DNA from: an uncultured Butyricicoccus sp.
Lineage (GTDB): Bacteria; Bacillota; Clostridia; Oscillospirales; Butyricicoccaceae
Length of the DNA stretch: 64,000 nt
NCBI GenBank assembly: GCA_944376065.1
Contig: CALWBL010000001.1
Span: 124,001 to 188,000 of the forward strand
Direction of reading: 5' to 3'
Shown: one piece after another, positions 1 to 64,000 of the stretch
Numbering within the stretch: the stretch's first letter is position 1
How the letters are laid out: every line of letters begins with the position of its first letter
Notes under the pieces: generated by a model
What the model saw: the letters and a program-made list of their open reading frames with translations, nothing else
What the model was told of the DNA's origin: nothing
The model's database searches: none
Position numbers and translations under genes: made by a program

Positions 1-64
1 TGCCCCATTCTGGGAAAGTCCCCATAATCCAGCTTTCTCTTGTGATTTCATCAATCTTGCTCAT
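1..64 (-). CDS. ulaG: L-ascorbate-6-phosphate lactonase UlaG-like, N-terminus only
   Basis: Only the first 21 codons are inside the window; the gene leaves at base 1. The peptide starts MSKIDEITRESWIMGTFPEW, which closely matches the start of E. coli UlaG (SITRESWILSTFPEWG), the metallo-beta-lactamase-fold enzyme that opens L-ascorbate-6-phosphate lactone in anaerobic ascorbate use. An aggagga Shine-Dalgarno lies at 71-77 on the minus strand, seven bases before the ATG. UlaG homologues also occur as stand-alone lactonases of unknown substrate, and no neighbouring ula gene is visible, so the ascorbate role is family inference. Confidence 0.75.
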   Translation of the reverse strand, partial: MSKIDEITRESWIMGTFPEWG

Positions 65-536
65 TTTGATTCCTCCTCATTTTACGTTTTATGATTGTTT
101 CTCATCTGTTGACTGAATAATACCACTTTTAATGAATGATTGCAACCATTTTTTATGTTTGTTGTTCTTTTTTATGATTATTGTGTTCTTTTCTACATTT
201 TAACCAATTTAAACCAACTATTTTATGCACTTTTTACGATTGACTACTTAAAAAAGTTCCTAAAATCTATATTTTAAGAATTAAAATATAACTTAAACCT
301 CTGTAAAACACTGCAAATATATATATTTACCAGCTACATTTTGGTTATTATTGCTAGAGATTTATTGTTTGACTAAATTTATATCTATATTAGACTTTAT
401 ATTATTTGCTCTTACTTTTTACAATCGTTCATATATTATTATAGTATACATGTAATATTTTACTAAAACCATAAATATAATTTTTAATGTAATAATCCAC
501 ATAAAATATGATGTTGTGAAATTTTAAGCAAAGCCG
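65..536. other. AT-rich gene-free divergent intergenic region
   Basis: About 470 bases without a coding frame I can support. It separates the minus-strand UlaG-like gene from feoA and must hold the promoter of the former. It contains two imperfect direct copies, TTTTATGTTTGTTGTTCTT (151-169) and TTTTATGATTATTGTGTTC (170-188), and a related TTTATGATTGTTT at 88-100. No terminator, tRNA or known riboswitch fold was recognised. Confidence 0.6.
151..190. repeat. Direct repeat pair, possible DeoR-type operator
   Basis: Two near-identical units of about 20 bases lie head to tail, each of the form TTTTATG-TT-TTG-TTCTT. They sit 90-130 bases upstream of the UlaG-like start. DeoR-family repressors of sugar operons, including UlaR, use AT-rich repeated sites of this kind, so an operator is possible. 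No regulator gene is visible in the window. Confidence 0.3.
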
Positions 537-565
537 TTGACAAAGCATTTTACTTGTGGTATTTT
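537..565 (+). promoter_or_regulatory. Sigma-A-type promoter of feoA
   Basis: TTGACA at 537-542, a 17-base spacer and TATTTT at 560-565. Transcription would start near 572, leaving a leader of about 48 bases before the GTG at 620. The longer in-frame TTG at 554 lies inside this promoter and cannot be the start. Confidence 0.65.
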
Positions 566-619
566 AAATTTGTTAGTTATATGCAACTGCTCTTTGAGGC
601 GTGGAAGGGGGACATTACA

Positions 620-832
620 GTGAACTTAACTTCAGCAGAACTTGGTAAAGAATATATTATCAAGGACATAGACACCGACGATGAGGAGCTAAACAGCTTT
701 TTGTTTTCCCTTGGCTGTTACAGCGGCGAACCTATAACAGTTGTTTCTCATATGAGAGGTGGATATGTAGTTTCAATCAAGGACGGACGTTATAATATTG
801 ATAAGGATTTAGCAGAAGCTATACTTATCTAA
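620..832 (+). CDS. feoA: Ferrous iron transport protein A
   Basis: Small cytoplasmic SH3-like beta-barrel protein (70 residues) that assists the FeoB iron(II) transporter. The body, from LTSAELGKEY through SLGCYSGEPITVV to a C-terminal DLAEAILI, has the FeoA layout with the glycine-rich centre and the closing 'A..I.V'-type strand. I place the start at GTG 620 because ggaaggggga at 603-612 is a good ribosome site and the residues further upstream would be read from the promoter. feoB follows after 109 bases that hold two terminator-like hairpins, so feoB expression may be partly uncoupled from feoA. Confidence 0.88.
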   Translation: MNLTSAELGKEYIIKDIDTDDEELNSFLFSLGCYSGEPITVVSHMRGGYVVSIKDGRYNIDKDLAEAILI

Positions 833-840
833 ACAAAATT

Positions 841-898
841 AACTGTTCTTAATAGGACAGTTTTTTAAAGTCGATTGGTTAGCTATAGCTAATTTTTT
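841..898 (+). terminator. Two hairpins with T-tracts between feoA and feoB
   Basis: First hairpin: AACTGTTC (841-848) pairs with GGACAGTT (855-862), followed by a T-run to 866. Second: the palindrome TTAGCTATAGCTAA (879-892) followed by six T (893-898). Both have intrinsic-terminator form on the plus strand. They would attenuate readthrough from feoA into feoB; no separate feoB promoter was identified with confidence. Confidence 0.55.
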
Positions 899-941
899 AG
901 CCTATACGCAAAAGTACTTAATAAAATAGGAGGATTTAAAA

Positions 942-2966
942 ATGAGAATTGCTTTGACCGGCAATCCAAACAGTGGCAAAACCACCATGTATAACGCCCT
1001 CACAGGTCGTACAGAACGTGTTGGTAACTGGGCTGGTGTTACAGTGGATAAGAAAGAAAGTCCAATTAAAAAAATTTATTGCTCAAACCATGAAGACTTA
1101 ATAGCAGTGGATTTGCCTGGTGCATATTCCATGTCACCTTTCACTTCAGAAGAAAGCGTTACAAGCAGCTATGTTAAAAATGAGCGTCCAGATGTAATTA
1201 TAAACATTGTTGATGCCACAAACTTAAGTCGTAGTCTTTTCTTCACAACTCAGCTTTTAGAGCTTGGTATTCCAGTTGTTGTTGCTCTTAATAAACGTGA
1301 TATAAACGATAAAAAAGGTACTACTATAAATACAGACTTGCTTTCCCAAAAGCTAGGTTGTCCAGTAATTCAGACTATATCTACTGCATCTAGTGATAAT
1401 GGTCTTGCTGATATTGTTTCTAGTGCTGTGGCTAGGGCAGGCAAAAATCAAAATGCACCATATAATCAAGGAAATATCAACCTTCATGATAAAAGTGAGG
1501 TTGAAAAGGCTGACAGAAAGCGTTTTGAATTTGTAAATGAAATTGTATCCGAAGTTGAAAGTCGTAAAGTTCTTACTAAAGATACCAACATTCAAGATAA
1601 AATTGATTCTGTCCTTGCTAACAAATGGTTAGGTATTCCGATTTTTGCAGTTGTAATGTGGGCTGTATTTGATATTTCTCAGTCCAGACTGGGTCCTATG
1701 ATTGCAGATTATCTTGTTGCATTGATTGAAAAATTCCAAGGCTATGTTGGAACACTTGTTGAAAGCGCATCTCCATTCTTACAGTCCTTGCTTGTTGATG
1801 GTATTATTGGAGGCGTTGGTGCTGTTGTTGGTTTCTTACCACTTGTAATGATTATGTATTTCTTAATTGCACTGTTGGAAGACTGTGGCTATATGGCTCG
1901 TGTAAGCGTTGTTATGGACCCTTTCTTTAAGAGAGTAGGTCTTTCTGGCAAGTCAATTATCCCTATGGTTATTGGTACAGGCTGTGCGATCCCTGGAGTC
2001 ATGGCATGTCGCACAATCCGCAACGAGCGTGAACGCAGAACAACTGCTATGCTGACACCATTTATGCCATGTGGTGCTAAACTCCCAGTTATCGCACTAT
2101 TTGCCGGTGCATTCTTCCAAGATGCATCTTGGGTAGGCACTCTTATGTATTTTGTGGGTATTCTGCTTATATTACTTGGTTCAATGCTCGTACTTAAAAT
2201 TACAGGTCATAAATATAGAAAATCTTTCTTTATTATGGAGCTACCTGAATATAAAATTCCTAGCCTTAAAAGAGCATTTCTATCCATGATGGGTCGTGCT
2301 AAGTCATTTATTATCAAGGCTGGTACTGTTATCTTGGTATGTAATGCACTTGTACAGATTATGCAGACCTTTAACTGGCAACTTCAAATCGTTGAAGAAG
2401 GCATGGAAAATACATCTATCCTTGCAACTATTGCTAGTCCATTTGCAATTATTCTTTTACCTCTTGGCTTTGGTGCATGGCAGCTTGCAGCAGCGTCAAT
2501 TACTGGCTTTATTGCAAAGGAAAATGTTGTAGGCACACTTGCTGTTGTATATGGAATTACAAACTTTATTGATACCGAGGAATTAGCACTAATTGGTGGT
2601 TCTGGCACCGATGTTGCAACTGTTATGGGCTTATCCTCTGCTGCTGCACTTGCATATCTTATGTTTAACTTATATTCTCCTCCATGTTTTGCGGCAATCG
2701 GTGCTATGAATTCTGAAATTCAAAGCAAAAAATGGCTGCTTGGTGGCATTTGTTTACAACTTGGTACTGCCTATACCATTTCATTCCTTGTTTATCAGAT
2801 TGGCACACTTATTACAACCGGTTCCCTAGGTATTGCATTTATCCCTGGCTTAATTGTAGTAGCAGCTATAATTATTTACGTTGTATATCTTATCAGCCAA
2901 GCAAACAATAAGATTGACGAGAAATATTCACTTAATAATAAAAACAAACCTACTGCAAAGATTTAA
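942..2966 (+). CDS. feoB: Ferrous iron transport protein B
   Basis: Inner-membrane Fe(II) transporter with a cytosolic G-protein domain, 674 residues, a usual length for Firmicutes FeoB. The N-terminal GTPase shows G1 GNPNSGKTT near residue 7, G3 DLPG near 55 and G4 NKRD near 117. A helical linker follows, then roughly ten membrane helices from about residue 230, including the Gate-domain motifs GCAIPGVMACR and GFIAKENVVGTLAVVYG. Start: ATG 942 behind aggagg at 929-934. Downstream, after 16 bases, is the small Cys-rich membrane gene that commonly accompanies FeoB. Normally derepressed under iron limitation; no Fur/DtxR box was recognised here. Confidence 0.96.
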   Translation: MRIALTGNPNSGKTTMYNALTGRTERVGNWAGVTVDKKESPIKKIYCSNHEDLIAVDLPGAYSMSPFTSEESVTSSYVKNERPDVIINIVDATNLSRSLFFTTQLLELGIPVVVALNKRDINDKKGTTINTDLLSQKLGCPVIQTISTASSDNGLADIVSSAVARAGKNQNAPYNQGNINLHDKSEVEKADRKRFEFVNEIVSEVESRKVLTKDTNIQDKIDSVLANKWLGIPIFAVVMWAVFDISQSRLGPMIADYLVALIEKFQGYVGTLVESASPFLQSLLVDGIIGGVGAVVGFLPLVMIMYFLIALLEDCGYMARVSVVMDPFFKRVGLSGKSIIPMVIGTGCAIPGVMACRTIRNERERRTTAMLTPFMPCGAKLPVIALFAGAFFQDASWVGTLMYFVGILLILLGSMLVLKITGHKYRKSFFIMELPEYKIPSLKRAFLSMMGRAKSFIIKAGTVILVCNALVQIMQTFNWQLQIVEEGMENTSILATIASPFAIILLPLGFGAWQLAAASITGFIAKENVVGTLAVVYGITNFIDTEELALIGGSGTDVATVMGLSSAAALAYLMFNLYSPPCFAAIGAMNSEIQSKKWLLGGICLQLGTAYTISFLVYQIGTLITTGSLGIAFIPGLIVVAAIIIYVVYLISQANNKIDEKYSLNNKNKPTAKI

Positions 2967-2982
2967 GGAAGTGTTATAAATC

Positions 2983-3153
2983 ATGATAGATTTAATTATT
3001 ATTGCAGTTATTGTAGTTATTTTGGCATGTGCTATAACATATATTATAAAAGCGAAAAAAAGCGGCATTAAATGTATTGGCTGCCCTGCTGCAAAGCAAT
3101 GTTCATCACAGCATAAATGTAGTGGTGGCTGTGGTAGCTGTCATGATGATTGA
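2983..3153 (+). CDS. FeoB-associated Cys-rich membrane protein
   Basis: A 56-residue gene read by hand directly after feoB. It has one N-terminal membrane helix (about residues 3-22, rich in Ile/Val), a short basic stretch KAKKSG, then a cysteine-rich tail with seven cysteines after the helix (CIGCPAAKQC, then C..GCGSC) ending in HDD. This matches the small FeoB-associated Cys-rich family found next to feoB in Firmicutes. Its role is not established; the cysteines and the terminal His/Asp could bind iron at the cytosolic or outer face. Ribosome site aaggaagtg (2965-2973) precedes the ATG. A bidirectional terminator follows at once. Confidence 0.8.
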   Translation: MIDLIIIAVIVVILACAITYIIKAKKSGIKCIGCPAAKQCSSQHKCSGGCGSCHDD

Positions 3154-3163
3154 AATTAAAAAA

Positions 3164-3195
3164 ACAGGTTCTGAAAAATTCAGAACCTGTTTTTT
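3164..3195. terminator. Bidirectional terminator between feo operon and pfk
   Basis: ACAGGTTCTGAA (3164-3175), loop AAA, TTCAGAACCTGT (3179-3190), with A-run before and T-run after. It serves the convergent feo and phosphofructokinase transcripts. Confidence 0.9.
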
Positions 3196-3196
3196 A

Positions 3197-4276
3197 CTAT
3201 TCGTCACCAAATGAAATTCCGATATTTCTGGCAGACTGAATCATGCCACAATCAAGAGGTACTGTTTTGAGTTTGCCTGCAACCTCACTCAAAGGCACTG
3301 GAACAATTTCTCCGTCCTTTAAAGCCACCATATTTCCATAATTTCTATCAGCAATAAGTCGAGCTGCAAAGCTGCCTAAACGGGTTGCAAATGCACGGTC
3401 ATAAGAACATGGACCGCCGCCACGCTGGAAATGTCCAGGAACAACAACACGAATTTCTCTATCTGTTGCTTTCCCAAGTTCGCGAGCAATTTTATAAGAA
3501 ATAGCTGGGTCAGTGAGTTTAGCACGAGATTTTTTAAACTCTTTCTTGCTCATCTTGGCTTCTTCATCAGAAATTGCACCCTCAGCCACTGCGATAATGG
3601 AGAATCTTTTACCCTGCTTATCGCGACTGTCGAGCATTTTAATCAGATTTTCCATTTTATATGGTATTTCGGGCAGAAGAATCATATCTGCACCACCTGC
3701 AACACCTGCATAAAGCGGCAGCCAACCAACCTTGTGTCCCATAATTTCAACAATAAATACACGTCCATGAGAGGTTGCTGTTGTGTGAATACAGTCAATA
3801 ACTTCAGTTGCTAATTCTAAAGCACTATAAAAACCGAAAGTCATTTCAGTTCCCCATAAATCATTATCAATTGTTTTAGGAAGTGTAACAACATTTAAAC
3901 CTTCCTGAGAAAGCAAATGAGCAGTTTTATGAGTACCATTGCCGCCTAAAATTACAAGACAATCCAGTTTCATTTTTTTGTAATTTGATTTCATGGCCTC
4001 TACTTTATCGCCTATTTTTTCATCTGGAATACGCATCTGCTTAAATGGCTGGCGTGAAGTACCTAATATGGTTCCACCTAAAGTCAGAATACCTGAAAAA
4101 TCTGATGGTTTCATCAGTCGATACTCGCCTTGTATAAGACCGCGATAGCCATCTAATATGCCATATATTTCAACTTTATCACCAAATTCAACATAAAGTG
4201 CTTTAGCAACACCACGAATTGCGGCATTCAACCCTTGACAGTCACCACCGCTTGTCAATATACCAACACGCTTCAT
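3197..4276 (-). CDS. pfkA: 6-phosphofructokinase
   Basis: Glycolytic kinase that phosphorylates fructose-6-phosphate at C1. The 359-residue chain starts MKRVGILTSGGDCQGLNAAI, the phosphate-binding loop of PfkA-type enzymes, and carries LGGNGTHKTA, PKTIDND (catalytic Asp) and EIMGHKVGWL. Lysine in PKTIDND together with glycine after the GGN triad is the pattern of the ATP-dependent long subgroup rather than the classical PfkA, where the first motif is GGDGS and the second PGTIDND. The metal-proximal Asp of GGDG is Asn here. I believe this is shared by related clostridial enzymes, but donor preference (ATP or pyrophosphate) cannot be settled from sequence. Monocistronic between two terminators/promoters. 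Confidence 0.88.
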   Translation of the reverse strand: MKRVGILTSGGDCQGLNAAIRGVAKALYVEFGDKVEIYGILDGYRGLIQGEYRLMKPSDFSGILTLGGTILGTSRQPFKQMRIPDEKIGDKVEAMKSNYKKMKLDCLVILGGNGTHKTAHLLSQEGLNVVTLPKTIDNDLWGTEMTFGFYSALELATEVIDCIHTTATSHGRVFIVEIMGHKVGWLPLYAGVAGGADMILLPEIPYKMENLIKMLDSRDKQGKRFSIIAVAEGAISDEEAKMSKKEFKKSRAKLTDPAISYKIARELGKATDREIRVVVPGHFQRGGGPCSYDRAFATRLGSFAARLIADRNYGNMVALKDGEIVPVPLSEVAGKLKTVPLDCGMIQSARNIGISFGDE

Positions 4277-4336
4277 TATGTTTCCTTCCTTTCAATTACA
4301 ATTTTAAACTACAACAGCTTATATAAAGTATAACTA

Positions 4337-4366
4337 ATTATATCACTATTTTGCATAAAAATACAA
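4337..4366 (-). promoter_or_regulatory. Putative pfk promoter
   Basis: Reading the minus strand, TTGTAT (4366-4361), 18-base spacer, TATAAT (4342-4337). It lies about 65 bases before the pfk start codon. The -10 is perfect, the -35 is moderate. Confidence 0.45.
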
Positions 4367-4478
4367 TAACAACACATCGGATTTTCATAAATTTTGCATT
4401 TTCTATACACCTTTTATGAATGATTATAAATTATATGATTGTTTGCTTTTATTGGATTATTTATAAAGTAAAGAACGA

Positions 4479-4507
4479 TTGAAATAACATATAAAGTGTG
4501 ATATACT
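4479..4507 (+). promoter_or_regulatory. Promoter of the HPr gene
   Basis: TTGAAA (4479-4484), 17-base spacer, TATACT (4502-4507). It lies 50 bases before the HPr ATG. Confidence 0.6.
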
Positions 4508-4556
4508 ACTTTTAACCTATTATGGTTATCAAGCATTTTTGAAAGGACGTATTCCA

Positions 4557-4814
4557 ATGAAGACTTTTACTTACACTATTAAAGACGAACTAGGTATCCA
4601 CGCTCGTCCAGCTGGTCTGCTTGTTAAGGCTGCTGGTGCTTTCCAGAGTGACATCACAATCGCTACTGAGGCTAAGAAAGCTAACGCAAAGCGTATGATG
4701 GCTGTTATGGGTCTTGGCGTAAAGTGTGGCACTGAAGTTACTGTTACTGCTGAAGGTGCAGACGAAGATGCTGCAATCGCAGGCATGGAGAAGTTCCTGA
4801 CTGAAAATCTGTAA
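4557..4814 (+). CDS. ptsH: HPr-family phosphocarrier protein with Arg at position 46
   Basis: 85-residue histidine phosphocarrier, normal HPr length. The active site GIHARPAGLL puts the phosphorylatable histidine exactly at residue 15. In Bacillus-type HPr the HPr-kinase target Ser46 lies in NLKSIMGVMSLG; the aligned stretch here is NAKRMMAVMGLG, so position 46 is arginine. The protein can still be phosphorylated by enzyme I but should not be a substrate of HPr kinase. It may serve a PTS or act mainly as a regulator; no ptsI or EII gene is nearby. Start ATG 4557 is preferred over an in-frame TTG at 4539 because that TTG overlaps the ribosome site aaagga. A strong terminator follows, so it is monocistronic. 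Confidence 0.9.
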   Translation: MKTFTYTIKDELGIHARPAGLLVKAAGAFQSDITIATEAKKANAKRMMAVMGLGVKCGTEVTVTAEGADEDAAIAGMEKFLTENL

Positions 4815-4830
4815 GATTTAATATTTTAAA

Positions 4831-4857
4831 GCGACAGCTAAAGCTGTCGCTTTTTTT
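4831..4857 (+). terminator. Terminator of the HPr gene
   Basis: GCGACAGCT (4831-4839), two-base loop, AGCTGTCGC (4842-4850), then seven T. Strong intrinsic terminator. Confidence 0.92.
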
Positions 4858-4879
4858 ATTTCTTTTTTAGACTTAGCTA

Positions 4880-4929
4880 TTGACATACCATATATATTGT
4901 GTATACTAAGTATATACAGTATATATACT
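4880..4929 (+). promoter_or_regulatory. Promoter and palindromic operators of the GntR-ABC operon
   Basis: TTGACA (4880-4885), 16-base spacer, TATACT (4902-4907). Two palindromes overlap or follow the -10: TATACTAAGTATA (4902-4914, 6+1+6) and AGTATATATACT (4918-4929). YtrA-type GntR regulators repress their own operon through palindromes of this sort, so autorepression is likely. Confidence 0.6.
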
Positions 4930-4955
4930 TATCCTATCAGTGAAGGAGGGATATT

Positions 4956-5330
4956 TTGAATATTATCTTGTCTCAAAATAGCAGTAAACCAATTTATGAA
5001 CAAATAGTGGAACAATTTAAAACTCTTATACTATGTGGTAATCTTAATGCTAATGACGCTTTGCCATCCATGCGTTTGCTTGCAAAAGAACTTCGTGTCA
5101 GCTTAATTACTACAAAAAGAGCTTATGAAGAGCTTGAACGCAGCGGATATATATATACTATTGCTGGTAAAGGCAGCTTTGTTTGCTCTGGAAATCATGA
5201 AACTATTTATAATGAACAATTTTCACAGATTACACAACAGCTTTCAGAAGTTGTAAGTCGTGCCAAATTAAATAATGTTTCACTAGAAGATTTGCAAAAC
5301 CTACTTATAAAACTGTATGAACAGGAGTGA
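4956..5330 (+). CDS. GntR-family (YtrA-type) transcriptional regulator
   Basis: 124 residues: an N-terminal winged helix (about 10-75) with the GntR signature KPIYEQIVEQFK, LPSMRLLAKELRVS, TTKRAYEELERSGYIYTIAGKGSFV, followed by only a short tail of about 45 residues. That short effector-free tail is typical of the YtrA subfamily, whose members sit first in operons for ABC exporters and repress them. Start is TTG 4956 behind aaggaggg (4943-4950). The next gene starts six bases beyond the stop, so the two are coupled. Related systems respond to cell-envelope-active antibiotics; the inducer here is unknown. Confidence 0.9.
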   Translation: MNIILSQNSSKPIYEQIVEQFKTLILCGNLNANDALPSMRLLAKELRVSLITTKRAYEELERSGYIYTIAGKGSFVCSGNHETIYNEQFSQITQQLSEVVSRAKLNNVSLEDLQNLLIKLYEQE

Positions 5331-5335
5331 ATGTT

Positions 5336-6178
5336 ATGAACAGCATTTCGGTCAAAAATCTTAATAAACAATTTGATAAATTTAAACTTGATGATATTTC
5401 ATTAAACTTAAAACAAGGCACTGTACTTGGTGTAATAGGTGAAAATGGCGCAGGTAAATCAACTATAATTAAACTAATTTTAGGATTATTACATAAAACA
5501 AGCGGTGAAATTTTAATCTTTGATAAGCCTATAGATAGAAATGAGATAGAAATAAAAACGCATATTGGTTATGTATCTGAACTGACCGCCCTTCCAAATG
5601 AATATAAACCATATTATATTGATAAAGTATTTAAAAATATTTACCCTAAATGGGATTCTAATAAGTTTTTTAAATATCTTGAGCAGTTTTCAATAGACCC
5701 AAAAAAGAAATTTTCTGATTTATCGCGTGGTATGCGTGCAAAATTATCTCTTGCAACTGCTCTTTGTCACGATGCGAAACTTCTAATTCTTGATGAACCA
5801 ACTTCTGGACTTGACCCAGTTGTTCGCAATGAAGTTTTAGATATACTTCGTGAATTTATGCTGGATGAAGAACATTCTATTTTGATTTCTTCTCATATTA
5901 CCAGCGATTTAGAAAGTATAGCAGATGAAATAGCGTTTATACATGATGGAAGGCTGCTTTTTCATCAATCTATAATAGAAATAAATGAAAACTATGGTTT
6001 TATACGCTGCACCCGCGAAGATTTAAAAAACATTGCACAAAATGCTATTTATGCCACACGAGATGACATCTTTGGTGTTGAAGCTCTGATAAATCCTAAA
6101 AAAATATCGTTTAATATTGATATTGCACCTGCCACCCTTGACCAGATAATGTTATTTTTAACTCGTCATACCGCTTGA
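5336..6178 (+). CDS. ABC transporter ATP-binding protein (YtrB/BcrA-like)
   Basis: 280-residue ATPase of an ABC-2-type exporter. Walker A GENGAGKST lies near residue 35, signature LSRGMRAKLSLA near 130, Walker B LLILDEPTSGLDP directly after, and the switch histidine in ILISSHI. A C-terminal extension of about 70 residues follows the nucleotide-binding fold, as in exporters of this class. I choose ATG 5336, spaced 8 bases from the GGAG at 5324-5327; a GTG at 5327 overlaps that site. It sits between its regulator and its membrane subunit and is presumably a dimer with the next gene product. Substrate unknown. Confidence 0.88.
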   Translation: MNSISVKNLNKQFDKFKLDDISLNLKQGTVLGVIGENGAGKSTIIKLILGLLHKTSGEILIFDKPIDRNEIEIKTHIGYVSELTALPNEYKPYYIDKVFKNIYPKWDSNKFFKYLEQFSIDPKKKFSDLSRGMRAKLSLATALCHDAKLLILDEPTSGLDPVVRNEVLDILREFMLDEEHSILISSHITSDLESIADEIAFIHDGRLLFHQSIIEINENYGFIRCTREDLKNIAQNAIYATRDDIFGVEALINPKKISFNIDIAPATLDQIMLFLTRHTA

Positions 6179-6196
6179 TAAAGGAGGAGTATTTTT

Positions 6197-6841
6197 ATGT
6201 TAGCTGCATGTAGAAGTGATTTTTATTTAATGAAATCCACAATTCGAGCTTACTTGATAGCACAACTTTTTATGGTTGCTCTTGCCATTGCCACTAATTC
6301 ACAGTATTTATATTTATTTTATCCAACTTTTACCTCTGTATTTCTTACAATGAACGCTAGTAGTTATAACTCATCATCTGGTTTTTCATCACTCTTACTT
6401 AGCTCTCCTATTTCCAGAGCAAATGTTGTTGTTGGCAGGTATTTATTTTTATTATTATTTTGTATTCCTACTATCATATTATCATGCTTTATCATGTTTA
6501 TTTTAGGTGATGCAACAGCATACGAAATGATAAGACTTATGCTAATATGCTGCACCATTATCTTGACTTTAATGTCGATTTTTACACCCATCACATATAT
6601 ATTAAAACCTAATTATATTTCCGTTGCATTTCTTTGTATTTGTTTTATTCCATCAATCATTGTTATATTACTAAAACCAGTTATTAAACGTTCTAATTTT
6701 GATATTCAATATATGATATCAACTATTGAAAATATTTATAATTCATTACCTACATTAACGATTATTCTGTTTATAAGTTTAGTGCTTCTTGCTATTTCTA
6801 TAACAGTTTCTATTGCTGTTTTTAGAAGAAAAGAGTTTTAA
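6197..6841 (+). CDS. ABC-2 transporter permease
   Basis: 214 residues with six predicted membrane helices, in the ABC-2 membrane family with the early motif NASSYNSSSGFSSLLLSSPISR after the second helix, a cytoplasmic segment typical of this permease group (PF13346-like). Directly after its ATPase with 18 bases between, ribosome site aaggagga. It forms the membrane part of the GntR-controlled exporter, likely for self-protection against peptide or envelope stress; no biosynthetic gene is near. The sequence itself gives no substrate. Confidence 0.8.
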   Translation: MLAACRSDFYLMKSTIRAYLIAQLFMVALAIATNSQYLYLFYPTFTSVFLTMNASSYNSSSGFSSLLLSSPISRANVVVGRYLFLLLFCIPTIILSCFIMFILGDATAYEMIRLMLICCTIILTLMSIFTPITYILKPNYISVAFLCICFIPSIIVILLKPVIKRSNFDIQYMISTIENIYNSLPTLTIILFISLVLLAISITVSIAVFRRKEF

Positions 6842-6921
6842 ATAACTCATATATGAAATATAAAAAACATAGGTTAATATAATAAGCATATATTACAGTA
6901 CTTGCAAAACCCACAGCAAAG

Positions 6922-6950
6922 AAATCCCGACTAACGTCGGGATTTTTTGC
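6922..6950 (+). terminator. Terminator of the GntR-ABC operon
   Basis: AAATCCCGAC (6922-6931), loop, GTCGGGATTT (6936-6945), then T-run. The hairpin overlaps the stop codon of the convergent DUF3169 gene; its T-rich side on the minus strand is weak. Confidence 0.85.
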
Positions 6951-7674
6951 CATGTTCAAGTTTATATGAAGGTATTAAATAACTAAGCATTTGAACCAAC
7001 CAAAGCATACCTACCATTAAAAAAATAAATGGACTTAAATAATGCACAGTACAAATAATAATCATAATTACAAACAATATAGGATAAATCACACTCATGG
7101 TTTTATAAGATTTATAGCACGCCTCACCTATTATTTGCCTTTCAGCCTCGTCGCAACTTGAATACCATTCTTTTTGAAATTTATTATCCAGTACATTGCC
7201 TTTTTTTTCAGGGAATATCTTTTTTGTTTCCTCAACCGTTTTATATTGAATTATAGTAATCCAAACCATTTCTATAATAAACAGCAATAAATCTACTAAA
7301 ATATGAACTGATAAAACTCTAAAACTATATGTCGCTGAAAATCCAAAGCATATAAATGACCATGGCATCATCACACTAGGAATTGACAATGCCATACAAA
7401 GCATCTTATTCGTTTTTTCAAATTGGTGTTCATCTAAGTCAGCATTTGCTTTTATAATATTCTTTGCTTTTTTTATAAGTATACTTCCAATAATAAGCGG
7501 GATTACTCCAATCAGCATAAGTATTGTGCTGTTTTTAATAATAGTATCTGATAAAGAATTAAAAATTGTTGACAAATCTTTGATATTTGACCGCACAAAA
7601 AGACTTGATATACCACCTAATACTCCACAGACTATCATAGTAAATGCAAATTTAAGACCTGTTTTCTTTTTCAT
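6931..7674 (-). CDS. DUF3169 family membrane protein
   Basis: 247 residues with about six membrane helices (near 10-28, 50-66, 90-112, 120-142, 195-212 and 218-235) and a soluble loop around 145-190. It matches the DUF3169 family, small multi-pass proteins typically encoded next to an XRE-type regulator in Firmicutes, often near bacteriocin or ABC loci. No catalytic motif is visible and its function is unknown. It is the second gene of a two-gene operon, starting two bases after the regulator's stop, so expression follows the regulator. The pair may be a membrane protein and its dedicated repressor. Confidence 0.7.
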   Translation of the reverse strand: MKKKTGLKFAFTMIVCGVLGGISSLFVRSNIKDLSTIFNSLSDTIIKNSTILMLIGVIPLIIGSILIKKAKNIIKANADLDEHQFEKTNKMLCMALSIPSVMMPWSFICFGFSATYSFRVLSVHILVDLLLFIIEMVWITIIQYKTVEETKKIFPEKKGNVLDNKFQKEWYSSCDEAERQIIGEACYKSYKTMSVIYPILFVIMIIICTVHYLSPFIFLMVGMLWLVQMLSYLIPSYKLEHGKKSRR

Positions 7675-7676
7675 GT

Positions 7677-7883
7677 CTACTCCTCCTCTGTCAAATAAAA
7701 TACCTGTTCAACTGATTTTTCAAACACCTTTGCAATTTTGAGTGCAAGTGTTATAGATGGGTTATAATCCCCTCTTTCAATAAGGCTTATTGTTTGTCTT
7801 GATGCACCGACTAGCGAACCAAGCTCTTGCTGATTTAAGTTTTTTGCTGCACGAAATTCTTTTACACGATTTTCAAGCGGCAT
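7677..7883 (-). CDS. XRE-family helix-turn-helix regulator
   Basis: 68-residue single-domain Cro/CI-type protein: RVKEFRAAKNLNQQELGSLV, then the recognition helix ASRQTISLIERGDYNPSITLALKIAKVF. It belongs to the short transcriptional-regulator group with consensus 'R..I...E.G.Y.PS..LA..IA' found beside small membrane proteins. Start ATG 7883 follows aggaggt (7891-7897); the alternative GTG at 7892 overlaps that site. It very likely binds the repeated TTGTCA elements just upstream and represses its own operon. Its target outside the operon, if any, is unknown. Confidence 0.88.
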   Translation of the reverse strand: MPLENRVKEFRAAKNLNQQELGSLVGASRQTISLIERGDYNPSITLALKIAKVFEKSVEQVFYLTEEE

Positions 7884-7911
7884 ATAAAACACCTCCTTTT
7901 GACATGTATGA

Positions 7912-7996
7912 TTGTCATAATGACAATTTTATTTGTCATTATTATGATATCACTGACAACTATATTTGTCAACACTTTTGACAACTTTTTTTGTCA
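7912..7996 (-). promoter_or_regulatory. XRE operon promoter with seven TTGTCA/TGACAA sites
   Basis: Hexamers TTGTCA or their complement TGACAA occur at 7912, 7921, 7933, 7954, 7966, 7979 and 7991. The minus-strand promoter TTGACA (7972-7967), 17-base spacer, TATCAT (7949-7944) lies within the array, so its -35 overlaps one site. An inverted pair TTGTCA-TAA-TGACAA stands at 7912-7926. A regulator bound here would block RNA polymerase. Confidence 0.65.
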
Positions 7997-8013
7997 TTTC
8001 TATTTTTGCACAA

Positions 8014-8045
8014 AAAAACAGACGCACATAAGTACGTCTGTTTTT
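8014..8045 (-). terminator. Terminator of the CBS-domain gene
   Basis: On the minus strand AAAAACAGACG pairs with CGTCTGTTTTT (arms 8045-8035 and 8024-8014, loop between), followed by a T-run at about 8012. It ends the CBS gene transcript just downstream of its stop. Confidence 0.85.
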
Positions 8046-8048
8046 AAA

Positions 8049-8516
8049 TCAACCCCAAATTTCATTTAACTCATTTCGGGTTACTATAGCTTTTTCTTTC
8101 ATTTGCATTTTTAGAGTCTTTTTCTTTATTTCTGAAATGCAATAATTCATAATACGTTGACGGGTTACAATACCTATAAAACAATCTCTGTCATCAATTA
8201 CAGGGACAAAGTTCTGATGAAGTGCTGTATCAAGTAAATCGATTATTTGAGCCTCTGCCCTAACCGGTCTATTCTGTACTCTGCGCTCCATTTGTTCCAT
8301 ATACATAATATCACGCTGATTCCATATTTCTGGTTTAGATAGAGCTCTTAAAAAATCGCCTTCTGTAACTGTTCCTATGTATCTTCCTTCTCTTGAAATT
8401 AGTGGTATTGCAGTATATCCCGTTTCCTGCATACTTTCTAAACCCTCAGCTATTGTTTGGTCGTGATATAGATATGACACCTCATGTTTTGGTGTCAAAA
8501 AAAACATAATATTCAT
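8049..8516 (-). CDS. CBS-domain protein (CbpA/YkuL-like)
   Basis: 155 residues made of a CBS pair: one unit around 12-60 (DQTIAEGLESMQETGYTAIPLI, GTVTEGDFLRAL) and one around 80-130 (EAQIIDLLDTALHQNFVPVID, GIVTRQRIMNYC), with a basic C-terminal helix. CBS pairs bind adenine nucleotides; YkuL-type proteins in Firmicutes sense cyclic di-AMP or AMP, but no ligand can be assigned here. The start MNIMFFLTPKHEV may be either of two ATGs three codons apart; the ribosome site is weak. Monocistronic, with its own terminator. Confidence 0.75.
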   Translation of the reverse strand: MNIMFFLTPKHEVSYLYHDQTIAEGLESMQETGYTAIPLISREGRYIGTVTEGDFLRALSKPEIWNQRDIMYMEQMERRVQNRPVRAEAQIIDLLDTALHQNFVPVIDDRDCFIGIVTRQRIMNYCISEIKKKTLKMQMKEKAIVTRNELNEIWG

Positions 8517-8651
8517 AATATTCTGCTTCTTTCTGCTACATTTATACTGGATAAATTGTTTTATCTGTAAGCATATTGTACCAAAATGTAAGCAGTCTTA
8601 CAACATATTAAACGCATTTTTAACAAATTGTACATTATTTTCACAAAATAA

Positions 8652-10394
8652 TCAAATCTGTTTCAAAATTTTCTCTATAAGTGAAACTCGCTGGAAAGGT
8701 GTTATTAAATACCAGCCATGAGTAAAGTTACGCATACGGTTAGCAATATCTACTGATAATTTAACTGCAAGTTCTTCTGCCTTATCTCTGTCAAGACCAT
8801 CATACATATTAACAATATCCTCTGGAATATCAATACCTGCCATTTCTTGGCTCATAAACAAAGCATTTCTATGGCTTATAATAGGAATTATACCTCCTAG
8901 AATTTTAGCATCTAGTGTATCATAAGCCTTTTTGAGGTTTTCAAATGCCTTTTCAGTAAATACTGGCTGGGTTAAAAATGCGCATATTCCTGCCTCTTGT
9001 TTGCGTACAGCCTTTCTAAGCTCGGCATCAAAATTCCTGGCATTTACATTTAATGCACCATATACAGAAAACGGAGCACAAAATCCGTCTGCTGAAAGCT
9101 GGCGAATGTAATCAGCAAGCACAACCGAGTTAAATGAAAATACCGCCTTAACTTCATCTTTTGCAGCCGATGGTACAGGGTCGCCAGTTACTACAAGTAC
9201 ATTTTGCACCTGCTCGACGGATAAACCTAAAAGCAGGGCTTTGGTAGCGTTGATATTTCTATCACGACATGTCATATGTGGAATTGAGTCTAAATCAAGC
9301 TCTCTATGCAGCTTAGCAGCAAGAAGTGAAGAATCGACGCGAACCCTAGCCACTGGACAGTCAGCAATAGTTACCGCATCAACACCAATTTCTTTTAGTT
9401 TTCTTGCACCATTCATAAACTTTTCAATATTAGAATCTGCTGGAGGATCTAATTCCACTGCAATAATACGTTTACCCTTTTGCATTTTTTCTGCAAGACG
9501 ATTTTTCACTTGTGTGAAAATAGGCTTTTTATTGTCATCTAAATTTTCTTGTTTTATGGTTTTAGAAATGATTTTACCTTCAAGTTTACGACTAACTTGT
9601 TTAATATGTTCTGGAGTTGTGCCACAACAACCACCAACAATATTAACACCTGTTTTTATAAGCTCTGAGCATCTTTCAGCGAAATAATTAGGGCTAATGT
9701 CAAAAACTGTTCTGCCATCAATAACAGTTGGATAACCAGCATTTGGCATAACAGAAAATGATTTTTTTGCATTTTGAATATCAACCTGAAGTGTTTTTGC
9801 TGTCTGCAATAGATGCAATGGACCAGATACACAGTTTAATCCCACTGCATCTAAATTTATATCTTCACAAACACGCTTTATTAAATTATGTGCTGCTATT
9901 CCATGACGAGTAAAGCCGTCTGGAGTTACTGCAAAAGAAGCAATTATATAAGCATCACTGCACTTTTTTTTAATATACGCTGTAAAATCAGCCAAATCTT
10001 TATCATCTGCAAGGGTTTCAAATAAAAAGTTTTTTGCGCCTAAGCTTAGAAATTCATCTAAAACCGCATAAACTTCCTCTTTTTGCTCATCAATAGGACA
10101 TAAATCTGCGAAAATTTTACAGTTTTTATCCCCTATCGCTTTAATAGCATTATCCCAAGCGGATTTTATAATTTTTCTAATTTGAATTATATCGCACTCA
10201 AGAGCTTTTGGAGTGGCTGCAAATGTATTAGTTTTAATTGCATTTGCACCTGCATTTATATACTCACTATGTATTTTTATTATACGCTCAGGGTGATTTA
10301 TATTTGCCCATTCACATTTTGCAGTATCATCTGGATAACAAGTGCTGTAATATGTACCCATTGCACCGTCGAAAAGCAATATATTATCTTTCAT
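8652..10394 (-). CDS. Bifunctional homocysteine S-methyltransferase / methylenetetrahydrofolate reductase
   Basis: 580-residue fusion like Bacillus YitJ. Residues 1 to about 285 form a homocysteine methyltransferase barrel with the zinc cysteines in GLNCVSG and VGGCCGTTPEH. Residues from about 300 to the end form a MetF-type reductase with VELDPPADS, TCRDRNINATKALLLGL, VLVVTGDP and AFLTQPVF. It would supply methyl-THF from methylene-THF and may transfer methyl to homocysteine. ATG 10394 is chosen because it matches the domain start; a TTG 27 bases upstream overlaps metH. It lies 19 bases after metH in the same operon, so reductase and B12 enzyme are co-expressed. Confidence 0.9.
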   Translation of the reverse strand: MKDNILLFDGAMGTYYSTCYPDDTAKCEWANINHPERIIKIHSEYINAGANAIKTNTFAATPKALECDIIQIRKIIKSAWDNAIKAIGDKNCKIFADLCPIDEQKEEVYAVLDEFLSLGAKNFLFETLADDKDLADFTAYIKKKCSDAYIIASFAVTPDGFTRHGIAAHNLIKRVCEDINLDAVGLNCVSGPLHLLQTAKTLQVDIQNAKKSFSVMPNAGYPTVIDGRTVFDISPNYFAERCSELIKTGVNIVGGCCGTTPEHIKQVSRKLEGKIISKTIKQENLDDNKKPIFTQVKNRLAEKMQKGKRIIAVELDPPADSNIEKFMNGARKLKEIGVDAVTIADCPVARVRVDSSLLAAKLHRELDLDSIPHMTCRDRNINATKALLLGLSVEQVQNVLVVTGDPVPSAAKDEVKAVFSFNSVVLADYIRQLSADGFCAPFSVYGALNVNARNFDAELRKAVRKQEAGICAFLTQPVFTEKAFENLKKAYDTLDAKILGGIIPIISHRNALFMSQEMAGIDIPEDIVNMYDGLDRDKAEELAVKLSVDIANRMRNFTHGWYLITPFQRVSLIEKILKQI

Positions 10395-10413
10395 TTTATC
10401 ATCACTCTTTCTT

Positions 10414-12792
10414 TTAACCAAGGATATCTCGTGCTATATCAACAGATTCCTTTGCATCACGCGCATAGAAATCAGCACCTATTTTCTTTGCATATTCTGG
10501 TGTTAAAACTGCACCACCGACCCAAACTTTGCAGTCATGACCAGCGTTTCTAAGTGCTTTAATAGTTTCTTCCATGCTGCCAAGTGTTGTTGTCATAAGA
10601 GCAGACAGACCTATAAGTTTTACATTTTGCTCTATTGCAGTATTTACCACAGTTTCGATTGGTACATCTCTACCTAAATCAAGCACTTGATAGCCATAGT
10701 TTTCCAGTATAGTTTTAACTATATTTTTGCCAATATCATGAATATCGCCTTTAACAGTTGCAACTATGATTTTACCCTTGGATACAGATTTAGCACCCTT
10801 TGCAGCTATTGATTTTTTAATAATTTCAAATGCCTCTTGTGCAGCGCCAGCGGAATTTATAAGCTGAGGGAGAAATATTTCACCCTTTTCAAATCTATCG
10901 CCGACTAGGTCAAGTGCAGGTATTAAAAGAGTGTTTACAATATCCAATTCGGTCATACTGTTTTCTAAAAGTGACTGTGTAATAGCCTTGCAATCCTCTT
11001 TTAAACCCTTTTCAACTGCACGAATAAGTGGTGGCTGTTCTTCTGTACTTTCATTAGTTTTCTGCACTGCCTGTACATTTGCTGCAACAGTTTGTTGTGG
11101 CATTTTCATACAAGCCTCAATATATTCTTGTGAATTTTTATCTCTGTTATAAATAACATTAAATACTCTAATAGCATTCATAACTGGTAAGCTATTAGGA
11201 TTTATAATAGGCATATCAAGTCCATAAGACATTGCAAGTGTTAAAAATCCGGTTGTTACAAGCTCTCTGCATGGCAGACCAAAAGAAATATTTGAAACAC
11301 CTAAAACACAATGCAAACCAAGATTATCTCTAACCATTTGCATAGCTTTTAAAGTTTCGACCGCTTTGTCTTGCTCTGCAGAAACCGTAAGGGTTAAGCA
11401 GTCAATAAACACATCTTCTTTCGGAATACCATATTCCATAGCCCTTTTCATAATACGCTCAGCAATTACAAAACGCTCCTCGGCTGTTGGTGGCAAACCG
11501 TTGCTATCCATAGTCAAACCTACAACTGCTGCACCATATTTCTTAGCTATTGGAAGAATTTTTTCAAGAACTTCTTCTTCACCATTTACAGAGTTGACAA
11601 TGGCCTTACCGTTTACAACTCTTAAACCTGCCTCTAAAACCTCTGGCTTTGTAGAGTCAATTTGAAGTGGCAAATCTGTTACACCCTGAATAGCCTTTAC
11701 CACTTTGACCATCATTTGTGCCTCGTCTATACCTGGTAAGCCTACATTTACATCTAAAATATGAGCGCCTGCATCTGCTTGCTCCACAGCTTGATGTAAA
11801 ATATAGTCCATATCACCTTCGCCAAGCGCCTGCTGGAAGCGCTTTTTGCCCGTTGGGTTAATACGCTCACCAATGACACGTACACCATCAATTCTTACAA
11901 CATTTGTTGGAGAACACACTTCTGAGTGACGTATTATTTCTCTTTTTGCTGGTGTTTCTCCTTGCGTACGCTTTACAATCTCAGAAATATATTCTGGAGT
12001 TGTGCCACAGCAACCGCCTAAAATGCTTACACCCATTGAAAGATATTCTTCCATAAGCTCGGCAAACTCCACCGCATCAATGTCATATTCGCTTGTAGAA
12101 GGGTCTGGAAGTCCAGCATTTGCTTTAACTATAATAGGCAAAACAGTAGCATTGCATAAACGCTCTACAATCGGCATAAGCTCCTTTGGACCGAGTGAAC
12201 AGTTTACACCCATAGCATCAACGCCCAAACCCTCTAAAGTCATAGCCATTGATTCAACCGAGCAACCGGTGAATGTTCTTCCATTTTGCTCAAATGTCAT
12301 TGTTACATAAATAGGAAGTTTTGTGTTTTCCTTTGCTGCAAGTACACCCGCCTTAACCTCATATAAATCGGTCATAGTTTCAAATATAACAAGGTCTGCC
12401 CCTGCACTCTCTCCAGCGACTAACATTTCTTTAAAGATTTCATATGCATTTTCAAAAGATAATGTTCCATAAGGCTCTAAAAGCTGACCTATTGGACCAA
12501 TATCAAGAGCTACTTTGCACTTTGTGCCATTAGCTGCATCTTTGGCACATTTAACCGCTGCTTTTACAACTTTTTCAACACTTTCTCCACTTTTTTGAAG
12601 TTTATAGCTATTAGCACCAAAAGTATTAGCATAAATGATATCCGAACCTGCATCAATATAAGCCTTGTGTATTGCTTTTATTTTTTCTGGTTCTGTTAAG
12701 CATAAAACTTCTGGGCTATGTCCTGCTGCCAAACCGTTTCTTTGCAGCATAGTACCCATTGCACCATCTAAATAAATAATTTTATCTCCCAC
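10414..12792 (-). CDS. metH: Cobalamin-dependent methionine synthase without reactivation domain
   Basis: 792 residues. Homocysteine-binding domain at about 1-300 (YLDGAMGTML, GVNCS, GGCCGTTPEY), pterin-binding domain at about 315-590 (RVIGERINPTGKKRF, DAGAHILDVNVGLPG), cap and B12-binding domains at about 630-790 with the cobalt-ligand motif DIHDIGKNI. The C-terminal AdoMet reactivation domain of E. coli MetH (1,227 residues) is missing and is encoded by the gene just upstream. I place the start at GTG 12792, behind ggcgggg; it overlaps the upstream gene by 11 bases, suggesting coupling. It transfers methyl from methyl-THF to homocysteine. Confidence 0.93.
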   Translation of the reverse strand: MGDKIIYLDGAMGTMLQRNGLAAGHSPEVLCLTEPEKIKAIHKAYIDAGSDIIYANTFGANSYKLQKSGESVEKVVKAAVKCAKDAANGTKCKVALDIGPIGQLLEPYGTLSFENAYEIFKEMLVAGESAGADLVIFETMTDLYEVKAGVLAAKENTKLPIYVTMTFEQNGRTFTGCSVESMAMTLEGLGVDAMGVNCSLGPKELMPIVERLCNATVLPIIVKANAGLPDPSTSEYDIDAVEFAELMEEYLSMGVSILGGCCGTTPEYISEIVKRTQGETPAKREIIRHSEVCSPTNVVRIDGVRVIGERINPTGKKRFQQALGEGDMDYILHQAVEQADAGAHILDVNVGLPGIDEAQMMVKVVKAIQGVTDLPLQIDSTKPEVLEAGLRVVNGKAIVNSVNGEEEVLEKILPIAKKYGAAVVGLTMDSNGLPPTAEERFVIAERIMKRAMEYGIPKEDVFIDCLTLTVSAEQDKAVETLKAMQMVRDNLGLHCVLGVSNISFGLPCRELVTTGFLTLAMSYGLDMPIINPNSLPVMNAIRVFNVIYNRDKNSQEYIEACMKMPQQTVAANVQAVQKTNESTEEQPPLIRAVEKGLKEDCKAITQSLLENSMTELDIVNTLLIPALDLVGDRFEKGEIFLPQLINSAGAAQEAFEIIKKSIAAKGAKSVSKGKIIVATVKGDIHDIGKNIVKTILENYGYQVLDLGRDVPIETVVNTAIEQNVKLIGLSALMTTTLGSMEETIKALRNAGHDCKVWVGGAVLTPEYAKKIGADFYARDAKESVDIARDILG

Positions 12793-13459
12793 AGGTTTTC
12801 CCCGCCTTTCTAAATCTACAATTTTCAAACATAGAGCAATAGGCACAGCCTCTAAAGCGTTTAGTTTGCTTTGTTTCGGCAATGCCAATAATCGCTGTTA
12901 CAGACTTTCTTGGTGTTAAAATACATGAATCTGTAAGTGTAAGTCCAATTTGCCTTTGTGTATCTAACAAACCTACCATCTCTGATTGAAATGATATTGG
13001 CATATCGCCATAACCTGGACTAAATCTATCAGTAAACCACTTAATATTTAATTTTTCTTTTATCTCTTTCTCTACTTTATCACAAACGGCCTCTATCGCT
13101 GATGAACCACAGCAATCCAAAATAATTGCATTTGACATATTGCGAATTTCTGCCATACGAATAACTCTTTCTATATCTGCACCTAAAGTAGCCGCCATAA
13201 GCACACATTTTTTACAGTCTTTAAGCATAACGGCTATGTCGTTGCCGATTAAATGTACACCTGGCTCCTTTAAAACTGGAGTTTCATGTTGCCAATCTAT
13301 ATCAAACACTTTATACGTCCATCTCGGTTTGACGGTATCTAAAGTTATTTTTATACATTCTTCAAGCTGATTTTGTATATTTTGTGGAATTTCACTGCCA
13401 CGCCATCCAAGATATTGCAAAACCTCTGCTTTTGAAAACTCCGAAAGCTCTATTTCCAT
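12782..13459 (-). CDS. Methionine synthase reactivation (AdoMet-binding) subunit
   Basis: 225-residue stand-alone version of the MetH activation domain, which reductively methylates inactive cob(II)alamin using AdoMet. The family fold is seen in LGWRGSEIPQNI, the central segment KEKLNIKWFTDRFSPGYGDM and LTDSCILTPRKSVTAIIG; the R.SPGYGD stretch is the AdoMet-binding signature (RPAPGYPA in E. coli). The C-terminus has a CAYCSMFENCRF cysteine group, absent from E. coli MetH, that might hold metal or a cluster for electron delivery. It is first in the operon with metH and the MTHFR fusion, so the whole B12 methionine branch is together. Confidence 0.87.
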   Translation of the reverse strand: MEIELSEFSKAEVLQYLGWRGSEIPQNIQNQLEECIKITLDTVKPRWTYKVFDIDWQHETPVLKEPGVHLIGNDIAVMLKDCKKCVLMAATLGADIERVIRMAEIRNMSNAIILDCCGSSAIEAVCDKVEKEIKEKLNIKWFTDRFSPGYGDMPISFQSEMVGLLDTQRQIGLTLTDSCILTPRKSVTAIIGIAETKQTKRFRGCAYCSMFENCRFRKAGKTCGR

Positions 13460-13498
13460 ATATTACACCCCGCTTTTCAAAAAATGTTATGCTTTAGT

Positions 13499-13528
13499 AT
13501 TATATCATAGTGATAAATAAAAAAACAA
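13499..13528 (-). promoter_or_regulatory. Putative promoter of the methionine operon
   Basis: On the minus strand TTGTTT (13528-13523), 18-base spacer, TATAAT (13504-13499), 40 bases before the start of the reactivation gene. The -35 lies within the T-tract of the terminator of the upstream ABC operon. No SAM or cobalamin riboswitch fits in the short leader. Confidence 0.45.
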
Positions 13529-13560
13529 TAGGAATCAAGGTCTAAGCCTCAATCCCTATT
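13517..13560 (-). terminator. Terminator of the ABC importer operon
   Basis: Arms 13547-13560 and 13527-13540 pair over 14 positions with three G-U wobbles, loop of six, followed on the minus strand by a long T-run (13525-13517). It overlaps the end of the ATPase gene. Confidence 0.8.
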
Positions 13561-14120
13561 ACTTTTGCACCAAAAAACTCTGCTTCATCTTTCTCATGTG
13601 TTATCATTATAATTGTCTTATTTTCAAAATAGTTCTTCATCTCATTTAAAACCATCTGTTTTGTGTGCATGTCTAAACCTTTAAGCGGTTCATCTAAAAA
13701 TAATACATCAAAATCTGAAAGCAAAGCTCTCAATATACTTACCCGCCTTTTCATGCCACCTGAAAGCGTGCTAACTGGTTTATTTTCTATATCAGTTAGT
13801 CCCATTTTACAAAGTGCATCTTGCACAGTTTTTTTATTATTTTTATAATTTACCAGTCTTATATTTGATACTGCGTCAAGTTCTTCACATAGTCTGTCCT
13901 CTTGAAAAACAGCTCGTATTTTTAGATTTTCAAGACCTGTTATTTTTCCTCTGTCTGCTTTTTCCATCCCCATAAGTATACGCAAGAGTGTTGTTTTTCC
14001 CGCTCCAGAAGGTGCCATTATACAGCTTATTTTTCCATGCTCTATAACTGCTGAAAAATTATTTAGAACCTGTTTTTCACCATATGCTTTATATAAATTT
14101 TCTATTTTAATGTCTTGCAT
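13542..14120 (-). CDS. ABC importer ATP-binding protein (SsuB/TauB-like)
   Basis: Short 192-residue ATPase. Walker A APSGAGKTTL near residue 36, signature LSGGMKRRVSILRAL near 117, Walker B VLFLDEPLKGLD and switch histidine ITHEKDEAEFF. The layout matches SsuB/TauB/ThiZ-type ATPases, though it is shorter than the usual 240-260 residues because the C-terminal part is reduced. Last gene of an operon with a permease and a lipoprotein receptor. The operon stands directly before the methionine genes but has its own terminator, so a link to sulfur or methionine supply is only suggestive. Confidence 0.87.
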   Translation of the reverse strand: MQDIKIENLYKAYGEKQVLNNFSAVIEHGKISCIMAPSGAGKTTLLRILMGMEKADRGKITGLENLKIRAVFQEDRLCEELDAVSNIRLVNYKNNKKTVQDALCKMGLTDIENKPVSTLSGGMKRRVSILRALLSDFDVLFLDEPLKGLDMHTKQMVLNEMKNYFENKTIIMITHEKDEAEFFGAKVIGIEA

Positions 14121-14126
14121 TTTTTA

Positions 14127-14873
14127 TCAATCCATTCTCAAAAGTAAAATTTTAATTTTAGATAATAAACGCAAAAATAAACGCTCAAAAAATAGGCTTA
14201 TGCAAACTATAACAAATGTCCACGCAAACAAATCCGGCGTGTCAAGATAAACTTTTGCTTGCTGTAAACATTCGCCTATTGAACCATCAGGCATGCCTAT
14301 AACCTCGGCTGCAACCCCTGATTTCCAGCATAAGCCAAGACACACTGCACATGCTGACTCAAAATATTTAAAAATATGCGGAACATATATGTAACGCACC
14401 TGTTTTATAGTGGAAATTTCAAAAACCTTTGCCATTTCACGCATTTTACTATCAATGGTGCAAATGCCAGTTAGTATATTGCTATACATAACTGGCATAA
14501 CCATTAAAAATGATATTAAAATAGCAAGATTTTTAGAAGAAAACCAAATAAGAGCTAAAATAATAAATGATGCAACAGGCACAGAGCGAATAGCAAGCAT
14601 AAATGGTGATAAAAGTTCATCTATAAGTTTAAATTTGCTTGCTAAAGCAGCAAATAAACAGCTAACTATAACAGCAATTATAAATCCGCCTATAATTCTG
14701 GTTGATGAAAATACAATGGCAAGCCAAAAATCTTTTGTAATAATCAGCTCTGATAGCCTTATAATGACTTTGACAGGTGATACAAGCAAAATCTGCTGAT
14801 TTAACATCATGCTAACCACTTGCCACACCAAAAGCCAAAATAAAACAGCCCATAATTTAATGGTTCTTCGCAT
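14127..14873 (-). CDS. ABC importer permease (SsuC-like)
   Basis: 248 residues with six membrane helices and the binding-protein-dependent EAA-type loop around VFEISTIKQVRYIYVPHIFKYFESA, followed by LGLCWKSGVAAEVIGMP, a stretch conserved in SsuC/TauC/NMT1-type permeases. It forms the channel for the adjacent ATPase and lipoprotein. Gaps to its neighbours are five to six bases, so the three are one transcript. Substrate class by family: sulfonates, taurine, nitrate or thiamine precursors; nothing here decides which. Confidence 0.87.
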   Translation of the reverse strand: MRRTIKLWAVLFWLLVWQVVSMMLNQQILLVSPVKVIIRLSELIITKDFWLAIVFSSTRIIGGFIIAVIVSCLFAALASKFKLIDELLSPFMLAIRSVPVASFIILALIWFSSKNLAILISFLMVMPVMYSNILTGICTIDSKMREMAKVFEISTIKQVRYIYVPHIFKYFESACAVCLGLCWKSGVAAEVIGMPDGSIGECLQQAKVYLDTPDLFAWTFVIVCISLFFERLFLRLLSKIKILLLRMD

Positions 14874-14878
14874 AAGTT

Positions 14879-15904
14879 TTATCTTGAGTAATAGAAATCA
14901 TCAGCCGGCATTTTGCCACCGATAGTCTTTGGGTTCTGGTCATTTAACACAGATAGATAACCGGATAGCTTCTCTTTCATCTCATTGCCCTCGATAAAGG
15001 TTATATTACATTCTGGAATAGCCTTTACTGCGACTTCTTCCGGCACGATATCAAATTTGCCAACTAATGCAGCTGCCTGCGTCACATTTTCATTTGTAAA
15101 CTGTACAGATTCTTTGTAGTGGTCTAAAAATGCTGATATAGCTTGAGGATTTTCATCAATAACACTCTTTTTTGCAACTACAACACCTGTAATGAGCGAA
15201 GATGGATTTTCACTGTTTGCTTGCAGTTTATCCCACTCCTCATTTAAATCAAGAGCCACTCTAATTTTATCACTCTTAGTTTGTGCAGTGGTTACAAATG
15301 GCTGTGGCAGTAATGCAATGGCATTTTCATTTGCCATAAGTGCGGCAAGACACTCACTATGCTCGCTTTTCCACTCAATAGTCACATCGGTGACAGGGTC
15401 TATGCCATTTTCACTTAGAATATAATTTAGTGTATATTCTGGGGTTAAACCCTTTCCGCTTGCATAAATTGTTTTTCCTCGCATATCTTCTACACTAGAG
15501 ATATTTTCCCCATCTTCCACGATATACAGCACACCTAAAGTGTTAATCGCAATTACATCAATTTGTCCCTGTGTATTGTTATAAAGCACTGACGCCAAAT
15601 TTGCTGGAACTGCCGCAATGTCAAAACCATCTTCACTGTTTATCTGAGCAGTTATTTCATCAGCAGATGCTGCGATTGTGAAATTGTAATTATTATCTGT
15701 CAGTTTACCCTGCTCAGCATTGTCCATAAACTGAACCAGTCCCATAGCTGTTGGACCTTTAAGTGCTGCAATATCTAAGTCAACCGCTTGTACATGCTCC
15801 TCTGACTTAACCGCACTTGTGTTATTATCATTATTTGTCCCGCACCCTGCAAGCAAACCTGTTGTAAGTGCAAAGGCACAAAAAATTGCTGTAAGTTTTT
15901 TCAT
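14879..15904 (-). CDS. ABC importer substrate-binding lipoprotein (NMT1/SsuA-like)
   Basis: 341 residues with a lipoprotein signal peptide, lipobox LLAGC at residues 17-21, then a Ser/Asn-rich linker. The mature part reads like the NMT1/THI5-SsuA fold: LDIAALKGPTAMGLVQFMD, GFDIAAVPANLASVLYNN, MRGKTIYASGKGLTPEYTLNYIL. Such receptors bind small organic solutes; the ligand cannot be named. First gene of the importer operon, ribosome site aaggaagg, with a divergent promoter region shared with pepD. Confidence 0.82.
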   Translation of the reverse strand: MKKLTAIFCAFALTTGLLAGCGTNNDNNTSAVKSEEHVQAVDLDIAALKGPTAMGLVQFMDNAEQGKLTDNNYNFTIAASADEITAQINSEDGFDIAAVPANLASVLYNNTQGQIDVIAINTLGVLYIVEDGENISSVEDMRGKTIYASGKGLTPEYTLNYILSENGIDPVTDVTIEWKSEHSECLAALMANENAIALLPQPFVTTAQTKSDKIRVALDLNEEWDKLQANSENPSSLITGVVVAKKSVIDENPQAISAFLDHYKESVQFTNENVTQAAALVGKFDIVPEEVAVKAIPECNITFIEGNEMKEKLSGYLSVLNDQNPKTIGGKMPADDFYYSR

Positions 15905-15962
15905 TTAAAAAAACCTTCCTTTCTTATTTTATAAACAAGTTAGATAATACTAACATATTGAT

Positions 15963-15992
15963 ATTTTATCTTGTAATCAAACGTTTAGTCAA
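15963..15992 (-). promoter_or_regulatory. Putative promoter of the ABC importer operon
   Basis: On the minus strand TTGACT (15992-15987), 18-base spacer, TAAAAT (15968-15963), about 60 bases before the lipoprotein start. Confidence 0.4.
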
Positions 15993-16042
15993 TACATAAC
16001 TTATACATTCATCAAAACGACGATAACAGTATATTTTAATAA

Positions 16043-16071
16043 TTGAAAATTTGTCGAACCACAGTTATAAT
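16043..16071 (+). promoter_or_regulatory. Promoter of pepD
   Basis: TTGAAA (16043-16048), 17-base spacer, TATAAT (16066-16071), 35 bases before the ATG. Confidence 0.65.
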
Positions 16072-16106
16072 ATGCATGAATATAAAAATATGAAAGCAGG
16101 ATTGAC

Positions 16107-17522
16107 ATGGATTCAAAAATTATAGCTGGTGTTTTAGATGAATTTTATAAACTCTGTGAAATTCCTCATCAGCCTAGAAATGAAAAATTTCTATCAGATG
16201 CATTAAAAACACGACTTGAAAAATATTCACAAAATATAACACAAGATGATTTAGGCAATATATGGGCAGATATTCCTGCAAGTGATGGATTTGAAAATAT
16301 GCCTTGTGTTGCTTTGCAAGCACACATAGACATGGTTTATGCTATTGGTACAAACCCAGATAAAGACGGAAAAATAATAACCCAAATTGAAAATGGTTAT
16401 CTTACCACTGGCGGCACAAGCTCTCTTGGTGCCGATTGCGGCGCTGGAGTTGCCGTTATTTTTTGGCTGTTAGAAAATCAAAAACACGCTCCTCTTAGAA
16501 TAATTTTAACCGTACAAGAGGAAATTGGACTTATTGGCGCATCCAAAATACCTCATGAGTGTGTAAGCAATATAAATTATCTTATAAACCTTGATGGTTT
16601 TTCGTCTAAAAGACTAATTATAGGTGCTGCTGGTGGTATGCGAGAACATTTTTCCCGCCCTCTTGAGCTTGTAAAAGCTCCTGCTGGTAAGGCATATAAT
16701 ATAACTGTTTCTGGTTTTAGCGGTGGTCATTCTGGTTTTGATATTGACAAAAACCGTGGAAATGCTGTTTTAATACTTGGCGAAATTTTAAGAAAACTTC
16801 AAACTAAAACTCCTTTTGCAGTTTCTTATTTTGAAGGTGGTGAGACTTTTAACGCTATACCATATACTGCATCTACAAAAATTGTAACCGCAATTTCCGC
16901 CAAAGATTCTTTGGAAAATTTATCAAATGAAATTTTAGAAAGATATAAAAACACCGACCCTTTAGCTGAGGTTAAAATTGCCGAATGTTCACCCCCAGAA
17001 AACGTTTGGACTGGTGAGCTTTTAAGCTCTGTACTTACTGTTTTAGGTGGTTTTGCAAATGGTGTTTATCAAATGCATGAAAGTTTAAAAAACACTGTCA
17101 GCGATTCTTCTAACCTTGGTAGAATTTATCAACAAGATGGCGAACTTTGTATTGATGTAATGATTCGCTATATGGACGAAAATGCATGTCAATCACTTCA
17201 CCAAAGTCATATACTCGTTGCTGGTATGTGTGGTTTTGTCAGCGTTGTTCGCACACATTACCCTGCTTGGAAAGCTAAAACCGATGGTACTATGCTTAAA
17301 AAAATAGAAAATCTATATATAAATGAACATAGTGAAAAACCCGAAATTTTAGCTCAACATGTAGGTTTAGAACCTTCCTATTTTGTAAAACATAATAAAG
17401 AACTAGAATGTATTTCTATGGGTATGGATATATATAATTGTCATGCACCATCTGAAAGTTTGAAACTTGACAGCATACCACCTTTTGTGCGTATTCTTTC
17501 AGAATTTTTAAAAAATCCATAA
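16107..17522 (+). CDS. pepD: Aminoacyl-histidine dipeptidase (PepD, M20C)
   Basis: 471-residue zinc dipeptidase that cleaves Xaa-His and other dipeptides in the cytosol. The M20 metal ligands are visible: LQAHIDMV (His, Asp) near residue 73, SLGADCGAGVAV (bridging Asp) near 110, VQEEIGLIGA (Glu pair) near 140, and the lid segment SGGHSGFDIDKNRGNA near 205. Length and order are those of PepD rather than shorter PepT/PepV. It is followed after 24 bases by a MATE exporter, possibly on the same transcript. Confidence 0.92.
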   Translation: MDSKIIAGVLDEFYKLCEIPHQPRNEKFLSDALKTRLEKYSQNITQDDLGNIWADIPASDGFENMPCVALQAHIDMVYAIGTNPDKDGKIITQIENGYLTTGGTSSLGADCGAGVAVIFWLLENQKHAPLRIILTVQEEIGLIGASKIPHECVSNINYLINLDGFSSKRLIIGAAGGMREHFSRPLELVKAPAGKAYNITVSGFSGGHSGFDIDKNRGNAVLILGEILRKLQTKTPFAVSYFEGGETFNAIPYTASTKIVTAISAKDSLENLSNEILERYKNTDPLAEVKIAECSPPENVWTGELLSSVLTVLGGFANGVYQMHESLKNTVSDSSNLGRIYQQDGELCIDVMIRYMDENACQSLHQSHILVAGMCGFVSVVRTHYPAWKAKTDGTMLKKIENLYINEHSEKPEILAQHVGLEPSYFVKHNKELECISMGMDIYNCHAPSESLKLDSIPPFVRILSEFLKNP

Positions 17523-17546
17523 ATAATATTATCAAAGAGGTATAAA

Positions 17547-18878
17547 ATGGGTAAACATCTTGATTTATTAAAAGACAAACCAAGTGGTTTATATTTTAAA
17601 TATTTACTTCCTTCTGTAAGTGCATCACTTGTAACATCAATTTATATCCTTGCAGATACAATAATGATTGGTCGTGGTTGTGGTGCTGCTGCTCTTGCTG
17701 CACTCAATCTTGTTTTGCCATTATTTTCTGTGCTTTTCGCCTTTGGTATGCTTTTCGGAATTGGTGGTGGTGTGCTTTACTCGGTCGCTAGAGGTAATAA
17801 TGATAGTGAACATGCAAAAAGCATTTGGTCAACCGCACTGTGTTTAAACACCCTATTCTCTGTCATAATACTTATTTTTGGCGGATTGTTATTTGAGAAA
17901 CTATGCTATTTTCTTGGCGCCGATGAAAATAATATAACAATGGTTATGGATTACGCTAAATATGTTGTATTTGGCACTCCCGCCTATATGTTCTCCACTT
18001 TTTTACAAGCATTTATTAGAAATGATAAGCAGCCTAAACGTGCGATGATTGCCGTTATAACTGGTGCTATTACAAATATTGTTTTAGACTATATATTTAT
18101 TTTTAATCTAAATATGGGACTTGCAGGTGGTGCTGTCGCTACTTTAATCGGCAATATTGCAACCGTTTGTATGCTATTAACTCATTTCTTCAGCAAAGAT
18201 AATGGTCTTCATTTTTCTCCAAAAAATATAAAACCATATTTAGCAATTAAAATTATTTCTTCTGGTGGTCCATCATTCTTTATTGAAGCAGCAACTGGAC
18301 TTATCACTTTAACATTCAATCACCAAATTCTCAAATATTTAGGTGAACTTGGTGTTGTTGCTTATGGTGTTGTTGCTAATTATGCACTTGTATTGCAATC
18401 AATATTTAATGGCATTGGTCAGGCATCTCAACCGATTATGGCTACAAACTTCGGTGCTAATTTATATGATCGTGTCAAGGCCGTAAGAAAAATGGGTGTC
18501 ATCACTGTTTTGTCTGTTGCAACCATTGCAGTTATTTGTGCATATGTAGTCCCTGTGCCTATGACTGCCCTATTTGTTGAGTTAAGTGATGAACTTTTAA
18601 AGCTTTCTATTCCTGCACTTAATATATACTTTTTAGCATTTTGGTTTTTGGGTATAAATCTATTTTTCACAACATGTTTGCAATCTATTGTAAAATCTAC
18701 TCCTGCACTTGTTATTATGATACTGCGTGGTGTTATTTTCCCTATTCTATTTGCACTTGCACTGCCCGAAATTACAGGCTCTGGTATAGCTATTTTTGCT
18801 GCTGTTCCATGTTCAGAAGTCATAGTTAGTATAATTTCTATAGTATTTATAAAAAAATTTTCTGTTGATAAGGAATAA
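17547..18878 (+). CDS. MATE-family multidrug/Na+ exporter
   Basis: 443 residues, about twelve membrane helices, with MATE features in each half: SLVTSIYILADTIMIGRGCG near the start, FGIGGGVLYS, and in the second half NGIGQASQPIMATNFGA. It would export cationic drugs or metabolites using a sodium or proton gradient. It belongs to the DinF/NorM-type branch common in gut Clostridia. It follows pepD closely; the shared operon gives no clear clue to the substrate. Confidence 0.9.
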   Translation: MGKHLDLLKDKPSGLYFKYLLPSVSASLVTSIYILADTIMIGRGCGAAALAALNLVLPLFSVLFAFGMLFGIGGGVLYSVARGNNDSEHAKSIWSTALCLNTLFSVIILIFGGLLFEKLCYFLGADENNITMVMDYAKYVVFGTPAYMFSTFLQAFIRNDKQPKRAMIAVITGAITNIVLDYIFIFNLNMGLAGGAVATLIGNIATVCMLLTHFFSKDNGLHFSPKNIKPYLAIKIISSGGPSFFIEAATGLITLTFNHQILKYLGELGVVAYGVVANYALVLQSIFNGIGQASQPIMATNFGANLYDRVKAVRKMGVITVLSVATIAVICAYVVPVPMTALFVELSDELLKLSIPALNIYFLAFWFLGINLFFTTCLQSIVKSTPALVIMILRGVIFPILFALALPEITGSGIAIFAAVPCSEVIVSIISIVFIKKFSVDKE

Positions 18879-18961
18879 ATTGCAATTTGCATGATTTAAT
18901 TTTAATTAAAAAAACATATTTTGTGCGTTTTCGCATGAATCGACAATCTTAACAACATCTT

Positions 18962-18983
18962 AACGCAAAAAAGCGCGTTTTTT
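18962..18983 (+). terminator. Weak terminator after the MATE gene
   Basis: AACGC (18962-18966) can pair with GCGTT (18975-18979) across an A-rich loop, followed by T-run to 18983. Short stem, hence moderate confidence. Confidence 0.5.
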
Positions 18984-18996
18984 GTATTTGTGACAT

Positions 18997-19085
18997 TTGA
19001 CTTTAAATCGGTTTCGTTGTACTATTGACAATGCAATTAAAGGTATAAAACAGTGTTAATAGGCGGTAAAAATATTTTCTCCGCC
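18997..19085 (+). promoter_or_regulatory. Promoter and leader hairpin of the activase operon
   Basis: TTGACT (18997-19002), 17-base spacer, TACTAT (19020-19025). The leader of about 90 bases contains a hairpin GGCGG (19062-19066) to CCGCC (19081-19085) with an A/T-rich inner part, ending 37 bases before the start codon. The hairpin has no T-tract and is not a terminator; its role is unknown. Confidence 0.5.
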
Positions 19086-19121
19086 ATAAATTTAATTATA
19101 TGATGAATAGGTAATTAAGAA

Positions 19122-22073
19122 ATGAGTTTAATTAGTTTAGGTATTGATATCGGTTCAACAACTGTAAAATTAGTTGCTGTATGCGATGGAGAAATCATTT
19201 ACAAACGCTATGAACGCCACTTCTCTAAAGTGCGTGAAAAAGCGTGTGAAATGCTGCGTGATGCGGCTGAAATTCTAAATAATAACACTATTAAAGTTGC
19301 AATAACCGGCTCTGCTGGTCTTGGTGTTGCAAAAGCTGGTAATCTTGACTTTGTTCAAGAGGTTTACGCAACAAGAAAAGCCGTTGGCACCCATGTTCCA
19401 CAGGCAGATGTTGTAATCGAGCTTGGCGGTGAAGATGCAAAAATTATCTTCCTTACTGGTCAACTTGAGGAGCGTATGAATGGCTCTTGTGCTGGCGGTA
19501 CTGGTGCTTTTATCGACCAAATGGCTGTGCTTTTGGACGTAACGCCTGCACAACTGGATGAACTTAGTTTAGATGCTGAGCGAATTTATACTATCGCCTC
19601 TCGCTGCGGTGTATTTGCTAAAACAGATATTCAGCCTTTGCTTAATGAGGGTGCTAGAAAAGAAGATGTTGCGGCATCTATTTTCCAAGCTGTTGTAAAC
19701 CAAACTTTAACCGGTCTTGCACAGGGTCGTGCTATTGAAGGTGATGTTCTGTTTTTAGGTGGTCCATTATTTTTCTTTATGGGGCTGCAAAGACGCTTTC
19801 AGGAAACATTAAAACTTGATAAAAAACATGCTCATTTCCCTGAGCTTGCTCCATTTGCTATCGCTGCTGGTGCTGCTGAATATGCAAAGGACACAAATGC
19901 AGAATATACATTTGATTCTCTGCTTAATACACTTGAAAAAGCCGCCGGTGAACCTGTGCTTTCTCAAGTGTTAGACCCACTTTTCACATCTCAAGAAGAA
20001 TACCGCGAATTTACTCAAAGACATGGTAAACATGATGTCATGACCGAAAACGTCACCGTTTATAAAGGCGATGCTTATCTCGGTATTGACTGCGGCTCTA
20101 CTACAACTAAAGTTGTACTTATGGGACAAAATAACCAGATTTTATATCATCACTATGCACCTAACAAGGGTAATCCAGTAGATGTTATAAAAGAACAACT
20201 AACAAAACTTTATCAGCTTTGTGAAAATAGAGTTAAAATTGTTTCTTCTGCTGTTACTGGTTATGGTGAGGCTTTAATTCAAAGTGCTTTTGGTATTGAC
20301 CATGGTTTAGTTGAAACTGTTGCACATTTTAGAGCTGCAAAACATTTCTGCCCTGATGTTGATTTTATTATTGATATAGGTGGACAGGATATTAAATGCT
20401 TTAAAATTCGTAATAATTGTATTGATAATATTTTCTTAAATGAGGCTTGCTCTTCCGGTTGTGGTTCATTTATAGAAACTTTTGCCCGCTCAATGGGTTA
20501 TTCTATCGAAGAATTTTGCAAACTTGGTTTGCTTGCTAAACACCCAATAGATTTAGGCTCAAGATGTACTGTATTTATGAACTCATCTGTAAAACAGGCT
20601 CAAAAAGACGGTGCAGGCATTGATGCAATATCCGCTGGTCTTTCTGTGTCTGTTGTTAAAAACGCTCTTTATAAGGTTATTCGTGCAAGCTCACCTGATG
20701 ATTTAGGTAAACATATTGTCGTTCAAGGCGGTACTTTCCTAAATGACGCTATTTTGCGCTCTTTTGAGCTTGAAATCGGTCGAGAAGTTACCCGCCCTGC
20801 CATTTCTGGTCTTATGGGTGCTTATGGTGCGGCTCTTTATGCAATGGATAATAGAAAAGAAACAACTAATATTATCATCCCTAGTGAGCTTTCTATATTT
20901 AAACATGAGGCTAAAAGTGTACGATGCGGCCTATGTACAAACCATTGTAATCTTACTGTAAACACCTTCTCTGGAAATCGTCGTTTTGTTTCTGGCAACC
21001 GTTGTGAACGTCCACTTGGCAAGGGCGAGCAGAAAGAGCTGCCTAACCTTTACACTTGGAAACTTGAAAAGCTTAAAGGCTATGATAGGATTCTCCCTAC
21101 TGGAGAGTCAAAAGGTAAAATCGGTATTCCATTTGGACTTAACATGCTTGAACTTTATCCTTTCTGGAAAACATTCTTGACAGAGCTTGGTTTTGAAGTA
21201 ATTCGCAGTGATATTTCAACCCGTGATATGTACCAGAAAGGTCAGCACTCTATCCCATCTGACACCGTTTGTTATCCGGCTAAACTTATGCATGGTCATA
21301 TAGATGATTTATTGAGAAAAAATGTTGATGCAATCTTCTATCCATGTATGACATATAATCTTGATGAGCACAGAGGCGATAACTGCTATAACTGCCCTGT
21401 TGTTGCTTATTATCCAGAGCTTTTAAGCGCAAATGTTACCGAACTCCAAAAAACTGATTTTATGATGCCTTATTTTGAGCTTTCAAACCATAAGGAATTT
21501 ATAAAACAAGCTAACAAATATTTTGGCAAAAAATATAACTGGCTCAAAAAGAAACAAATTGAGCAAGCGGCTGAGCGTGCTTATATAACGCTTGATGGCT
21601 ATTATGCAAATATACGTGCAGAGGGCGAAAAGGCTATTAAATTTGCTGATGCACATAATTTACCTATTGCTGTACTTGTTGGCAGACCTTATCATATTGA
21701 CCCTGAAATTAACCACGGTATACATCAGATGATTGGTTCTTATAACATGGTTGTTGTAAGTGAGGACTCTGTTTGTCATCTTGCTGAGAATCCAAATGTT
21801 CGTGTGCTTAATCAATGGACTTATCATTCTCGTATGTATTCCGCAGCACAATATGTTATAAATAAACCCAATGCACAGCTTATTCAGCTCGTTAGCTTTG
21901 GTTGTGGTATTGACGCCATCACAACCGATGAAATACGCTCTATTATAGAATCTGGTGATAAAATTTATACTCAGCTTAAAATTGATGAAATAAATAACCT
22001 TGGTGCAGCTAGAATCCGTATTCGCAGTATGCTTGCAGCAGTTGAGGAGGGTAAACGACTTGCAAAACAATAA
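19122..22073 (+). CDS. Double BadF/BcrA-type CoA-dehydratase activase with DUF2229 domain
   Basis: 983 residues. Two ASKHA ATPase modules (about 5-255 and 320-585), each with phosphate-1 motif (GIDIGSTTVKLV; GIDCGSTTTKVV) and a cluster-ligand motif (NGSCAGGTGAFID; EACSSGCGSFIETFA). Then a cysteine motif VRCGLCTNHCNL near 605 and a DUF2229-type domain with DTVCYPAKLMHGH and FYPCMTYNLDE. Archerases of this family use ATP to drive one-electron transfer into a 2-hydroxyacyl-CoA dehydratase-like partner. In many Clostridia this protein is fused to the HgdB-like domain encoded here by the next gene. True substrate unknown. Confidence 0.85.
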   Translation: MSLISLGIDIGSTTVKLVAVCDGEIIYKRYERHFSKVREKACEMLRDAAEILNNNTIKVAITGSAGLGVAKAGNLDFVQEVYATRKAVGTHVPQADVVIELGGEDAKIIFLTGQLEERMNGSCAGGTGAFIDQMAVLLDVTPAQLDELSLDAERIYTIASRCGVFAKTDIQPLLNEGARKEDVAASIFQAVVNQTLTGLAQGRAIEGDVLFLGGPLFFFMGLQRRFQETLKLDKKHAHFPELAPFAIAAGAAEYAKDTNAEYTFDSLLNTLEKAAGEPVLSQVLDPLFTSQEEYREFTQRHGKHDVMTENVTVYKGDAYLGIDCGSTTTKVVLMGQNNQILYHHYAPNKGNPVDVIKEQLTKLYQLCENRVKIVSSAVTGYGEALIQSAFGIDHGLVETVAHFRAAKHFCPDVDFIIDIGGQDIKCFKIRNNCIDNIFLNEACSSGCGSFIETFARSMGYSIEEFCKLGLLAKHPIDLGSRCTVFMNSSVKQAQKDGAGIDAISAGLSVSVVKNALYKVIRASSPDDLGKHIVVQGGTFLNDAILRSFELEIGREVTRPAISGLMGAYGAALYAMDNRKETTNIIIPSELSIFKHEAKSVRCGLCTNHCNLTVNTFSGNRRFVSGNRCERPLGKGEQKELPNLYTWKLEKLKGYDRILPTGESKGKIGIPFGLNMLELYPFWKTFLTELGFEVIRSDISTRDMYQKGQHSIPSDTVCYPAKLMHGHIDDLLRKNVDAIFYPCMTYNLDEHRGDNCYNCPVVAYYPELLSANVTELQKTDFMMPYFELSNHKEFIKQANKYFGKKYNWLKKKQIEQAAERAYITLDGYYANIRAEGEKAIKFADAHNLPIAVLVGRPYHIDPEINHGIHQMIGSYNMVVVSEDSVCHLAENPNVRVLNQWTYHSRMYSAAQYVINKPNAQLIQLVSFGCGIDAITTDEIRSIIESGDKIYTQLKIDEINNLGAARIRIRSMLAAVEEGKRLAKQ

Positions 22074-23307
22074 ACCTTGGGTACAGTTTACCGAGGACAT
22101 GAAAAAAGATTATACTATTCTTGTTCCAAATATGCTGCCAATTCAGTTTGGTATTGCTCTTAAAATTATGAAGAACTATGGTTACAACATGGAACTTCTT
22201 ACTACTGATGGTCATGATATTATTGAAACTGGACTTAAAAATGTACATAATGATACCTGCTATCCTGCACTTTTAAGTATAGGTCAGCTAATTCACGCTA
22301 TTGAAAGCGGTAAATATGATACTCATAAAATAGCTCTTATTATGAGCCAGACCGGCGGCGGTTGCCGTGCATCTAACTACATTCATCTTTTAAGAAAGGC
22401 TCTTGAAAAGAAAGGTTATGACTATATCCCAGTTATCTCTCTTAACTTTTCCGGTTTGGAAGATAACCCAGGATTTAAACTTACACCACAAATGTTAAGC
22501 CAAATAGCTTATGGTTTGCTTATCGGCGATTTAATTATGATGCTTCATAATCAATGTCGTCCTTATGAAAAAGTTGCAGGTACATCTCAAAAGGTCGTTG
22601 ATATCTGTACACGCACAATCTCCGAACGTTTCACTGGCAACCGTATGATTGGCTATGGTGAAGTGAAAAAACTCTATAAATTCGTACTTGATGCATTTGC
22701 TAAAATCCCGCTTGATACATCTGTTAAAAAGAAAAAAGTTGGTATTGTAGGTGAGATTTATGTTAAATTCTCCCCTCTCGGCAATAACCATCTTGAAGAT
22801 TTTCTTGTTTCTGAGAATTGTGAACCTGTTCTTCCTGGTTTAATTGACTTTTGCCTATATTGTATCTACAATGGTATCATTGACCATAAACTTTACGGCC
22901 GGTCACTAAAAACCGCTATGACTAACCAAATGATTTATAAATTTGTGCTTGGCAAGCAAAAAGATATGATTCAAATGATTGAAAAACATGGTAAATTCCG
23001 TCCACCTCAGTATTTTGACCATGTTCGTCAGCTTTCAAAAGAAATCATTGGTGAAGGCGTTAAGATGGGTGAAGGATGGCTGTTGCCTGCTGAAATGGTT
23101 GAGCTTATAACCGAAGGTGTTAAGAATATTGTTTGTACACAGCCTTTCGGCTGCCTGCCTAATCATATAGCCGGAAAGGGCATGGTAAGAAAAATCAGAG
23201 AAAAGTATCCAGATGCAAATATTGTATCTATAGACTATGACCCCGGTGCATCAAAAATCAATCAGGAAAATAGAATAAAACTGATGCTTTCAACCGCTGA
23301 AGAATAA
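22060..23307 (+). CDS. HgdB-like 2-hydroxyacyl-CoA dehydratase-related protein
   Basis: 415 residues, homologous to the C-terminal part of the large fused activase-related proteins. Cysteine motifs that may hold a [4Fe-4S] cluster are VHNDTCYPALLSIGQL, TGGGCRASNYIHLL and CTQPFGCLPNHIAGKG. I choose TTG 22060 because gaggagggt (22044-22052) lies eight bases before it, giving a 14-base overlap with the activase gene and tight coupling. With the activase it probably forms an ATP-driven low-potential redox system. No CoA-transferase or acyl-CoA dehydrogenase is near, so a fermentation pathway cannot be named. Confidence 0.82.
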   Translation: MQNNKPWVQFTEDMKKDYTILVPNMLPIQFGIALKIMKNYGYNMELLTTDGHDIIETGLKNVHNDTCYPALLSIGQLIHAIESGKYDTHKIALIMSQTGGGCRASNYIHLLRKALEKKGYDYIPVISLNFSGLEDNPGFKLTPQMLSQIAYGLLIGDLIMMLHNQCRPYEKVAGTSQKVVDICTRTISERFTGNRMIGYGEVKKLYKFVLDAFAKIPLDTSVKKKKVGIVGEIYVKFSPLGNNHLEDFLVSENCEPVLPGLIDFCLYCIYNGIIDHKLYGRSLKTAMTNQMIYKFVLGKQKDMIQMIEKHGKFRPPQYFDHVRQLSKEIIGEGVKMGEGWLLPAEMVELITEGVKNIVCTQPFGCLPNHIAGKGMVRKIREKYPDANIVSIDYDPGASKINQENRIKLMLSTAEE

Positions 23308-23331
23308 AAAAACCGCCAAGGCGGTTTTTTT
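23306..23331. terminator. Bidirectional terminator
   Basis: A-run, CCGCC (23313-23317), two-base loop, GGCGG (23320-23324), T-run. Lies between the convergent activase operon and FkbM gene; overlaps the FkbM stop. Confidence 0.9.
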
Positions 23332-24394
23332 ATTTTGCATACAAATTTACATCCCACGCTGGAACATACGGGTGATGTCTAATATAAAACTTATATTCTG
23401 GACAAATTTCATATATTTGCAGAATAAGAGCAAATAAATCTTCGTTTCTGTGATAAGCCGCAATATTGAGCTTGGGTTTCCACTTTTGAAGTGTTTGCAT
23501 AGCTCCAAAAATCGCCTCTTTTTCTGAGCCTTCAACGTCCATTTTAAGAAATGTACATTCTTTTCCAGCTAAAATGGAATCAACTGCCCTCATATTAGTT
23601 TCTATTCCTTTTTTAGATATTCGTGAATTTCTGCCTGCTCTTTCCGCAAATGTTAAAATACAATCACTATCCCATGCACCTGCATTCTCTAACTTTATAT
23701 CTCCTGAAAGATTTTCTTCAACATATTTTGTGAGTTTTTTAAAATTTCGTTTATCTGGCTCTAATGCTGTTATGCTTGCAAATTTTCCATGTGTATAGCT
23801 TAAAATCTCCCTTATTGTATCGCCATTATATGCACCCAAATCTACAAAATGCTCATTTAGTGATGGTTTTAAAATATTTGTAAAAATCTCGCTTTTATTA
23901 TCCTCACCTAATCGTAAATGCTCTATTTTGCCAGTTAGTTTAAAACATATCATCTCATCAAGCACCTGTTTGGAACGCTCATCTGCTAAAAGCTCAAAAA
24001 CTTTATCAAATTCATTTTTATATTCATTTACAAACTCTAAGTCAAAAATACCTTCACCTGCCACTGGTACATCTGGTGCTACTACATCAAATCTTGTATC
24101 AAGTTCATACATCTTCTCAAGCACTTCTGCTCTTTGACTTGCAAAAGATATAACAATTACTATGTCTTTACCAAAAATATCTATTGTCTGCGCAAGCGTT
24201 CTAACGGGAAATCCTGCAAAATCATGACCACGCACAAATTCATCACTTGCAAATACGCCAGAGGCTTTTATTCCACACCCCTCAAATACTCTTAAAATCT
24301 TGTCTGCGCCATCGCCCATACCATAAAGCACAATTGGTCTTTTTTCGTTTTTTAATCTATCCCATACCGTTTCGGTTATAGTTTTCCATTTCAT
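23330..24394 (-). CDS. FkbM-family SAM-dependent methyltransferase
   Basis: 354 residues in two parts. Residues 1 to about 125 form a Rossmann-like region (RPIVLYGMGDGADKILRVFE, GKDIVIVISFASQ) seen ahead of some sugar-modifying enzymes. Residues about 180-345 are the FkbM methyltransferase with SAM motif I FVDLGAYNGDTIREIL, acidic ribose loop ITALEPDKRNFKKL and motif FLKMDVEGSEKEAI. FkbM enzymes O-methylate hydroxyls of sugars, polyketides or peptides. It stands divergent from the LTSY-repeat gene; its promoter is covered by an inverted repeat. A role in methylating the product of that cassette is inference from position. Confidence 0.85.
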   Translation of the reverse strand: MKWKTITETVWDRLKNEKRPIVLYGMGDGADKILRVFEGCGIKASGVFASDEFVRGHDFAGFPVRTLAQTIDIFGKDIVIVISFASQRAEVLEKMYELDTRFDVVAPDVPVAGEGIFDLEFVNEYKNEFDKVFELLADERSKQVLDEMICFKLTGKIEHLRLGEDNKSEIFTNILKPSLNEHFVDLGAYNGDTIREILSYTHGKFASITALEPDKRNFKKLTKYVEENLSGDIKLENAGAWDSDCILTFAERAGRNSRISKKGIETNMRAVDSILAGKECTFLKMDVEGSEKEAIFGAMQTLQKWKPKLNIAAYHRNEDLFALILQIYEICPEYKFYIRHHPYVPAWDVNLYAK

Positions 24395-24429
24395 AAAAAT
24401 ACATTCCTTAAAGCCTAAATTTTTAATTT

Positions 24430-24466
24430 ATTATAAACTTTTTAGACTGGTATGTAAAGTTTATAA
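24430..24466 (-). promoter_or_regulatory. FkbM promoter overlapped by an 11-bp inverted repeat
   Basis: Minus-strand promoter TTTACA (24458-24453), 17-base spacer, TATAAT (24435-24430). The perfect inverted repeat TTATAAACTTT (24431-24441) and AAAGTTTATAA (24456-24466) covers the -10 with one arm and the -35 with the other. It looks like an operator for a dimeric repressor; a cruciform or chance in AT-rich DNA are alternatives. Confidence 0.55.
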
Positions 24467-24503
24467 TTTACCATATTTTCGACTCCAAATCAATTTGACA
24501 GCA

Positions 24504-24532
24504 TTGCGATTTAACATAAATTACTGTATAAT
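24504..24532 (+). promoter_or_regulatory. Promoter of the LTSY-repeat gene
   Basis: TTGCGA (24504-24509), 17-base spacer, TATAAT (24527-24532), with the start codon 34 bases downstream. Confidence 0.55.
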
Positions 24533-24566
24533 ATTTAGTATAAATGATGACAGGAGAGGTTGCAAA

Positions 24567-25094
24567 ATGCCAAAAAATAAAAAAAATAAAATTGTAGAAC
24601 TTGACAAAGAGCATCTGCGTGACCTTAATGGTGTCACCATGGATTTAGAAAGTTATGAAAAACATACAAAACCTCATAAACCGAAAAAACAAGATGTTGC
24701 TCTTGTAAAAAAAACTCAATCTGAGCCAAAACACAATAGCCAGCTAAATACGCAACCAGTTGGCGTTTTTGCATGTAACCCTGTTCATGTGGGTTGGTAT
24801 AAAACTGATGAAACAAAACAACAAATCACCTATCCTATTATGGCTGGTGCTATTAAGCCTGAACAAATAATAAATGAGCTTAATACTTATTATACAGGCT
24901 CCGGTTCCTATTTTTCATCCAGTTCATTTTTAACATCATATCTCACTTCTTATTTGACATCTTACTTAACATCCTATATCACTTCATACACTGCATCTTA
25001 TAGTGCATCTTTTATTTCTTCATATTTTTTGCTTTCATCTGGTATAAGCAGTGGTGATGTATTTGCTCACGGATATGGATTGGAGCTGATTTAA
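24567..25094 (+). CDS. Uncharacterised protein with tandem LTSY-type repeats
   Basis: 175 residues; not a family I recognise. Start ATG 24567 behind aggagagg (24552-24559). No signal peptide or membrane helix at the N-terminus. Residues 1-55 are charged and lysine-rich (MPKNKKNKIVELDKEHLRDL). Residues 65-115 look like a small folded part with one cysteine (VFACNPVHVGWY). Then SYFSSSSF leads into eight tetrapeptides (residues 122-153): LTSY four times, ITSY, TASY, SASF, ISSY. The tail is Ser/Gly-rich and ends GYGLELI. One base separates it from a glycosyltransferase-like gene and it faces an FkbM methyltransferase. It may be a modified structural protein, spore-surface protein or modified-peptide precursor. 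Confidence 0.75.
   Translation: MPKNKKNKIVELDKEHLRDLNGVTMDLESYEKHTKPHKPKKQDVALVKKTQSEPKHNSQLNTQPVGVFACNPVHVGWYKTDETKQQITYPIMAGAIKPEQIINELNTYYTGSGSYFSSSSFLTSYLTSYLTSYLTSYITSYTASYSASFISSYFLLSSGISSGDVFAHGYGLELI
24930..25025 (+). repeat. Eight tandem 12-bp units coding LTSY-like tetrapeptides
   Basis: Units start every 12 bases from 24930. Leucine is written tta, ctc, ttg, tta; threonine aca, act, aca, aca, act; serine tca, tct, tct, tcc, tca; tyrosine tat, tat, tac, tat, tac over the first units. The protein repeat is kept while the codons differ. Confidence 0.9.
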
Positions 25095-25095
25095 A

Positions 25096-25944
25096 ATGCA
25101 AGCCTTTCATTCTTGTTGGACTGCACCGTTTAAAGCAAGAAACCCAAATACCGAGTTTACCATTCCACCTTTTGAAATTTTAACAACTATACTGTCTGCG
25201 TTATTTTGGCAAAAAAATAATGGCAGCATTTCTATGATATGTGATAAAACTGCATATGATTTTTATAAAGCAAACAATTTAACTGCTTTATGGAACGGTG
25301 GAATTAAAGTTATTCTTGATGATATACCAAAAGAAATAAACCCCCATATTTTTTGGGCTGCTGGAAAAATCTTCGCTCTTAAAAACCACCAAAAACCTTG
25401 TGTTATGTTAGATACTGATTTTATCGTTTGGGAAAGGCTCTCTTTTGATAATATTAAAATTGCAGCTATACATTCAGAAGAACTTGTACCAGATATATAT
25501 CCACCACAAGAAAGACTATTTGCTGATTTTGATTTTTCCGGTCTTGATTGGACCGTGCCAGCTGCAAATACTGCACTTTCTTTTTTTGGTGATGAAGATT
25601 TTACAAAATATTATACAGATACTGCTATTAACTTTATGCTTTCATGCAAAAATGTTAATGACCCACTTATTTATATGGTTTTCGCTGAGCAACGTTTACT
25701 CTCGATGCTTGCAAAAAAACAAAATTTAACCCTTGATTATTTTTCTAATTTGCCAGAGCTTTTCACTTCTGGACAAACCTGTTTTACACACACTTGGGGA
25801 TTTAAACAGCAAATGCAGCAAAACCCCGAAATTATGGCTGCGTTTTGCATACGATGTATAAACAGAATATCACGAGAATTTTCAGATTGGAAATCTGTAT
25901 TATATAATATACCTTCACTTTCGCATTATTTTGATATTTGCTGA
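25096..25944 (+). CDS. DUF6734-like putative glycosyltransferase
   Basis: 282 residues. The stretch PCVMLDTDFIVW near residue 100 has the DxD form used by nucleotide-sugar transferases, preceded by a helix-rich N-terminal half and followed by a variable C-terminal half. I assign it to the DUF6734 group, annotated as uncharacterised and resembling GT-A enzymes; this rests on pattern memory and not on alignment. ATG 25096 lies one base after the stop of the LTSY-repeat gene, with GGAG inside that gene's end, so the two are translationally coupled. The obvious hypothesis is that it glycosylates Ser/Thr/Tyr of that protein. Donor and acceptor unknown. Confidence 0.6.
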   Translation: MQAFHSCWTAPFKARNPNTEFTIPPFEILTTILSALFWQKNNGSISMICDKTAYDFYKANNLTALWNGGIKVILDDIPKEINPHIFWAAGKIFALKNHQKPCVMLDTDFIVWERLSFDNIKIAAIHSEELVPDIYPPQERLFADFDFSGLDWTVPAANTALSFFGDEDFTKYYTDTAINFMLSCKNVNDPLIYMVFAEQRLLSMLAKKQNLTLDYFSNLPELFTSGQTCFTHTWGFKQQMQQNPEIMAAFCIRCINRISREFSDWKSVLYNIPSLSHYFDIC

Positions 25945-25950
25945 GCAAGT

Positions 25951-25967
25951 TTGTAAACTTTTTACAA
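25951..25967. repeat. Short inverted repeat after the DUF6734-like gene
   Basis: TTGTAAA, three bases, TTTACAA, seven bases after the stop codon. No T-tract follows, so it is a poor terminator; it could be an operator for the next operon or chance. Confidence 0.35.
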
Positions 25968-26046
25968 GCTATTGAGTTCTGGTCTCAAATCTGATACACT
26001 GTATGTTGCTTATATTTTAGGCTTCAAAAAATAACGGAGGCGCTGT

Positions 26047-26721
26047 ATGCTTTTTGATTTAATTATGGGCGGTGATATACGCTCAATTATTATTGGTTTG
26101 GTGCTTGGTTTGCCTGCTGTTGTAATCTGCTTAACATTTCATGAGGCTGCTCATGGATTTACCGCTTATCTATTAGGAGATAAAACAGCTAAAGCATCAG
26201 GCAGACTTACTCTTGACCCTATGGCTCATATAGACCCTATTGGTTTTCTATGCATGATGCTTGTTGGATTCGGTTGGGCAAGACCTGTTCCTGTTAATAT
26301 TTCACAGTTTAAAAATAAACGTCTTGGTATGGGACTTGTTGCGGCGGCTGGACCTGTTTCAAATTTAATTTTAGGATTTATAGCTTATGTTATATCCATT
26401 ACACTGCAAATAAAATTATACCCTATTTCTGGGTTTACCGAGGTTTTAGTGCTATTTTTCACTTATATAGCCTCTATGTCAGTAGGATTAGGCGTTTTTA
26501 ATCTTATTCCAATTCACCCACTTGATGGTTCCCGCATACTTGATGCAATTTTGCCTTTTAAAATTCAAGTTAGATACCAAAACTTTATGAGCAGGTATGG
26601 TTCTGTTGTTTTGCTTGTTGTTATTGCTTTCTTATGGGTCGGTGGTCTTTCCTACCTTGTAATAGGCTCAAGACAAATTGTGCTTAATCTTGCACTAAAA
26701 TTTGTGGGATTATTCTTATAA
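26047..26721 (+). CDS. Site-2 protease family membrane metalloprotease (M50)
   Basis: 224 residues with about five membrane helices. Zinc motif HEAAH (HExxH) lies in LTFHEAAHGFTAYLLGD near residue 35 and the third ligand in NLIPIHPLDGSRIL near 155. This short family without PDZ domain is a regular neighbour of scpA-scpB in Firmicutes. It cuts substrates within the membrane; the target is unknown. Ribosome site acggagg. Its stop abuts the scpA ATG (0 bases), so it is co-translated with the condensin genes. Confidence 0.9.
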   Translation: MLFDLIMGGDIRSIIIGLVLGLPAVVICLTFHEAAHGFTAYLLGDKTAKASGRLTLDPMAHIDPIGFLCMMLVGFGWARPVPVNISQFKNKRLGMGLVAAAGPVSNLILGFIAYVISITLQIKLYPISGFTEVLVLFFTYIASMSVGLGVFNLIPIHPLDGSRILDAILPFKIQVRYQNFMSRYGSVVLLVVIAFLWVGGLSYLVIGSRQIVLNLALKFVGLFL

Positions 26722-27459
26722 ATGGATACCATAACATTTCATCTGGAAAACTTTGACGGTCCGCTTGACCTACTTCTTCACCTGATTGCAAAAAACAAGG
26801 TTAGTATTTATGATATTCCTATTGCTAGGATTTTAGAGCAATATCTTGAAATTATCAATCATGCTCAAAGTATGAATCTTGATGTTGCAAGTGAATTTAT
26901 ATCTATGGCAGCTCAGCTAGTGCTTATAAAATCTAAAATGCTGCTGCCACAGCACACAAATACCGACGATGAAACCCAAGACCCTCGTGCCCAGCTTGTT
27001 GAAATACTGCTTGAATATCAAAGAATGAAACTTGCAACACCATTTCTTGCTGAACAGGCAAAGTTTGGAGAAAATATGTATATAAAACCTCCTGAGCAGT
27101 TATCATATAAAGTGGAGTATGAGCATAGCATAAATGACCTTATTCGTGCCGCAAAACATCTTTTAAGACGTACAGAACGCAAAATCCCCCCCTCCATCCG
27201 TGCATTTTCTGGTATTGTTGGTAAGGAAAGTGTGCCTGTAAGTGCAATGATAGACAGGATTCTACAGCTTTTTTCTATCAAGAAAAATATACCTTTTATC
27301 GAACTTTTTAATAATGCTAACAGTCGCTCAGAAGTGGTTGCAACATTTCTTGCTGTACTTGAGCTTTCAAAAACTCACCGCATACTATTAGACGGTGAGC
27401 AAGAAAATACAACCATTAGCTTAATTTCAAATCACAACGGGGAGGAAGATGGTATTTGA
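26722..27459 (+). CDS. scpA: Segregation and condensation protein A
   Basis: 245-residue kleisin subunit of SMC condensin. N-terminal HLENFDGPLDLLLHLIAKNK binds the SMC neck and the C-terminal part from about 180 (VVATFLAVLELSKTHRILL) is the winged helix that binds the SMC head. Works with ScpB, encoded next, in chromosome segregation. Length is normal. It starts directly after the protease stop. Confidence 0.95.
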   Translation: MDTITFHLENFDGPLDLLLHLIAKNKVSIYDIPIARILEQYLEIINHAQSMNLDVASEFISMAAQLVLIKSKMLLPQHTNTDDETQDPRAQLVEILLEYQRMKLATPFLAEQAKFGENMYIKPPEQLSYKVEYEHSINDLIRAAKHLLRRTERKIPPSIRAFSGIVGKESVPVSAMIDRILQLFSIKKNIPFIELFNNANSRSEVVATFLAVLELSKTHRILLDGEQENTTISLISNHNGEEDGI

Positions 27460-28010
27460 AACCGTTAAACGCAAGTCTTGAGGCTATTTTATTCGCTTCT
27501 GGTGATGCTATAACTATTTCTAGGCTGGCTCACGCGGTGCAGCGTTCTGAAAGTGAGGTTGAACAGGCTTTATATGAGCTTGCTGATTACTATGATAATC
27601 AGCAATGTGGACTTACTTTGTTAAGAATAAATGATAAAGCTCAACTTTGTTCACGGTCTGATTATGCTGATGTTGTTCGTCGCGCCATTGAAAACCGCAA
27701 GCCACCTCAGCTCTCCCCTGCTGCACTTGAAGTTTTAACTATTATCGCTTATCGTCAACCAGTAACACGTGCATATGTTGAACAACTGCGTGGAGTTGAT
27801 TCAGGCGGTACTATATCAAATTTAATTGAAAAAGGTCTTATTACTGAGGCTGGTCGTTTAGATGTTGTTGGCAGACCTATACTCTACCGCACAACTGATG
27901 TTTTTTTACGCACTTTCTCACTGTCTAGCTTGGCTCAACTTCCGGAACTTCCGGAACTAACTCAAGAAGAACAAATTAGGCTTGGACTGGAAAATACTGA
28001 AATGGAGTGA
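27456..28010 (+). CDS. scpB: Segregation and condensation protein B
   Basis: 184 residues, two winged-helix domains: LNASLEAILFASGDAITISR at the N-terminus and LSPAALEVLTIIAYRQPVTRAYVEQLRGVDS in the middle, the ScpB signature, followed by GLITEAGRLDVVGRPILYRTT. It dimerises and binds the ScpA linker. Start is TTG 27456, overlapping the scpA stop in a TTGA arrangement behind ggggaggaag. The C-terminal ELPELTQEEQ tail is short. Confidence 0.95.
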   Translation: MKPLNASLEAILFASGDAITISRLAHAVQRSESEVEQALYELADYYDNQQCGLTLLRINDKAQLCSRSDYADVVRRAIENRKPPQLSPAALEVLTIIAYRQPVTRAYVEQLRGVDSGGTISNLIEKGLITEAGRLDVVGRPILYRTTDVFLRTFSLSSLAQLPELPELTQEEQIRLGLENTEME

Positions 28011-28017
28011 TGCCCCT

Positions 28018-28614
28018 TTGTTTATCCTAAAAATTATACTTGGGATAGTATTGGTATTACTAATTTTACTTCTTTTACTGCTTTTCTTATTACTCGTGTG
28101 TAAAACATGTGTGCATATAGTCCGTGAGCAAAATAAAGATATGAATATCTGGATAAAATTTGGAGCTTTGCGTATCAAAACATATCCGTTTGGGAAATCT
28201 AAGGGCAAGATAAACACTCAAACTCACAATGAAACTCCTCGGTTTGATAATGATTTTTCACCAAAAGAGCTTGACTTAAGTTGGTGTTTTGAGCTTGCAC
28301 TTGATATTATTGATTCTTTAAAAGACAAACTCTATATTGATAAATTATATTTTACGCTTATTATTGCAAGTGATAATGCTGCTAAAACAGGTATAATTCT
28401 TGGAACCGCTTTTTCTGTTTCTGGTATGATTATACCAATATTAAAGCAGAATTTTAATATTAAAGATGAATCTATAATATTAGATGCTGATTTTGATGAC
28501 AACAAAACGAAATTCAGTCTTGACTTAATTGCACATACAAGAATAATTCAGGTTTTATTTGTTGCTTTTAAATATCGTAAACAACTTTTTAAACTATATC
28601 AGAATATAAAATAA
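28018..28614 (+). CDS. ytfI: DUF2953 protein (YtfI-like)
   Basis: 198 residues: one strongly hydrophobic N-terminal helix (about 2-26), then a soluble domain with IWIKFGALRIKTYPF near 45 and repeated ISDN-like segments. The family is DUF2953, which in Bacillus subtilis lies immediately before ytfJ, as it does here. Function unknown; presence next to gerW suggests a sporulation role. I place the start at TTG 28018, ten bases after GGAG; a TTG at 27982 would overlap scpB by 29 bases. Confidence 0.7.
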   Translation: MFILKIILGIVLVLLILLLLLLFLLLVCKTCVHIVREQNKDMNIWIKFGALRIKTYPFGKSKGKINTQTHNETPRFDNDFSPKELDLSWCFELALDIIDSLKDKLYIDKLYFTLIIASDNAAKTGIILGTAFSVSGMIIPILKQNFNIKDESIILDADFDDNKTKFSLDLIAHTRIIQVLFVAFKYRKQLFKLYQNIK

Positions 28615-28642
28615 TTCTTTATTATTTGGAGGCGATTTTAAA

Positions 28643-29071
28643 ATGAGTGAGCACCCTATTAAAACTCTTATGACCGAAACCATGGAAAAAATTAAATCTA
28701 TGGTAGATGTAAACACTATTATTGGAAAGCCAATTCAAGCTGGTGGAACCACTATCATTCCTGTTTCTAAAGTTACTTTTGGCTTTGGAACCGGCGGAAC
28801 TGATTTCCAATCACGCAATACAAGAGAAAATGCCCCTTTATGCTTTGGCGGCGGCGGCGGCGCTGGTGTCACTGTATCTCCAGTTTGTTTTCTTGTTGTA
28901 ACAAGCGATGGTGATGCTCGTGTTCTGCCGCTAAATGCTCAAGCAGAATCAGCTGTTGACCGTTTGGTTGAGATGATTCCAGGTGCGATAAACAAGGTTT
29001 CTAGCTTTATGGAAAGCCGCAATTCGTCTAAAACCGAAATTCCTACTGAAGAAACCGAATCTTTAATGTAA
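28643..29071 (+). CDS. gerW: Spore germination/coat protein GerW (YtfJ)
   Basis: 142 residues. Family signature: IGKPIQAGGTTIIPVSKVT, GFGTGGTDFQ, then a glycine run FGGGGGAGVTVSPVCFLVV and a C-terminal helix AVDRLVEMIPGAINKV. GerW/YtfJ is made in the forespore and localises to the inner spore membrane in B. subtilis, where it affects lysozyme resistance and germination. Paired with ytfI upstream. ATG 28643 follows ttggaggcg. It supports an endospore former. Confidence 0.92.
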   Translation: MSEHPIKTLMTETMEKIKSMVDVNTIIGKPIQAGGTTIIPVSKVTFGFGTGGTDFQSRNTRENAPLCFGGGGGAGVTVSPVCFLVVTSDGDARVLPLNAQAESAVDRLVEMIPGAINKVSSFMESRNSSKTEIPTEETESLM

Positions 29072-29101
29072 ATTTTCCGTTTTTCGCATGTATATCCTTA
29101 T

Positions 29102-29137
29102 GAACCTACTCATATACTTTTGAGTAGGTTCTATTTT
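29102..29137 (+). terminator. Terminator after gerW
   Basis: GAACCTACTCA (29102-29112), loop, TGAGTAGGTTC (29121-29131), followed by tattttg. The stem is strong, the T-tract interrupted. Confidence 0.7.
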
Positions 29138-29161
29138 GCAAATTGTTTGGAGGATATGCCA

Positions 29162-30268
29162 ATGCGAAAATATCTCAAAATATTATTTTTATGTTTTATT
29201 CTTTTGCCTACACTTTATATTCCTGCTGGTGCTGTTTCTGCTAAAAGTGCAGTCGTTATTGATGCAGATACGGGTGCTGTATTATTTTCGCAAAACTGTG
29301 ACGAAGTTTTACCAATGGCATCTACAACCAAAATTATGACTGCTCTTATTGCGATTGAAAACGGTGATTTATCACGTGAATATACTGTAAAAAAAGAATA
29401 TACTTTAGTTGAGGGTTCTTCAATGTATCTAAAGGAAAATGAACAAATTTCAGTTTTAGATACACTTTATGGTCTTATGCTTATGAGCGGGAATGATGCC
29501 GCTTTGGCTATTGCTGGTGAATGTGGCGGAATTGATGCATTTGTGCAAAAAATGAATGATAAAGCTCAAGAACTTGGTCTTGAAAACACTCATTTTGAAA
29601 ACCCAAATGGTCTTGATGCTGAAACCCATCACACAACAGCTTTAGAGCTTGCTGAACTTACCGCATACGCCATGCAAAACCCCACTTTTGCCCAAATTGT
29701 TTCCACAGAAACATATACCTCTGGCACCAGAACAATGACAAATCATAATAAACTTTTAAAAATGTATTCAGATTGCATAGGTGTTAAAACTGGTTACACA
29801 AAAAAAAGCGGACGCTGTTTAGTTTCTGCTGCTGAAAGAAATGGCAGAACGCTTGTTGCTGTAACTTTAAATGCTCCAGATGACTGGAATGACCATATAA
29901 CTATGCTTGATAATGCTTTTGAACTTTATAACCCTGTTACTATACAGCAAAGCGGCGATGTTCTTGGTGAAGTTTCATGTCAAGGCGGAGATAAGAACAA
30001 AGTTCAAATTTCTGGTTCATCAGATATAACAATTTGGCTTACTGATGATGAAAAAAGCAATATTAAATGCTCAATTTCTGGCAGACCTTTTGTCTATGCT
30101 CCTGCTCAAATAGGGCAAGTTTACGGAACGGTAAATTATAGCTTAAATGATAATATAATTGCAAGTGACCGCATTATTTTCTCGTCAAAATCCAATATTT
30201 TACCTCCTAAATTGTCTTTATTAGAAAAAATACAACAAAAATTATTATCTTTTTTAAATATTATTTAA
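29162..30268 (+). CDS. dacF: D-alanyl-D-alanine carboxypeptidase (DacF-type, S11)
   Basis: 368 residues with a signal peptide (cleavage after about AGAVSA). Active-site motifs of penicillin-binding proteins: ASTTKIMTA (SxxK) near residue 50, MSGNDAA (SxN) near 108 and GVKTGYT (KTG) near 210, then a C-terminal beta domain and a weak amphipathic tail. It removes the terminal D-Ala of peptidoglycan stems outside the membrane. Start ATG 29162, seven bases from ggagga; an ATG two codons earlier is too close. In Bacillus DacF is a spore-cortex enzyme; here it is followed by rluB. Confidence 0.9.
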   Translation: MRKYLKILFLCFILLPTLYIPAGAVSAKSAVVIDADTGAVLFSQNCDEVLPMASTTKIMTALIAIENGDLSREYTVKKEYTLVEGSSMYLKENEQISVLDTLYGLMLMSGNDAALAIAGECGGIDAFVQKMNDKAQELGLENTHFENPNGLDAETHHTTALELAELTAYAMQNPTFAQIVSTETYTSGTRTMTNHNKLLKMYSDCIGVKTGYTKKSGRCLVSAAERNGRTLVAVTLNAPDDWNDHITMLDNAFELYNPVTIQQSGDVLGEVSCQGGDKNKVQISGSSDITIWLTDDEKSNIKCSISGRPFVYAPAQIGQVYGTVNYSLNDNIIASDRIIFSSKSNILPPKLSLLEKIQQKLLSFLNII

Positions 30269-30282
30269 TTGTGAGGAACGAT

Positions 30283-30990
30283 ATGAAAGAAAGAGTACAA
30301 AAAATAATAGCACAATCCGGCTTATGTTCAAGAAGAATGGCTGAAAACTTGATTTTGCAAGGAAAAGTCACTATTAACGGCCGAAAAGCTACTATTGGCG
30401 CACATGCTGACCCGACCCGAGACCATATCTGTGTTGATGGAAAACCTTTACACGGAAAGGAGCAAAAGCGTTATTTGATGCTTTATAAACCCCGTGGGTT
30501 TGTAACGACAATGAAAGATGAACGCGGCAGAAAAAATGTGTCTCAGCTTGTTAAAAAATGTAACTGTCGCGTATATCCAGTGGGTCGCTTAGATGTCGAC
30601 TCCGAAGGATTACTAATTATGACAAACGACGGTGAGCTTACCCAAAGACTTACCCACCCATCTCATGAGGTTACCAAAACCTATGCGGTAACTATTAGAG
30701 GTAACCTCGAAAATATTCCAAAACTTTCTGAACCTATGGATATTGATGGTTATACTATTCGTCCTGCTGATGTATTTATTATGAACCAAAAGGAAAACCA
30801 AGCTAGACTACAAATTCGTATTCATGAAGGACGTAACCGTCAAATCCGCAAAATGTGTGAACAATGCGGTTTCTCCGTTCATCGTTTAAAACGCATTTCA
30901 GTTGGAAAATTAGACCTTGATTCTTCTCTTGCCGTTGGTAAATGGCGAGATTTAACACAAAATGAAATTTCTTATTTACGCTCGCTCTGA
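30283..30990 (+). CDS. rluB: 23S rRNA pseudouridine synthase (RluB/RsuA family)
   Basis: 235 residues: N-terminal S4 RNA-binding domain (about 1-60, RVQKIIAQSGLCSRRMAENL) and the catalytic domain with VGRLDVDSEGLLIMTNDGE, whose Asp is the nucleophile, and IHEGRNRQIRKMCEQCG. Length fits RluB of Firmicutes, which modifies helix 89 of 23S rRNA; RsuA-type 16S activity cannot be excluded. I choose ATG 30283 behind gagga over the GTG at 30271. It follows dacF closely, as in Bacillus, where both lie near scpAB. Confidence 0.9.
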   Translation: MKERVQKIIAQSGLCSRRMAENLILQGKVTINGRKATIGAHADPTRDHICVDGKPLHGKEQKRYLMLYKPRGFVTTMKDERGRKNVSQLVKKCNCRVYPVGRLDVDSEGLLIMTNDGELTQRLTHPSHEVTKTYAVTIRGNLENIPKLSEPMDIDGYTIRPADVFIMNQKENQARLQIRIHEGRNRQIRKMCEQCGFSVHRLKRISVGKLDLDSSLAVGKWRDLTQNEISYLRSL

Positions 30991-31083
30991 TATTTTTTTG
31001 AATGATATATTCAAAGCTCTTGCATTTTATATTGTGAGATTATAAAATATACAGTAGGAATGCATAGAGGAGAGTATTTAAGA

Positions 31084-31947
31084 GTGAATGATTTAATGAC
31101 AAAAATTCAGACCAATCTTTCAGCCTTTTCAAAAGGTCAGCGTCTGATTGCACGTTATATAACCGAACATTATGACAAGGCGGCTTTTATGACCGCAAAC
31201 CGTCTTGGCACAACCGTTGGTGTCAGCGAATCTACTGTTGTACGTTTTGCTACCGAACTAGGTTATGACGGATACCCACATTTGCAAAAAGCTCTTCAAG
31301 AAATGATTCGCAATCGGCTCACTGCTGTTCAAAGAATGGAAGTAGCTGGTGACCGCATGGGAAATCGTGATATCTTGGAATCTGTTTTAAGTGCTGATGT
31401 TGAAAAAATTCGTATGACAATGGACGAACTCGACCACACTGCATTTGAAAAATCAGCCTCTTGTATCACAAATGCAAAAAGAATTTATATACTTGGTGTC
31501 CGTTCTTCTTCTGCACTTGCCAGTTTTATGGGATTTTATTTTACATTACTTTTCGGCAATGTGCATGTGCTTGATACAAGCAGTGGCAGTGAGATTTTAG
31601 AGCAGATTTTACATATAGGTGAGGGTGATGTCTTTATTGGCATTAGCTTTCCAAGATATTCTCAGCGTACGCTTGCAGCAATGAAATATTCTAAATCTCA
31701 TGGTGCTAATGTTATCGCTCTTACCGATTCACGTCTGTCCCCTCTTTCAAATTATGCTGATTATACACTTATCGCAAAAAGTGATATGGCAAGTTTTGTT
31801 GACTCACTTGTTGCACCACTATCTGTTATAAATGCACTTATTGTGCAAGTCAGCATGAACCGTCAGTCAGAAATTGAAGAAACATTCAATCAACTGGAAT
31901 CAATCTGGAATCAATACCATGTTTATGAAACTATGGACGAGTCTTGA
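31084..31947 (+). CDS. MurR/RpiR-family transcriptional regulator
   Basis: 288 residues: N-terminal HTH_6 domain (ANRLGTTVGVSESTVVRFATELG, about 30-75) and C-terminal SIS sugar-phosphate-binding domain (YILGVRSSSALASFMGFYF; DVFIGISFPRYSQRTLAAM). Such proteins sense phosphosugars such as MurNAc-6-P or ribose-5-P. Start GTG 31084 behind agaggagag (31065-31073). No sugar-use gene is adjacent, so the regulon is unknown; a flavoprotein gene follows 76 bases later. Confidence 0.9.
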   Translation: MNDLMTKIQTNLSAFSKGQRLIARYITEHYDKAAFMTANRLGTTVGVSESTVVRFATELGYDGYPHLQKALQEMIRNRLTAVQRMEVAGDRMGNRDILESVLSADVEKIRMTMDELDHTAFEKSASCITNAKRIYILGVRSSSALASFMGFYFTLLFGNVHVLDTSSGSEILEQILHIGEGDVFIGISFPRYSQRTLAAMKYSKSHGANVIALTDSRLSPLSNYADYTLIAKSDMASFVDSLVAPLSVINALIVQVSMNRQSEIEETFNQLESIWNQYHVYETMDES

Positions 31948-32023
31948 TAAGTTTTTTATGAGGAAAAGTCGAAATTTAACTTATCGGCTTTTCCGAATTT
32001 TATTTTAAGGAGCGTTTTTATCC

Positions 32024-33265
32024 GTGCCAAAATTAAAAATTGCAGTCATTGGTGCTGGTGCTGCTGGACTTATGGCCGCCGGAACCGCTGCCGTATCTGG
32101 TGCAGATGTTTTTTTATTTGAAACAAACCCGAAAGTCGGCAGAAAAATTTATATAACTGGTAAAGGTCGCTGCAATGTGACTAATAATTGCCATGTAAAT
32201 GAAATTCTTGAAAATATTCCTGTAAACCACAGATTTTTGTATTCTGCTCTTGGGAAATTTAACTCTCAAGATGTTATGCAGTTTTTTGAATCTTTAGGTG
32301 TTCCACTAAAAACCGAACGCGGAAACCGTGTTTTCCCTGTATCTGACAAAGCCTCTGACATAGTTGATGCTTTGTTTTCTTATGTCAAAAAACATGGAGT
32401 TAAATTTGTTTTTCAAACTGTTACTGATATTTTAGAGCATGAAGATGGATTTTTAATCAAAACCTCTGATAATCAGATTATAGTGAACCGTGTTATTATA
32501 ACAACTGGTGGTATGTCTTATCCCGCCACCGGCTCTACTGGTGATGGCTATCGCTTTGCCAAAAGTTTTGGTCACTCTATTGTAAACCCTAGACCATCGC
32601 TTGTCCCCCTTGTTGAAAAGGGTGATACATGCAAAAAACTAATGGGGCTTTCACTTAAAAATATACGCATAATTGTGCTGGAAAATAACAAAAAAATTTT
32701 TGAAGATTTTGGAGAAATGTTATTTACTCATTTTGGAGTTTCTGGTCCTCTAGTGCTTTCTTCATCTGCTCATATGCGTCATTTTGGCAGCAAAATTTAT
32801 CGCTTAGAAATAGACCTTAAACCCGCTTTAGATGAGAAAACTTTGGATAAACGTTTGTTAAATGACTTTGAAAAATATAAAAATAGTGATTTTATAAATG
32901 CACTTGGTGAGCTTTTGCCTCGCAAACTTATACCCGTTATAATAGAGCTCGCAGGAATAGACCCACACATTAAAGTGCACTCTATTACTAAAGAGCAAAG
33001 AATTACACTTCGCACGCTTATAAAAGCCTTTCCAGTTGAAATATCTGGTGCAAGACCTATTTCTGAGGCTATTGTTACAAGTGGTGGCGTAAAAGTAAAC
33101 GAAATAAACCCAAAAACTATGGAATCTAAAAAGAAAACCGGTCTGTATTTTGCAGGCGAGGTGTTAGATGTTGATGCCTATACTGGTGGATTTAATCTGC
33201 AAATCGCATGGTCCACAGGAAAACTTGCTGGAGTTTCAGCATCTGAAAGAAATGGAGATGAATGA
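32024..33265 (+). CDS. HI0933/YhiN-family FAD-dependent oxidoreductase
   Basis: 413 residues. N-terminal dinucleotide motif AVIGAGAAGLMAAGTAA, the family motif FETNPKVGRKIYITGKGRCN, middle TTGGMSYPATGSTGDGYRFA, and C-terminal FAD motif GLYFAGEVLDVDAYTGGFNLQ. The family (BaiN-like) is widespread, and one member was proposed to act in bile-acid reduction, but most are uncharacterised. Start GTG 32024 behind aaggagc. Overlaps cmk by four bases, so it leads the cmk-plsC-ispH operon, its usual place in Clostridia. Confidence 0.9.
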   Translation: MPKLKIAVIGAGAAGLMAAGTAAVSGADVFLFETNPKVGRKIYITGKGRCNVTNNCHVNEILENIPVNHRFLYSALGKFNSQDVMQFFESLGVPLKTERGNRVFPVSDKASDIVDALFSYVKKHGVKFVFQTVTDILEHEDGFLIKTSDNQIIVNRVIITTGGMSYPATGSTGDGYRFAKSFGHSIVNPRPSLVPLVEKGDTCKKLMGLSLKNIRIIVLENNKKIFEDFGEMLFTHFGVSGPLVLSSSAHMRHFGSKIYRLEIDLKPALDEKTLDKRLLNDFEKYKNSDFINALGELLPRKLIPVIIELAGIDPHIKVHSITKEQRITLRTLIKAFPVEISGARPISEAIVTSGGVKVNEINPKTMESKKKTGLYFAGEVLDVDAYTGGFNLQIAWSTGKLAGVSASERNGDE

Positions 33266-33942
33266 TAATGAACCAAATCGCAGTTGCGATTGATGGCCCT
33301 TCTGGCGCTGGAAAAAGTACAATCGCCCGCAAGGCTGCTAAAACCCTAGGCTTTATTTATGTTGATACTGGTGCTTTATATCGCACAATAGGTTTAGCCG
33401 TTTTTAGACAAAACTTTGACGCATTAAATGCTCAAGAAGTGATTTCTGTTCTTCCAAGTATAAACATAAACCTAAAATATACTGATAACACTCAACGAGT
33501 ATATCTAAATGATGAAGATGTTTCTGATCTTATACGCACACCTGAAATATCTCTTTTTGCCTCACGAGTCTCTGTAATACCTGAAGTTCGTGAATTTCTG
33601 CTTGATATGCAACGCAATATTGCACAAAAAAACAATGTAATCATGGACGGTCGTGATATAGGCACAGTTATTCTTCCAAATGCTAAAGTAAAAATATTTT
33701 TGACCGCATCCGATGAGAAACGTGCCGAACGTAGATACATCGAACTTTGTCAAAAAGGTGTTAATACAAGTTTTGAAGAAGTTTTAAATGATATGCGTGA
33801 ACGTGATGCTAAAGATGCTTCCCGTTCCATTGCTCCGCTAAAAAAAGCTGATGATGCTGTTTTAGTTGACACAAGCGAGCTTAACTTAGAGCAAAGCATT
33901 AACACCGTTATAAATATTATTAGAAATGCGCAAAATAGCTGA
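33262..33942 (+). CDS. cmk: Cytidylate kinase
   Basis: 226 residues. P-loop DGPSGAGKSTIARK, the substrate motif YVDTGALYRTIGL, and MDGRDIGTVILPNAKVKIFLTA, all diagnostic of CMP/dCMP kinase. The lid region carries RRYIELCQKG. Two ATGs, 33262 and 33268, fit the GGAG at 33254-33257 with spacing of four and ten; the first overlaps the upstream stop. Part of the cmk-plsC-ispH/S1 run; Bacillus cmk likewise neighbours the S1-like gene ypfD. Confidence 0.95.
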   Translation: MIMNQIAVAIDGPSGAGKSTIARKAAKTLGFIYVDTGALYRTIGLAVFRQNFDALNAQEVISVLPSININLKYTDNTQRVYLNDEDVSDLIRTPEISLFASRVSVIPEVREFLLDMQRNIAQKNNVIMDGRDIGTVILPNAKVKIFLTASDEKRAERRYIELCQKGVNTSFEEVLNDMRERDAKDASRSIAPLKKADDAVLVDTSELNLEQSINTVINIIRNAQNS

Positions 33943-33959
33943 TATGGAGGATTACAATT

Positions 33960-34553
33960 ATGGCTATTTTTCATCCAAATTTTCAATGGCTTGCACTGCC
34001 TTTTATCAGCTTAGCATTCCATGTCCACTGTGGTTATAAAGTTATTGGCAAAGAAAACATTCCAGATGGCGGCTGTGTTATATGTCCAAACCACTCAGAT
34101 GTTATAGACCCACCTCTTGTTGCTGCATCTATGGGAAATAAGCACCGCATACGCACAATGGCGAAAAAAGAGTTATTTGACAAGAAAATGTTTGGTAATC
34201 TATTAAAATGGCTTGGTGCATTCCCCGTTGATAGAGGTAAGGCCGATATAGCAGCTATCAAAACCGCTTTACAAGCTGTACGTGATGGCAATAAACTACT
34301 TATCTTCCCTCAAGGCACACGTGACGCACATGAGGGCGATGCTGCAAAAGAAGGTGCTGCTATGCTTGCTGTTAAAACTAAAGCTCCTATTGTACCTGTT
34401 TATATTACAGAAAAAAAAGGATTTCGTACACATGCTTATGTTATTTTTGGCAAACCTTTCTACCCAGATACCTCGTCAAAAGATTATCATGCCATTTCAG
34501 AAGATATTATAAGGCGTATATATGAGCTTAAAAAGGAGATTCCTAAAAAATGA
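33960..34553 (+). CDS. plsC: 1-acyl-sn-glycerol-3-phosphate acyltransferase
   Basis: 197 residues. Catalytic box ICPNHSDVIDPPL (NHx4D) near residue 42, glycerophosphate box FPQGTRDAHEG near 118 (usual FPEGTRS) and APIVPVYI near 145. One hydrophobic N-terminal segment anchors it to the membrane. It makes phosphatidic acid for phospholipids. Ribosome site tatggagg. It overlaps the next gene by four bases (ATGA), so it is coupled to ispH. Confidence 0.92.
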   Translation: MAIFHPNFQWLALPFISLAFHVHCGYKVIGKENIPDGGCVICPNHSDVIDPPLVAASMGNKHRIRTMAKKELFDKKMFGNLLKWLGAFPVDRGKADIAAIKTALQAVRDGNKLLIFPQGTRDAHEGDAAKEGAAMLAVKTKAPIVPVYITEKKGFRTHAYVIFGKPFYPDTSSKDYHAISEDIIRRIYELKKEIPKK

Positions 34554-36490
34554 TACATATTGCCAAAACTGCCGGTTTCTGTTTTGGTGTTAAAAGAGCC
34601 ATAGAATTTGCAGAAAAACTATCCGCCCAGGAAAAACAGATATATTGTTATGGAGAAATCATTCATAATAAGCATGAAATAAAACGTCTTGAGTCAATGT
34701 CAATTAAAACAGCTTACTCAATAGACGAAATTCCAGATGATTCATGTGTTATTATTCGTGCACATGGTGTGCCAAAACAAATATATGATATTTTTTCCCA
34801 AAAAAAATGTAAAATAGTCGATGCAACTTGCCCTTTTGTTGCTAAAATACATCGCATTGTTAAACTTGAATATGAGAAAAATCGCCGTATTTTAATACTT
34901 GGAACCTCAGGTCATCCAGAAATAATCGGCATTGCTGGTTGGTGCGAAAATGCCATAGTTTGTGAGAATATAGATGCTATTAAAGCAAACTTTGAAAATG
35001 GGATTTTGTCGTCTGACATGCCTATAAGTGTTGTTGGTCAGACCACTCTCAATCGAGCTGTTTGGGATATTTCTGTTAAATTTCTAAAAAAACAGTGTAC
35101 AAACATCAAAATATTTGATACAATATGTAATGCGACGGACGAGCGTCAAGCCGAGGCTCGTCTACTTGCTGGAGAGTCGGATTGCATGATTGTTATCGGT
35201 GATAAAAAGAGCTCTAATACCAAAAGACTCTACGAAATAAGCAAAACACTTTGCTCAGATGTGTGCTATGTTGAGGACGCTTCCGAGCTTTCTGAAGATT
35301 TTTGCAACCGTTTTCATGGGCAGCTAATCGGCATAACCGCTGGCGCGTCCACTCCGGCATGGATAATTAAGGAGGTCAGTAACATGATGAGCGAAGAAAC
35401 AAAATTTGAAAATGAAGATTTCGCAGCAATGCTGGAGGAATCCCTTAAGTCTATAAAGAATGGAGAAAAAGTGACCGGTACTGTAATTTCTATTTCTCAG
35501 AACGAAGTACAGGTTGACCTTGGAACTAAGCAGACCGCTTATATCCCTCTGGACGAGCTGTCTGACGACCCAGCTTACAAGGTTGAAGACCATATCCACC
35601 CTGGCGATGAAATCGAAGCTGTTGTTATTCGTGTAAACGACGGCGAAGGTCTGATTTCTCTATCCAAAAAACGTATCGACCAGATGAAGGGTTGGGAAAC
35701 TATCGAAGCTGCAAAGGAAAATCACACCATTGTTGAGGGTACTATCGTTGAAGAAAACCGTGGCGGCATTGTTGCAACTGCGGCTGGCGTTCGTGTATTT
35801 ATCCCAGCATCTCAGACTGGCGTTCCAAAGGACGAATCTATGTCTCAGCTTGTTAAAACTAAGCAGTCATTCTACATCACTGAAATCAATCGTCAGCGCA
35901 AGCGTGTAGTTGGTTCTATCCGCGCTGTACAGCAAGAAGCTCGCAAGGCTGCTGCTGAAAAGGTTTGGGAGACCATCGAAGTTGGTAATGAATACGAGGG
36001 TACCGTTAAGAGCCTCACTTCTTATGGTGCATTCGTTGATATCGGCGGTGTTGATGGCATGATTCATATTTCTGAGCTGTCTTGGGGCCGTATCAAGCAC
36101 CCATCTGAAGTTGTTGCTATTGGTGACAAGGTAAAGGTTTATGTTATCGCTCTTGATAAGGAAAACAAGAAGATTTCTCTTGGCTACAAGCGTTCTGAGG
36201 ATAACCCTTGGACTATTTTCACCTCTAAGTACTCTGTTGGTGACACAGCTACTGTTAAGATTCTTAAGTTTATGCCATTCGGTGCGTTCGCTGAAATCGT
36301 TCCAGGTGTTGACGGTCTAATTCACATTTCTCAGATTGCTGACCATCGTATCGCTAAGGCTGATGAAACTCTGTCTGTTGGTGAAGAAGTTGAAGCTAAG
36401 ATCATTGACATCAATGACGAAAAGAAGAAGGTTTCTCTTTCTATCCGTGCACTTCTAACTGATGAAGCTGCTGATAATAACGAAGAATAA
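34550..36490 (+). CDS. ispH: IspH - ribosomal protein S1 fusion
   Basis: 646 residues in two parts. Residues 1 to about 275 are HMBPP reductase of the MEP isoprenoid pathway, with the three cluster cysteines in TAGFCFGVKRA, VDATCPFV and FDTICNATDERQ and the motifs RAHGVPK, GTSGHPE, GASTPAWII. Residues about 300-630 hold four S1 RNA-binding domains (GTVISISQNEVQVDLG; GTIVEENRGGIVATAAG; GTVKSLTSYGAFVDIGGV; VKILKFMPFGAFAEIVPGV). This fusion is known in Clostridia. An internal ATG at 35384 with a perfect AAGGAGGT would yield S1 alone (368 residues). The S1 part uses ctg, cgt, aac and aag far more than the IspH part, as in highly expressed genes. Confidence 0.95.
   Translation: MIHIAKTAGFCFGVKRAIEFAEKLSAQEKQIYCYGEIIHNKHEIKRLESMSIKTAYSIDEIPDDSCVIIRAHGVPKQIYDIFSQKKCKIVDATCPFVAKIHRIVKLEYEKNRRILILGTSGHPEIIGIAGWCENAIVCENIDAIKANFENGILSSDMPISVVGQTTLNRAVWDISVKFLKKQCTNIKIFDTICNATDERQAEARLLAGESDCMIVIGDKKSSNTKRLYEISKTLCSDVCYVEDASELSEDFCNRFHGQLIGITAGASTPAWIIKEVSNMMSEETKFENEDFAAMLEESLKSIKNGEKVTGTVISISQNEVQVDLGTKQTAYIPLDELSDDPAYKVEDHIHPGDEIEAVVIRVNDGEGLISLSKKRIDQMKGWETIEAAKENHTIVEGTIVEENRGGIVATAAGVRVFIPASQTGVPKDESMSQLVKTKQSFYITEINRQRKRVVGSIRAVQQEARKAAAEKVWETIEVGNEYEGTVKSLTSYGAFVDIGGVDGMIHISELSWGRIKHPSEVVAIGDKVKVYVIALDKENKKISLGYKRSEDNPWTIFTSKYSVGDTATVKILKFMPFGAFAEIVPGVDGLIHISQIADHRIAKADETLSVGEEVEAKIIDINDEKKKVSLSIRALLTDEAADNNEE
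35369..35386 (+). promoter_or_regulatory. Internal Shine-Dalgarno and start at the IspH/S1 junction
   Basis: AAGGAGGT (35369-35376), seven bases, ATG (35384-35386), in frame with the fusion, followed at once by another ATG. The same bases encode Ile-Lys-Glu-Val, common at IspH C-termini, so chance is possible. Confidence 0.55.
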
Positions 36491-36509
36491 TTTTTTCTCA
36501 GTTTTTTTA

Positions 36510-36545
36510 AAAGGCAAACTTTAATGAGTTTGCCTTTATTTTTTT
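36510..36545 (+). terminator. Terminator of the cmk-plsC-ispH/S1 operon
   Basis: AAAGGCAAACT (36510-36520), loop of six, AGTTTGCCTTT (36527-36537), then a T-rich run. Confidence 0.92.
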
Positions 36546-36655
36546 GCAATTTTATTCTTTCTAAATATTTTTCCCTATAACCTAAACTTATATAATTATT
36601 TATTCTAAATTTTATATTTTATACATAATATACTTAATAAAGGAGGTGATTGTGT

Positions 36656-37312
36656 TTGAAACGCAAATATAAAAAAAGGTTTCTTATTTTTTTTATAATT
36701 TTAATAATTTTATTGTTCATCTTTTTGCGTTTTTTGAGACCAATCGCCTTACAATATTCTCAAAATGTGGTTCAACAAACCGTATCTTATGCTATTCATG
36801 ATGTTTTAACAAATACTATATACGAAAATCGTTCACAATATGAAAACCTTGTAACACTTGAGCGTGATAGCCTAAACCAAGTAACAGCATTAAAAACTGA
36901 TACAATACTGGCTGATTTTTTAAAAGTACAAATTTCAAGAGCTGCATATGACGCTTTAAACACCTTGGAGCAAAGTGGAGTTGACATTCCATTAGGCTCT
37001 ATATTTGCTCCTAGCCTATTTGCAGGAAGAGGTCCAATGATACATGTAGGTATAGCATCTCTAGGGTTTGCTGATGCCGATTTTATCAGTGCTTTTACAT
37101 CTGCTGGAGTAAACCAAACTCGTCATCAAATTGTTCTGGAAGTAAATGCTGATGCACAGATTGTAACATATTTTGGAATGGCAGATGTTAAAATAACAGA
37201 TCAGCTTATTGTAACTGATACGGTTATAGTTGGAACTGTACCAGAGTCTTACACATATATCGATGATACAGAGCAAAGTCTGCTTGGAAAAATAAATGAT
37301 TATGCAAATTAA
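36656..37312 (+). CDS. yunB: Sporulation protein YunB
   Basis: 218 residues. One N-terminal membrane helix (about 8-28) then an extracytoplasmic domain: SYAIHDVLTNTIYE, ILADFLKVQISRA, VDIPLGSIFAPSLFAGRGP and the C-terminal TDTVIVGTVPESYTYID, all typical of YunB, a sigma-E-controlled sporulation protein of unknown mechanism. I choose TTG 36656 because AAAGGAGGTGAT spans 36639-36650 and would leave no spacing for the TTG at 36650. Monocistronic between terminators. Confidence 0.9.
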   Translation: MKRKYKKRFLIFFIILIILLFIFLRFLRPIALQYSQNVVQQTVSYAIHDVLTNTIYENRSQYENLVTLERDSLNQVTALKTDTILADFLKVQISRAAYDALNTLEQSGVDIPLGSIFAPSLFAGRGPMIHVGIASLGFADADFISAFTSAGVNQTRHQIVLEVNADAQIVTYFGMADVKITDQLIVTDTVIVGTVPESYTYIDDTEQSLLGKINDYAN

Positions 37313-37334
37313 AATTATGTCTATATTTTTGTGA

Positions 37335-37378
37335 TTTATTATGCATTTGTTGTAAAAATGCATAATAAATAATTATTT
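37335..37378 (+). terminator. AT-rich terminator after yunB
   Basis: TTTATTATGCATTT (37335-37348), loop of seven, AAATGCATAATAAA (37356-37369), then T-rich bases. Confidence 0.7.
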
Positions 37379-37417
37379 TTTATATTATAATTTTTTAATA
37401 TATTTCCAGCGTAAATT

Positions 37418-37446
37418 TTGGCATTTTTAATTTTTTGTTGTATAAT
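37418..37446 (+). promoter_or_regulatory. Promoter of the YheO-like regulator
   Basis: TTGGCA (37418-37423), 17-base spacer, TATAAT (37441-37446), 50 bases before the ATG. Confidence 0.6.
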
Positions 37447-37496
37447 AGTATTGTAGTTTATATGTAATTTTTTCGTTAAATAAATGAGGTGAAATC

Positions 37497-38165
37497 ATGC
37501 TCCATCCAATATTACAACAATATATACCACTTACAGAGTTTTTAAGTCGAGTTCTTGGAACAGATTACAGCATTTCACTATATGACCTTTCCAAATCAAC
37601 CCCTTCTCTTGTAGTGGCCTTTCCTCAATCAAGTAAAATCAATGATAATATTTTAAGCGAATTGATTAACAAGGCAACCGAAACAGAAGATATAATAATA
37701 AATCAAACTATATCTTCAGCACCAAATCATACCCTTTCTGCATCATGTATGTTAATCTATCAGAGTGATATTTTGCTTGGTATGCTATGTATCACATTTG
37801 ATGATGTTCGATATCGTAATATCTGTCAGCAAGTTTTCCAGCTTTGCAGACCCAATGCTACAGCAATGGCTAACATGAAATTACATACAAATAATGCTGC
37901 ACAGCAAGCAGGTAACTCAAAAACACCTGCTGTGCATACGGAACTTGTTGCTAGAGATGCTGCTATTGATGCTTTACACTCATATGGTGTTTGTGCCAGC
38001 CGACTTTCTTCTGAGGAACGACTTGAAATTATAAAAGCATTGGACGATGCTGGTATCTTCCTTTTAAAAGGTGCTGTAAAAGACGTTGCCACTGTTCTGG
38101 AGTGCTCATCAGCTAGTGTTTATCGTTATCTCTCTCAAATACGTATGGACGCTCTTTCTATATAA
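37497..38165 (+). CDS. YheO-like PAS/HTH transcriptional regulator
   Basis: 222 residues. N-terminal PAS_6-type domain (about 1-120) that begins MLHPILQQYIPLTEFLSRVL and contains YSISLYDLS and GMLCITFDD; C-terminal HTH_22 domain with SSEERLEIIKALDDAGIFLLKGAVKDVA and the recognition helix ECSSASVYRYLSQIR. Related regulators (DauR, YheO) control amino-acid or unknown genes. A linker of about 40 low-complexity residues separates the domains. Monocistronic, so the target is not shown. Confidence 0.87.
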   Translation: MLHPILQQYIPLTEFLSRVLGTDYSISLYDLSKSTPSLVVAFPQSSKINDNILSELINKATETEDIIINQTISSAPNHTLSASCMLIYQSDILLGMLCITFDDVRYRNICQQVFQLCRPNATAMANMKLHTNNAAQQAGNSKTPAVHTELVARDAAIDALHSYGVCASRLSSEERLEIIKALDDAGIFLLKGAVKDVATVLECSSASVYRYLSQIRMDALSI

Positions 38166-38171
38166 TCTATT

Positions 38172-38215
38172 AAAATCCTCTTTATGCTTTTTGTTAAGAA
38201 TAAAGAGGATTTTTT
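38172..38215 (+). terminator. Terminator of the YheO-like gene
   Basis: AAAATCCTCTTTAT (38172-38185), loop, ATAAAGAGGATTTT (38200-38213), T-run. Confidence 0.9.
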
Positions 38216-38289
38216 GCATATTATACATATATATTTGCTGTTAAAGAACTTTTTTAGATATATATACTATTTATTCTTATTTTTTTTAT

Positions 38290-38378
38290 TTGACATTTAA
38301 GACTGTATATGTTACACTGTAATCGTAATGTAACCTTACATTGTAACTATTTTGTAACTTTAGCAATCATTTTGTAAC
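38290..38378 (+). promoter_or_regulatory. Promoter with iterated TGTAAC elements
   Basis: TTGACA (38290-38295), 17-base spacer, TACACT (38313-38318). Around and below the start site are TGTTACA (38310), TGTAAT (38319), ATGTAACCTTACAT (38328-38341) and TTGTAAC at 38341, 38352 and 38372. The last copies are 11 and 20 bases apart, close to helical turns, suggesting sites on one face of the DNA for a regulator. Confidence 0.5.
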
Positions 38379-38396
38379 ATAGGAGAGTGCCATTTT

Positions 38397-38693
38397 ATGG
38401 CTGCAATTAAAAAAAATACGACCTTGCAATATAAAGGCTTGCCACTGCTGCGAAAGGACAATATCCTCTATTATGGCAGCATGTCTGACAGCCATATAAT
38501 AATGATGCAAATTCTCGAAAGCAAAGAGGAAAACGGTATTAAAATTGCAACTAGAGTTTCTGTTCAGCTACAGCAGACAGATTCTAGTCTCAGAGCAAGG
38601 GAAAGGATAGTAAAAAGCACGGAAAAGTCCAGTTTGTGGAGTGCAATGGATATAGCTTCTATTTGGTTAAAACGTGCTAATGCATCCAAGTAA
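38397..38693 (+). CDS. Small conserved-looking protein of unknown function
   Basis: 98 residues, no signal peptide, no cysteine. The sequence TTLQYKGLPLLRKDNILYYG, then a beta-rich segment (SHIIMMQILESKEENGIKIATRVSVQL) and a helical tail suggest a small alpha/beta fold. I do not recognise the family. ATG 38397 has the ribosome site aggagag (38381-38387). It is followed after 46 bases by the SH3/NlpC hydrolase, probably on the same transcript, under the TGTAAC-rich promoter. It could be a regulator or partner of that wall enzyme, but nothing in it shows this. Confidence 0.7.
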   Translation: MAAIKKNTTLQYKGLPLLRKDNILYYGSMSDSHIIMMQILESKEENGIKIATRVSVQLQQTDSSLRARERIVKSTEKSSLWSAMDIASIWLKRANASK

Positions 38694-38739
38694 ATTTAGT
38701 TTAAAACATAACAATGACAACTTTCAGGAGGTCTTTTTA

Positions 38740-39639
38740 ATGTCTTTATCCAAACGATGGATCCGATATGCAATAACTGGTGCTGCTGCTACTGCACTGT
38801 CTATAACTGTTTCTGGTGCTTTATATGCTGGTCAGGTTGATGCTTCCAACCTTAATCTTCGTTCTACCCCTAACGGTGCAGTTGTTGATTCTGCTGCTCG
38901 CGGTACCAAGGTAGCTGTTATCGACAACAGCTCAGAGTGGTATCAAATTGCAGTTGATGGTCAAACATACTATGCAAGCGGTGCCTATATTAACTGGATT
39001 CCTGAGTGCGATTTTGATCTTGGTCTTGGTACTATCAAGTGCAGCACCACTGTAAACTTCCGCTCACAACCTAACACTTCAAGCTCCATTCTTTCTTCTT
39101 TAAAGAATGGTCAAAAAGTTTCCATCGTAGGTATCTCTGATGGTTGGTACAAGGTTGTTGCAAACGGTGTAACTGGTTATATCTGCCCTGATTACCTTGA
39201 TGTAAACGGTGGCTCTAGTGCTAACAAATCAGAAGTATTCGGCTCTACTGTTGACACTTCTGCTAATGTTGACGGCATACGTGAAGATATTATTGATTTT
39301 GCTGCACAGTTCCTTGGAACCCCTTATGTTTATGGAGGCAACACTCCTAGTGGTTTTGACTGCTCTGGTTTTACTTCTTATGTATATAAGAATATGGGCA
39401 TTTCTATCGCTCGTACTTCCTCAGACCAGCGTACAACCACAGAAAACATCTCTATGGAAGAGCTGCTTCCAGGTGACTTAGTATTCTTCGGTTCTAACAA
39501 CGTTGTAAGCCATGTTGGTATTTATGTAGGCAATGGTAATTTCATTCATTCCCCACACACAGGCTCCGTTGTTAAATATGATACCCTTACTACTGGTAAT
39601 TATAACCTTCGCTTTATCTGTGGTGGTCGCGTACTCTAA
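38740..39639 (+). CDS. Secreted SH3b-SH3b-NlpC/P60 peptidoglycan hydrolase
   Basis: 299 residues. Signal peptide (about 1-31, TALSITVSGALYA). Two bacterial SH3 domains at about 33-90 (NLNLRSTPNGAVV) and 100-165 (TTVNFRSQPNTSSSILSSL). Catalytic NlpC/P60 domain from about 185: FDCSGFTSYVYK (Cys nucleophile), SHVGIYVGNG (His) and FIHSPHTG (third polar residue). It cuts D-Glu to diamino-acid links in peptidoglycan outside the cell. Start ATG 38740 behind aggaggt; codons are enriched in preferred forms, suggesting strong expression. Confidence 0.92.
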   Translation: MSLSKRWIRYAITGAAATALSITVSGALYAGQVDASNLNLRSTPNGAVVDSAARGTKVAVIDNSSEWYQIAVDGQTYYASGAYINWIPECDFDLGLGTIKCSTTVNFRSQPNTSSSILSSLKNGQKVSIVGISDGWYKVVANGVTGYICPDYLDVNGGSSANKSEVFGSTVDTSANVDGIREDIIDFAAQFLGTPYVYGGNTPSGFDCSGFTSYVYKNMGISIARTSSDQRTTTENISMEELLPGDLVFFGSNNVVSHVGIYVGNGNFIHSPHTGSVVKYDTLTTGNYNLRFICGGRVL

Positions 39640-39660
39640 TTTATTTAATACATATGCACT

Positions 39661-39700
39661 AAAGCGGTATTTCAGAACCATGGGGTACCGCTTTTATTTA
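39661..39700 (+). terminator. Terminator after the NlpC/P60 gene
   Basis: AAAGCGGTA (39661-39669) pairs with TACCGCTTT (39686-39694) across a 16-base loop, then ttttattta. Confidence 0.8.
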
Positions 39701-39715
39701 TTATTTTAAAATTAC

Positions 39716-39744
39716 TTGACATCGACTATACTAAATGTTATTAT
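39716..39744 (+). promoter_or_regulatory. tRNA promoter
   Basis: TTGACA (39716-39721), 17-base spacer, TATTAT (39739-39744), 12 bases before the mature tRNA. Confidence 0.65.
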
Positions 39745-39756
39745 AATTGAAGTTAT

Positions 39757-39832
39757 CCGGGTGTAGCGCAGCTGGTAGCGTGCTTGACTGGGGGTCAAGA
39801 GGCCGCAGGTTCAAGTCCTGTCACTCGGACCA
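39757..39832 (+). tRNA. tRNA-Pro (GGG)
   Basis: 76 bases with encoded CCA. Acceptor CCGGGTG pairs with CACTCGG (one G-U), D arm GCGCAGCTGGTAGCGT, anticodon stem CTTGA/TCAAG around loop CTGGGGG giving anticodon GGG, T arm CAGGTTCAAGTCCTG, discriminator A. It reads CCC (and CCU by wobble). Confidence 0.96.
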
Positions 39833-39852
39833 CAAGTTTTTTGTGAAATTTA

Positions 39853-39910
39853 AAAGACCGTCTATTTTAATGCTGATAAATATCACATAAAATGGTGGTC
39901 TTTATTTTTT
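39853..39910 (+). terminator. Terminator of the tRNA transcript
   Basis: AAAGACC (39853-39859) pairs with GGTCTTT (39897-39903), with additional inner pairing of TATTTTA and TAAAATG, followed by a T-run. Confidence 0.65.
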
Positions 39911-39923
39911 ATCAATTTATAAA

Positions 39924-40114
39924 GTTTATACTGGTGCAGATGCCATTCAGCACCCTGTTGGTCGTGTTGGCAATCCACTTGATATTGATAATCTTGTGCT
40001 TTTTTATATTCTGATAAAGCTGGATTTATAACTGGTGAGAATATATGTATTGATTGTGGAATGACAAGACAGATGATTTATAACCAAGACTTTGGCTGGA
40101 AGTATGAACCATAA
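39924..40114 (+). pseudogene. C-terminal remnant of a short-chain dehydrogenase, frameshifted
   Basis: Frame one reads YTGADAIQHPVGRVGNPLDI then DNLVLF; after a six-T run the family continuation appears only in the next frame: SDKAGFITGENICIDCGM, then TRQMIYNQDFGWKYEP and a stop at 40112. Joined, these match the C-terminus of SDR oxidoreductases (HP.GR.G.P.DIA..VLFLCSDKAGFITGENI.IDGGMTRQMIY). One missing T at about 39997-40005 explains the shift. No N-terminal two thirds, Rossmann motif or catalytic YxxxK is present. It is a decayed gene fragment directly after the tRNA. Confidence 0.85.
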
Positions 40115-40142
40115 AAAATAATATAGTTTAAACAGGTGAATT

Positions 40143-41453
40143 ATGAAATTTTGTTTTTTTGCACTTGGTTGCAAAGTTAATTTATTTGAATCTGAGGCTT
40201 TATCCCAATTAGCTGAAAAATATGGACATGAAATCGTAGAAAACAATGCAGATGTTTGTGTGATAAATTCATGCACTGTAACCGCAACAAGCGACCATAA
40301 AAACATTCGTGCTATTCGTAAACTCAAAAAACTCAATCCAAACGCAATTATAGCCGTTGCAGGATGTATGGCTCAAATAGAACCAGAAAAACTACAACAA
40401 TCTGGCATTGTTGACCTTGTTTGTGGCACATCAGACCGTGCAGAAATAATAACTTTGTGTGAAAACTTTTGGATAAATAGAAATCAAATTCCAGATACTT
40501 CTATTTTTCGTTTAAGCTCCAAAACTTTTGAACTTTTACCATCTGGTGTTCCACGAGGAAGAACACGTGCACTTTTAAAAATACAGGACGGTTGCGATAA
40601 CTACTGCACATACTGCATAATACCATATGCTCGTGGTCACGTTCGTTCTCTGCCGCTAAATGATGCTGTAAAACAGGCGACCGAACTTGCTCAAAGTGGT
40701 GTAAAAGAAATTGTACTCACTGGTATTGAAATTTCATCATATGGCAGAGATTTGTCAGAAACATATGATTTAATCGACCTTATTGATGCGATTTGTAAGG
40801 CTGTACCTAATACACGAATAAGACTAGGCTCACTTGAACCCCGAACAGTAAATATGCGTTTTTGTCAAATATTAAGTGCGTATTCAAACCTTATGCCACA
40901 CTTTCATCTATCTTTACAAAGCGGCTCTGATACTGTGCTTAAAAGAATGAAACGCAGATATTCTTCTGAGCTTTTTCTCAATAATATAAGTATTTTAAGA
41001 AAATATTTTCCTAACTGCTCTATAACAACTGATATTATAGTTGGATTTCCAGATGAAACTGATGAAGAATTTTTACAAACAATAGATTTCGTTAAAAAAT
41101 GTGAATTTTCATCAATTCATGTGTTTCCTTATTCTCCACGAAGCGGTACACCTGCTGCGAATATGCCAAATCAAATATCAGAACAAGTAAAAAAACAACG
41201 CGCAAACAAATTGAAAGAAGTTGGTTTAAATCTGCAAAAAAAATATCTTTCTTCATTTATAGGACAAATTTTGCATGTTTTATGGGAACATCAAGATTCT
41301 GATTCTCTATGGTGCGGTCATGCACAATATCATTTTATTATAAAAACCACAAACCAGAGCTGTCAAAAAAACCATTATCATGATGCTAAAATTATAGATG
41401 TAAAAGACGATTTTTTAATTGCATCACTTGTAGACTTGACCGAAAAAAATTAA
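40143..41453 (+). CDS. mtaB: tRNA t6A37 methylthiotransferase MtaB
   Basis: 436-residue radical-SAM enzyme that adds a methylthio group to t6A37 in tRNAs reading ANN codons. N-terminal UPF0004 domain with three cluster cysteines (FALGCKVNLFESEAL, CVINSCTVTATSD, VAGCMAQ), radical-SAM motif DGCDNYCTYCIIPYARG near residue 147, then TDIIVGFPDETDEEF, and a short TRAM-like C-terminus. The shorter length and FALGCKVNLFES favour MtaB over MiaB. Close to the tRNA gene only by position. Confidence 0.93.
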   Translation: MKFCFFALGCKVNLFESEALSQLAEKYGHEIVENNADVCVINSCTVTATSDHKNIRAIRKLKKLNPNAIIAVAGCMAQIEPEKLQQSGIVDLVCGTSDRAEIITLCENFWINRNQIPDTSIFRLSSKTFELLPSGVPRGRTRALLKIQDGCDNYCTYCIIPYARGHVRSLPLNDAVKQATELAQSGVKEIVLTGIEISSYGRDLSETYDLIDLIDAICKAVPNTRIRLGSLEPRTVNMRFCQILSAYSNLMPHFHLSLQSGSDTVLKRMKRRYSSELFLNNISILRKYFPNCSITTDIIVGFPDETDEEFLQTIDFVKKCEFSSIHVFPYSPRSGTPAANMPNQISEQVKKQRANKLKEVGLNLQKKYLSSFIGQILHVLWEHQDSDSLWCGHAQYHFIIKTTNQSCQKNHYHDAKIIDVKDDFLIASLVDLTEKN

Positions 41454-41530
41454 AATAGTATACTATTACATATTATAGTTTGTATAATTTAAGTTTTACA
41501 TTTATCAATTTTAGAGGGGAGGCTAAAGGT

Positions 41531-42694
41531 TTGAAACCAAACTCATATATATCCCAATATTTCCCTAAAGTGCTAACCGCAGCATCAGCTATTTTAGTTG
41601 CTACGGGAACGGTTGCTTTTGCAATCTCTCAAGCAGCCGGTCAGCAAGACCCTTTAGTTAGTGAAAGCTATTTAACAGGAGCTTATCAAACCGATGTTAT
41701 AAATCAAGTTAAAAATCAAGCCATAAATGAACTAAATTCCATTCAATCAGGCTTAGAACAAAAAGTTTCTGAGCTTAGCCTAAATTATTCTGATAATCAG
41801 CTCGAACAAGAACTAGCTAAACAAGTTGCAGCAGCACTTGGAGCAACTAATATAAGAAGCGTTTCCAGCAGTTTCACTAATGGCACACAGCTTACACTTG
41901 CAAAAACAACTGAGATTTGTCTTACAAGTGGTTCTGCTACACTTTTATCTGGTGAGTTAATCAATGTTACTACAGGTAAAATGGTTTATTCTGGCTCTGT
42001 ACTTGTAAGAAATCAGCTATATATGTCACCATCAGCTAATACAACAATTAAACTAACATCTCCAACTAAAGTTGATATCTCAGGCAATTATACTGAAATT
42101 TCTGGCACATCTCCGGCATATATTGCCAACTATACTGTTTATGCTGATGCTCTAAATGACTTGGGACTTTTTTCTGGCTCTACAAATGGTTATGAGCTAG
42201 AACGTGCATCAACTCGTGCTGAAGGCCTTGTCATGCTTTTACGTATGCTAGGTGAGGAAGAACGTGCACTTAACTATAAAGGCTCACATCCTTTTACTGA
42301 TGTTCCTGAATGGGCTGATAGATACGTAGCTTATGCATATGAAAAAGGTTATACAAGTGGTGTAAGTGATGGAATTTTTGGCTCTCAAAACACATTATCA
42401 CTTAATGACTATATGACATTTCTACTCCGTGCATTAGAGTACGATGATAAAAAAGGTGATTTTTCATGGGAAACATCTGGTCAAACCGCTGTTTCTGTTG
42501 GCATTTTAAGCGGCAATGATTTACAAAACATTCAAAGTCGTGGGGTTTTATACCGTGATGACCTTGTTTATGCATCATATAATGCCCTTTTTGCAAGCTG
42601 CAAAAACGAAACATTTAGATTATGTGATAAACTTATAACTGCTGGAATTTTTACTCAAACAGAACTCGTTCTGGCACAAAATAGCCTGTCTTGA
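41531..42694 (+). CDS. S-layer-homology domain protein, membrane-anchored or secreted
   Basis: 387 residues. N-terminal hydrophobic segment (about 14-36, VLTAASAILVATGTVAFAIS) as signal or anchor, a coiled-coil-like helix (about 55-110), a Ser/Thr-rich beta region (about 115-205), then SLH repeats: degenerate ADALNDLGLFSGSTNGYELE at about 215, clear FTDVPEWADRYVAYAYEKGY at about 270, and a third at about 325. SLH domains bind pyruvylated wall polymers, so it should sit on the cell wall. Start TTG 41531 behind gaggggaggc. Specific role unknown. Confidence 0.8.
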   Translation: MKPNSYISQYFPKVLTAASAILVATGTVAFAISQAAGQQDPLVSESYLTGAYQTDVINQVKNQAINELNSIQSGLEQKVSELSLNYSDNQLEQELAKQVAAALGATNIRSVSSSFTNGTQLTLAKTTEICLTSGSATLLSGELINVTTGKMVYSGSVLVRNQLYMSPSANTTIKLTSPTKVDISGNYTEISGTSPAYIANYTVYADALNDLGLFSGSTNGYELERASTRAEGLVMLLRMLGEEERALNYKGSHPFTDVPEWADRYVAYAYEKGYTSGVSDGIFGSQNTLSLNDYMTFLLRALEYDDKKGDFSWETSGQTAVSVGILSGNDLQNIQSRGVLYRDDLVYASYNALFASCKNETFRLCDKLITAGIFTQTELVLAQNSLS

Positions 42695-42743
42695 TTTTTG
42701 AAAAATATTCCTAAAATAATTTTTAAAATTTATGCACAAGGGC

Positions 42744-42793
42744 AAGCCCTCCCCCATATGATGATAATGAAATCACTGATTAGGAGGGTTTTT
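42744..42793 (+). promoter_or_regulatory. Hairpin that can mask the ribosome site of the Cys-rich gene
   Basis: CCCTCC (42747-42752) can pair with the Shine-Dalgarno GGAGGG (42783-42788), extended to nine pairs by flanking bases, followed by TTTTT. It has the look of an intrinsic terminator that overlaps the ribosome site, so it could end transcripts from the SLH gene or control translation. Confidence 0.45.
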
Positions 42794-42795
42794 AA

Positions 42796-42981
42796 ATGTG
42801 TAATTCTTGTAACAATATGTGGGGCGAAAACAGCATGTGGTGGCTTATCATTATCTTAGCTATCGTTCTAATTTGGTGCTGCTGCGGCTCTAACTCTGGT
42901 AATTCCTGCGGCAATCAGTGCTGCAACCCTTGCATGCCTCATGATGATTGCTGCTCAGGCGGCTGCAACCCTTGCCGTTAA
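42796..42981 (+). CDS. Small Cys-rich membrane protein
   Basis: 61 residues with 14 cysteines. N-terminal MCNSCNNMWGENS, one membrane helix (about 14-29, MWWLIIILAIVLIW), then CCC and pairs of cysteines spaced through Gly/Asn/Ser (CGNQCCNPC, DDCCSGGCNPC) with one His. GC and codon use (tgc, ggc) differ a little from neighbours because of composition. No family recognised; similar tiny helix-plus-cysteine proteins occur among spore and metal-binding proteins. ATG 42796 behind aggaggg, own terminator after it. Confidence 0.7.
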   Translation: MCNSCNNMWGENSMWWLIIILAIVLIWCCCGSNSGNSCGNQCCNPCMPHDDCCSGGCNPCR

Positions 42982-43003
42982 TAATTCCACAAAAATAACA
43001 TCT

Positions 43004-43036
43004 AATAAACCCGTCAGAAATGGCGGGTTTATTTTT
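43004..43036 (+). terminator. Terminator after the Cys-rich gene
   Basis: AATAAACCCG (43004-43013), loop, CGGGTTTATT (43024-43033), T-run. Confidence 0.9.
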
Positions 43037-43065
43037 CGTATTTAATATAGAAAATCAAAAAGGAC

Positions 43066-43094
43066 TTGCAAAAATCAGCAAAATCATGTAAAAT
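43066..43094 (+). promoter_or_regulatory. Promoter of efp
   Basis: TTGCAA (43066-43071), 17-base spacer, TAAAAT (43089-43094), about 67 bases before the ATG. Confidence 0.55.
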
Positions 43095-43160
43095 ATAATG
43101 GCATAAGAAAATAAAAATGTAATCTTGTTAAAAAATCGTGCATTTGGAGGATTTAGATTT

Positions 43161-43724
43161 ATGATTTCCGCAGGCGAATTTAGAAATGGCGTAACTTTTG
43201 AGATGGATGGTCAGGTTCTGCAGGTTGTAGAATTCCAGCATGTAAAACCTGGTAAGGGTGCCGCTTTCGTTCGTGTAAAAATGAAAAATGTTATCACTGG
43301 TGCTGTTACTGAGCGTAGCTTTAACCCAACAGATAAATATGAACAAGCTCATGTTGAGCGTAAAGAAATGCAGTATCTGTATGCTGATGGTGATTTACAC
43401 TACTTCATGGATACAGAAACATATGAGCAAATGCCAATCAACGAATCTACTCTTGGCGATGATTTCCGTTTCGTAACCGAAAATATGAACGTTAAGGTTC
43501 TTTCTTATAAGGGTAGCGTTTTTGCCGTTGAGCCACCTCTGTTTGTTGAGCTTGAAGTTACTGAAACTGACCCTGGTTTCAAGGGCAACACTGCTACTAA
43601 CACACTAAAACCTGCTGTTGTTGAAACTGGTGCAACCGTTCAGGTTCCACTCTTCATTGAGCAGGGCGAAAAGATTAAGATTGACACTCGTACAGGTGAA
43701 TATCTGGAGCGTAGCAAGGGTTAA
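43161..43724 (+). CDS. efp: Elongation factor P
   Basis: 187 residues, three OB/KOW domains. It binds between the ribosomal P and E sites and relieves stalling at polyproline. The tip loop reads [13 protein letters not shown], with lysine at the position modified in Bacillus (5-aminopentanol) and in E. coli (beta-lysine). The C-terminal signature [21 protein letters not shown] is complete. ATG 43161 follows ttggagga; upstream in-frame codons precede the ribosome site. Codons are of the highly expressed type. Confidence 0.96.
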
Positions 43725-43762
43725 TTTTCTTTTCTCGCACCCAATAAGGAGGCAATTTTATA

Positions 43763-44137
43763 ATGACACTCGCTAGACGTGCCGCTCATCTTCAAGGTCT
43801 TTTTGAAGGTATGCAGTTAGATGAAACAAAAAAAGAAACTAAGATTATTAGTGAAATTCTTGACATTCTCGCTGAAACCACTGAGGAACTTCAGCGATTA
43901 AGCAATGAAAATGATACTTTAAAGCATATTATTCACCATAATTGTGATAATAATGTCTTTGATGAATTAGAAAATGTTGATATTGATGATGGTGCAGATT
44001 ATCAGGTTATCTGCCCTACTTGTGGCGAAATCATGTATCTTGATGCCGCAGCGATTGAACTAGGTTCAATTGATTGCGGAAGTTGTGGCGAGTTATTAGA
44101 ATTTGATTTGTCTGATTTGGAAGAGGAAGATATATAA
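43763..44137 (+). CDS. CD1247-type zinc-ribbon protein
   Basis: 124 residues. N-terminal helical hairpin (LARRAAHLQGLFEGMQLDET, about 1-60) and a C-terminal zinc ribbon with cysteine pairs CPTCGEIMYLD and DCGSCGELLEFDL, ending in an acidic tail. This matches proteins annotated as 'CD1247 N-terminal domain' in Clostridia, usually next to efp, as here (38 bases after it). Function unknown; the efp link suggests translation. Ribosome site aaggagg. Confidence 0.8.
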   Translation: MTLARRAAHLQGLFEGMQLDETKKETKIISEILDILAETTEELQRLSNENDTLKHIIHHNCDNNVFDELENVDIDDGADYQVICPTCGEIMYLDAAAIELGSIDCGSCGELLEFDLSDLEEEDI

Positions 44138-44139
44138 AA

Positions 44140-44167
44140 AGGCGGAGATGAAAATTCTCCGTCTTTT
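44140..44167 (+). terminator. Terminator of the efp operon
   Basis: GGCGGAGA (44141-44148), loop, TCTCCGTC (44156-44163) with one G-U pair, then TTTT. Confidence 0.8.
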
Positions 44168-44172
44168 CACAT

Positions 44173-44226
44173 TTAAAAAACAGCAAAACAGCCGTTACTG
44201 CTCTCCACTTCAGTAACAGCTGTTTT
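44173..44226 (-). terminator. Terminator of the 1-phosphofructokinase gene
   Basis: On the minus strand arms 44226-44211 and 44200-44185 pair over 16 positions with one mismatch (AAAACAGC, GTTACTG), ten-base loop, then T-run (44180-44173). It lies about 185 bases beyond the stop. The stretch 44227-44411 between holds no gene I can support. Confidence 0.75.
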
Positions 44227-44411
44227 CATGCATTTCATATATTGTTGACATATTCTCGATGCAGCCACCCTCAAAACCCTAAACAGCTGAACTGCAATAT
44301 TTGTCAACTCACTTTTGCATCTGTTCAGAATTATCTATATAATGACAACTCTTCACCATGATATAATATCACATTATAGTAAATATGTCAAGTAAAGTAT
44401 TTTACTACTGC

Positions 44412-45353
44412 TTACACAGTATATACTTCGAGTGTTTCATAGACCTCAAAAACGCGCTTTAAAGTTGCCATTTCTGTTCCGGCAAGTCTTGCACATGCAC
44501 GGCCAGTTGCTACTGTATATTTAGCTAATTCAACAAAGCTAAGTCCATTTTCCATAGAATTTGCTATTGCCCCCACCATAGCATCTCCAGTGCCAACTGC
44601 GCCACACGTTTCAATTTTAGGGTTTGAGTTTACATAAAGAGCCTCTTTTTCATTTTTAGAAACAAACACAGCACCATCTTGCGACATAGATACGCAAACA
44701 GCTCTCGCGCCCATATCAAGTAATTTTTTTGCCTGGTTTACAATAACCTCTGGGTCTGTTGAAACTTCTTCATTCACAGCCTCAGCAAGCTCAAAAACAT
44801 TAGGCTTTACAAAATCTGGTTCGAGTTTTAACGCCTCAATCAAGTGTTCACCACTCGCATCAATAATCAACTGGCAGCCTGCTTTTTTTATTTTCTTGCA
44901 AATTTTTATGTAATTTTGCATACTAAAATCTGGTGGAAGTGAACCTGTAATAACAAAACTATTTTCTGGATAAAGATAATTATCCATTCTATCAAGAAAA
45001 CGTAAGTAATCAGCATCGGTTATTTTTGAACCTGGTTCGTTTATTTCTGTATGTTCACCATCAGCACCGATAACCTGAATATTTACACGTGTTTCTCCTG
45101 GAACATCAACAAAATCATGGTGAATATCAGCAGATGTTAATGAATCCTTCAGGAACCTGCCATTTGAACCAGCACAAAAACCAATAGCAACACTTATTCC
45201 GCCTAATGCCTTAATCGCACGAGAAACGTTTATACCTTTACCGCCTGGTTCAACCATACTACCTATTGCACGATTTAAACGCATTGGAATTAGTGATTGC
45301 TCTATGCGGATAGTACGGTCAATGGCTGGATTCAAAGTAATTGTAATAATCAT
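44412..45353 (-). CDS. fruK: 1-phosphofructokinase / tagatose-6-phosphate kinase family (PfkB)
   Basis: 313 residues. Starts MIITITLNPAIDRTI, contains VEPGGKGINVSRAIKALGG (ribokinase-family signature 1) and AVGTGDAMVGAIANSM with the catalytic Asp. The N-terminal form TLNPAIDRT is that of FruK/LacC, which phosphorylate fructose-1-P or tagatose-6-P. No fructose PTS gene or FruR is beside it, so the sugar is uncertain. ATG 45353 is ten bases after aggaggt; a start 33 bases upstream precedes that site. Confidence 0.87.
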   Translation of the reverse strand: MIITITLNPAIDRTIRIEQSLIPMRLNRAIGSMVEPGGKGINVSRAIKALGGISVAIGFCAGSNGRFLKDSLTSADIHHDFVDVPGETRVNIQVIGADGEHTEINEPGSKITDADYLRFLDRMDNYLYPENSFVITGSLPPDFSMQNYIKICKKIKKAGCQLIIDASGEHLIEALKLEPDFVKPNVFELAEAVNEEVSTDPEVIVNQAKKLLDMGARAVCVSMSQDGAVFVSKNEKEALYVNSNPKIETCGAVGTGDAMVGAIANSMENGLSFVELAKYTVATGRACARLAGTEMATLKRVFEVYETLEVYTV

Positions 45354-45391
45354 AAGGGAAGACCTCCTATTTGCAACGCTCTTCACTTATT

Positions 45392-45420
45392 ATTTTACCT
45401 ATTTTCACAGCTTTTGTAAA
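45392..45420 (-). promoter_or_regulatory. Promoter of the PfkB-family gene
   Basis: On the minus strand TTTACA (45420-45415), 17-base spacer, TAAAAT (45397-45392). Confidence 0.5.
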
Positions 45421-45494
45421 CCTTTTTTAAGCATTTAGCCAAAAGTAAACAAAAATACAAAATCTATACTGTTAAATTTGCAGTAATATAAAAC

Positions 45495-46229
45495 TTAATT
45501 TGACTCTTGCTCAATTTCTGCCAATATTTTTTTATCCTGTTTGTTTTCTGGTTTAAACTTTGCAAACAAGTCTGGTCTATCCTTTTTAGTCCTAATAAGC
45601 GACATTTTTCTTCGCCATCTTGCTATATTCGCATGATGACCAGATAACAAAACATCTGGCACTTCCCTATCTCTCCAAATCGCTGGATGAGTATATTGTG
45701 GATACTCAAGCAAACCATTCCAATGACTTTCATCTTGGAATGCGGTTTCATCTGGAAGTACATCAGGCACCATACGACAAATTGCATCAGCCACCGCCAT
45801 AGCCGGAATTTCACCGCCTGTTAAAACAAAATCACCTATTGATATTTCCTCGTCTACACAAGCGTCTATAAAACGCTGGTCAATTCCCTCATAATGACCA
45901 CATACTATGATTATATGTTTTTTCTCGAGCAGCTCTCTAGCCTTTTGCTGTGTAAACTGTGAACCTTGAGCACTCATCATAACAGTATGTACTTTTTCTC
46001 CTGCACATAAATGCTCATGGCATAAATATAGAGGTTCTGGCAGCATAACCATGCCTCTACCGCCACCATAAGGGGAGTCATCAGCTTTATGATGTTTATC
46101 AAGTGCAAAGTCACGAATATTAGCTGGATTGATGGAAACAAGTCCTTTTGTTTGAGCGCGACCAATAATACTCTGTTTCATTACGCCATCTATGAGTTCT
46201 GGAAACAGAGTCATAATATCAATCTTCAT
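45495..46229 (-). CDS. trmD: tRNA (guanine-N1)-methyltransferase
   Basis: 244 residues, SPOUT-fold enzyme that makes m1G37 in tRNAs. Motifs: MKIDIMTLFPELIDG at the start, DSPYGGGRGMVM, CGHYEGIDQRF and SIGDFVLTGGEIPAMA, which form the trefoil knot. C-terminal domain from about 165 ends in a Lys/Glu-rich tail. It overlaps rimM by four bases, so they are coupled. The rplS gene that often follows trmD is not here. Confidence 0.96.
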   Translation of the reverse strand: MKIDIMTLFPELIDGVMKQSIIGRAQTKGLVSINPANIRDFALDKHHKADDSPYGGGRGMVMLPEPLYLCHEHLCAGEKVHTVMMSAQGSQFTQQKARELLEKKHIIIVCGHYEGIDQRFIDACVDEEISIGDFVLTGGEIPAMAVADAICRMVPDVLPDETAFQDESHWNGLLEYPQYTHPAIWRDREVPDVLLSGHHANIARWRRKMSLIRTKKDRPDLFAKFKPENKQDKKILAEIEQESN

Positions 46230-46732
46230 TCTATAAGTCCCTCTATTGTTTCAACCTTAATTACGCCTTTTTCAAGGTCAATCGACTTTAAAAATGGCTT
46301 ACAAGCTGGGATTAAGGCATCTTTTTTTCCATCTTCGCGCTTAATTATATATAAATCATGACCTGAACCCTGATTTACGTCCTTTAGTATACCTATTGTT
46401 TCTCCTATTCGCTCATCATAGACGCTAAATCCTATAATATCTTGAATAAATACCAAATCATCTGGTAATTCAACATCTTGACGGTCAAGATATAAAATTT
46501 TATTTTTTAGCGCCTCTGCTTCCTCATATGTATTTACACCTTCAATATGTATAATAACACAATTTTTATGAACGTAAGCACGTTTAATTTTTATGGGTTG
46601 CTCTGGAGATAAATACAAAGTATCAAAATCCAACAAAACATCTGGACTATCACACCAGGACTGAACCTTAATATCTCCCATAACGCCATGTGTATTTACG
46701 ATTTTTCCAGCTTCCAGAAATTGCTTTTTCAT
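46226..46732 (-). CDS. rimM: Ribosome maturation factor RimM
   Basis: 168 residues. N-terminal RimM domain (LEAGKIVNTHGVMGDIKVQSW, about 1-85) and C-terminal PRC-barrel (DIIGFSVYDERIGETIGILKDV, ALIPACKPFLKSIDLEKGVI). It binds ribosomal protein S19 and assists 30S head assembly. Coupled to trmD. A hairpin terminator separates it from khpA upstream, so rimM-trmD may be expressed at a lower level than rpsP-khpA. Confidence 0.95.
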   Translation of the reverse strand: MKKQFLEAGKIVNTHGVMGDIKVQSWCDSPDVLLDFDTLYLSPEQPIKIKRAYVHKNCVIIHIEGVNTYEEAEALKNKILYLDRQDVELPDDLVFIQDIIGFSVYDERIGETIGILKDVNQGSGHDLYIIKREDGKKDALIPACKPFLKSIDLEKGVIKVETIEGLIE

Positions 46733-46751
46733 CGTTTATTCCCTCCATTTT

Positions 46752-46789
46752 GAAAAAAGAAAAAGACCTGCCTAAATATGACAGGTCTT
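46752..46789 (-). terminator. Terminator between khpA and rimM
   Basis: On the minus strand AAGACCTG (46789-46782), 11-base loop, CAGGTCTT (46770-46763), then a T-rich run to 46752. It starts eight bases after the khpA stop and ends 20 before rimM. Confidence 0.8.
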
Positions 46790-46796
46790 GCAAGGC

Positions 46797-47027
46797 TTAG
46801 TCACAAATCTCGACAGAAACCTTTTTGTTTACACGATTTCCGGCAGCCTTCATCAGTGTGCGGATTTCCTTTGCAATTCGTCCATGGCGACCGATTATAC
46901 GTCCCATATCCTCAGCTGCAACACGCAATTCAAAGATGATTTCATCGCCATTTTCCTTTTCTTCTATGGAAATAGCGTCCGGAACTGTTACCAGATTCGC
47001 TACAATGTAGGTTAGAAGTTCCTTCAT
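46797..47027 (-). CDS. khpA: KH-domain RNA-binding protein KhpA (YlqC)
   Basis: 76 residues, one KH domain with the GxxG loop in DMGRIIGRHGRIAKEIRTLM. KhpA acts with KhpB in RNA binding linked to cell elongation in Firmicutes. It keeps the Bacillus order rpsP-ylqC-(rimM)-trmD. I choose ATG 47027 (usual family length); an upstream ATG at 47048 overlaps the rpsP stop. Confidence 0.92.
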   Translation of the reverse strand: MKELLTYIVANLVTVPDAISIEEKENGDEIIFELRVAAEDMGRIIGRHGRIAKEIRTLMKAAGNRVNKKVSVEICD

Positions 47028-47047
47028 GTTCACAACCTCACACTCCA

Positions 47048-47287
47048 TTACAGCACACCGGCCTTCTTTAAAATACCACGAACTGTGTCAGTTGGCTGTG
47101 CACCATTCTTGATCCACTTCTGAGCAAGCTCAGTGTTAACCTTAACTTCAGCCTCAGCGGTCATTGGGTTGTAAGTGCCGATTTCTTCAATGAAACGGCC
47201 GTCACGTGGGTAACGGGAATCAGCAACAACGATACGGTAGAAAGGAGCTTTCTTAGCACCCATTCTGCGAAGTCTAATCTTTACCAT
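47048..47287 (-). CDS. rpsP: 30S ribosomal protein S16
   Basis: 79 residues: [20 protein letters not shown], then [21 protein letters not shown] and [18 protein letters not shown], complete S16. It binds 16S rRNA early in 30S assembly. Perfect ribosome site aaggaggtg. Codons are of the highly expressed type. Downstream of ffh (61 bases) and upstream of khpA. Confidence 0.97.
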
Positions 47288-47348
47288 CTGTTTTTCACCT
47301 CCTTGGAAACAGATAAAATGTCTATTTGTAAAATAATTTTACACTAAT

Positions 47349-48707
47349 TTAAAACGGCAACTTAAAATTTCCGAGCCCTGGAAATCCACGTTTTTTACGC
47401 TTGCCACGCTTTTGCATTCCAACAATTTGGCGGGTCATTTTTTGCATTGCCTCGAATTGTTTAAGCAATCTGTTAATCTCTTCAATTTTAAGACCACAAC
47501 CAGCAGCTATACGCTTTTTACGGCTAAAATTTATAATTGAAGGATTATCACGCTCTTTAGGTGTCATAGATTGAATAATTGCCTCAGTATGAGCAAGAGC
47601 TTTTTCATCTATTTTGGCACCTGCTAGGGCTGCTGGGTCAACACCTGGCAACATTCCAAGTATATCCTGCATAGAACCCATATTCTTCATCTGCTGTAAC
47701 TGCTGATAAAAATCTGTAAAGGTGAGCTTACCAACTGACATTTTTTTTGCAGCCTCAGCAGCCTGTTTTTGGTCGAAAGTCTCCTGTGCTTTTTCAATAA
47801 GCGTAAGCACATCACCCATGCCAAGAATACGAGATGCCATGCGGTCTGGGTGAAACTGCTCGATATTATCTAACTTTTCACCTGTGCCGATATACTTAAT
47901 CGGCTTGCCTGTAACAGCCTTAACAGAAAGAGCAGCACCACCGCGAGCGTCACCGTCCATCTTACTCATCAGCACACCATCAATTCCCAGTGCTTCATCA
48001 AAAGTTTGGGCAACATTTACAGCGTCCTGACCTGTCATAGCGTCAACAACAAGCATAATTTCATGTGGCTTAACATTTTTCTTAATCTGTTTAAGCTCGT
48101 CCATTAGTGCTTCATCGATATGCAAGCGACCTGCTGTATCAATAAACACTAAGTCGTGACCGTTTTTGCGTGCATAATCTACGCCCGCCTTAGCGATTTC
48201 TATTGGATTACCCTGTCCCATTTCAAAAACAGGTATTCCAAGCTGACCACCGACAACTTTTAGCTGCTCAATAGCCGCCGGACGGTAAACGTCACAAGCT
48301 ACCAAAAGCGGTCTACGCTGCTGTTGCTTTTTGAATAGACCTGCGAGCTTTGCACAGTTTGTTGTTTTACCAGCGCCTTGCAATCCTACCATCATAACAA
48401 TGGTTGGAGGGTTTGGCGCAATCGTAATACGAGCATTTTGACCACCCAGAAGGGCTGTAAGCTCCTCGTTTACGATTTTAATTACCTGTTGTGCAGGTGA
48501 TAGACTTTCAAGGATATCAACACCCACAGCCTTTTCGGTAACAGATTTGACAAAATCCTTTGTCACTTTAAAGTTTACATCTGCTTCCAAAAGAGCTAAG
48601 CGGATTTCACGCATAGCGTCCTTAATATCCGCCTCTGTCAGTCGTCCACGGCTTCTCAACTTTTTAAAAGTATTGGAAATTTTTTCGGTTAAGCCTTCAA
48701 ATGCCAT
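47349..48707 (-). CDS. ffh: Signal recognition particle GTPase Ffh
   Basis: 452 residues. N domain (about 1-85), G domain with GLQGAGKTTNCAKLA near 106, DTAGR near 187 and SKMDGDARGGAALS, and a methionine-rich M domain (about 300-440, QLQQMKNMGSMQDILGMLPG, FEAMQKMTRQIVGMQKRG) ending in a basic KRGKRKKRGFPG tail. It targets membrane proteins with SRP RNA, which is not in the window. I choose ATG 48707, four bases after ggagga. Directly downstream of ylxM. Confidence 0.96.
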   Translation of the reverse strand: MAFEGLTEKISNTFKKLRSRGRLTEADIKDAMREIRLALLEADVNFKVTKDFVKSVTEKAVGVDILESLSPAQQVIKIVNEELTALLGGQNARITIAPNPPTIVMMVGLQGAGKTTNCAKLAGLFKKQQQRRPLLVACDVYRPAAIEQLKVVGGQLGIPVFEMGQGNPIEIAKAGVDYARKNGHDLVFIDTAGRLHIDEALMDELKQIKKNVKPHEIMLVVDAMTGQDAVNVAQTFDEALGIDGVLMSKMDGDARGGAALSVKAVTGKPIKYIGTGEKLDNIEQFHPDRMASRILGMGDVLTLIEKAQETFDQKQAAEAAKKMSVGKLTFTDFYQQLQQMKNMGSMQDILGMLPGVDPAALAGAKIDEKALAHTEAIIQSMTPKERDNPSIINFSRKKRIAAGCGLKIEEINRLLKQFEAMQKMTRQIVGMQKRGKRKKRGFPGLGNFKLPF

Positions 48708-48722
48708 ATTTTCCTCCAATTA

Positions 48723-49097
48723 CTAGCTGCGTTCATCAGCGATTATTTTCAGGTTTTTATCCAAACGAGCAAGTAGCTTGGAAATTTCGGGATTATGAAT
48801 CAGATTAGAATTTATAATTCTAAGTCTGTGAACATCATCCAGCATTGAATCCACAAGTGAGTCAATTTTTCCATACCTAGAAACAAGACCGAGCTTTTTT
48901 TCCATATCTCGCAGTGTATGTTCCGCGCGCACAATGCTGTCACGCACACCTTGGCGAGTGATTCCAATATGTTCAGAAATCTCTGCTAGTGAAAGGTCCT
49001 CATTATAATATAGGTCAAACAACTCTTTTTGCTTTTCGGTAAGTACTTCACCATAGAAGTCAAAGAGCAAACACATTTCCAGCGGTTTATTTTTCAT
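48723..49097 (-). CDS. ylxM: YlxM-family SRP-associated DNA-binding protein
   Basis: 124 residues of the UPF0122 family: LTEKQKELFDLYYNEDLSLA and the helix-turn-helix EISEHIGITRQGVRDSIVRAEHTL, like sigma region 4, then a coiled tail. YlxM is encoded just before ffh in Firmicutes and is reported to modulate SRP. Here 15 bases separate it from ffh. It leads a likely ylxM-ffh-rpsP-khpA transcript. Confidence 0.92.
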   Translation of the reverse strand: MKNKPLEMCLLFDFYGEVLTEKQKELFDLYYNEDLSLAEISEHIGITRQGVRDSIVRAEHTLRDMEKKLGLVSRYGKIDSLVDSMLDDVHRLRIINSNLIHNPEISKLLARLDKNLKIIADERS

Positions 49098-49146
49098 AAT
49101 CAGCCTCCTGTGTAAAGGAGATTCGCTTTACAACTGCGATGCTATT

Positions 49147-49175
49147 ATCATACAACATACTTCAAAATATGTCAA
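49147..49175 (-). promoter_or_regulatory. Promoter of ylxM-ffh
   Basis: On the minus strand TTGACA (49175-49170), 17-base spacer, TATGAT (49152-49147), 50 bases before ylxM. Confidence 0.65.
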
Positions 49176-49213
49176 GTACTTTTTTAAAAAAATCAAAAAA
49201 TACGTTATATATA

Positions 49214-49242
49214 TGGACTTTATCCGAAAATAACTGTATACT
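49214..49242 (+). promoter_or_regulatory. Putative promoter of the M16-lgt-folD operon
   Basis: TGGACT (49214-49219), 17-base spacer, TATACT (49237-49242), 60 bases before the first gene. Confidence 0.45.
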
Positions 49243-49301
49243 GATTTCATATGTTTTAATAAATTATATATTATTTTTGCTAAATAGAAAGAGGTTTTAT
49301 A

Positions 49302-50567
49302 ATGCAAAACATCTTTACTTCACAGCTTGCAGACGGTATAAAACTTACTTGTTTGCAAGCAAAACAGTTTAAAACTTCTGTTTTAAGTGTCACAATGACA
49401 GTGCCATTAGGTGAAAACAATGCTTTTGCTGCAATTCTTCCCCATGTTTTGCTTCGTGGCACACAAACCTATCCAAATATGTTGTCAATAAGTCGAAAAC
49501 TCGACACATTATATGGTGCAAGGATTATTCCTCTTGTTCGCAAAGCTGGTGCAAATCTCGCTATTGGTTTCATCGCTGATGTTATTGATGAACGTTTTGC
49601 AAAAGATAATCTAATAGAGCAGGTTATAATTTTGCTTTCTGAGCTTTTTAATATGCCTGCAACTGAAAACGGGCTTTTATTGGGTGAGTATGTTGAAAGT
49701 GAAAAACAAAACCTTATTGACCGAATTTCAAGGCTAAAAAGCGAGCCTAGAAGTTATGTTGTTAGACGTATGCGAGAGATAATGTACGAGGGTGAACCTT
49801 TTGGTCTATGTGAATATGGAGATATTGAACAAGTCAATAGTATAACCCCCGAAAATCTAACTTCATATCTCAAAGAGCTTATTAACACATCACCTATGCA
49901 GATTTTTTACTGTGGAAGTATTGATAATGAAACAATTTTAAACCAATTTCAATCTGCTTTTTCATTCAAAAATTGCAACAAAAAACCTGCTGAAAATATT
50001 ATTCTCCCTGCACCGGCAAAGCCAAAATATATAACAGAAGTTATGCCTGTTTCTCAAGGCAAACTTGCCATGGGATTTCGTACTGGAATATATGCCACCG
50101 ACAAAGACTATCCTGCACTTATGTTATTCTCATGTATACTTGGCGGGTACACCGGGTCACGGTTGTTTCGACATGTGCGTGAGAAACTAAGCCTATGTTA
50201 TTATGCATCATCTGGAGTAGATAAGTTTACAGGAAGTATAACAATAAGCTCTGGAATTGAAAATAAAAATGCTGAACTTGCTCAAAAGGAAATTTTATCA
50301 CAAATTTATGATATGAAATCTGGAAATATAACTGAACAAGAGCTTTCAGATGCAAAAATAAATATTCTTGATGCATTAAAGTCAATGAGCGATAATCCTT
50401 TAACACTTGAATCTTTTTTCCAAAGTGCTGTTATGAACGGTTTTTGTTTGTCCTTATCTGATTTATCTAAACAAATACAGCAAGTTTCACTTGATGATGT
50501 TATTCAGATATCGAAATTTGTAACTCTTGATACCGTTTATTTTATGAAAGGAGGCGAAACTCTATGA
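49302..50567 (+). CDS. ymfF: M16 family peptidase-like protein, non-catalytic half (YmfF-like)
   Basis: 421 residues with the two-domain M16 fold, but the HxxEH zinc motif is absent: the aligned place reads ILPHVLLRGTQTYP. The C-terminal half has SRLFRHVREKLSLCYYASSG, the conserved substrate-side R/Y motif of M16 subunits. So it is likely the inactive partner of the next gene product, as in Bacillus YmfF/YmfH. It overlaps that gene by four bases. Substrate unknown. ATG 49302 behind agaaagagg. Confidence 0.88.
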   Translation: MQNIFTSQLADGIKLTCLQAKQFKTSVLSVTMTVPLGENNAFAAILPHVLLRGTQTYPNMLSISRKLDTLYGARIIPLVRKAGANLAIGFIADVIDERFAKDNLIEQVIILLSELFNMPATENGLLLGEYVESEKQNLIDRISRLKSEPRSYVVRRMREIMYEGEPFGLCEYGDIEQVNSITPENLTSYLKELINTSPMQIFYCGSIDNETILNQFQSAFSFKNCNKKPAENIILPAPAKPKYITEVMPVSQGKLAMGFRTGIYATDKDYPALMLFSCILGGYTGSRLFRHVREKLSLCYYASSGVDKFTGSITISSGIENKNAELAQKEILSQIYDMKSGNITEQELSDAKINILDALKSMSDNPLTLESFFQSAVMNGFCLSLSDLSKQIQQVSLDDVIQISKFVTLDTVYFMKGGETL

Positions 50568-51850
50568 CACATGAAATTTTAAATAACATAGGAGAGGAAA
50601 TTTACTCTCATGTACTTTCAAATGGTTTAAAGATATTTTACATACCAAAACCCAATTTTTCTAAAACTTTTGCAATGCTTGCAACAAATTTTGGTTCGGC
50701 TGACCAAAAATTTCAAATGCAAGATGGTGCCATAATAAACACTCCTGCTGGTGTTGCACATTTTTTAGAGCATAAAATGTTTGAGGACGAGGACGGAAAT
50801 GCTCTTCAAAAATTTGCTAAAACAGGTGCCAGTCCAAATGCTTTTACCAGTAGAAATATGACTGCTTATTATTTTTCATGTACTGATAATTTCTATGAGA
50901 ATTTAAATATTTTAACTAAATTTGTATGCACTCCTTACTTTACAACTGAAAATGTAAAAAAAGAAAAAGGTATTATTGAACAAGAGATTAAAATGCTAGA
51001 TGATGACCCTTTTTGGAATGCATATACAAATGTTTACGCTGGAATGTACCATGAACATCCAATAAGAATTTCCATTGCAGGAAGTGCTGAAAGCATTGCT
51101 ACTATTGAGCCAGATTTACTCTATACGTGTCATAAGGCATTTTATAGCCCTAAAAATCTTGTTTTGACTGTTTGTGGCAATGCTGATTTTAGTAAAATTA
51201 TAGAAATTGCAGAAAAAAACACTCCAAAACAGGCTGATGATATTGCAAAGCGTTTTTATGGCAACCGAAATGAATTTGTAAGTAAAAGCGAAATCACTGT
51301 AAAAATGAATGTTTCACAACCACTTTTTATGATTGGCATTAAAGATGAACCTCTTTATAAAAATGAGTCTGCATCATACCGCCAATTAGTTGGCGAGCTT
51401 TGTTGTGAGCTTATTTCCGGAAAATCTTCAGAACTTTATTCTAATTTATATAAAAACGGTACTTTAAATCGCCGTTTTGATGCAAGTTATACCTTACATC
51501 CAGATGCGGCTTGTGTTCTTTTCAGCGGCGACAGCAAAAACCCAAAGTTAGTATGTGATGAAATATTTAAAGAGATATGTAAAATTTCTGAAAATGGAAT
51601 ATCTCCTGATGAATTTGAGCGTGTAAAACGAATGCATTATGGCATGTTGATTCGTTCACTTGACCAGCCTGACGATTTGTGCCGTATGAAATGTGAATCA
51701 ACATTTTATGGAGAAAACTTCTCCACAATATCAGAGCAATATGACAAAATTAAAACAGATGATTTGTTATATAGATTTAAAATATGGCAGGATAAAAACA
51801 AGATAACCCTTTCTCAAGTTATTCCTCTTGACTCTAAACAGGAGGGTTAA
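50564..51850 (+). CDS. ymfH: M16 family zinc peptidase (YmfH-like)
   Basis: 428 residues. Inverted zinc motif HFLEH in TPAGVAHFLEHKMFED near residue 66 and the third ligand Glu about 75 residues on in GIIEQEIKMLDDDPFW. C-terminal half with YRQLVGELCCELISGKSSEL. It should be the catalytic subunit of a heterodimer with the preceding gene product. Cytoplasmic, no signal peptide. Ribosome site ggaggcg inside the upstream gene end; the lgt gene follows two bases after the stop. Confidence 0.92.
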   Translation: MTHEILNNIGEEIYSHVLSNGLKIFYIPKPNFSKTFAMLATNFGSADQKFQMQDGAIINTPAGVAHFLEHKMFEDEDGNALQKFAKTGASPNAFTSRNMTAYYFSCTDNFYENLNILTKFVCTPYFTTENVKKEKGIIEQEIKMLDDDPFWNAYTNVYAGMYHEHPIRISIAGSAESIATIEPDLLYTCHKAFYSPKNLVLTVCGNADFSKIIEIAEKNTPKQADDIAKRFYGNRNEFVSKSEITVKMNVSQPLFMIGIKDEPLYKNESASYRQLVGELCCELISGKSSELYSNLYKNGTLNRRFDASYTLHPDAACVLFSGDSKNPKLVCDEIFKEICKISENGISPDEFERVKRMHYGMLIRSLDQPDDLCRMKCESTFYGENFSTISEQYDKIKTDDLLYRFKIWQDKNKITLSQVIPLDSKQEG

Positions 51851-51852
51851 AT

Positions 51853-52701
51853 ATGGAACATTTAATCGAATTTCCTCAACTTGGTTTAAGTTTCACATTA
51901 AATAGGGTTGCATTTAATCTTTTTGGCAAAGATATTTATTGGTATGGTATAATAATAGCAATCGGTTTTATCGTTGCATCTTTTTATCTTTCTAAAAAAA
52001 CCATACAATTTGGCTATACATATGACAATTTATATGACTTATTGTTGCTTTGTTTGCCAATAGCAATTATATGTGCTAGACTTTATTATGTTATTTTTGA
52101 GTGGGAGCAATATAAAGATAACCCAATATCTATTATATACATATGGAATGGCGGACTTGCTATATATGGTGGTATTATTGGTACATTTATTACTATCTAT
52201 ATATATGGCAAAAAACATAAACTTGATATAGCTGGATTGTTAGATGTCGCATCACCTGGAATTATAATTGGTCAGATTTTTGGTCGATGGGGTAATTTTG
52301 TTAACGCTGAGGCATTCGGAGGTCAAACATCTCTCCCTTGGGGTATGTCAATAGATGGTGCTGCACCAGTTCATCCAACATTTTTCTATGAGTCACTATG
52401 GAATTTAATTGGATTTATTATACTCCATTTGTGCTGTAAACATAGAAAATTTAATGGACAAATATTTTTAATTTATGTGACATGGTATGGTTTTGGTCGT
52501 TTCTTAATAGAAGGACTTCGCACTGACAGCCTATTTATCCCAGGAACATCAATTCGAGTTTCTCAGTTATTAGCAATTATTAGCTGTGTGACAGCAGCCA
52601 TTTTGTTGGTTTTAGGAATTAAAAATAAAATTGGAACATTAAGTCAAATTTGGATACCAACTGCGATAAATCAGTCGAAAACCAAAAAAGAAAAGGAGTA
52701 A
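51853..52701 (+). CDS. lgt: Prolipoprotein diacylglyceryl transferase
   Basis: 282 residues, seven membrane helices. Transfers diacylglycerol to the lipobox cysteine, e.g. of the lipoprotein at 14.9 kb. Signature GQIFGRWGNFVNAEAFGG near residue 137, with the catalytic Arg and Asn, HPTFFYESLWN near 175 and WYGFGRFLIEGLRTDSL near 215. Ribosome site aggaggg. Operon with the M16 pair and folD. Confidence 0.95.
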   Translation: MEHLIEFPQLGLSFTLNRVAFNLFGKDIYWYGIIIAIGFIVASFYLSKKTIQFGYTYDNLYDLLLLCLPIAIICARLYYVIFEWEQYKDNPISIIYIWNGGLAIYGGIIGTFITIYIYGKKHKLDIAGLLDVASPGIIIGQIFGRWGNFVNAEAFGGQTSLPWGMSIDGAAPVHPTFFYESLWNLIGFIILHLCCKHRKFNGQIFLIYVTWYGFGRFLIEGLRTDSLFIPGTSIRVSQLLAIISCVTAAILLVLGIKNKIGTLSQIWIPTAINQSKTKKEKE

Positions 52702-52708
52702 ATACAAT

Positions 52709-53563
52709 ATGAGTGCAGTAAAAATGGACGGAAAAGCCTTATCAGCTAAGGTTAGAAACCAAATTTTAGCCGAAACTGAATGTTTAAAGACCCAAGGAGT
52801 AGTTCCTGGTCTTGCCGTTATTCTTGTAGGCGATGACCAGGCAAGCCAAATTTATGTTAGAAACAAAGAGCGTGCTTGCAGTGAATGTGGATTTTATAGT
52901 GAGAAGCATATTTTACCAGCAACAGCAACCGAAGAAGAATTGCTTGAGCTTATTGATACACTAAACAAAAACACTAAAATAAGTGGTATTCTATGCCAGT
53001 TACCTCTGCCAAAGCAAATCAGTGAGGATTCTGTAATAGCTGCAATTGACCCTCAAAAAGATGTTGATGCCTTTCATAATTCAAATGTTGGAAAAATAAT
53101 GATAGGTGACTATGATTTTCTACCTTGTACCCCTGCTGGTGTTATGGAGCTTTTAAAGGAATATAATATCGACCCTAGTGGTAAACATTGTGTGGTTGTT
53201 GGTCGTTCCAATATTGTTGGAAAACCAATGGCAATGTTACTTCTTCATAAAAATGGTACTGTTACCATATGCCACAGCAAAACTAACAATTTAACAGATA
53301 TTTGTCTAAGTGCAGATATTTTAGTTGCAGCAGTTGGAAAAGCTAATTTTATTACTTCTGACATGGTTAAACCTGGTGCTGTTGTTATTGATGTTGGTAT
53401 GAATCGCAATGAAGAAGGCAAGGTTTGCGGTGATGTTTCCCCTGATGTTATGGAAAAAGCGTCCTATATGACACCTGTTCCGGGTGGTGTTGGTCCAATG
53501 ACAATCACAATGCTTATGAAAAACACCATTAAGGCTGCCAAACTGCAAAATGGTATCTCATAA
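52709..53563 (+). CDS. folD: Methylene-THF dehydrogenase / methenyl-THF cyclohydrolase
   Basis: 284 residues. Interconverts methylene-, methenyl- and formyl-THF, feeding the MTHFR fusion at 8.6-10.4 kb. Motifs: VGDDQASQIYVRNKERAC with catalytic Lys, CQLPLPKQI, IDPQKDVDAFH, the Rossmann VVGRSNIVGKPMAMLL and TPVPGGVGPMTITMLM. All conserved. Ends at a strong bidirectional terminator. Confidence 0.97.
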   Translation: MSAVKMDGKALSAKVRNQILAETECLKTQGVVPGLAVILVGDDQASQIYVRNKERACSECGFYSEKHILPATATEEELLELIDTLNKNTKISGILCQLPLPKQISEDSVIAAIDPQKDVDAFHNSNVGKIMIGDYDFLPCTPAGVMELLKEYNIDPSGKHCVVVGRSNIVGKPMAMLLLHKNGTVTICHSKTNNLTDICLSADILVAAVGKANFITSDMVKPGAVVIDVGMNRNEEGKVCGDVSPDVMEKASYMTPVPGGVGPMTITMLMKNTIKAAKLQNGIS

Positions 53564-53591
53564 TAGAATTTGAAATTTAACTTAAACAAAA

Positions 53592-53621
53592 AAAATCCTC
53601 CGCTTTTTTGCGGAGGATTTT
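53592..53621. terminator. Bidirectional terminator between folD and dut
   Basis: AAAATCCTCCGC (53592-53603), six-base loop, GCGGAGGATTTT (53610-53621), A-run before and T-rich after. Confidence 0.92.
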
Positions 53622-53630
53622 CTCTTTTTA

Positions 53631-54062
53631 TTATTTAGTTCCTGTGCTGCCATGGCCACCACGGTCTTTATTCCCTAAAATCTCTTGCTCTGAGAAAGAT
53701 ATTACAGGTTGATGTTCCACAATTCTAAACTGACATATTCTATCATTTGTTGAAATTTTAGCATCTCTCAGTGCATACGCTGGCATAAACCACTGGTCAT
53801 TATCACCACAGTATGTTTCATCAACAACGCCCATGGAATTTGTCTGTATGATACCAAAGTTTTTGAAAGTTGAACTTCTTGGCACTATATGAGCTTCATA
53901 CCCTTTAGGTAACTGCATAGCAATACCTAGAGGAATAAGTTTAAATTCTCCTGCTTTTAACTCTATATCCTCCGCCGCACGAAGGTCAATCCAATCTGAT
54001 TTACCATCTATATAGCATAATTTTTCAATTTTATCTGTGAAATATTTTATTTTTATTTCCAT
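53631..54062 (-). CDS. dut: dUTP diphosphatase
   Basis: 143 residues, trimeric all-beta dUTPase. Motif order: [59 protein letters not shown], and the C-terminal arm [15 protein letters not shown] that closes over the phosphates. It lies 13 bases after nrdG in the nrdD-nrdG-dut operon, so dUTP removal is co-expressed with deoxynucleotide synthesis. Confidence 0.92.
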
Positions 54063-54075
54063 TTTTATCTCCTAA

Positions 54076-54579
54076 TCAGTTATAATCCAGTTCAGATAGA
54101 AGCACAATTTGTTTGAGTTTAAATGTTTTTGGCACATCAATAACCCGTTGGTTTTCACTACCTCGCCATGGCAGCTTTACATCTTTTAATGACTGAATAA
54201 ATCTGCCATCTACAACTACATCAACAAACTGCATAACTGGAAGATTTCTTACTTCTTCAAATCTATATCCGGTATATAGCCATATTGTTTTTGTTGGAAA
54301 CTTATCACGAATTTCCTTGCAAAGCTCTGTTATTTCTTCACGATTCGGCATAAATAATGGGTCTCCCCCTGAAAGGGTTACACCTGAAACATAATCATGT
54401 TCTAATTCGTTGAAAATCTCTTTCTTTGCCTCATCATCAAACTCTAAACCGCCACACTCGTCCCATGTTATCGGGTTTTGACAGCCCTCACAAGCGTGTT
54501 CACAGCCCGCAACCCATAAAACAGTCCTTATACCCTCTCCGTTTAACATATCATCTTTCGTAATATTATGATAACGCAT
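54076..54579 (-). CDS. nrdG: Anaerobic ribonucleotide reductase activating protein
   Basis: 167-residue radical-SAM activase that installs the glycyl radical on NrdD. Cluster motif WVAGCEHACEGCQNPITW (CxxxCxxC type, C..HA.EGC) near residue 25 and VTLSGGDPLF near 67. Adjacent to nrdD with no gap. Requires anaerobiosis. Confidence 0.95.
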   Translation of the reverse strand: MRYHNITKDDMLNGEGIRTVLWVAGCEHACEGCQNPITWDECGGLEFDDEAKKEIFNELEHDYVSGVTLSGGDPLFMPNREEITELCKEIRDKFPTKTIWLYTGYRFEEVRNLPVMQFVDVVVDGRFIQSLKDVKLPWRGSENQRVIDVPKTFKLKQIVLLSELDYN

Positions 54580-56700
54580 TTACATACTCTTTCTTTCTGC
54601 AATTTCTGCCATTTTTGCTTCGTTTAAACGAGTATCTCCCTTGACTCTTGAATAGGACAGATAGCCATTCATACGCTCAATTTTTGTTAAATTATGACTT
54701 CCGCATTTTGGGCAAACTTCCATTGAAAGTTCCTCATGTCCACAATCATTACAATAAGCAAGCGATAAATTAACACCTTCATAAAAGCCCATTTTCATAG
54801 CACGACGAACCATTGTGCGGATAGCCTCTAAATTATAATCTATTGGATATTTAACATATTGAATTTTACCACCATTGCAAAGGTTCCAGTAGCGATATTC
54901 AAGATTTTGCTTTTCAATAGGTGTAATATCCTCTGAAACATGACAGTGGAAACTATTTGAAACATATTCTCTATCGGAAACGCCTTCAATTATACCATAT
55001 TTAGCACGGAACTGATGAACCTGTAAACCACAAAGGCTCTCTGCTGGTGTGCCATAAATTGCGTAAAGATAGCCGTCTTCTTCCTTAAACTGGTTTACTT
55101 TTTCGTTTATGTACTCAAGCACTTCTTTAGCAAACTCACCATCTTCAACCAAACTTTTTCCATTGTATAGCATTTGCAACTCATTTAAGGCAGTAATTCC
55201 GAAAGATGCAGTGGCAGTTTTCATTATTGGTTTAATTTTGTCATTTATTCCCAAATGGCCACCATAAAAACCGCCTTCACAATAGGCTAATGGATTAGTA
55301 GATGCTCGCATTTCTCCCAAATACGCATAAGTACGGATATGTAATTTACGAATAAGTTCCAGATAATAGTCTAAAACCTTATAAAAATCGAGATTTTCTT
55401 GTCTAGCTTTTGCCAAAATCATAGGTAAATGTAATGAAACAGCACCAATATTCCATCTTCCAACGAAAACAGGCTTATCATTTTCGTCAGCAGGTTTCAT
55501 TCCTCCACGCTCATACCAAGGGGAAAGAAATGCACGGCAACCCATTGGGCTGATAATCTGTCCATATTTTTTGTACATTGAAGGAACATAACCTTCGCCA
55601 GTAAGTGAAAGCCAATCTGGATACATAGCTCTTGATGAGCAAAGAATACCTGCCTCAAACACATCTTCCAGTTCTTTGCCCTTACCATGTAGGTTTTCAT
55701 CATATAAAAATACAATTTTAGGGAATAAAACAGGCTTTTTCTGACCTTTCTTCCCCTGACCACGACGACGAACATCAAGCATTGTTATTGATGCGATTTT
55801 TGCGAATCTGCTTGTTCCTGTACCCATTGTCATTGTGATAAATGGATAATCTCCACGGCTTGATGCAACAGTGTTAAACTTATACTCCCAACCTTGGAAT
55901 CCTTGCTCAAAATCCTTGAGAATGTCTGCGATTGCCTCTTTTTCGACCATCTCTGCATCAAGTCCCATTCGTGTATATTTTTCAGTTAGCATTTTATATG
56001 TTTTTTCTGCATATGGTTCTAAAAGTAAATCAACACTTGGAACAGTAAATCCACCATACTGCTGACTGGCCGCAGACAACACAATATCACCTATAACATC
56101 AAACGCAACATTAAGTGTTTTGGGTTCATTATACCATAAATTTCCCATTTCAAAACCGTCTTTAAGCACATTTTGAACATCGAACAAACAGCAATTCATA
56201 GTATCACGTCTAGCAGACATATCATGAACATATATATAACCATCTCTACAAGCCTGAAGTTCCTCTGTTGTCATAAAAAACTTTTGATATAGCTCTTTAT
56301 TAAGTTGATTAAAAATTAAACTACGCTTTGTAGAAACTAGTGCCGAGTCAGTATTAGAATTTTCCTTGTCACCTATATACATAATTGACTGACTTTTTTT
56401 ATATACACTATCCAACATTCCAACGAAGTCTTGCTTATAGTTTCGGTAATCACGATAGCTTTTTGCGACTTCTGGGCGAACACGTTCAAGAGCTGCCTCA
56501 ACCATATTATGCATCTGCCAAATTTGAATTTCAGATGTATTCATCTGGTTTACATAGTCCTCTACATATTTGCAAATATTATTTGTTTCTTCTTTTGTAA
56601 ACTCATATAATACACGATTTGCAGATTTATTAACCGCTGCAATCACTTTATCAACATTAAATTCTTCTTTGGTGTGGTCTTTTTTAACTACATATACCAT
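54580..56700 (-). CDS. nrdD: Anaerobic (class III) ribonucleoside-triphosphate reductase
   Basis: 706 residues. N-terminal ATP-cone (about 1-90, KDHTKEEFNVDKVIAAVNKS), barrel with the substrate segments DMSARRDTMNCCLF and QYGGFTVPS, C-terminal zinc site CNDCGHEEL..CPKCGSHN, and glycyl-radical segment ERMNGYLSYSR near the end. Makes dNTPs without oxygen. I choose ATG 56700, six bases after GGAG; an ATG at 56712 is part of that site. Transcribed from a promoter with two NrdR boxes, so NrdR repression is likely; nrdR itself is not in the window. Confidence 0.95.
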   Translation of the reverse strand: MVYVVKKDHTKEEFNVDKVIAAVNKSANRVLYEFTKEETNNICKYVEDYVNQMNTSEIQIWQMHNMVEAALERVRPEVAKSYRDYRNYKQDFVGMLDSVYKKSQSIMYIGDKENSNTDSALVSTKRSLIFNQLNKELYQKFFMTTEELQACRDGYIYVHDMSARRDTMNCCLFDVQNVLKDGFEMGNLWYNEPKTLNVAFDVIGDIVLSAASQQYGGFTVPSVDLLLEPYAEKTYKMLTEKYTRMGLDAEMVEKEAIADILKDFEQGFQGWEYKFNTVASSRGDYPFITMTMGTGTSRFAKIASITMLDVRRRGQGKKGQKKPVLFPKIVFLYDENLHGKGKELEDVFEAGILCSSRAMYPDWLSLTGEGYVPSMYKKYGQIISPMGCRAFLSPWYERGGMKPADENDKPVFVGRWNIGAVSLHLPMILAKARQENLDFYKVLDYYLELIRKLHIRTYAYLGEMRASTNPLAYCEGGFYGGHLGINDKIKPIMKTATASFGITALNELQMLYNGKSLVEDGEFAKEVLEYINEKVNQFKEEDGYLYAIYGTPAESLCGLQVHQFRAKYGIIEGVSDREYVSNSFHCHVSEDITPIEKQNLEYRYWNLCNGGKIQYVKYPIDYNLEAIRTMVRRAMKMGFYEGVNLSLAYCNDCGHEELSMEVCPKCGSHNLTKIERMNGYLSYSRVKGDTRLNEAKMAEIAERKSM

Positions 56701-56721
56701 TCTTATCTCCATGCCCCTTCC

Positions 56722-56773
56722 ATCTAATATATTGTGGCTGTTACATTATATCACCCAATATGTAGTATGTCAC
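56722..56773 (-). promoter_or_regulatory. nrdD promoter with two NrdR boxes
   Basis: Minus-strand promoter GTGACA (56773-56768), 17-base spacer, TATAAT (56750-56745). Two 16-base NrdR-like boxes at 56722-56737 and 56753-56768, against consensus acaCwAtATaTwGtgt, with about 12 and 13 matches. They are 31 bases apart, three helical turns, the usual NrdR spacing. One box fills the promoter spacer, the other lies below the -10. Confidence 0.75.
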
Positions 56774-56941
56774 CCATGATTTTTGACAAATAAAAGCCCA
56801 TAAATTAGTTCATTATCGTAAACTTTAATGTTTATGCATTGACATAGTTTTCATAAAATTTTATAATAGGAAACATAAGGATTTATTTACATTTTATTAG
56901 GAGAAAATCTAATAAATTTTACGTTCTTTTGGAGGGAAAAT

Positions 56942-57478
56942 ATGGAATTGCAATCTTGTATCTTAACACGTCGCAGTATTCGCCAATTTACTGACAAAGT
57001 TGTATCACATGAGACTTTAGAAAAAATCATTTCACTAGCTGCTTATGCACCTTCCTGGAAAAACACCCAAATCTCTCGTTATATTGCAATAGAAAATCCT
57101 GATATGTTAAATGAGATATGTAAAACATATGCACCGTTTAACGCTGGTGTAATTAGTGGCTGTAAAATGCTTATAGCACAAACTTTTATTAAAAAACGCA
57201 GTGGTTTTGAACGCGATGGTTCATATTCAACCGACCGTGAAGAAGGCTGGCAGTATTATGACTGTGGAATTGCAGCACAAACATTTTGTTTAGCAGCTCA
57301 TGAGTTTGGTGTAGGCTCTGTAATACTTGGAATTTTTGACCGTGAAGGGATTGAGAAATATCTTGAAATTCCAGACGATCAAGAACTAATGGCTCTTATT
57401 GCTATTGGTTATCCATCTCAAAATGATGTTCCTGCACCAAAACGCAAAGATGTACAAACCCTTTTAAGCTATCGCTAG
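56942..57478 (+). CDS. Nitroreductase family protein
   Basis: 178 residues. FMN-binding fold: CILTRRSIRQFTDKVV at the start (phosphate-contacting Arg/Ser), APSWKNTQISRYIAIE, WQYYDCGIAAQTFCLAAHEFGVG and a C-terminal LIAIGYPSQNDVPAPKRK. It reduces nitro, quinone or other electrophilic compounds with NAD(P)H; natural substrate unknown. Ribosome site ttggaggg. Alone in its transcript, ending at a bidirectional terminator. Confidence 0.88.
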   Translation: MELQSCILTRRSIRQFTDKVVSHETLEKIISLAAYAPSWKNTQISRYIAIENPDMLNEICKTYAPFNAGVISGCKMLIAQTFIKKRSGFERDGSYSTDREEGWQYYDCGIAAQTFCLAAHEFGVGSVILGIFDREGIEKYLEIPDDQELMALIAIGYPSQNDVPAPKRKDVQTLLSYR

Positions 57479-57502
57479 TATAATAATTTTGAATATCGCA
57501 GA

Positions 57503-57537
57503 AAAAGTCCGCTGGTTTTATCCAGAGGACTTTTATT
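57503..57537. terminator. Bidirectional terminator between nitroreductase and rlmH
   Basis: AAAAGTCC (57503-57510) pairs with GGACTTTT (57527-57534) with an inner CTGG/CCAG stem. It overlaps the rlmH stop. Confidence 0.85.
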
Positions 57538-58015
57538 TATGATATTTACCACCAGCTTGTATGTTAAGTGCTCTATAAATTTGCTCTAGCACCATGACTC
57601 TAGCTAAATGATGTGGAAATGTCATGGACGACATTGAAAGTCTTAATGATGCTTGTTTCTTTAACTGCTCGTCCATACCGAATGAACCGCCTATGAGCAC
57701 AGCCAAACGGCTAATTCCATTTAAAGAAAATTCTGATATTTTATCAGCTAAAGCCTCACTTGACATAGTTTTGCCCTCTATACACATTGCGATTACCGCT
57801 GCACCCTGTGGTATTTTAGAACGAATAAGTTCCGCCTCTTTTTCTAAAGCCGATGTTATTTGACTATCCGATGGCTTGTCTGGCAAACGTTGCTCAGGCA
57901 ATTCTAAAATTTCTAGTTTACAATATCCTGCAAGACGCTTTTCATATTCATTAACAGCATCTTTCCAAAACTTTTCTCCTAACTTGCCTACGCAAATGAG
58001 CCTAATGCCAAGCAT
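57533..58015 (-). CDS. rlmH: 23S rRNA (pseudouridine1915-N3)-methyltransferase
   Basis: 160 residues, SPOUT enzyme. VGKLGEKFWKDAVNEYEKRL at the start, VLIGGSFGMDEQL (SAM loop) and the terminal FPHHLARVMVLEQIYRALNI knot. It methylates helix 69 of 23S rRNA. The start overlaps the end of yycJ by 28 bases, so it is read from the yycJ transcript, as in many Firmicutes where rlmH ends the wal operon region. Confidence 0.95.
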   Translation of the reverse strand: MLGIRLICVGKLGEKFWKDAVNEYEKRLAGYCKLEILELPEQRLPDKPSDSQITSALEKEAELIRSKIPQGAAVIAMCIEGKTMSSEALADKISEFSLNGISRLAVLIGGSFGMDEQLKKQASLRLSMSSMTFPHHLARVMVLEQIYRALNIQAGGKYHK

Positions 58016-58806
58016 GGTTGCTCTACCTCCATTCCAAGTAATATCGGTTGTTCCATTTCATGAACTGGTGCAACAAACAATTCACACGTTAGCCCGAAAG
58101 TAAAAAGCATTTCATTTATATGCCTTAAAGCAACTACTGGTGTGTTATTTTGCTCACTAAGATGGGCTAAGACTACTGTCTTTACACCATTTTGAACTAA
58201 ATCTACAACACATTTTGCACAAGCCGCATTGGACAAATGCCCATAATTTCCTAAAACCCTTTGTTTTAGTTGGTATGGATAAACTCCATTTTTTAGCATA
58301 TCTATATCATGATTAGCCTCAAGCACAACAAAATCACAGCTTGACAACATATTTTTAATATTCTGCGAGACGAATCCAAGGTCTGTTGCAAACCCAAAAG
58401 TTATATTATCACAACTGATTATGTATCCAACGCTTTCATTAGCATCATGGGGTGTTAAAAATGATTCTATCTTAGCTGAACCAATATCAAAACCATCTCC
58501 ACCGCAAAATGTATGTATTATATTATTGGCATATGGTATTTTCTGCAATACTGCATGGGATGTGCCATTAGTCATGTACACTGGAACTGAATATTTCTTT
58601 GCGAATGTTGCAAGTCCTTTTATATGGTCCGTGTGCTCATGCGTAACTATCACCGCATCTAACATATCAACCGTTAAACCAAGGCTTTTTAGTGCGTTGT
58701 TAAGTTTACGAACAGATACACCCATATCTATCAAAATTCGTGTGTTTCCGCACCAAAACAAGCTACAATTTCCCGATGAACCGCTTGCAATACTAAAATA
58801 ACCCAT
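57988..58806 (-). CDS. yycJ: YycJ/VicX metallo-beta-lactamase-fold hydrolase
   Basis: 272 residues. Starts MGYFSIASGSSGNCSLFW, the family's conserved N-terminus; zinc motif VTHEHTDHIKGL near residue 60, then LTPHDANESVGYII and GHLSNAACAKCVVDL. A 5'-exonuclease activity on DNA is reported for YycJ. I place the start at ATG 58806 with GGAG four bases before it and not at 58956, which would add 50 residues unlike the family and overlap murA. Member of the walRK-yycHIJ set. Confidence 0.9.
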   Translation of the reverse strand: MGYFSIASGSSGNCSLFWCGNTRILIDMGVSVRKLNNALKSLGLTVDMLDAVIVTHEHTDHIKGLATFAKKYSVPVYMTNGTSHAVLQKIPYANNIIHTFCGGDGFDIGSAKIESFLTPHDANESVGYIISCDNITFGFATDLGFVSQNIKNMLSSCDFVVLEANHDIDMLKNGVYPYQLKQRVLGNYGHLSNAACAKCVVDLVQNGVKTVVLAHLSEQNNTPVVALRHINEMLFTFGLTCELFVAPVHEMEQPILLGMEVEQPCLALGSFA

Positions 58807-58845
58807 TTGCTCCAACAGATTAAAGCACCCTTTCATATGAAAATC

Positions 58846-58870
58846 GGGGCGGAAAACACAAAACCGCCCC
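58846..58870 (-). terminator. Hairpin between murA and yycJ
   Basis: GGGGCGG and CCGCCCC (58846-58852 and 58864-58870) form a seven-pair GC stem just after the murA stop. The following minus-strand bases are gattttc, a poor T-tract, so it may only attenuate or stabilise the 3' end. Confidence 0.5.
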
Positions 58871-58882
58871 AAATTATTTTTA

Positions 58883-60184
58883 TTATTTTGCGTTTGGCAT
58901 TCCATTATCGGAGTCTGGAATTTCCGATCTGTACATATCTGCACCCAGTCCAACAAACTTTTCGACTAAATTTTCATATCCACGCTCGATATTTGTAACC
59001 TGTTCTACCATGGTTGTACCTTTTGCTGCAAGCCCCGCAATGACCATAGCTGCGCCAGCACGTAAATCATATGCACGAACCGGAGCTGCCTTTAGCTCCT
59101 TAACACCTTCAACAACGGCAACCTTTCCTTCAACATGGATATTAGCACCCATTCGGATAAGGTCTTCTGTGTAACGATAACGATTATCCCATACACCTTC
59201 AGTTATAATGCTTGTTCCATCAGCGATACACAACGCGGTAGTCATTTGAGGCTGCATATCTGTTGGAAAACCTGGATATGGCAATGTTTTAATGTTAGTT
59301 TTTATTAATTTACCTGTGCGACTTACTAAAACAGCGTCATCGTACTCAGTAACCTCCACGCCCATTTCAACAAGTTTATTTGTTATGCACTCAAGATGCT
59401 TTGGAATTACATTTTTAATAAGTGCCTGACCACCACAAGCCGCAACGGCTGCCATAAATGTACCTGCCTCAATCTGGTCTGGAATGATAGAATATGTTCC
59501 ACCATGCAGCCTTTTAACTCCACGAACCTTAATAACATCGGTACCTGCACCCTTTACATCCGCACCCATAGCATTTAAAAAGTTTGCAAGGTCTACTATA
59601 TGTGGTTCTTTAGCTGCATTTTCGATTATTGTCATACCCTCTGCAAGCACAGCTGCAAGCATAATATTTATAGTTGCACCAACAGACACAACATCAAAGT
59701 AGATATGAGCACCTTTCAGACCATTAGGCGCTTCTGCATGGATATATCCACCCTCACGGATAGAAATTTTTGCACCAAGAGCCTCAAATCCCTTTATATG
59801 CTGGTCTATTGGACGCACACCACCAAAATTACAGCCACCTGGCATTGTAACTTCTGCATGGTTATATTTTCCAAGCAATGCGCCAATAAGATAATAAGAT
59901 GCCCTAATTTTGCGCATAAGATCATATGGAATTTTGTCATTTTCTTGAACACATTCCCCCGAGAGTTCAACAGTTGTAGCATTTACTAAGCGTACAGAAA
60001 CGCCAAGTTCACGCAATATTTCAAGCTGTAATGTTACATCAATAATTTTCGGCACATTTTCAATTCTACAAGGACCGTCTACCAATAAAGCAGCTGGAAT
60101 AATAGCAACTGCTGCATTTTTTGCACCACTAATGGTTACCTCTCCGTTAAGGCGTTTGCCGCCATTTATGACATATTTGGTCAA
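58883..60184 (-). CDS. murA: UDP-N-acetylglucosamine 1-carboxyvinyltransferase
   Basis: 433 residues. First step of peptidoglycan precursor synthesis; target of fosfomycin. GGKRLNGEVTISGAKNAAVA at the start, catalytic loop MPGGCNFGGVRPIDQH with the fosfomycin-reactive Cys near residue 117, IPDQIEAGTFMAA and LPYPGFPTDMQPQ. The Cys means fosfomycin sensitivity by target is expected. Located between yycI and yycJ, linking wall synthesis to the Wal system. Its leader has a terminator-like hairpin. Confidence 0.95.
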   Translation of the reverse strand: MTKYVINGGKRLNGEVTISGAKNAAVAIIPAALLVDGPCRIENVPKIIDVTLQLEILRELGVSVRLVNATTVELSGECVQENDKIPYDLMRKIRASYYLIGALLGKYNHAEVTMPGGCNFGGVRPIDQHIKGFEALGAKISIREGGYIHAEAPNGLKGAHIYFDVVSVGATINIMLAAVLAEGMTIIENAAKEPHIVDLANFLNAMGADVKGAGTDVIKVRGVKRLHGGTYSIIPDQIEAGTFMAAVAACGGQALIKNVIPKHLECITNKLVEMGVEVTEYDDAVLVSRTGKLIKTNIKTLPYPGFPTDMQPQMTTALCIADGTSIITEGVWDNRYRYTEDLIRMGANIHVEGKVAVVEGVKELKAAPVRAYDLRAGAAMVIAGLAAKGTTMVEQVTNIERGYENLVEKFVGLGADMYRSEIPDSDNGMPNAK

Positions 60185-60207
60185 TTCAACCGTCTCCTTA
60201 ATATATT

Positions 60208-60242
60208 AAAAAAGCGAATTCAATCTATTATTAGATATTCGC
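60208..60242 (-). terminator. Terminator-like hairpin in the murA leader
   Basis: On the minus strand GCGAAT-ATCTA, four-base loop, TAGAT-TGA-ATTCGC (60242-60214, three-base bulge), followed by TTTTTT (60213-60208). It lies 24 bases upstream of the murA start and just below a possible promoter at 60285-60257. It could end yycI transcripts or act as an attenuator. Confidence 0.6.
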
Positions 60243-60256
60243 ATGGTGTTATCATG

Positions 60257-60285
60257 ATATTATTTTAAGCACTATTTGATTACAA
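60257..60285 (-). promoter_or_regulatory. Putative murA promoter
   Basis: On the minus strand TTGTAA (60285-60280), 17-base spacer, TAATAT (60262-60257). Confidence 0.4.
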
Positions 60286-60396
60286 AAACTTTAGGATAAT
60301 GCTCTAAATATTCTACCACAATCCACCATGTAAAGTAAAGTGTTTTTACGAGCGAAACTCAATTTTCTTATTGCAAAAATTACCTTTTTCCCCATG

Positions 60397-61197
60397 TTAT
60401 AACAGCTCATTTTTGGCTGGGTCCACATAATACACCCCTTTGTCCGTTTCAATTTTCCACACAGGAGAAAGCTGCATCTGATTGCCTGCACCATTTACAA
60501 GCAAAAGTCCTGCCTCAACTGAGTTTATAATATTTGCTTTTTTCTGTTGTGAAAACCAAATTAGACTATCTATTGGATTATATGCCGAATAAAGCTCATC
60601 CCTTGTGGCATATGGCTCAGAAAATGTCCATCGTCCACTGATTGTTATGCTATCATCATTAAATATTATATCCATATTTCTATTGAATACTTCATAACCA
60701 GCAGTACGAAAACTTGCATTAACTTTATAACCATCTATCTCAAGCTCCAAACCTGATGGCGCCATATCACATTTTTCCAAAATTGCCATAGCCTGTTCCT
60801 TAACAGCGCTTTTTTCTGGTTTTTGATAATCTTCTGGTGTAAGATTTGCAGTTATTGCCCCTGTATCGTCCCAACATACCTCACCATTATTATTTTTTAG
60901 ATTCAATCCACTTTCACTGTCAACCTCTGGTGCATCATCTCCCAGAAGCATATATGCAACTTTTAGTTCATCTGTACGGCTTTGGTCTACACAAAGCTGT
61001 GGTATCATAGTTTCGGAGGGTAAAGTCATATCCTGTATAGTAATTCCATTGTATGCTAATACAGTTTGTAGATTTTTAAACATTTCGCGTTCACGGTTTT
61101 GTGAATTAACCCATTTTATACCCAGGATTCCGATTAGAAACACATCTACAAGAAGTAAAATTACCATTAAAATACTTTTAATTCTACCCCATTGCAA
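60397..61197 (-). CDS. yycI: YycI-family regulator of WalK
   Basis: 266 residues. MQWGRIKSILMVILLLVDVF is the conserved cytosolic stub plus single membrane helix (about 8-26) of YycI, followed by an extracytoplasmic beta-rich domain. With YycH it binds and restrains or adjusts the WalK kinase within the membrane. The rest of the sequence diverges strongly, as is usual for this family; identification rests on the N-terminus, size and gene order. Confidence 0.82.
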   Translation of the reverse strand: MQWGRIKSILMVILLLVDVFLIGILGIKWVNSQNREREMFKNLQTVLAYNGITIQDMTLPSETMIPQLCVDQSRTDELKVAYMLLGDDAPEVDSESGLNLKNNNGEVCWDDTGAITANLTPEDYQKPEKSAVKEQAMAILEKCDMAPSGLELEIDGYKVNASFRTAGYEVFNRNMDIIFNDDSITISGRWTFSEPYATRDELYSAYNPIDSLIWFSQQKKANIINSVEAGLLLVNGAGNQMQLSPVWKIETDKGVYYVDPAKNELL

Positions 61198-61217
61198 TAC
61201 TCTCCACTCCTTTCCTA

Positions 61218-62516
61218 TTAAAACTTATAAACACATTGCGCTGTAAAGTTCATTTGCTCATTCTGTGTATAAACAATCATCAGTCTAAAAAGCTCATTAT
61301 TAGAAACTGCTGCTGCTTGTTTGCTTGGTATTAAAGGGGTTTGAGTACCCGTAAATGAAAATAATTTAAGTGAAAATCTGGCCTCTATTAGTTTGTTTTC
61401 ATGTATAACAAGTTGTGCAAATGGTTTATCTGTTTGCACTGGAATGCCTCCAACACATTGTATGAAAGTAAATACACTTGTATTTTGTTCATCATCTTGA
61501 GAAATGGCATATAACATAGCCTCTGATGTATCTCCCATGCTGTTTTGCACATCTCTAACAAGTGAGACGGCTAAATCTGTTTGTACAGTAAGTTCATCTG
61601 CATATTCAGGGTCACTGCTTACATTTATTCCGCCCTCGCTTGCAGATGCGCTAAATACAACTGTTCCATCTTTTGAAACATGTAATGTGCTGTAATCTTC
61701 CACAAACACCATGGTTTGACCTTGATTTTCTTCATATCTGTTTACATATAGGTCATATGAGAACGCAGAAAGAAGATTTGTAAGGCTTGTGCCATTTTGT
61801 GCATAAAGAAAATCTGGCACACTTACTGAAAGCTGTTCTGCCTGTAACATATCCTTATCAAACAAAAGTGTATCTGGACGGATTTTATTATCAAACTCAC
61901 TATTATCTGCTACAAACATACATATGTTTGAAGGTAATTTAGTTATATCAATATCCCACTTTTCTATAGTGATATTTGTTTTTTTCTTTTGGAAACCCGT
62001 CATAGTATGTATGTAAAGTGTTCCTTCCTGGTCGAGCCATAATACATCTGTTGTAATCATTTCATCAGAATCGGTTCCAAGCCAATTAGATAAAAGTGAT
62101 ATTGGAAAACTGCCTTCATAGCTTAAATAAATACCATCTAATTTTAGGCTTTGACTTATTTCATATGTGTCTGCTGATTGAAATTCGCCGTTTTCTTCAA
62201 GAGCTTGTCCCATTGTTTGATATATAGATTCATAAAACACAGCAACAGATGCCTCATGATACTGTACCCCATTCATTACACCATCTTTTTTGATTGCAAT
62301 TTGAGTTGGCATTGCAGCTGGATTATTCCCTGTGCGTATTTCAAACCCACTTACACCATATGTTACCTTTTGGTAAAGAACAGCAAAAATCGAATCTTCT
62401 GGCACGCTTGATGTATCAAGGTACGAAAGCCAAGCCAATCCTGTGAGCGGAATCATAGCTACAAACAAAACTAATAAAATCAAGTTTTTAATTCGATTTC
62501 TTTTTTGCTCATTCAT
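61218..62516 (-). CDS. yycH: YycH-family regulator of WalK
   Basis: 432 residues: short basic start (MNEQKRNRIKNLILLVLFVA), one membrane helix about 11-28, and a long extracytoplasmic domain with PVSFPISLLSNWL-like and SSDPEYADELTVQTDL segments. Conserved motifs of YycH are weak, but size, topology and position between walK and yycI fit. It overlaps walK by eight bases, so the two are coupled. Confidence 0.78.
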   Translation of the reverse strand: MNEQKRNRIKNLILLVLFVAMIPLTGLAWLSYLDTSSVPEDSIFAVLYQKVTYGVSGFEIRTGNNPAAMPTQIAIKKDGVMNGVQYHEASVAVFYESIYQTMGQALEENGEFQSADTYEISQSLKLDGIYLSYEGSFPISLLSNWLGTDSDEMITTDVLWLDQEGTLYIHTMTGFQKKKTNITIEKWDIDITKLPSNICMFVADNSEFDNKIRPDTLLFDKDMLQAEQLSVSVPDFLYAQNGTSLTNLLSAFSYDLYVNRYEENQGQTMVFVEDYSTLHVSKDGTVVFSASASEGGINVSSDPEYADELTVQTDLAVSLVRDVQNSMGDTSEAMLYAISQDDEQNTSVFTFIQCVGGIPVQTDKPFAQLVIHENKLIEARFSLKLFSFTGTQTPLIPSKQAAAVSNNELFRLMIVYTQNEQMNFTAQCVYKF

Positions 62517-64000
62517 TTTTTTTGTCCTCTTGCTCTATTGGCAGCAGTATTGTAACCTCTGTACCTTTATCCGCCTCGCTCTCAAGGAATATTTTTCCTT
62601 TATGTGCCTCAACCATTTCCTTTGCAATAGCAAGACCTAGACCTGTACCGCCTTTTTCTCTGGACCTAGCTTTATCAACTCTATAAAACCTTTCAAATAG
62701 TCGTGGAATGTCGTCTGGCGGAATACCAATTCCATTATCAACAACTCTAATGCGTATAGTATTGCTATCCATCTGGTCAGCAAACAAAAATATTCTTCCT
62801 CCGCTTGGTGTATATTTTATAGAATTTGAAATTATATTAACAACAACTTGTTCCAGTCTTTCTTTATCTCCAGTTATTTCTGGTAGTGGTTTAGGAATAT
62901 ACATTGCAAGGTTGTGTCCATTTTTTTGAGCATCAAGCTCCATAGCCGCATACACACTTTCCAGCATTTTCTGTATTGAAAATTTGGTAAATTTCAAATC
63001 CATTCTGCCATAATCAAGTTTTGAAAGGGTCAGCAAATCCTTAACTATTCGTGTCATGCGGTCAGCCTCGCCCGTTATTACGCCAAGGAAACGTTTTTCA
63101 GTATCTGGCGGCAATTCTCCCGCTGCGTCCATTAGCGTTTCAGTATAGCTTTTTATATTTGTAAGAGGGGTTCTGAGCTCATGAGATACATTTGCTACAA
63201 ATTCACGCCTTGCATCATCTAGTTTTTTCTGCTCGGTTATGTCATGTATTACAGCTATAACTCCGCGTTCGCTTTCTCTAACGCCAAATGAGGCAAGCAG
63301 TACATGTAAAATTTTATCTTTTCTCATTATCTCACAGCTTACGGAACGCTTTTGAGCAGATGATTCTGGAAATTCAAGGTCTGTAAACACATCTTTAAAA
63401 TTCATAGATTCATCGAAATGAATATCAAGCAATCTTTCAGTTGCAGGATTCATATGAATAACCTTACCATCCATAGAAAACGCTGCTACACCATCTGACA
63501 TATGTAAAAATAAAGTATTTAGTTTATCGCGTTCATCTTGAACCTCTCCAATAGTGTTTTGCAGCATTTCTGCCATATAGTTAAATGTTTCGGTAAGATT
63601 GCCTATTTCATCACCTGATTGAATCTTCAATCGGTGACTATAATCACCTTTTGCAACAAGTTGTGCTTGTTTAGTTATATTTTCAATAGGTGTAGTTATT
63701 GCTTTACTAAGTAAAAAACTAAGCAAAACAACAACAAGCAAACCAAACAGCATAGCTTCCATAACAATGCTAAAGAAACGCCATGAAAGCTCTTGTATTT
63801 CCTGTTTATCGTCCTTTATGTAAACAATAAATCTTTCTTCTTCACCTTCAACTGGATATGCAGCATCTATATAGTGGTCTATTACTGCATTTTTAAGTCC
63901 TATCTGCCCTGCCATTGCAGAAAGGAGATTTGGTGTTATAGTTATCTCTGCACTTCCCTTTTCCCTTGAACCACTGAGATAATTGCCATTACTATCTAAA
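62509..64000 (-). CDS. walK: WalK sensor histidine kinase, C-terminal 496 residues
   Basis: Open through the right edge; the N-terminal part (first helix, most of the sensor domain) is outside. Visible order: end of the extracytoplasmic sensor, membrane helix (FFSIVMEAMLFGLLVVVLLS), HAMP, PAS domain (LFLHMSDGVAAFSMDGKVIHMNPATE), HisKA with phospho-His in FVANVSHELRTPLTN, and HATPase_c (NIISNSIKYTPSGG, DNGIGIPPDDIPRLFERFY, GGTGLGLAIAKEMV). With WalR, probably beyond the edge, it controls autolysins and wall growth. YycH/YycI are next to it. Confidence 0.93.
   Translation of the reverse strand, partial: LDSNGNYLSGSREKGSAEITITPNLLSAMAGQIGLKNAVIDHYIDAAYPVEGEEERFIVYIKDDKQEIQELSWRFFSIVMEAMLFGLLVVVLLSFLLSKAITTPIENITKQAQLVAKGDYSHRLKIQSGDEIGNLTETFNYMAEMLQNTIGEVQDERDKLNTLFLHMSDGVAAFSMDGKVIHMNPATERLLDIHFDESMNFKDVFTDLEFPESSAQKRSVSCEIMRKDKILHVLLASFGVRESERGVIAVIHDITEQKKLDDARREFVANVSHELRTPLTNIKSYTETLMDAAGELPPDTEKRFLGVITGEADRMTRIVKDLLTLSKLDYGRMDLKFTKFSIQKMLESVYAAMELDAQKNGHNLAMYIPKPLPEITGDKERLEQVVVNIISNSIKYTPSGGRIFLFADQMDSNTIRIRVVDNGIGIPPDDIPRLFERFYRVDKARSREKGGTGLGLAIAKEMVEAHKGKIFLESEADKGTEVTILLPIEQEDKKNE

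Follow-up and report, generated by a model that had tools for sequence, protein, structure and literature searches.

We propose, with a probability of roughly one half (0.52), that the tail protein and the DUF6734-family glycosyltransferase (GT) encoded side by side at this locus form a dedicated pair of acceptor and enzyme that acts in the cytosol during growth. The GT would bind the C-terminal tag of its partner, G-Y-G-[LI]-x-[LI]-I, and transfer a sugar onto putative target residues, Ser/Thr and perhaps Tyr, in the low-complexity region that precedes the tag. The N-terminal half, which is exchanged between lineages, might set the cellular task of each acceptor, and an FkbM methyltransferase could subsequently O-methylate the sugar in Butyricicoccaceae and in a second family of the order. 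A broader claim is more tentative, and we hold it at somewhat below even odds: in at least six families of one phylum, proteins that are not otherwise related, and that mostly contain low-complexity regions, would share a short portable tag, xGYG[LI]x[LI]I, through which a dedicated GT-A enzyme is recruited to them.

The window, i.e. the whole stretch of 64,000 nucleotides that was analysed, stems from a genome of 1.8 Mb and contains the following features:

23330-24394, minus strand: gene of the FkbM O-methyltransferase with an N-terminal Rossmann-like domain, divergent from the repeat gene (PF05050 and TIGR01444)
23816-23848, minus strand: SAM-binding motif FVDLGAYNGDT of the FkbM domain (alignment A3)
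24504-24532, plus strand: sigma-A-type promoter, TTGCGA, 17-bp spacer, TATAAT (by sequence; same arrangement 5' of nearly all Butyricicoccaceae orthologues)
24552-24559, plus strand: ribosome binding site of the repeat gene, AGGAGAGG (read off the sequence)
24567-25094, plus strand: repeat/tail protein, 175 aa, presumed acceptor (ORF from ATG 24567; no Pfam/NCBIfam family)
24591-24665, plus strand: conserved N-terminal module, residues 9-33 of the repeat protein (alignment A1; pLDDT of the AF2 model)
24762-24851, plus strand: second conserved module, residues 66-95 of the repeat protein (GVFxxxPVHxGWY...YPIMAGA)
24897-25061, plus strand: Ser/Thr/Tyr low-complexity region with eight tetrapeptides (composition kept, sequence variable among relatives)
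25071-25091, plus strand: C-terminal tag GYGLELI of the repeat protein (positions conserved in 61 relatives; pattern search)
25096-25944, plus strand: DUF6734-family GT-A glycosyltransferase, 282 aa (PF20508 match, AF2 model, Foldseek)
25411-25419, plus strand: DxD motif D106-T-D108 of the GT (invariant in 30 relatives)
26047-26721: gene of an M50-type membrane protease, next after the GT gene, in a block with scpA and scpB

An earlier note on this DNA had described the FkbM, repeat protein and DUF6734 genes as a cassette, and all three were found at or close to where it had placed them and are conserved among relatives. Orthologues that share these ends are found throughout Butyricicoccaceae, and the trio is not a chance arrangement. 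Several details of that description were borne out as well: the repeat protein has 175 residues and no Pfam or NCBIfam match above cut-off, the ORF contains a single cysteine (C70), eight tetrapeptides and the GYGLELI end, the stop codon of the repeat gene (25092-25094) is followed by one base and then by the ATG of the GT gene at 25096, and the FkbM gene faces the repeat gene in divergent orientation with matches to PF05050 and TIGR01444. The statement that no protease is visible does not hold, as the M50-type gene lies directly downstream of the GT gene. This gene is probably a housekeeping gene, because it is located in an scpA/scpB block and keeps scpA/scpB as neighbours in genus g10 as well, although the repeat/GT pair is encoded at another place there.

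The GT matched PF20508 (DUF6734) with 43.1 bits at a cut-off of 27, establishing its family membership, and its AF2 model is of high confidence (pLDDT 94.5, pTM 0.91). A Foldseek search with the model returned GT-A enzymes such as glycogenin and B3GalT5 as nearest structures (E about 1e-5); at TM-scores of only 0.4-0.5, the fold does not reveal which donor and acceptor the enzyme uses. The Rossmann-like core of the model, the top structural matches and the invariance of D106 and D108 (the DTD motif) in 30 GT relatives assign the enzyme to the GT-A fold and confirm the DxD-like site that the earlier note had seen. No PDB relative was identified by sequence profile, the phages and plasmids searched with the GT gave no match, and our literature search found no paper on DUF6734 or the tag.

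The repeat protein of this locus carries its tetrapeptides from about residue 121 onwards (four times LTSY, then ITSY, TASY, SASF and ISSY) and ends with HGYGLELI. An alignment of 17 relatives resolved two short N-terminal modules, a variable linker, the low-complexity region and a near-invariant GGYGLELI end. The first module, residues 9-33, reads ILxLDPEHxREIDGVVFDxDSYxKH in the relatives, with I9, G22, V23, D26, S29 and H33 being invariant; in the second, P72, G76, W77, Y78, P90 and M92 do not vary. The AF2 model of the protein is mostly disordered (pLDDT 53), exceeding 80 only within the N-terminal module (residues 11-30), and this low-confidence model was left out of the fold search. No signal-peptide-like or membrane segment is present in the protein (maximal 19-residue mean hydrophobicity figure 1.08). 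An IMG/VR search with the repeat protein gave two short low-complexity matches, which we judged spurious.

The earlier note had named the protein after its LTSY repeat, but it is the C-terminal tag that is conserved; the invariance of the tag, and its recurrence with the same GT on unrelated proteins of other families, go beyond that note. In the 17 relatives the Ser/Thr/Gly/aromatic composition of the low-complexity region stays the same and its sequence changes. Relatives have GSGSGS, SSGSFR, SSYASSY and similar units in place of LTSY; g10 proteins contain SSGSFR/TSGSYRL-like repeats and end with GGYG[LI][ND]LI. The peptide repeat is nevertheless maintained by selection, judged from codon usage, since repeat units encoding the same residue differ in their codon in 41 of 67 comparisons, which rules out recent DNA slippage as its origin. 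A YEYEYEY-like motif recurs inside the low-complexity region of tag proteins from g10, f168 and f25 (L019, L117, L143, L146, L147, L160-L163, L203, L205), and one g10 tag protein (L118) contains an NQNNNNNNNN run there.

Orthologues of the repeat protein are present in genomes of the same genus and the same family (Butyricicoccus, Agathobaculum, Intestinibacillus). Among 54 well-covered Butyricicoccaceae genomes, the repeat protein was found in 37, the GT in 37 and the FkbM protein in 36; the remaining 17 have none of the three genes at the thresholds used. The sole mismatch, G078, is devoid of FkbM, and there the repeat/GT pair is broken across contig ends, so a gap in the assembly could account for the absence. 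The carriers of the trio form one side of a single branch in a SpoIVA tree (the rows of G009 and G082 are in the wrong reading frame; both are non-carriers and leave the carrier branch unaffected). By this phylogenetic pattern the family profile records one gain or loss, that is strict retention rather than repeated independent association. As a single evolutionary event, the 37/54 co-occurrence does not count as independent support, and independence has to come from other families. The check proposed earlier, whether homologues of the repeat protein neighbour DUF6734 and FkbM genes, showed that they do not mostly lack these neighbours, and the cassette claim thus withstood it.

Beyond Butyricicoccaceae, five further GTDB families of the phylum (f168, f199, f25, f31 and f86) contain relatives of the GT. 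PF20508 lacks the sensitivity needed for this subclade, with matches in 3 of 398 genomes against 23 of 393 for the A2 GT profile; with the A2 profile 22 further carriers were identified among 393 genomes of the class, and the Pfam model added one more in the phylum, G746. Since the genome collections were sampled partially, this range of the tag/GT system is a lower bound. Rows of the GT tree cluster by family, with no sign of recent exchange. The GT gene of f86 overlaps at its end with an IS30-like transposase gene and is possibly truncated (248 aa; L135, 4462-6175).

The upstream partners in these five families mostly contain Ser/Gly/Tyr/Phe-rich stretches and then always the tag. Taking all lineages together, the gene adjacency expected of a dedicated acceptor/GT pair was observed in 63 of 68 distinct loci, where the tag gene lies immediately upstream of the GT gene with a gap of mostly -4 to +4 bases. 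The other five loci, from f168 genomes of genus g503, have a GT gene without an adjacent tag gene, and in all five g503 genomes a genome-wide pattern search located the tag elsewhere, at the end (GYGI[DN]LI) of a Ser/Gly/Tyr-rich ORF on another contig. In g503 the tag gene precedes a U32-peptidase-like gene and the GT gene follows a YrrM-like O-methyltransferase gene (L171, L174-L176, L178, L214-L218); these two genes resemble genes of tRNA wobble-uridine modification, which would fit the splitting of a single ancestral block.

The search used a back-translated tag pattern, with the reversed pattern as chance control (3 matches in 52 genomes), and G116 was left out of the counts. All 33 GT carriers searched contain the tag, 29 by the strict pattern and four as variants (GFGLELI, GYGLELV, GYGIHLV, GYGLELIDAR), and the strict pattern detected it in 0 of 17 Butyricicoccaceae without the GT. 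Two strict matches (G003:C114 and G1081:C2) do not end a tail-type ORF and are compatible with the chance rate. The consensus at the extreme end of the GT-neighbour proteins is G-[YF]-G-[LI]-x-[LI]-[IV], its positions being conserved in 61 relatives, of which 21 lie outside Butyricicoccaceae and encode it with mixed codons. The coding sequences of the tag indicate conservation at the protein level, as several codons are used at every tag position outside Butyricicoccaceae and genomes in which the tag gene and the GT gene are unlinked retain it. Being the sole constant feature of the GT partners, the tag is the presumed recognition element of the enzyme. The proteins of f31 and f86 have almost no low-complexity region (SSGVGGYGLNII, SGSGFGGYGLELIDAR) and few hydroxyls, so that the tag, not the repeat, is the constant; the target residues could therefore sit close to the tag. 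The earlier proposal that the repeat is the GT substrate thus stands in part: the very tight pairing of the two genes makes a substrate role of the repeat protein the leading reading, but the repeat sequence itself is not conserved.

The pairing appears confined to this part of the family. A search of IMG/VR with the GT profile yielded 15 relatives with 25-29% identity on viral contigs, several of which measure 150-434 kb (L280-L294), and in the ten of these loci that were read no tag protein was found beside the relative. Pairing with a tag protein thus characterises this DUF6734 subclade and was not observed beside the remote relatives examined. One remote DUF6734 gene lies among genes that resemble a contractile-injection (eCIS-like) cluster (L134 in G688, about 3000-13000), where no tag protein was found either.

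The methyltransferase is tied less closely to the pair. The FkbM gene matched PF05050 (42.7 bits) and TIGR01444 (60 bits) above cut-offs, its protein is related by sequence to 2py6, and its SAM motif DLGAYNGDT is conserved, F183, D185, L186, G187, A188, Y189, G191, D192 and T193 being invariant in alignment A3. In g10 the gene is unlinked from the repeat/GT pair, having the M50/scpA/scpB block as its neighbour in three of the five loci read, and is kept in 8 of 9 genomes despite the unlinking. A close FkbM relative, unlinked to the pair, is present in four of four f25 genomes tested, all of them GT carriers; none was detected at E 1e-10 in the carriers of f168, f199, f31 and f86. As it occurs with the pair only in Butyricicoccaceae and f25, the putative FkbM methylation is by its distribution an accessory of two of the six lineages, not a part of the core pair. 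Its membership in the cassette thus holds for the Butyricicoccaceae clade, where it is conserved, but does not extend to f168, f199, f31 and f86. In one relative only, the FkbM gene is separated from the conserved genes upstream by an additional 357-aa ORF with a signal-peptide-like start and an apparent SLH domain (L037, 2339-3412).

Among the alternatives to a dedicated acceptor/GT pair, a sorting or assembly tag fares best, although we regard it as unlikely. GYGxxLI would then be the signal for a machinery of export, anchoring or polymerisation, and the GT would merely decorate the protein or make a separate glycan. The extreme C-terminal position of the tag and its portability between proteins resemble C-terminal sorting signals, and Ser/Gly/Tyr low-complexity regions suit surface or matrix proteins. 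However, no third gene recurs beside the tag/GT pair in the families read, leaving the GT as the only constant partner, and no export gene is visible at the loci. The loci likewise contain no export or processing parts that a secreted peptide, one of the possibilities raised earlier, would need, and this possibility is disfavoured.

We consider it improbable that the acceptor Tyr/Ser residues start a longer polysaccharide, as in a glycogenin split into two genes. Glycogenin (GT8), which is among the nearest folds, shares the GT-A fold, the DxD motif and the (here presumed) protein acceptor with the system described here, and many of the acceptors are Tyr-rich, but the similarity is at the level of the GT-A fold only (TM-score 0.4-0.5, about 12% identity) and in glycogenin acceptor and enzyme are one protein. 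Moreover, no polymerase gene is linked to the pair, and the acceptors of f199 and f31 have little or no Tyr in their low-complexity part.

Just as improbable is a spore-surface glycoprotein pair similar to CgeA/CgeB or BclA3/SgtA. In Bacillus subtilis CgeA/CgeB, a GT is encoded beside a small low-complexity protein and expression occurs in the spore phase. SgtA/BclA3 provides a true precedent for a GT gene beside its repeat acceptor, and spoIVA is present in 51 of 54 Butyricicoccaceae genomes, but it is found equally in genomes with and without the pair. A TTG... hexamer, a 17-bp spacer and TATAAT precede nearly every Butyricicoccaceae orthologue, and sigma-E/K-like -10 boxes occur in few. Instead of the late-sporulation sigma promoter expected by analogy with CgeA/CgeB, the upstream regions of these orthologues thus carry a promoter that is sigma-A-like by sequence, pointing to vegetative transcription of the repeat gene. 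This conserved promoter disfavours the spore-surface role that the earlier note had considered, and no sequence link to CgeA/CgeB was found.

Very improbable is a RiPP-like precursor with an N-terminal leader and a low-complexity core that is modified and then exported. The protein is small, adjoins modifying enzymes, and its N-terminal module is duplicated in several Agathobaculum, but a leader should be shared, and it is the C-terminus that is constant while the N-terminal parts differ between families. The N-terminal half reads IVFxQxELDxAL...LCDNxFxLPL in f168, MKLLLMFFNERCYTY... in f199 and CLWLNGKKVxDLxQLK... in f25, and the partners comprise about 60 residues in all in f31 and 350 in f86; profile comparison detected no similarity among the N-terminal types except between f1 and its genus g10 and, weakly, between f168 and f86 (E 0.001, probability 20%). 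Furthermore, no dedicated exporter or protease recurs at the loci, the M50 gene being housekeeping by context. That the tail is conserved only as DNA holding the ribosome binding site of the following GT gene is refuted as its full explanation and hardly deserves credence: tag DNA does double as GT ribosome binding site in Butyricicoccaceae, nearly every tail outside g10 reading TTGGAGCTG with GGAG just before the GT start, but codons differ in g10 and the other families, and the g503 tail gene keeps its tag although unlinked from the GT.

The dedicated acceptor/GT pair has its closest proven precedents, by analogy, in SgtA/BclA3 and in the O-glycosylation of low-complexity regions in lactobacilli. 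In Clostridioides difficile, SgtA, whose gene adjoins bclA3, attaches GlcNAc to Thr residues in the BclA3 repeats, so that there, too, a GT gene lies beside the gene of a repeat-rich acceptor and the sugar is placed on repeat hydroxyls (PMC7157674). That acceptor has a collagen repeat and belongs to the spore exosporium, the GT gene lies upstream of it, and the parts of the source consulted do not mention a shared C-terminal tag. Gtf1/Gtf2 of Lactobacillus plantarum and GtfA/GtfB of the SecA2 serine-rich repeat proteins catalyse cytosolic O-glycosylation of Ser/Thr-rich low-complexity regions in Gram-positive bacteria (PMC5796085), as is proposed for the pair described here. They differ in being a GT pair with DUF1975 whose acceptors are often secreted adhesins, and a GYGxxLI tag is not mentioned in the sections of that source consulted. 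The signal peptide and surface anchor typical of SecA2 serine-rich repeat proteins are missing from our repeat protein, which contains no hydrophobic segment. An f199 acceptor (GSGSGS) weakly matches serglycin-type Ser-Gly repeats (PF04360, E 0.00096, below cut-off), a likeness in composition only to an unrelated protein. The constant pairing of the tag with one type of GT in many gut Clostridia suggests that the protein to be glycosylated is chosen by a label at its C-terminus, which would be an undescribed mode of selection.

DUF6734, a family of unknown function, is now tied to a defined class of partner proteins, and its function is directly testable in harmless gut butyrate producers that can be cultured. 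It is noteworthy that Ser/Gly/Tyr-rich low-complexity proteins are fixed in a whole clade of gut bacteria, as comparable eukaryotic sequences form condensates; the final product may be a low-complexity glycoprotein with an adhesive, condensate-forming or structural role. Should the tag be what the enzyme recognises, it would constitute a short portable label for targeted cytosolic O-glycosylation in bacteria, which would be useful in engineering.
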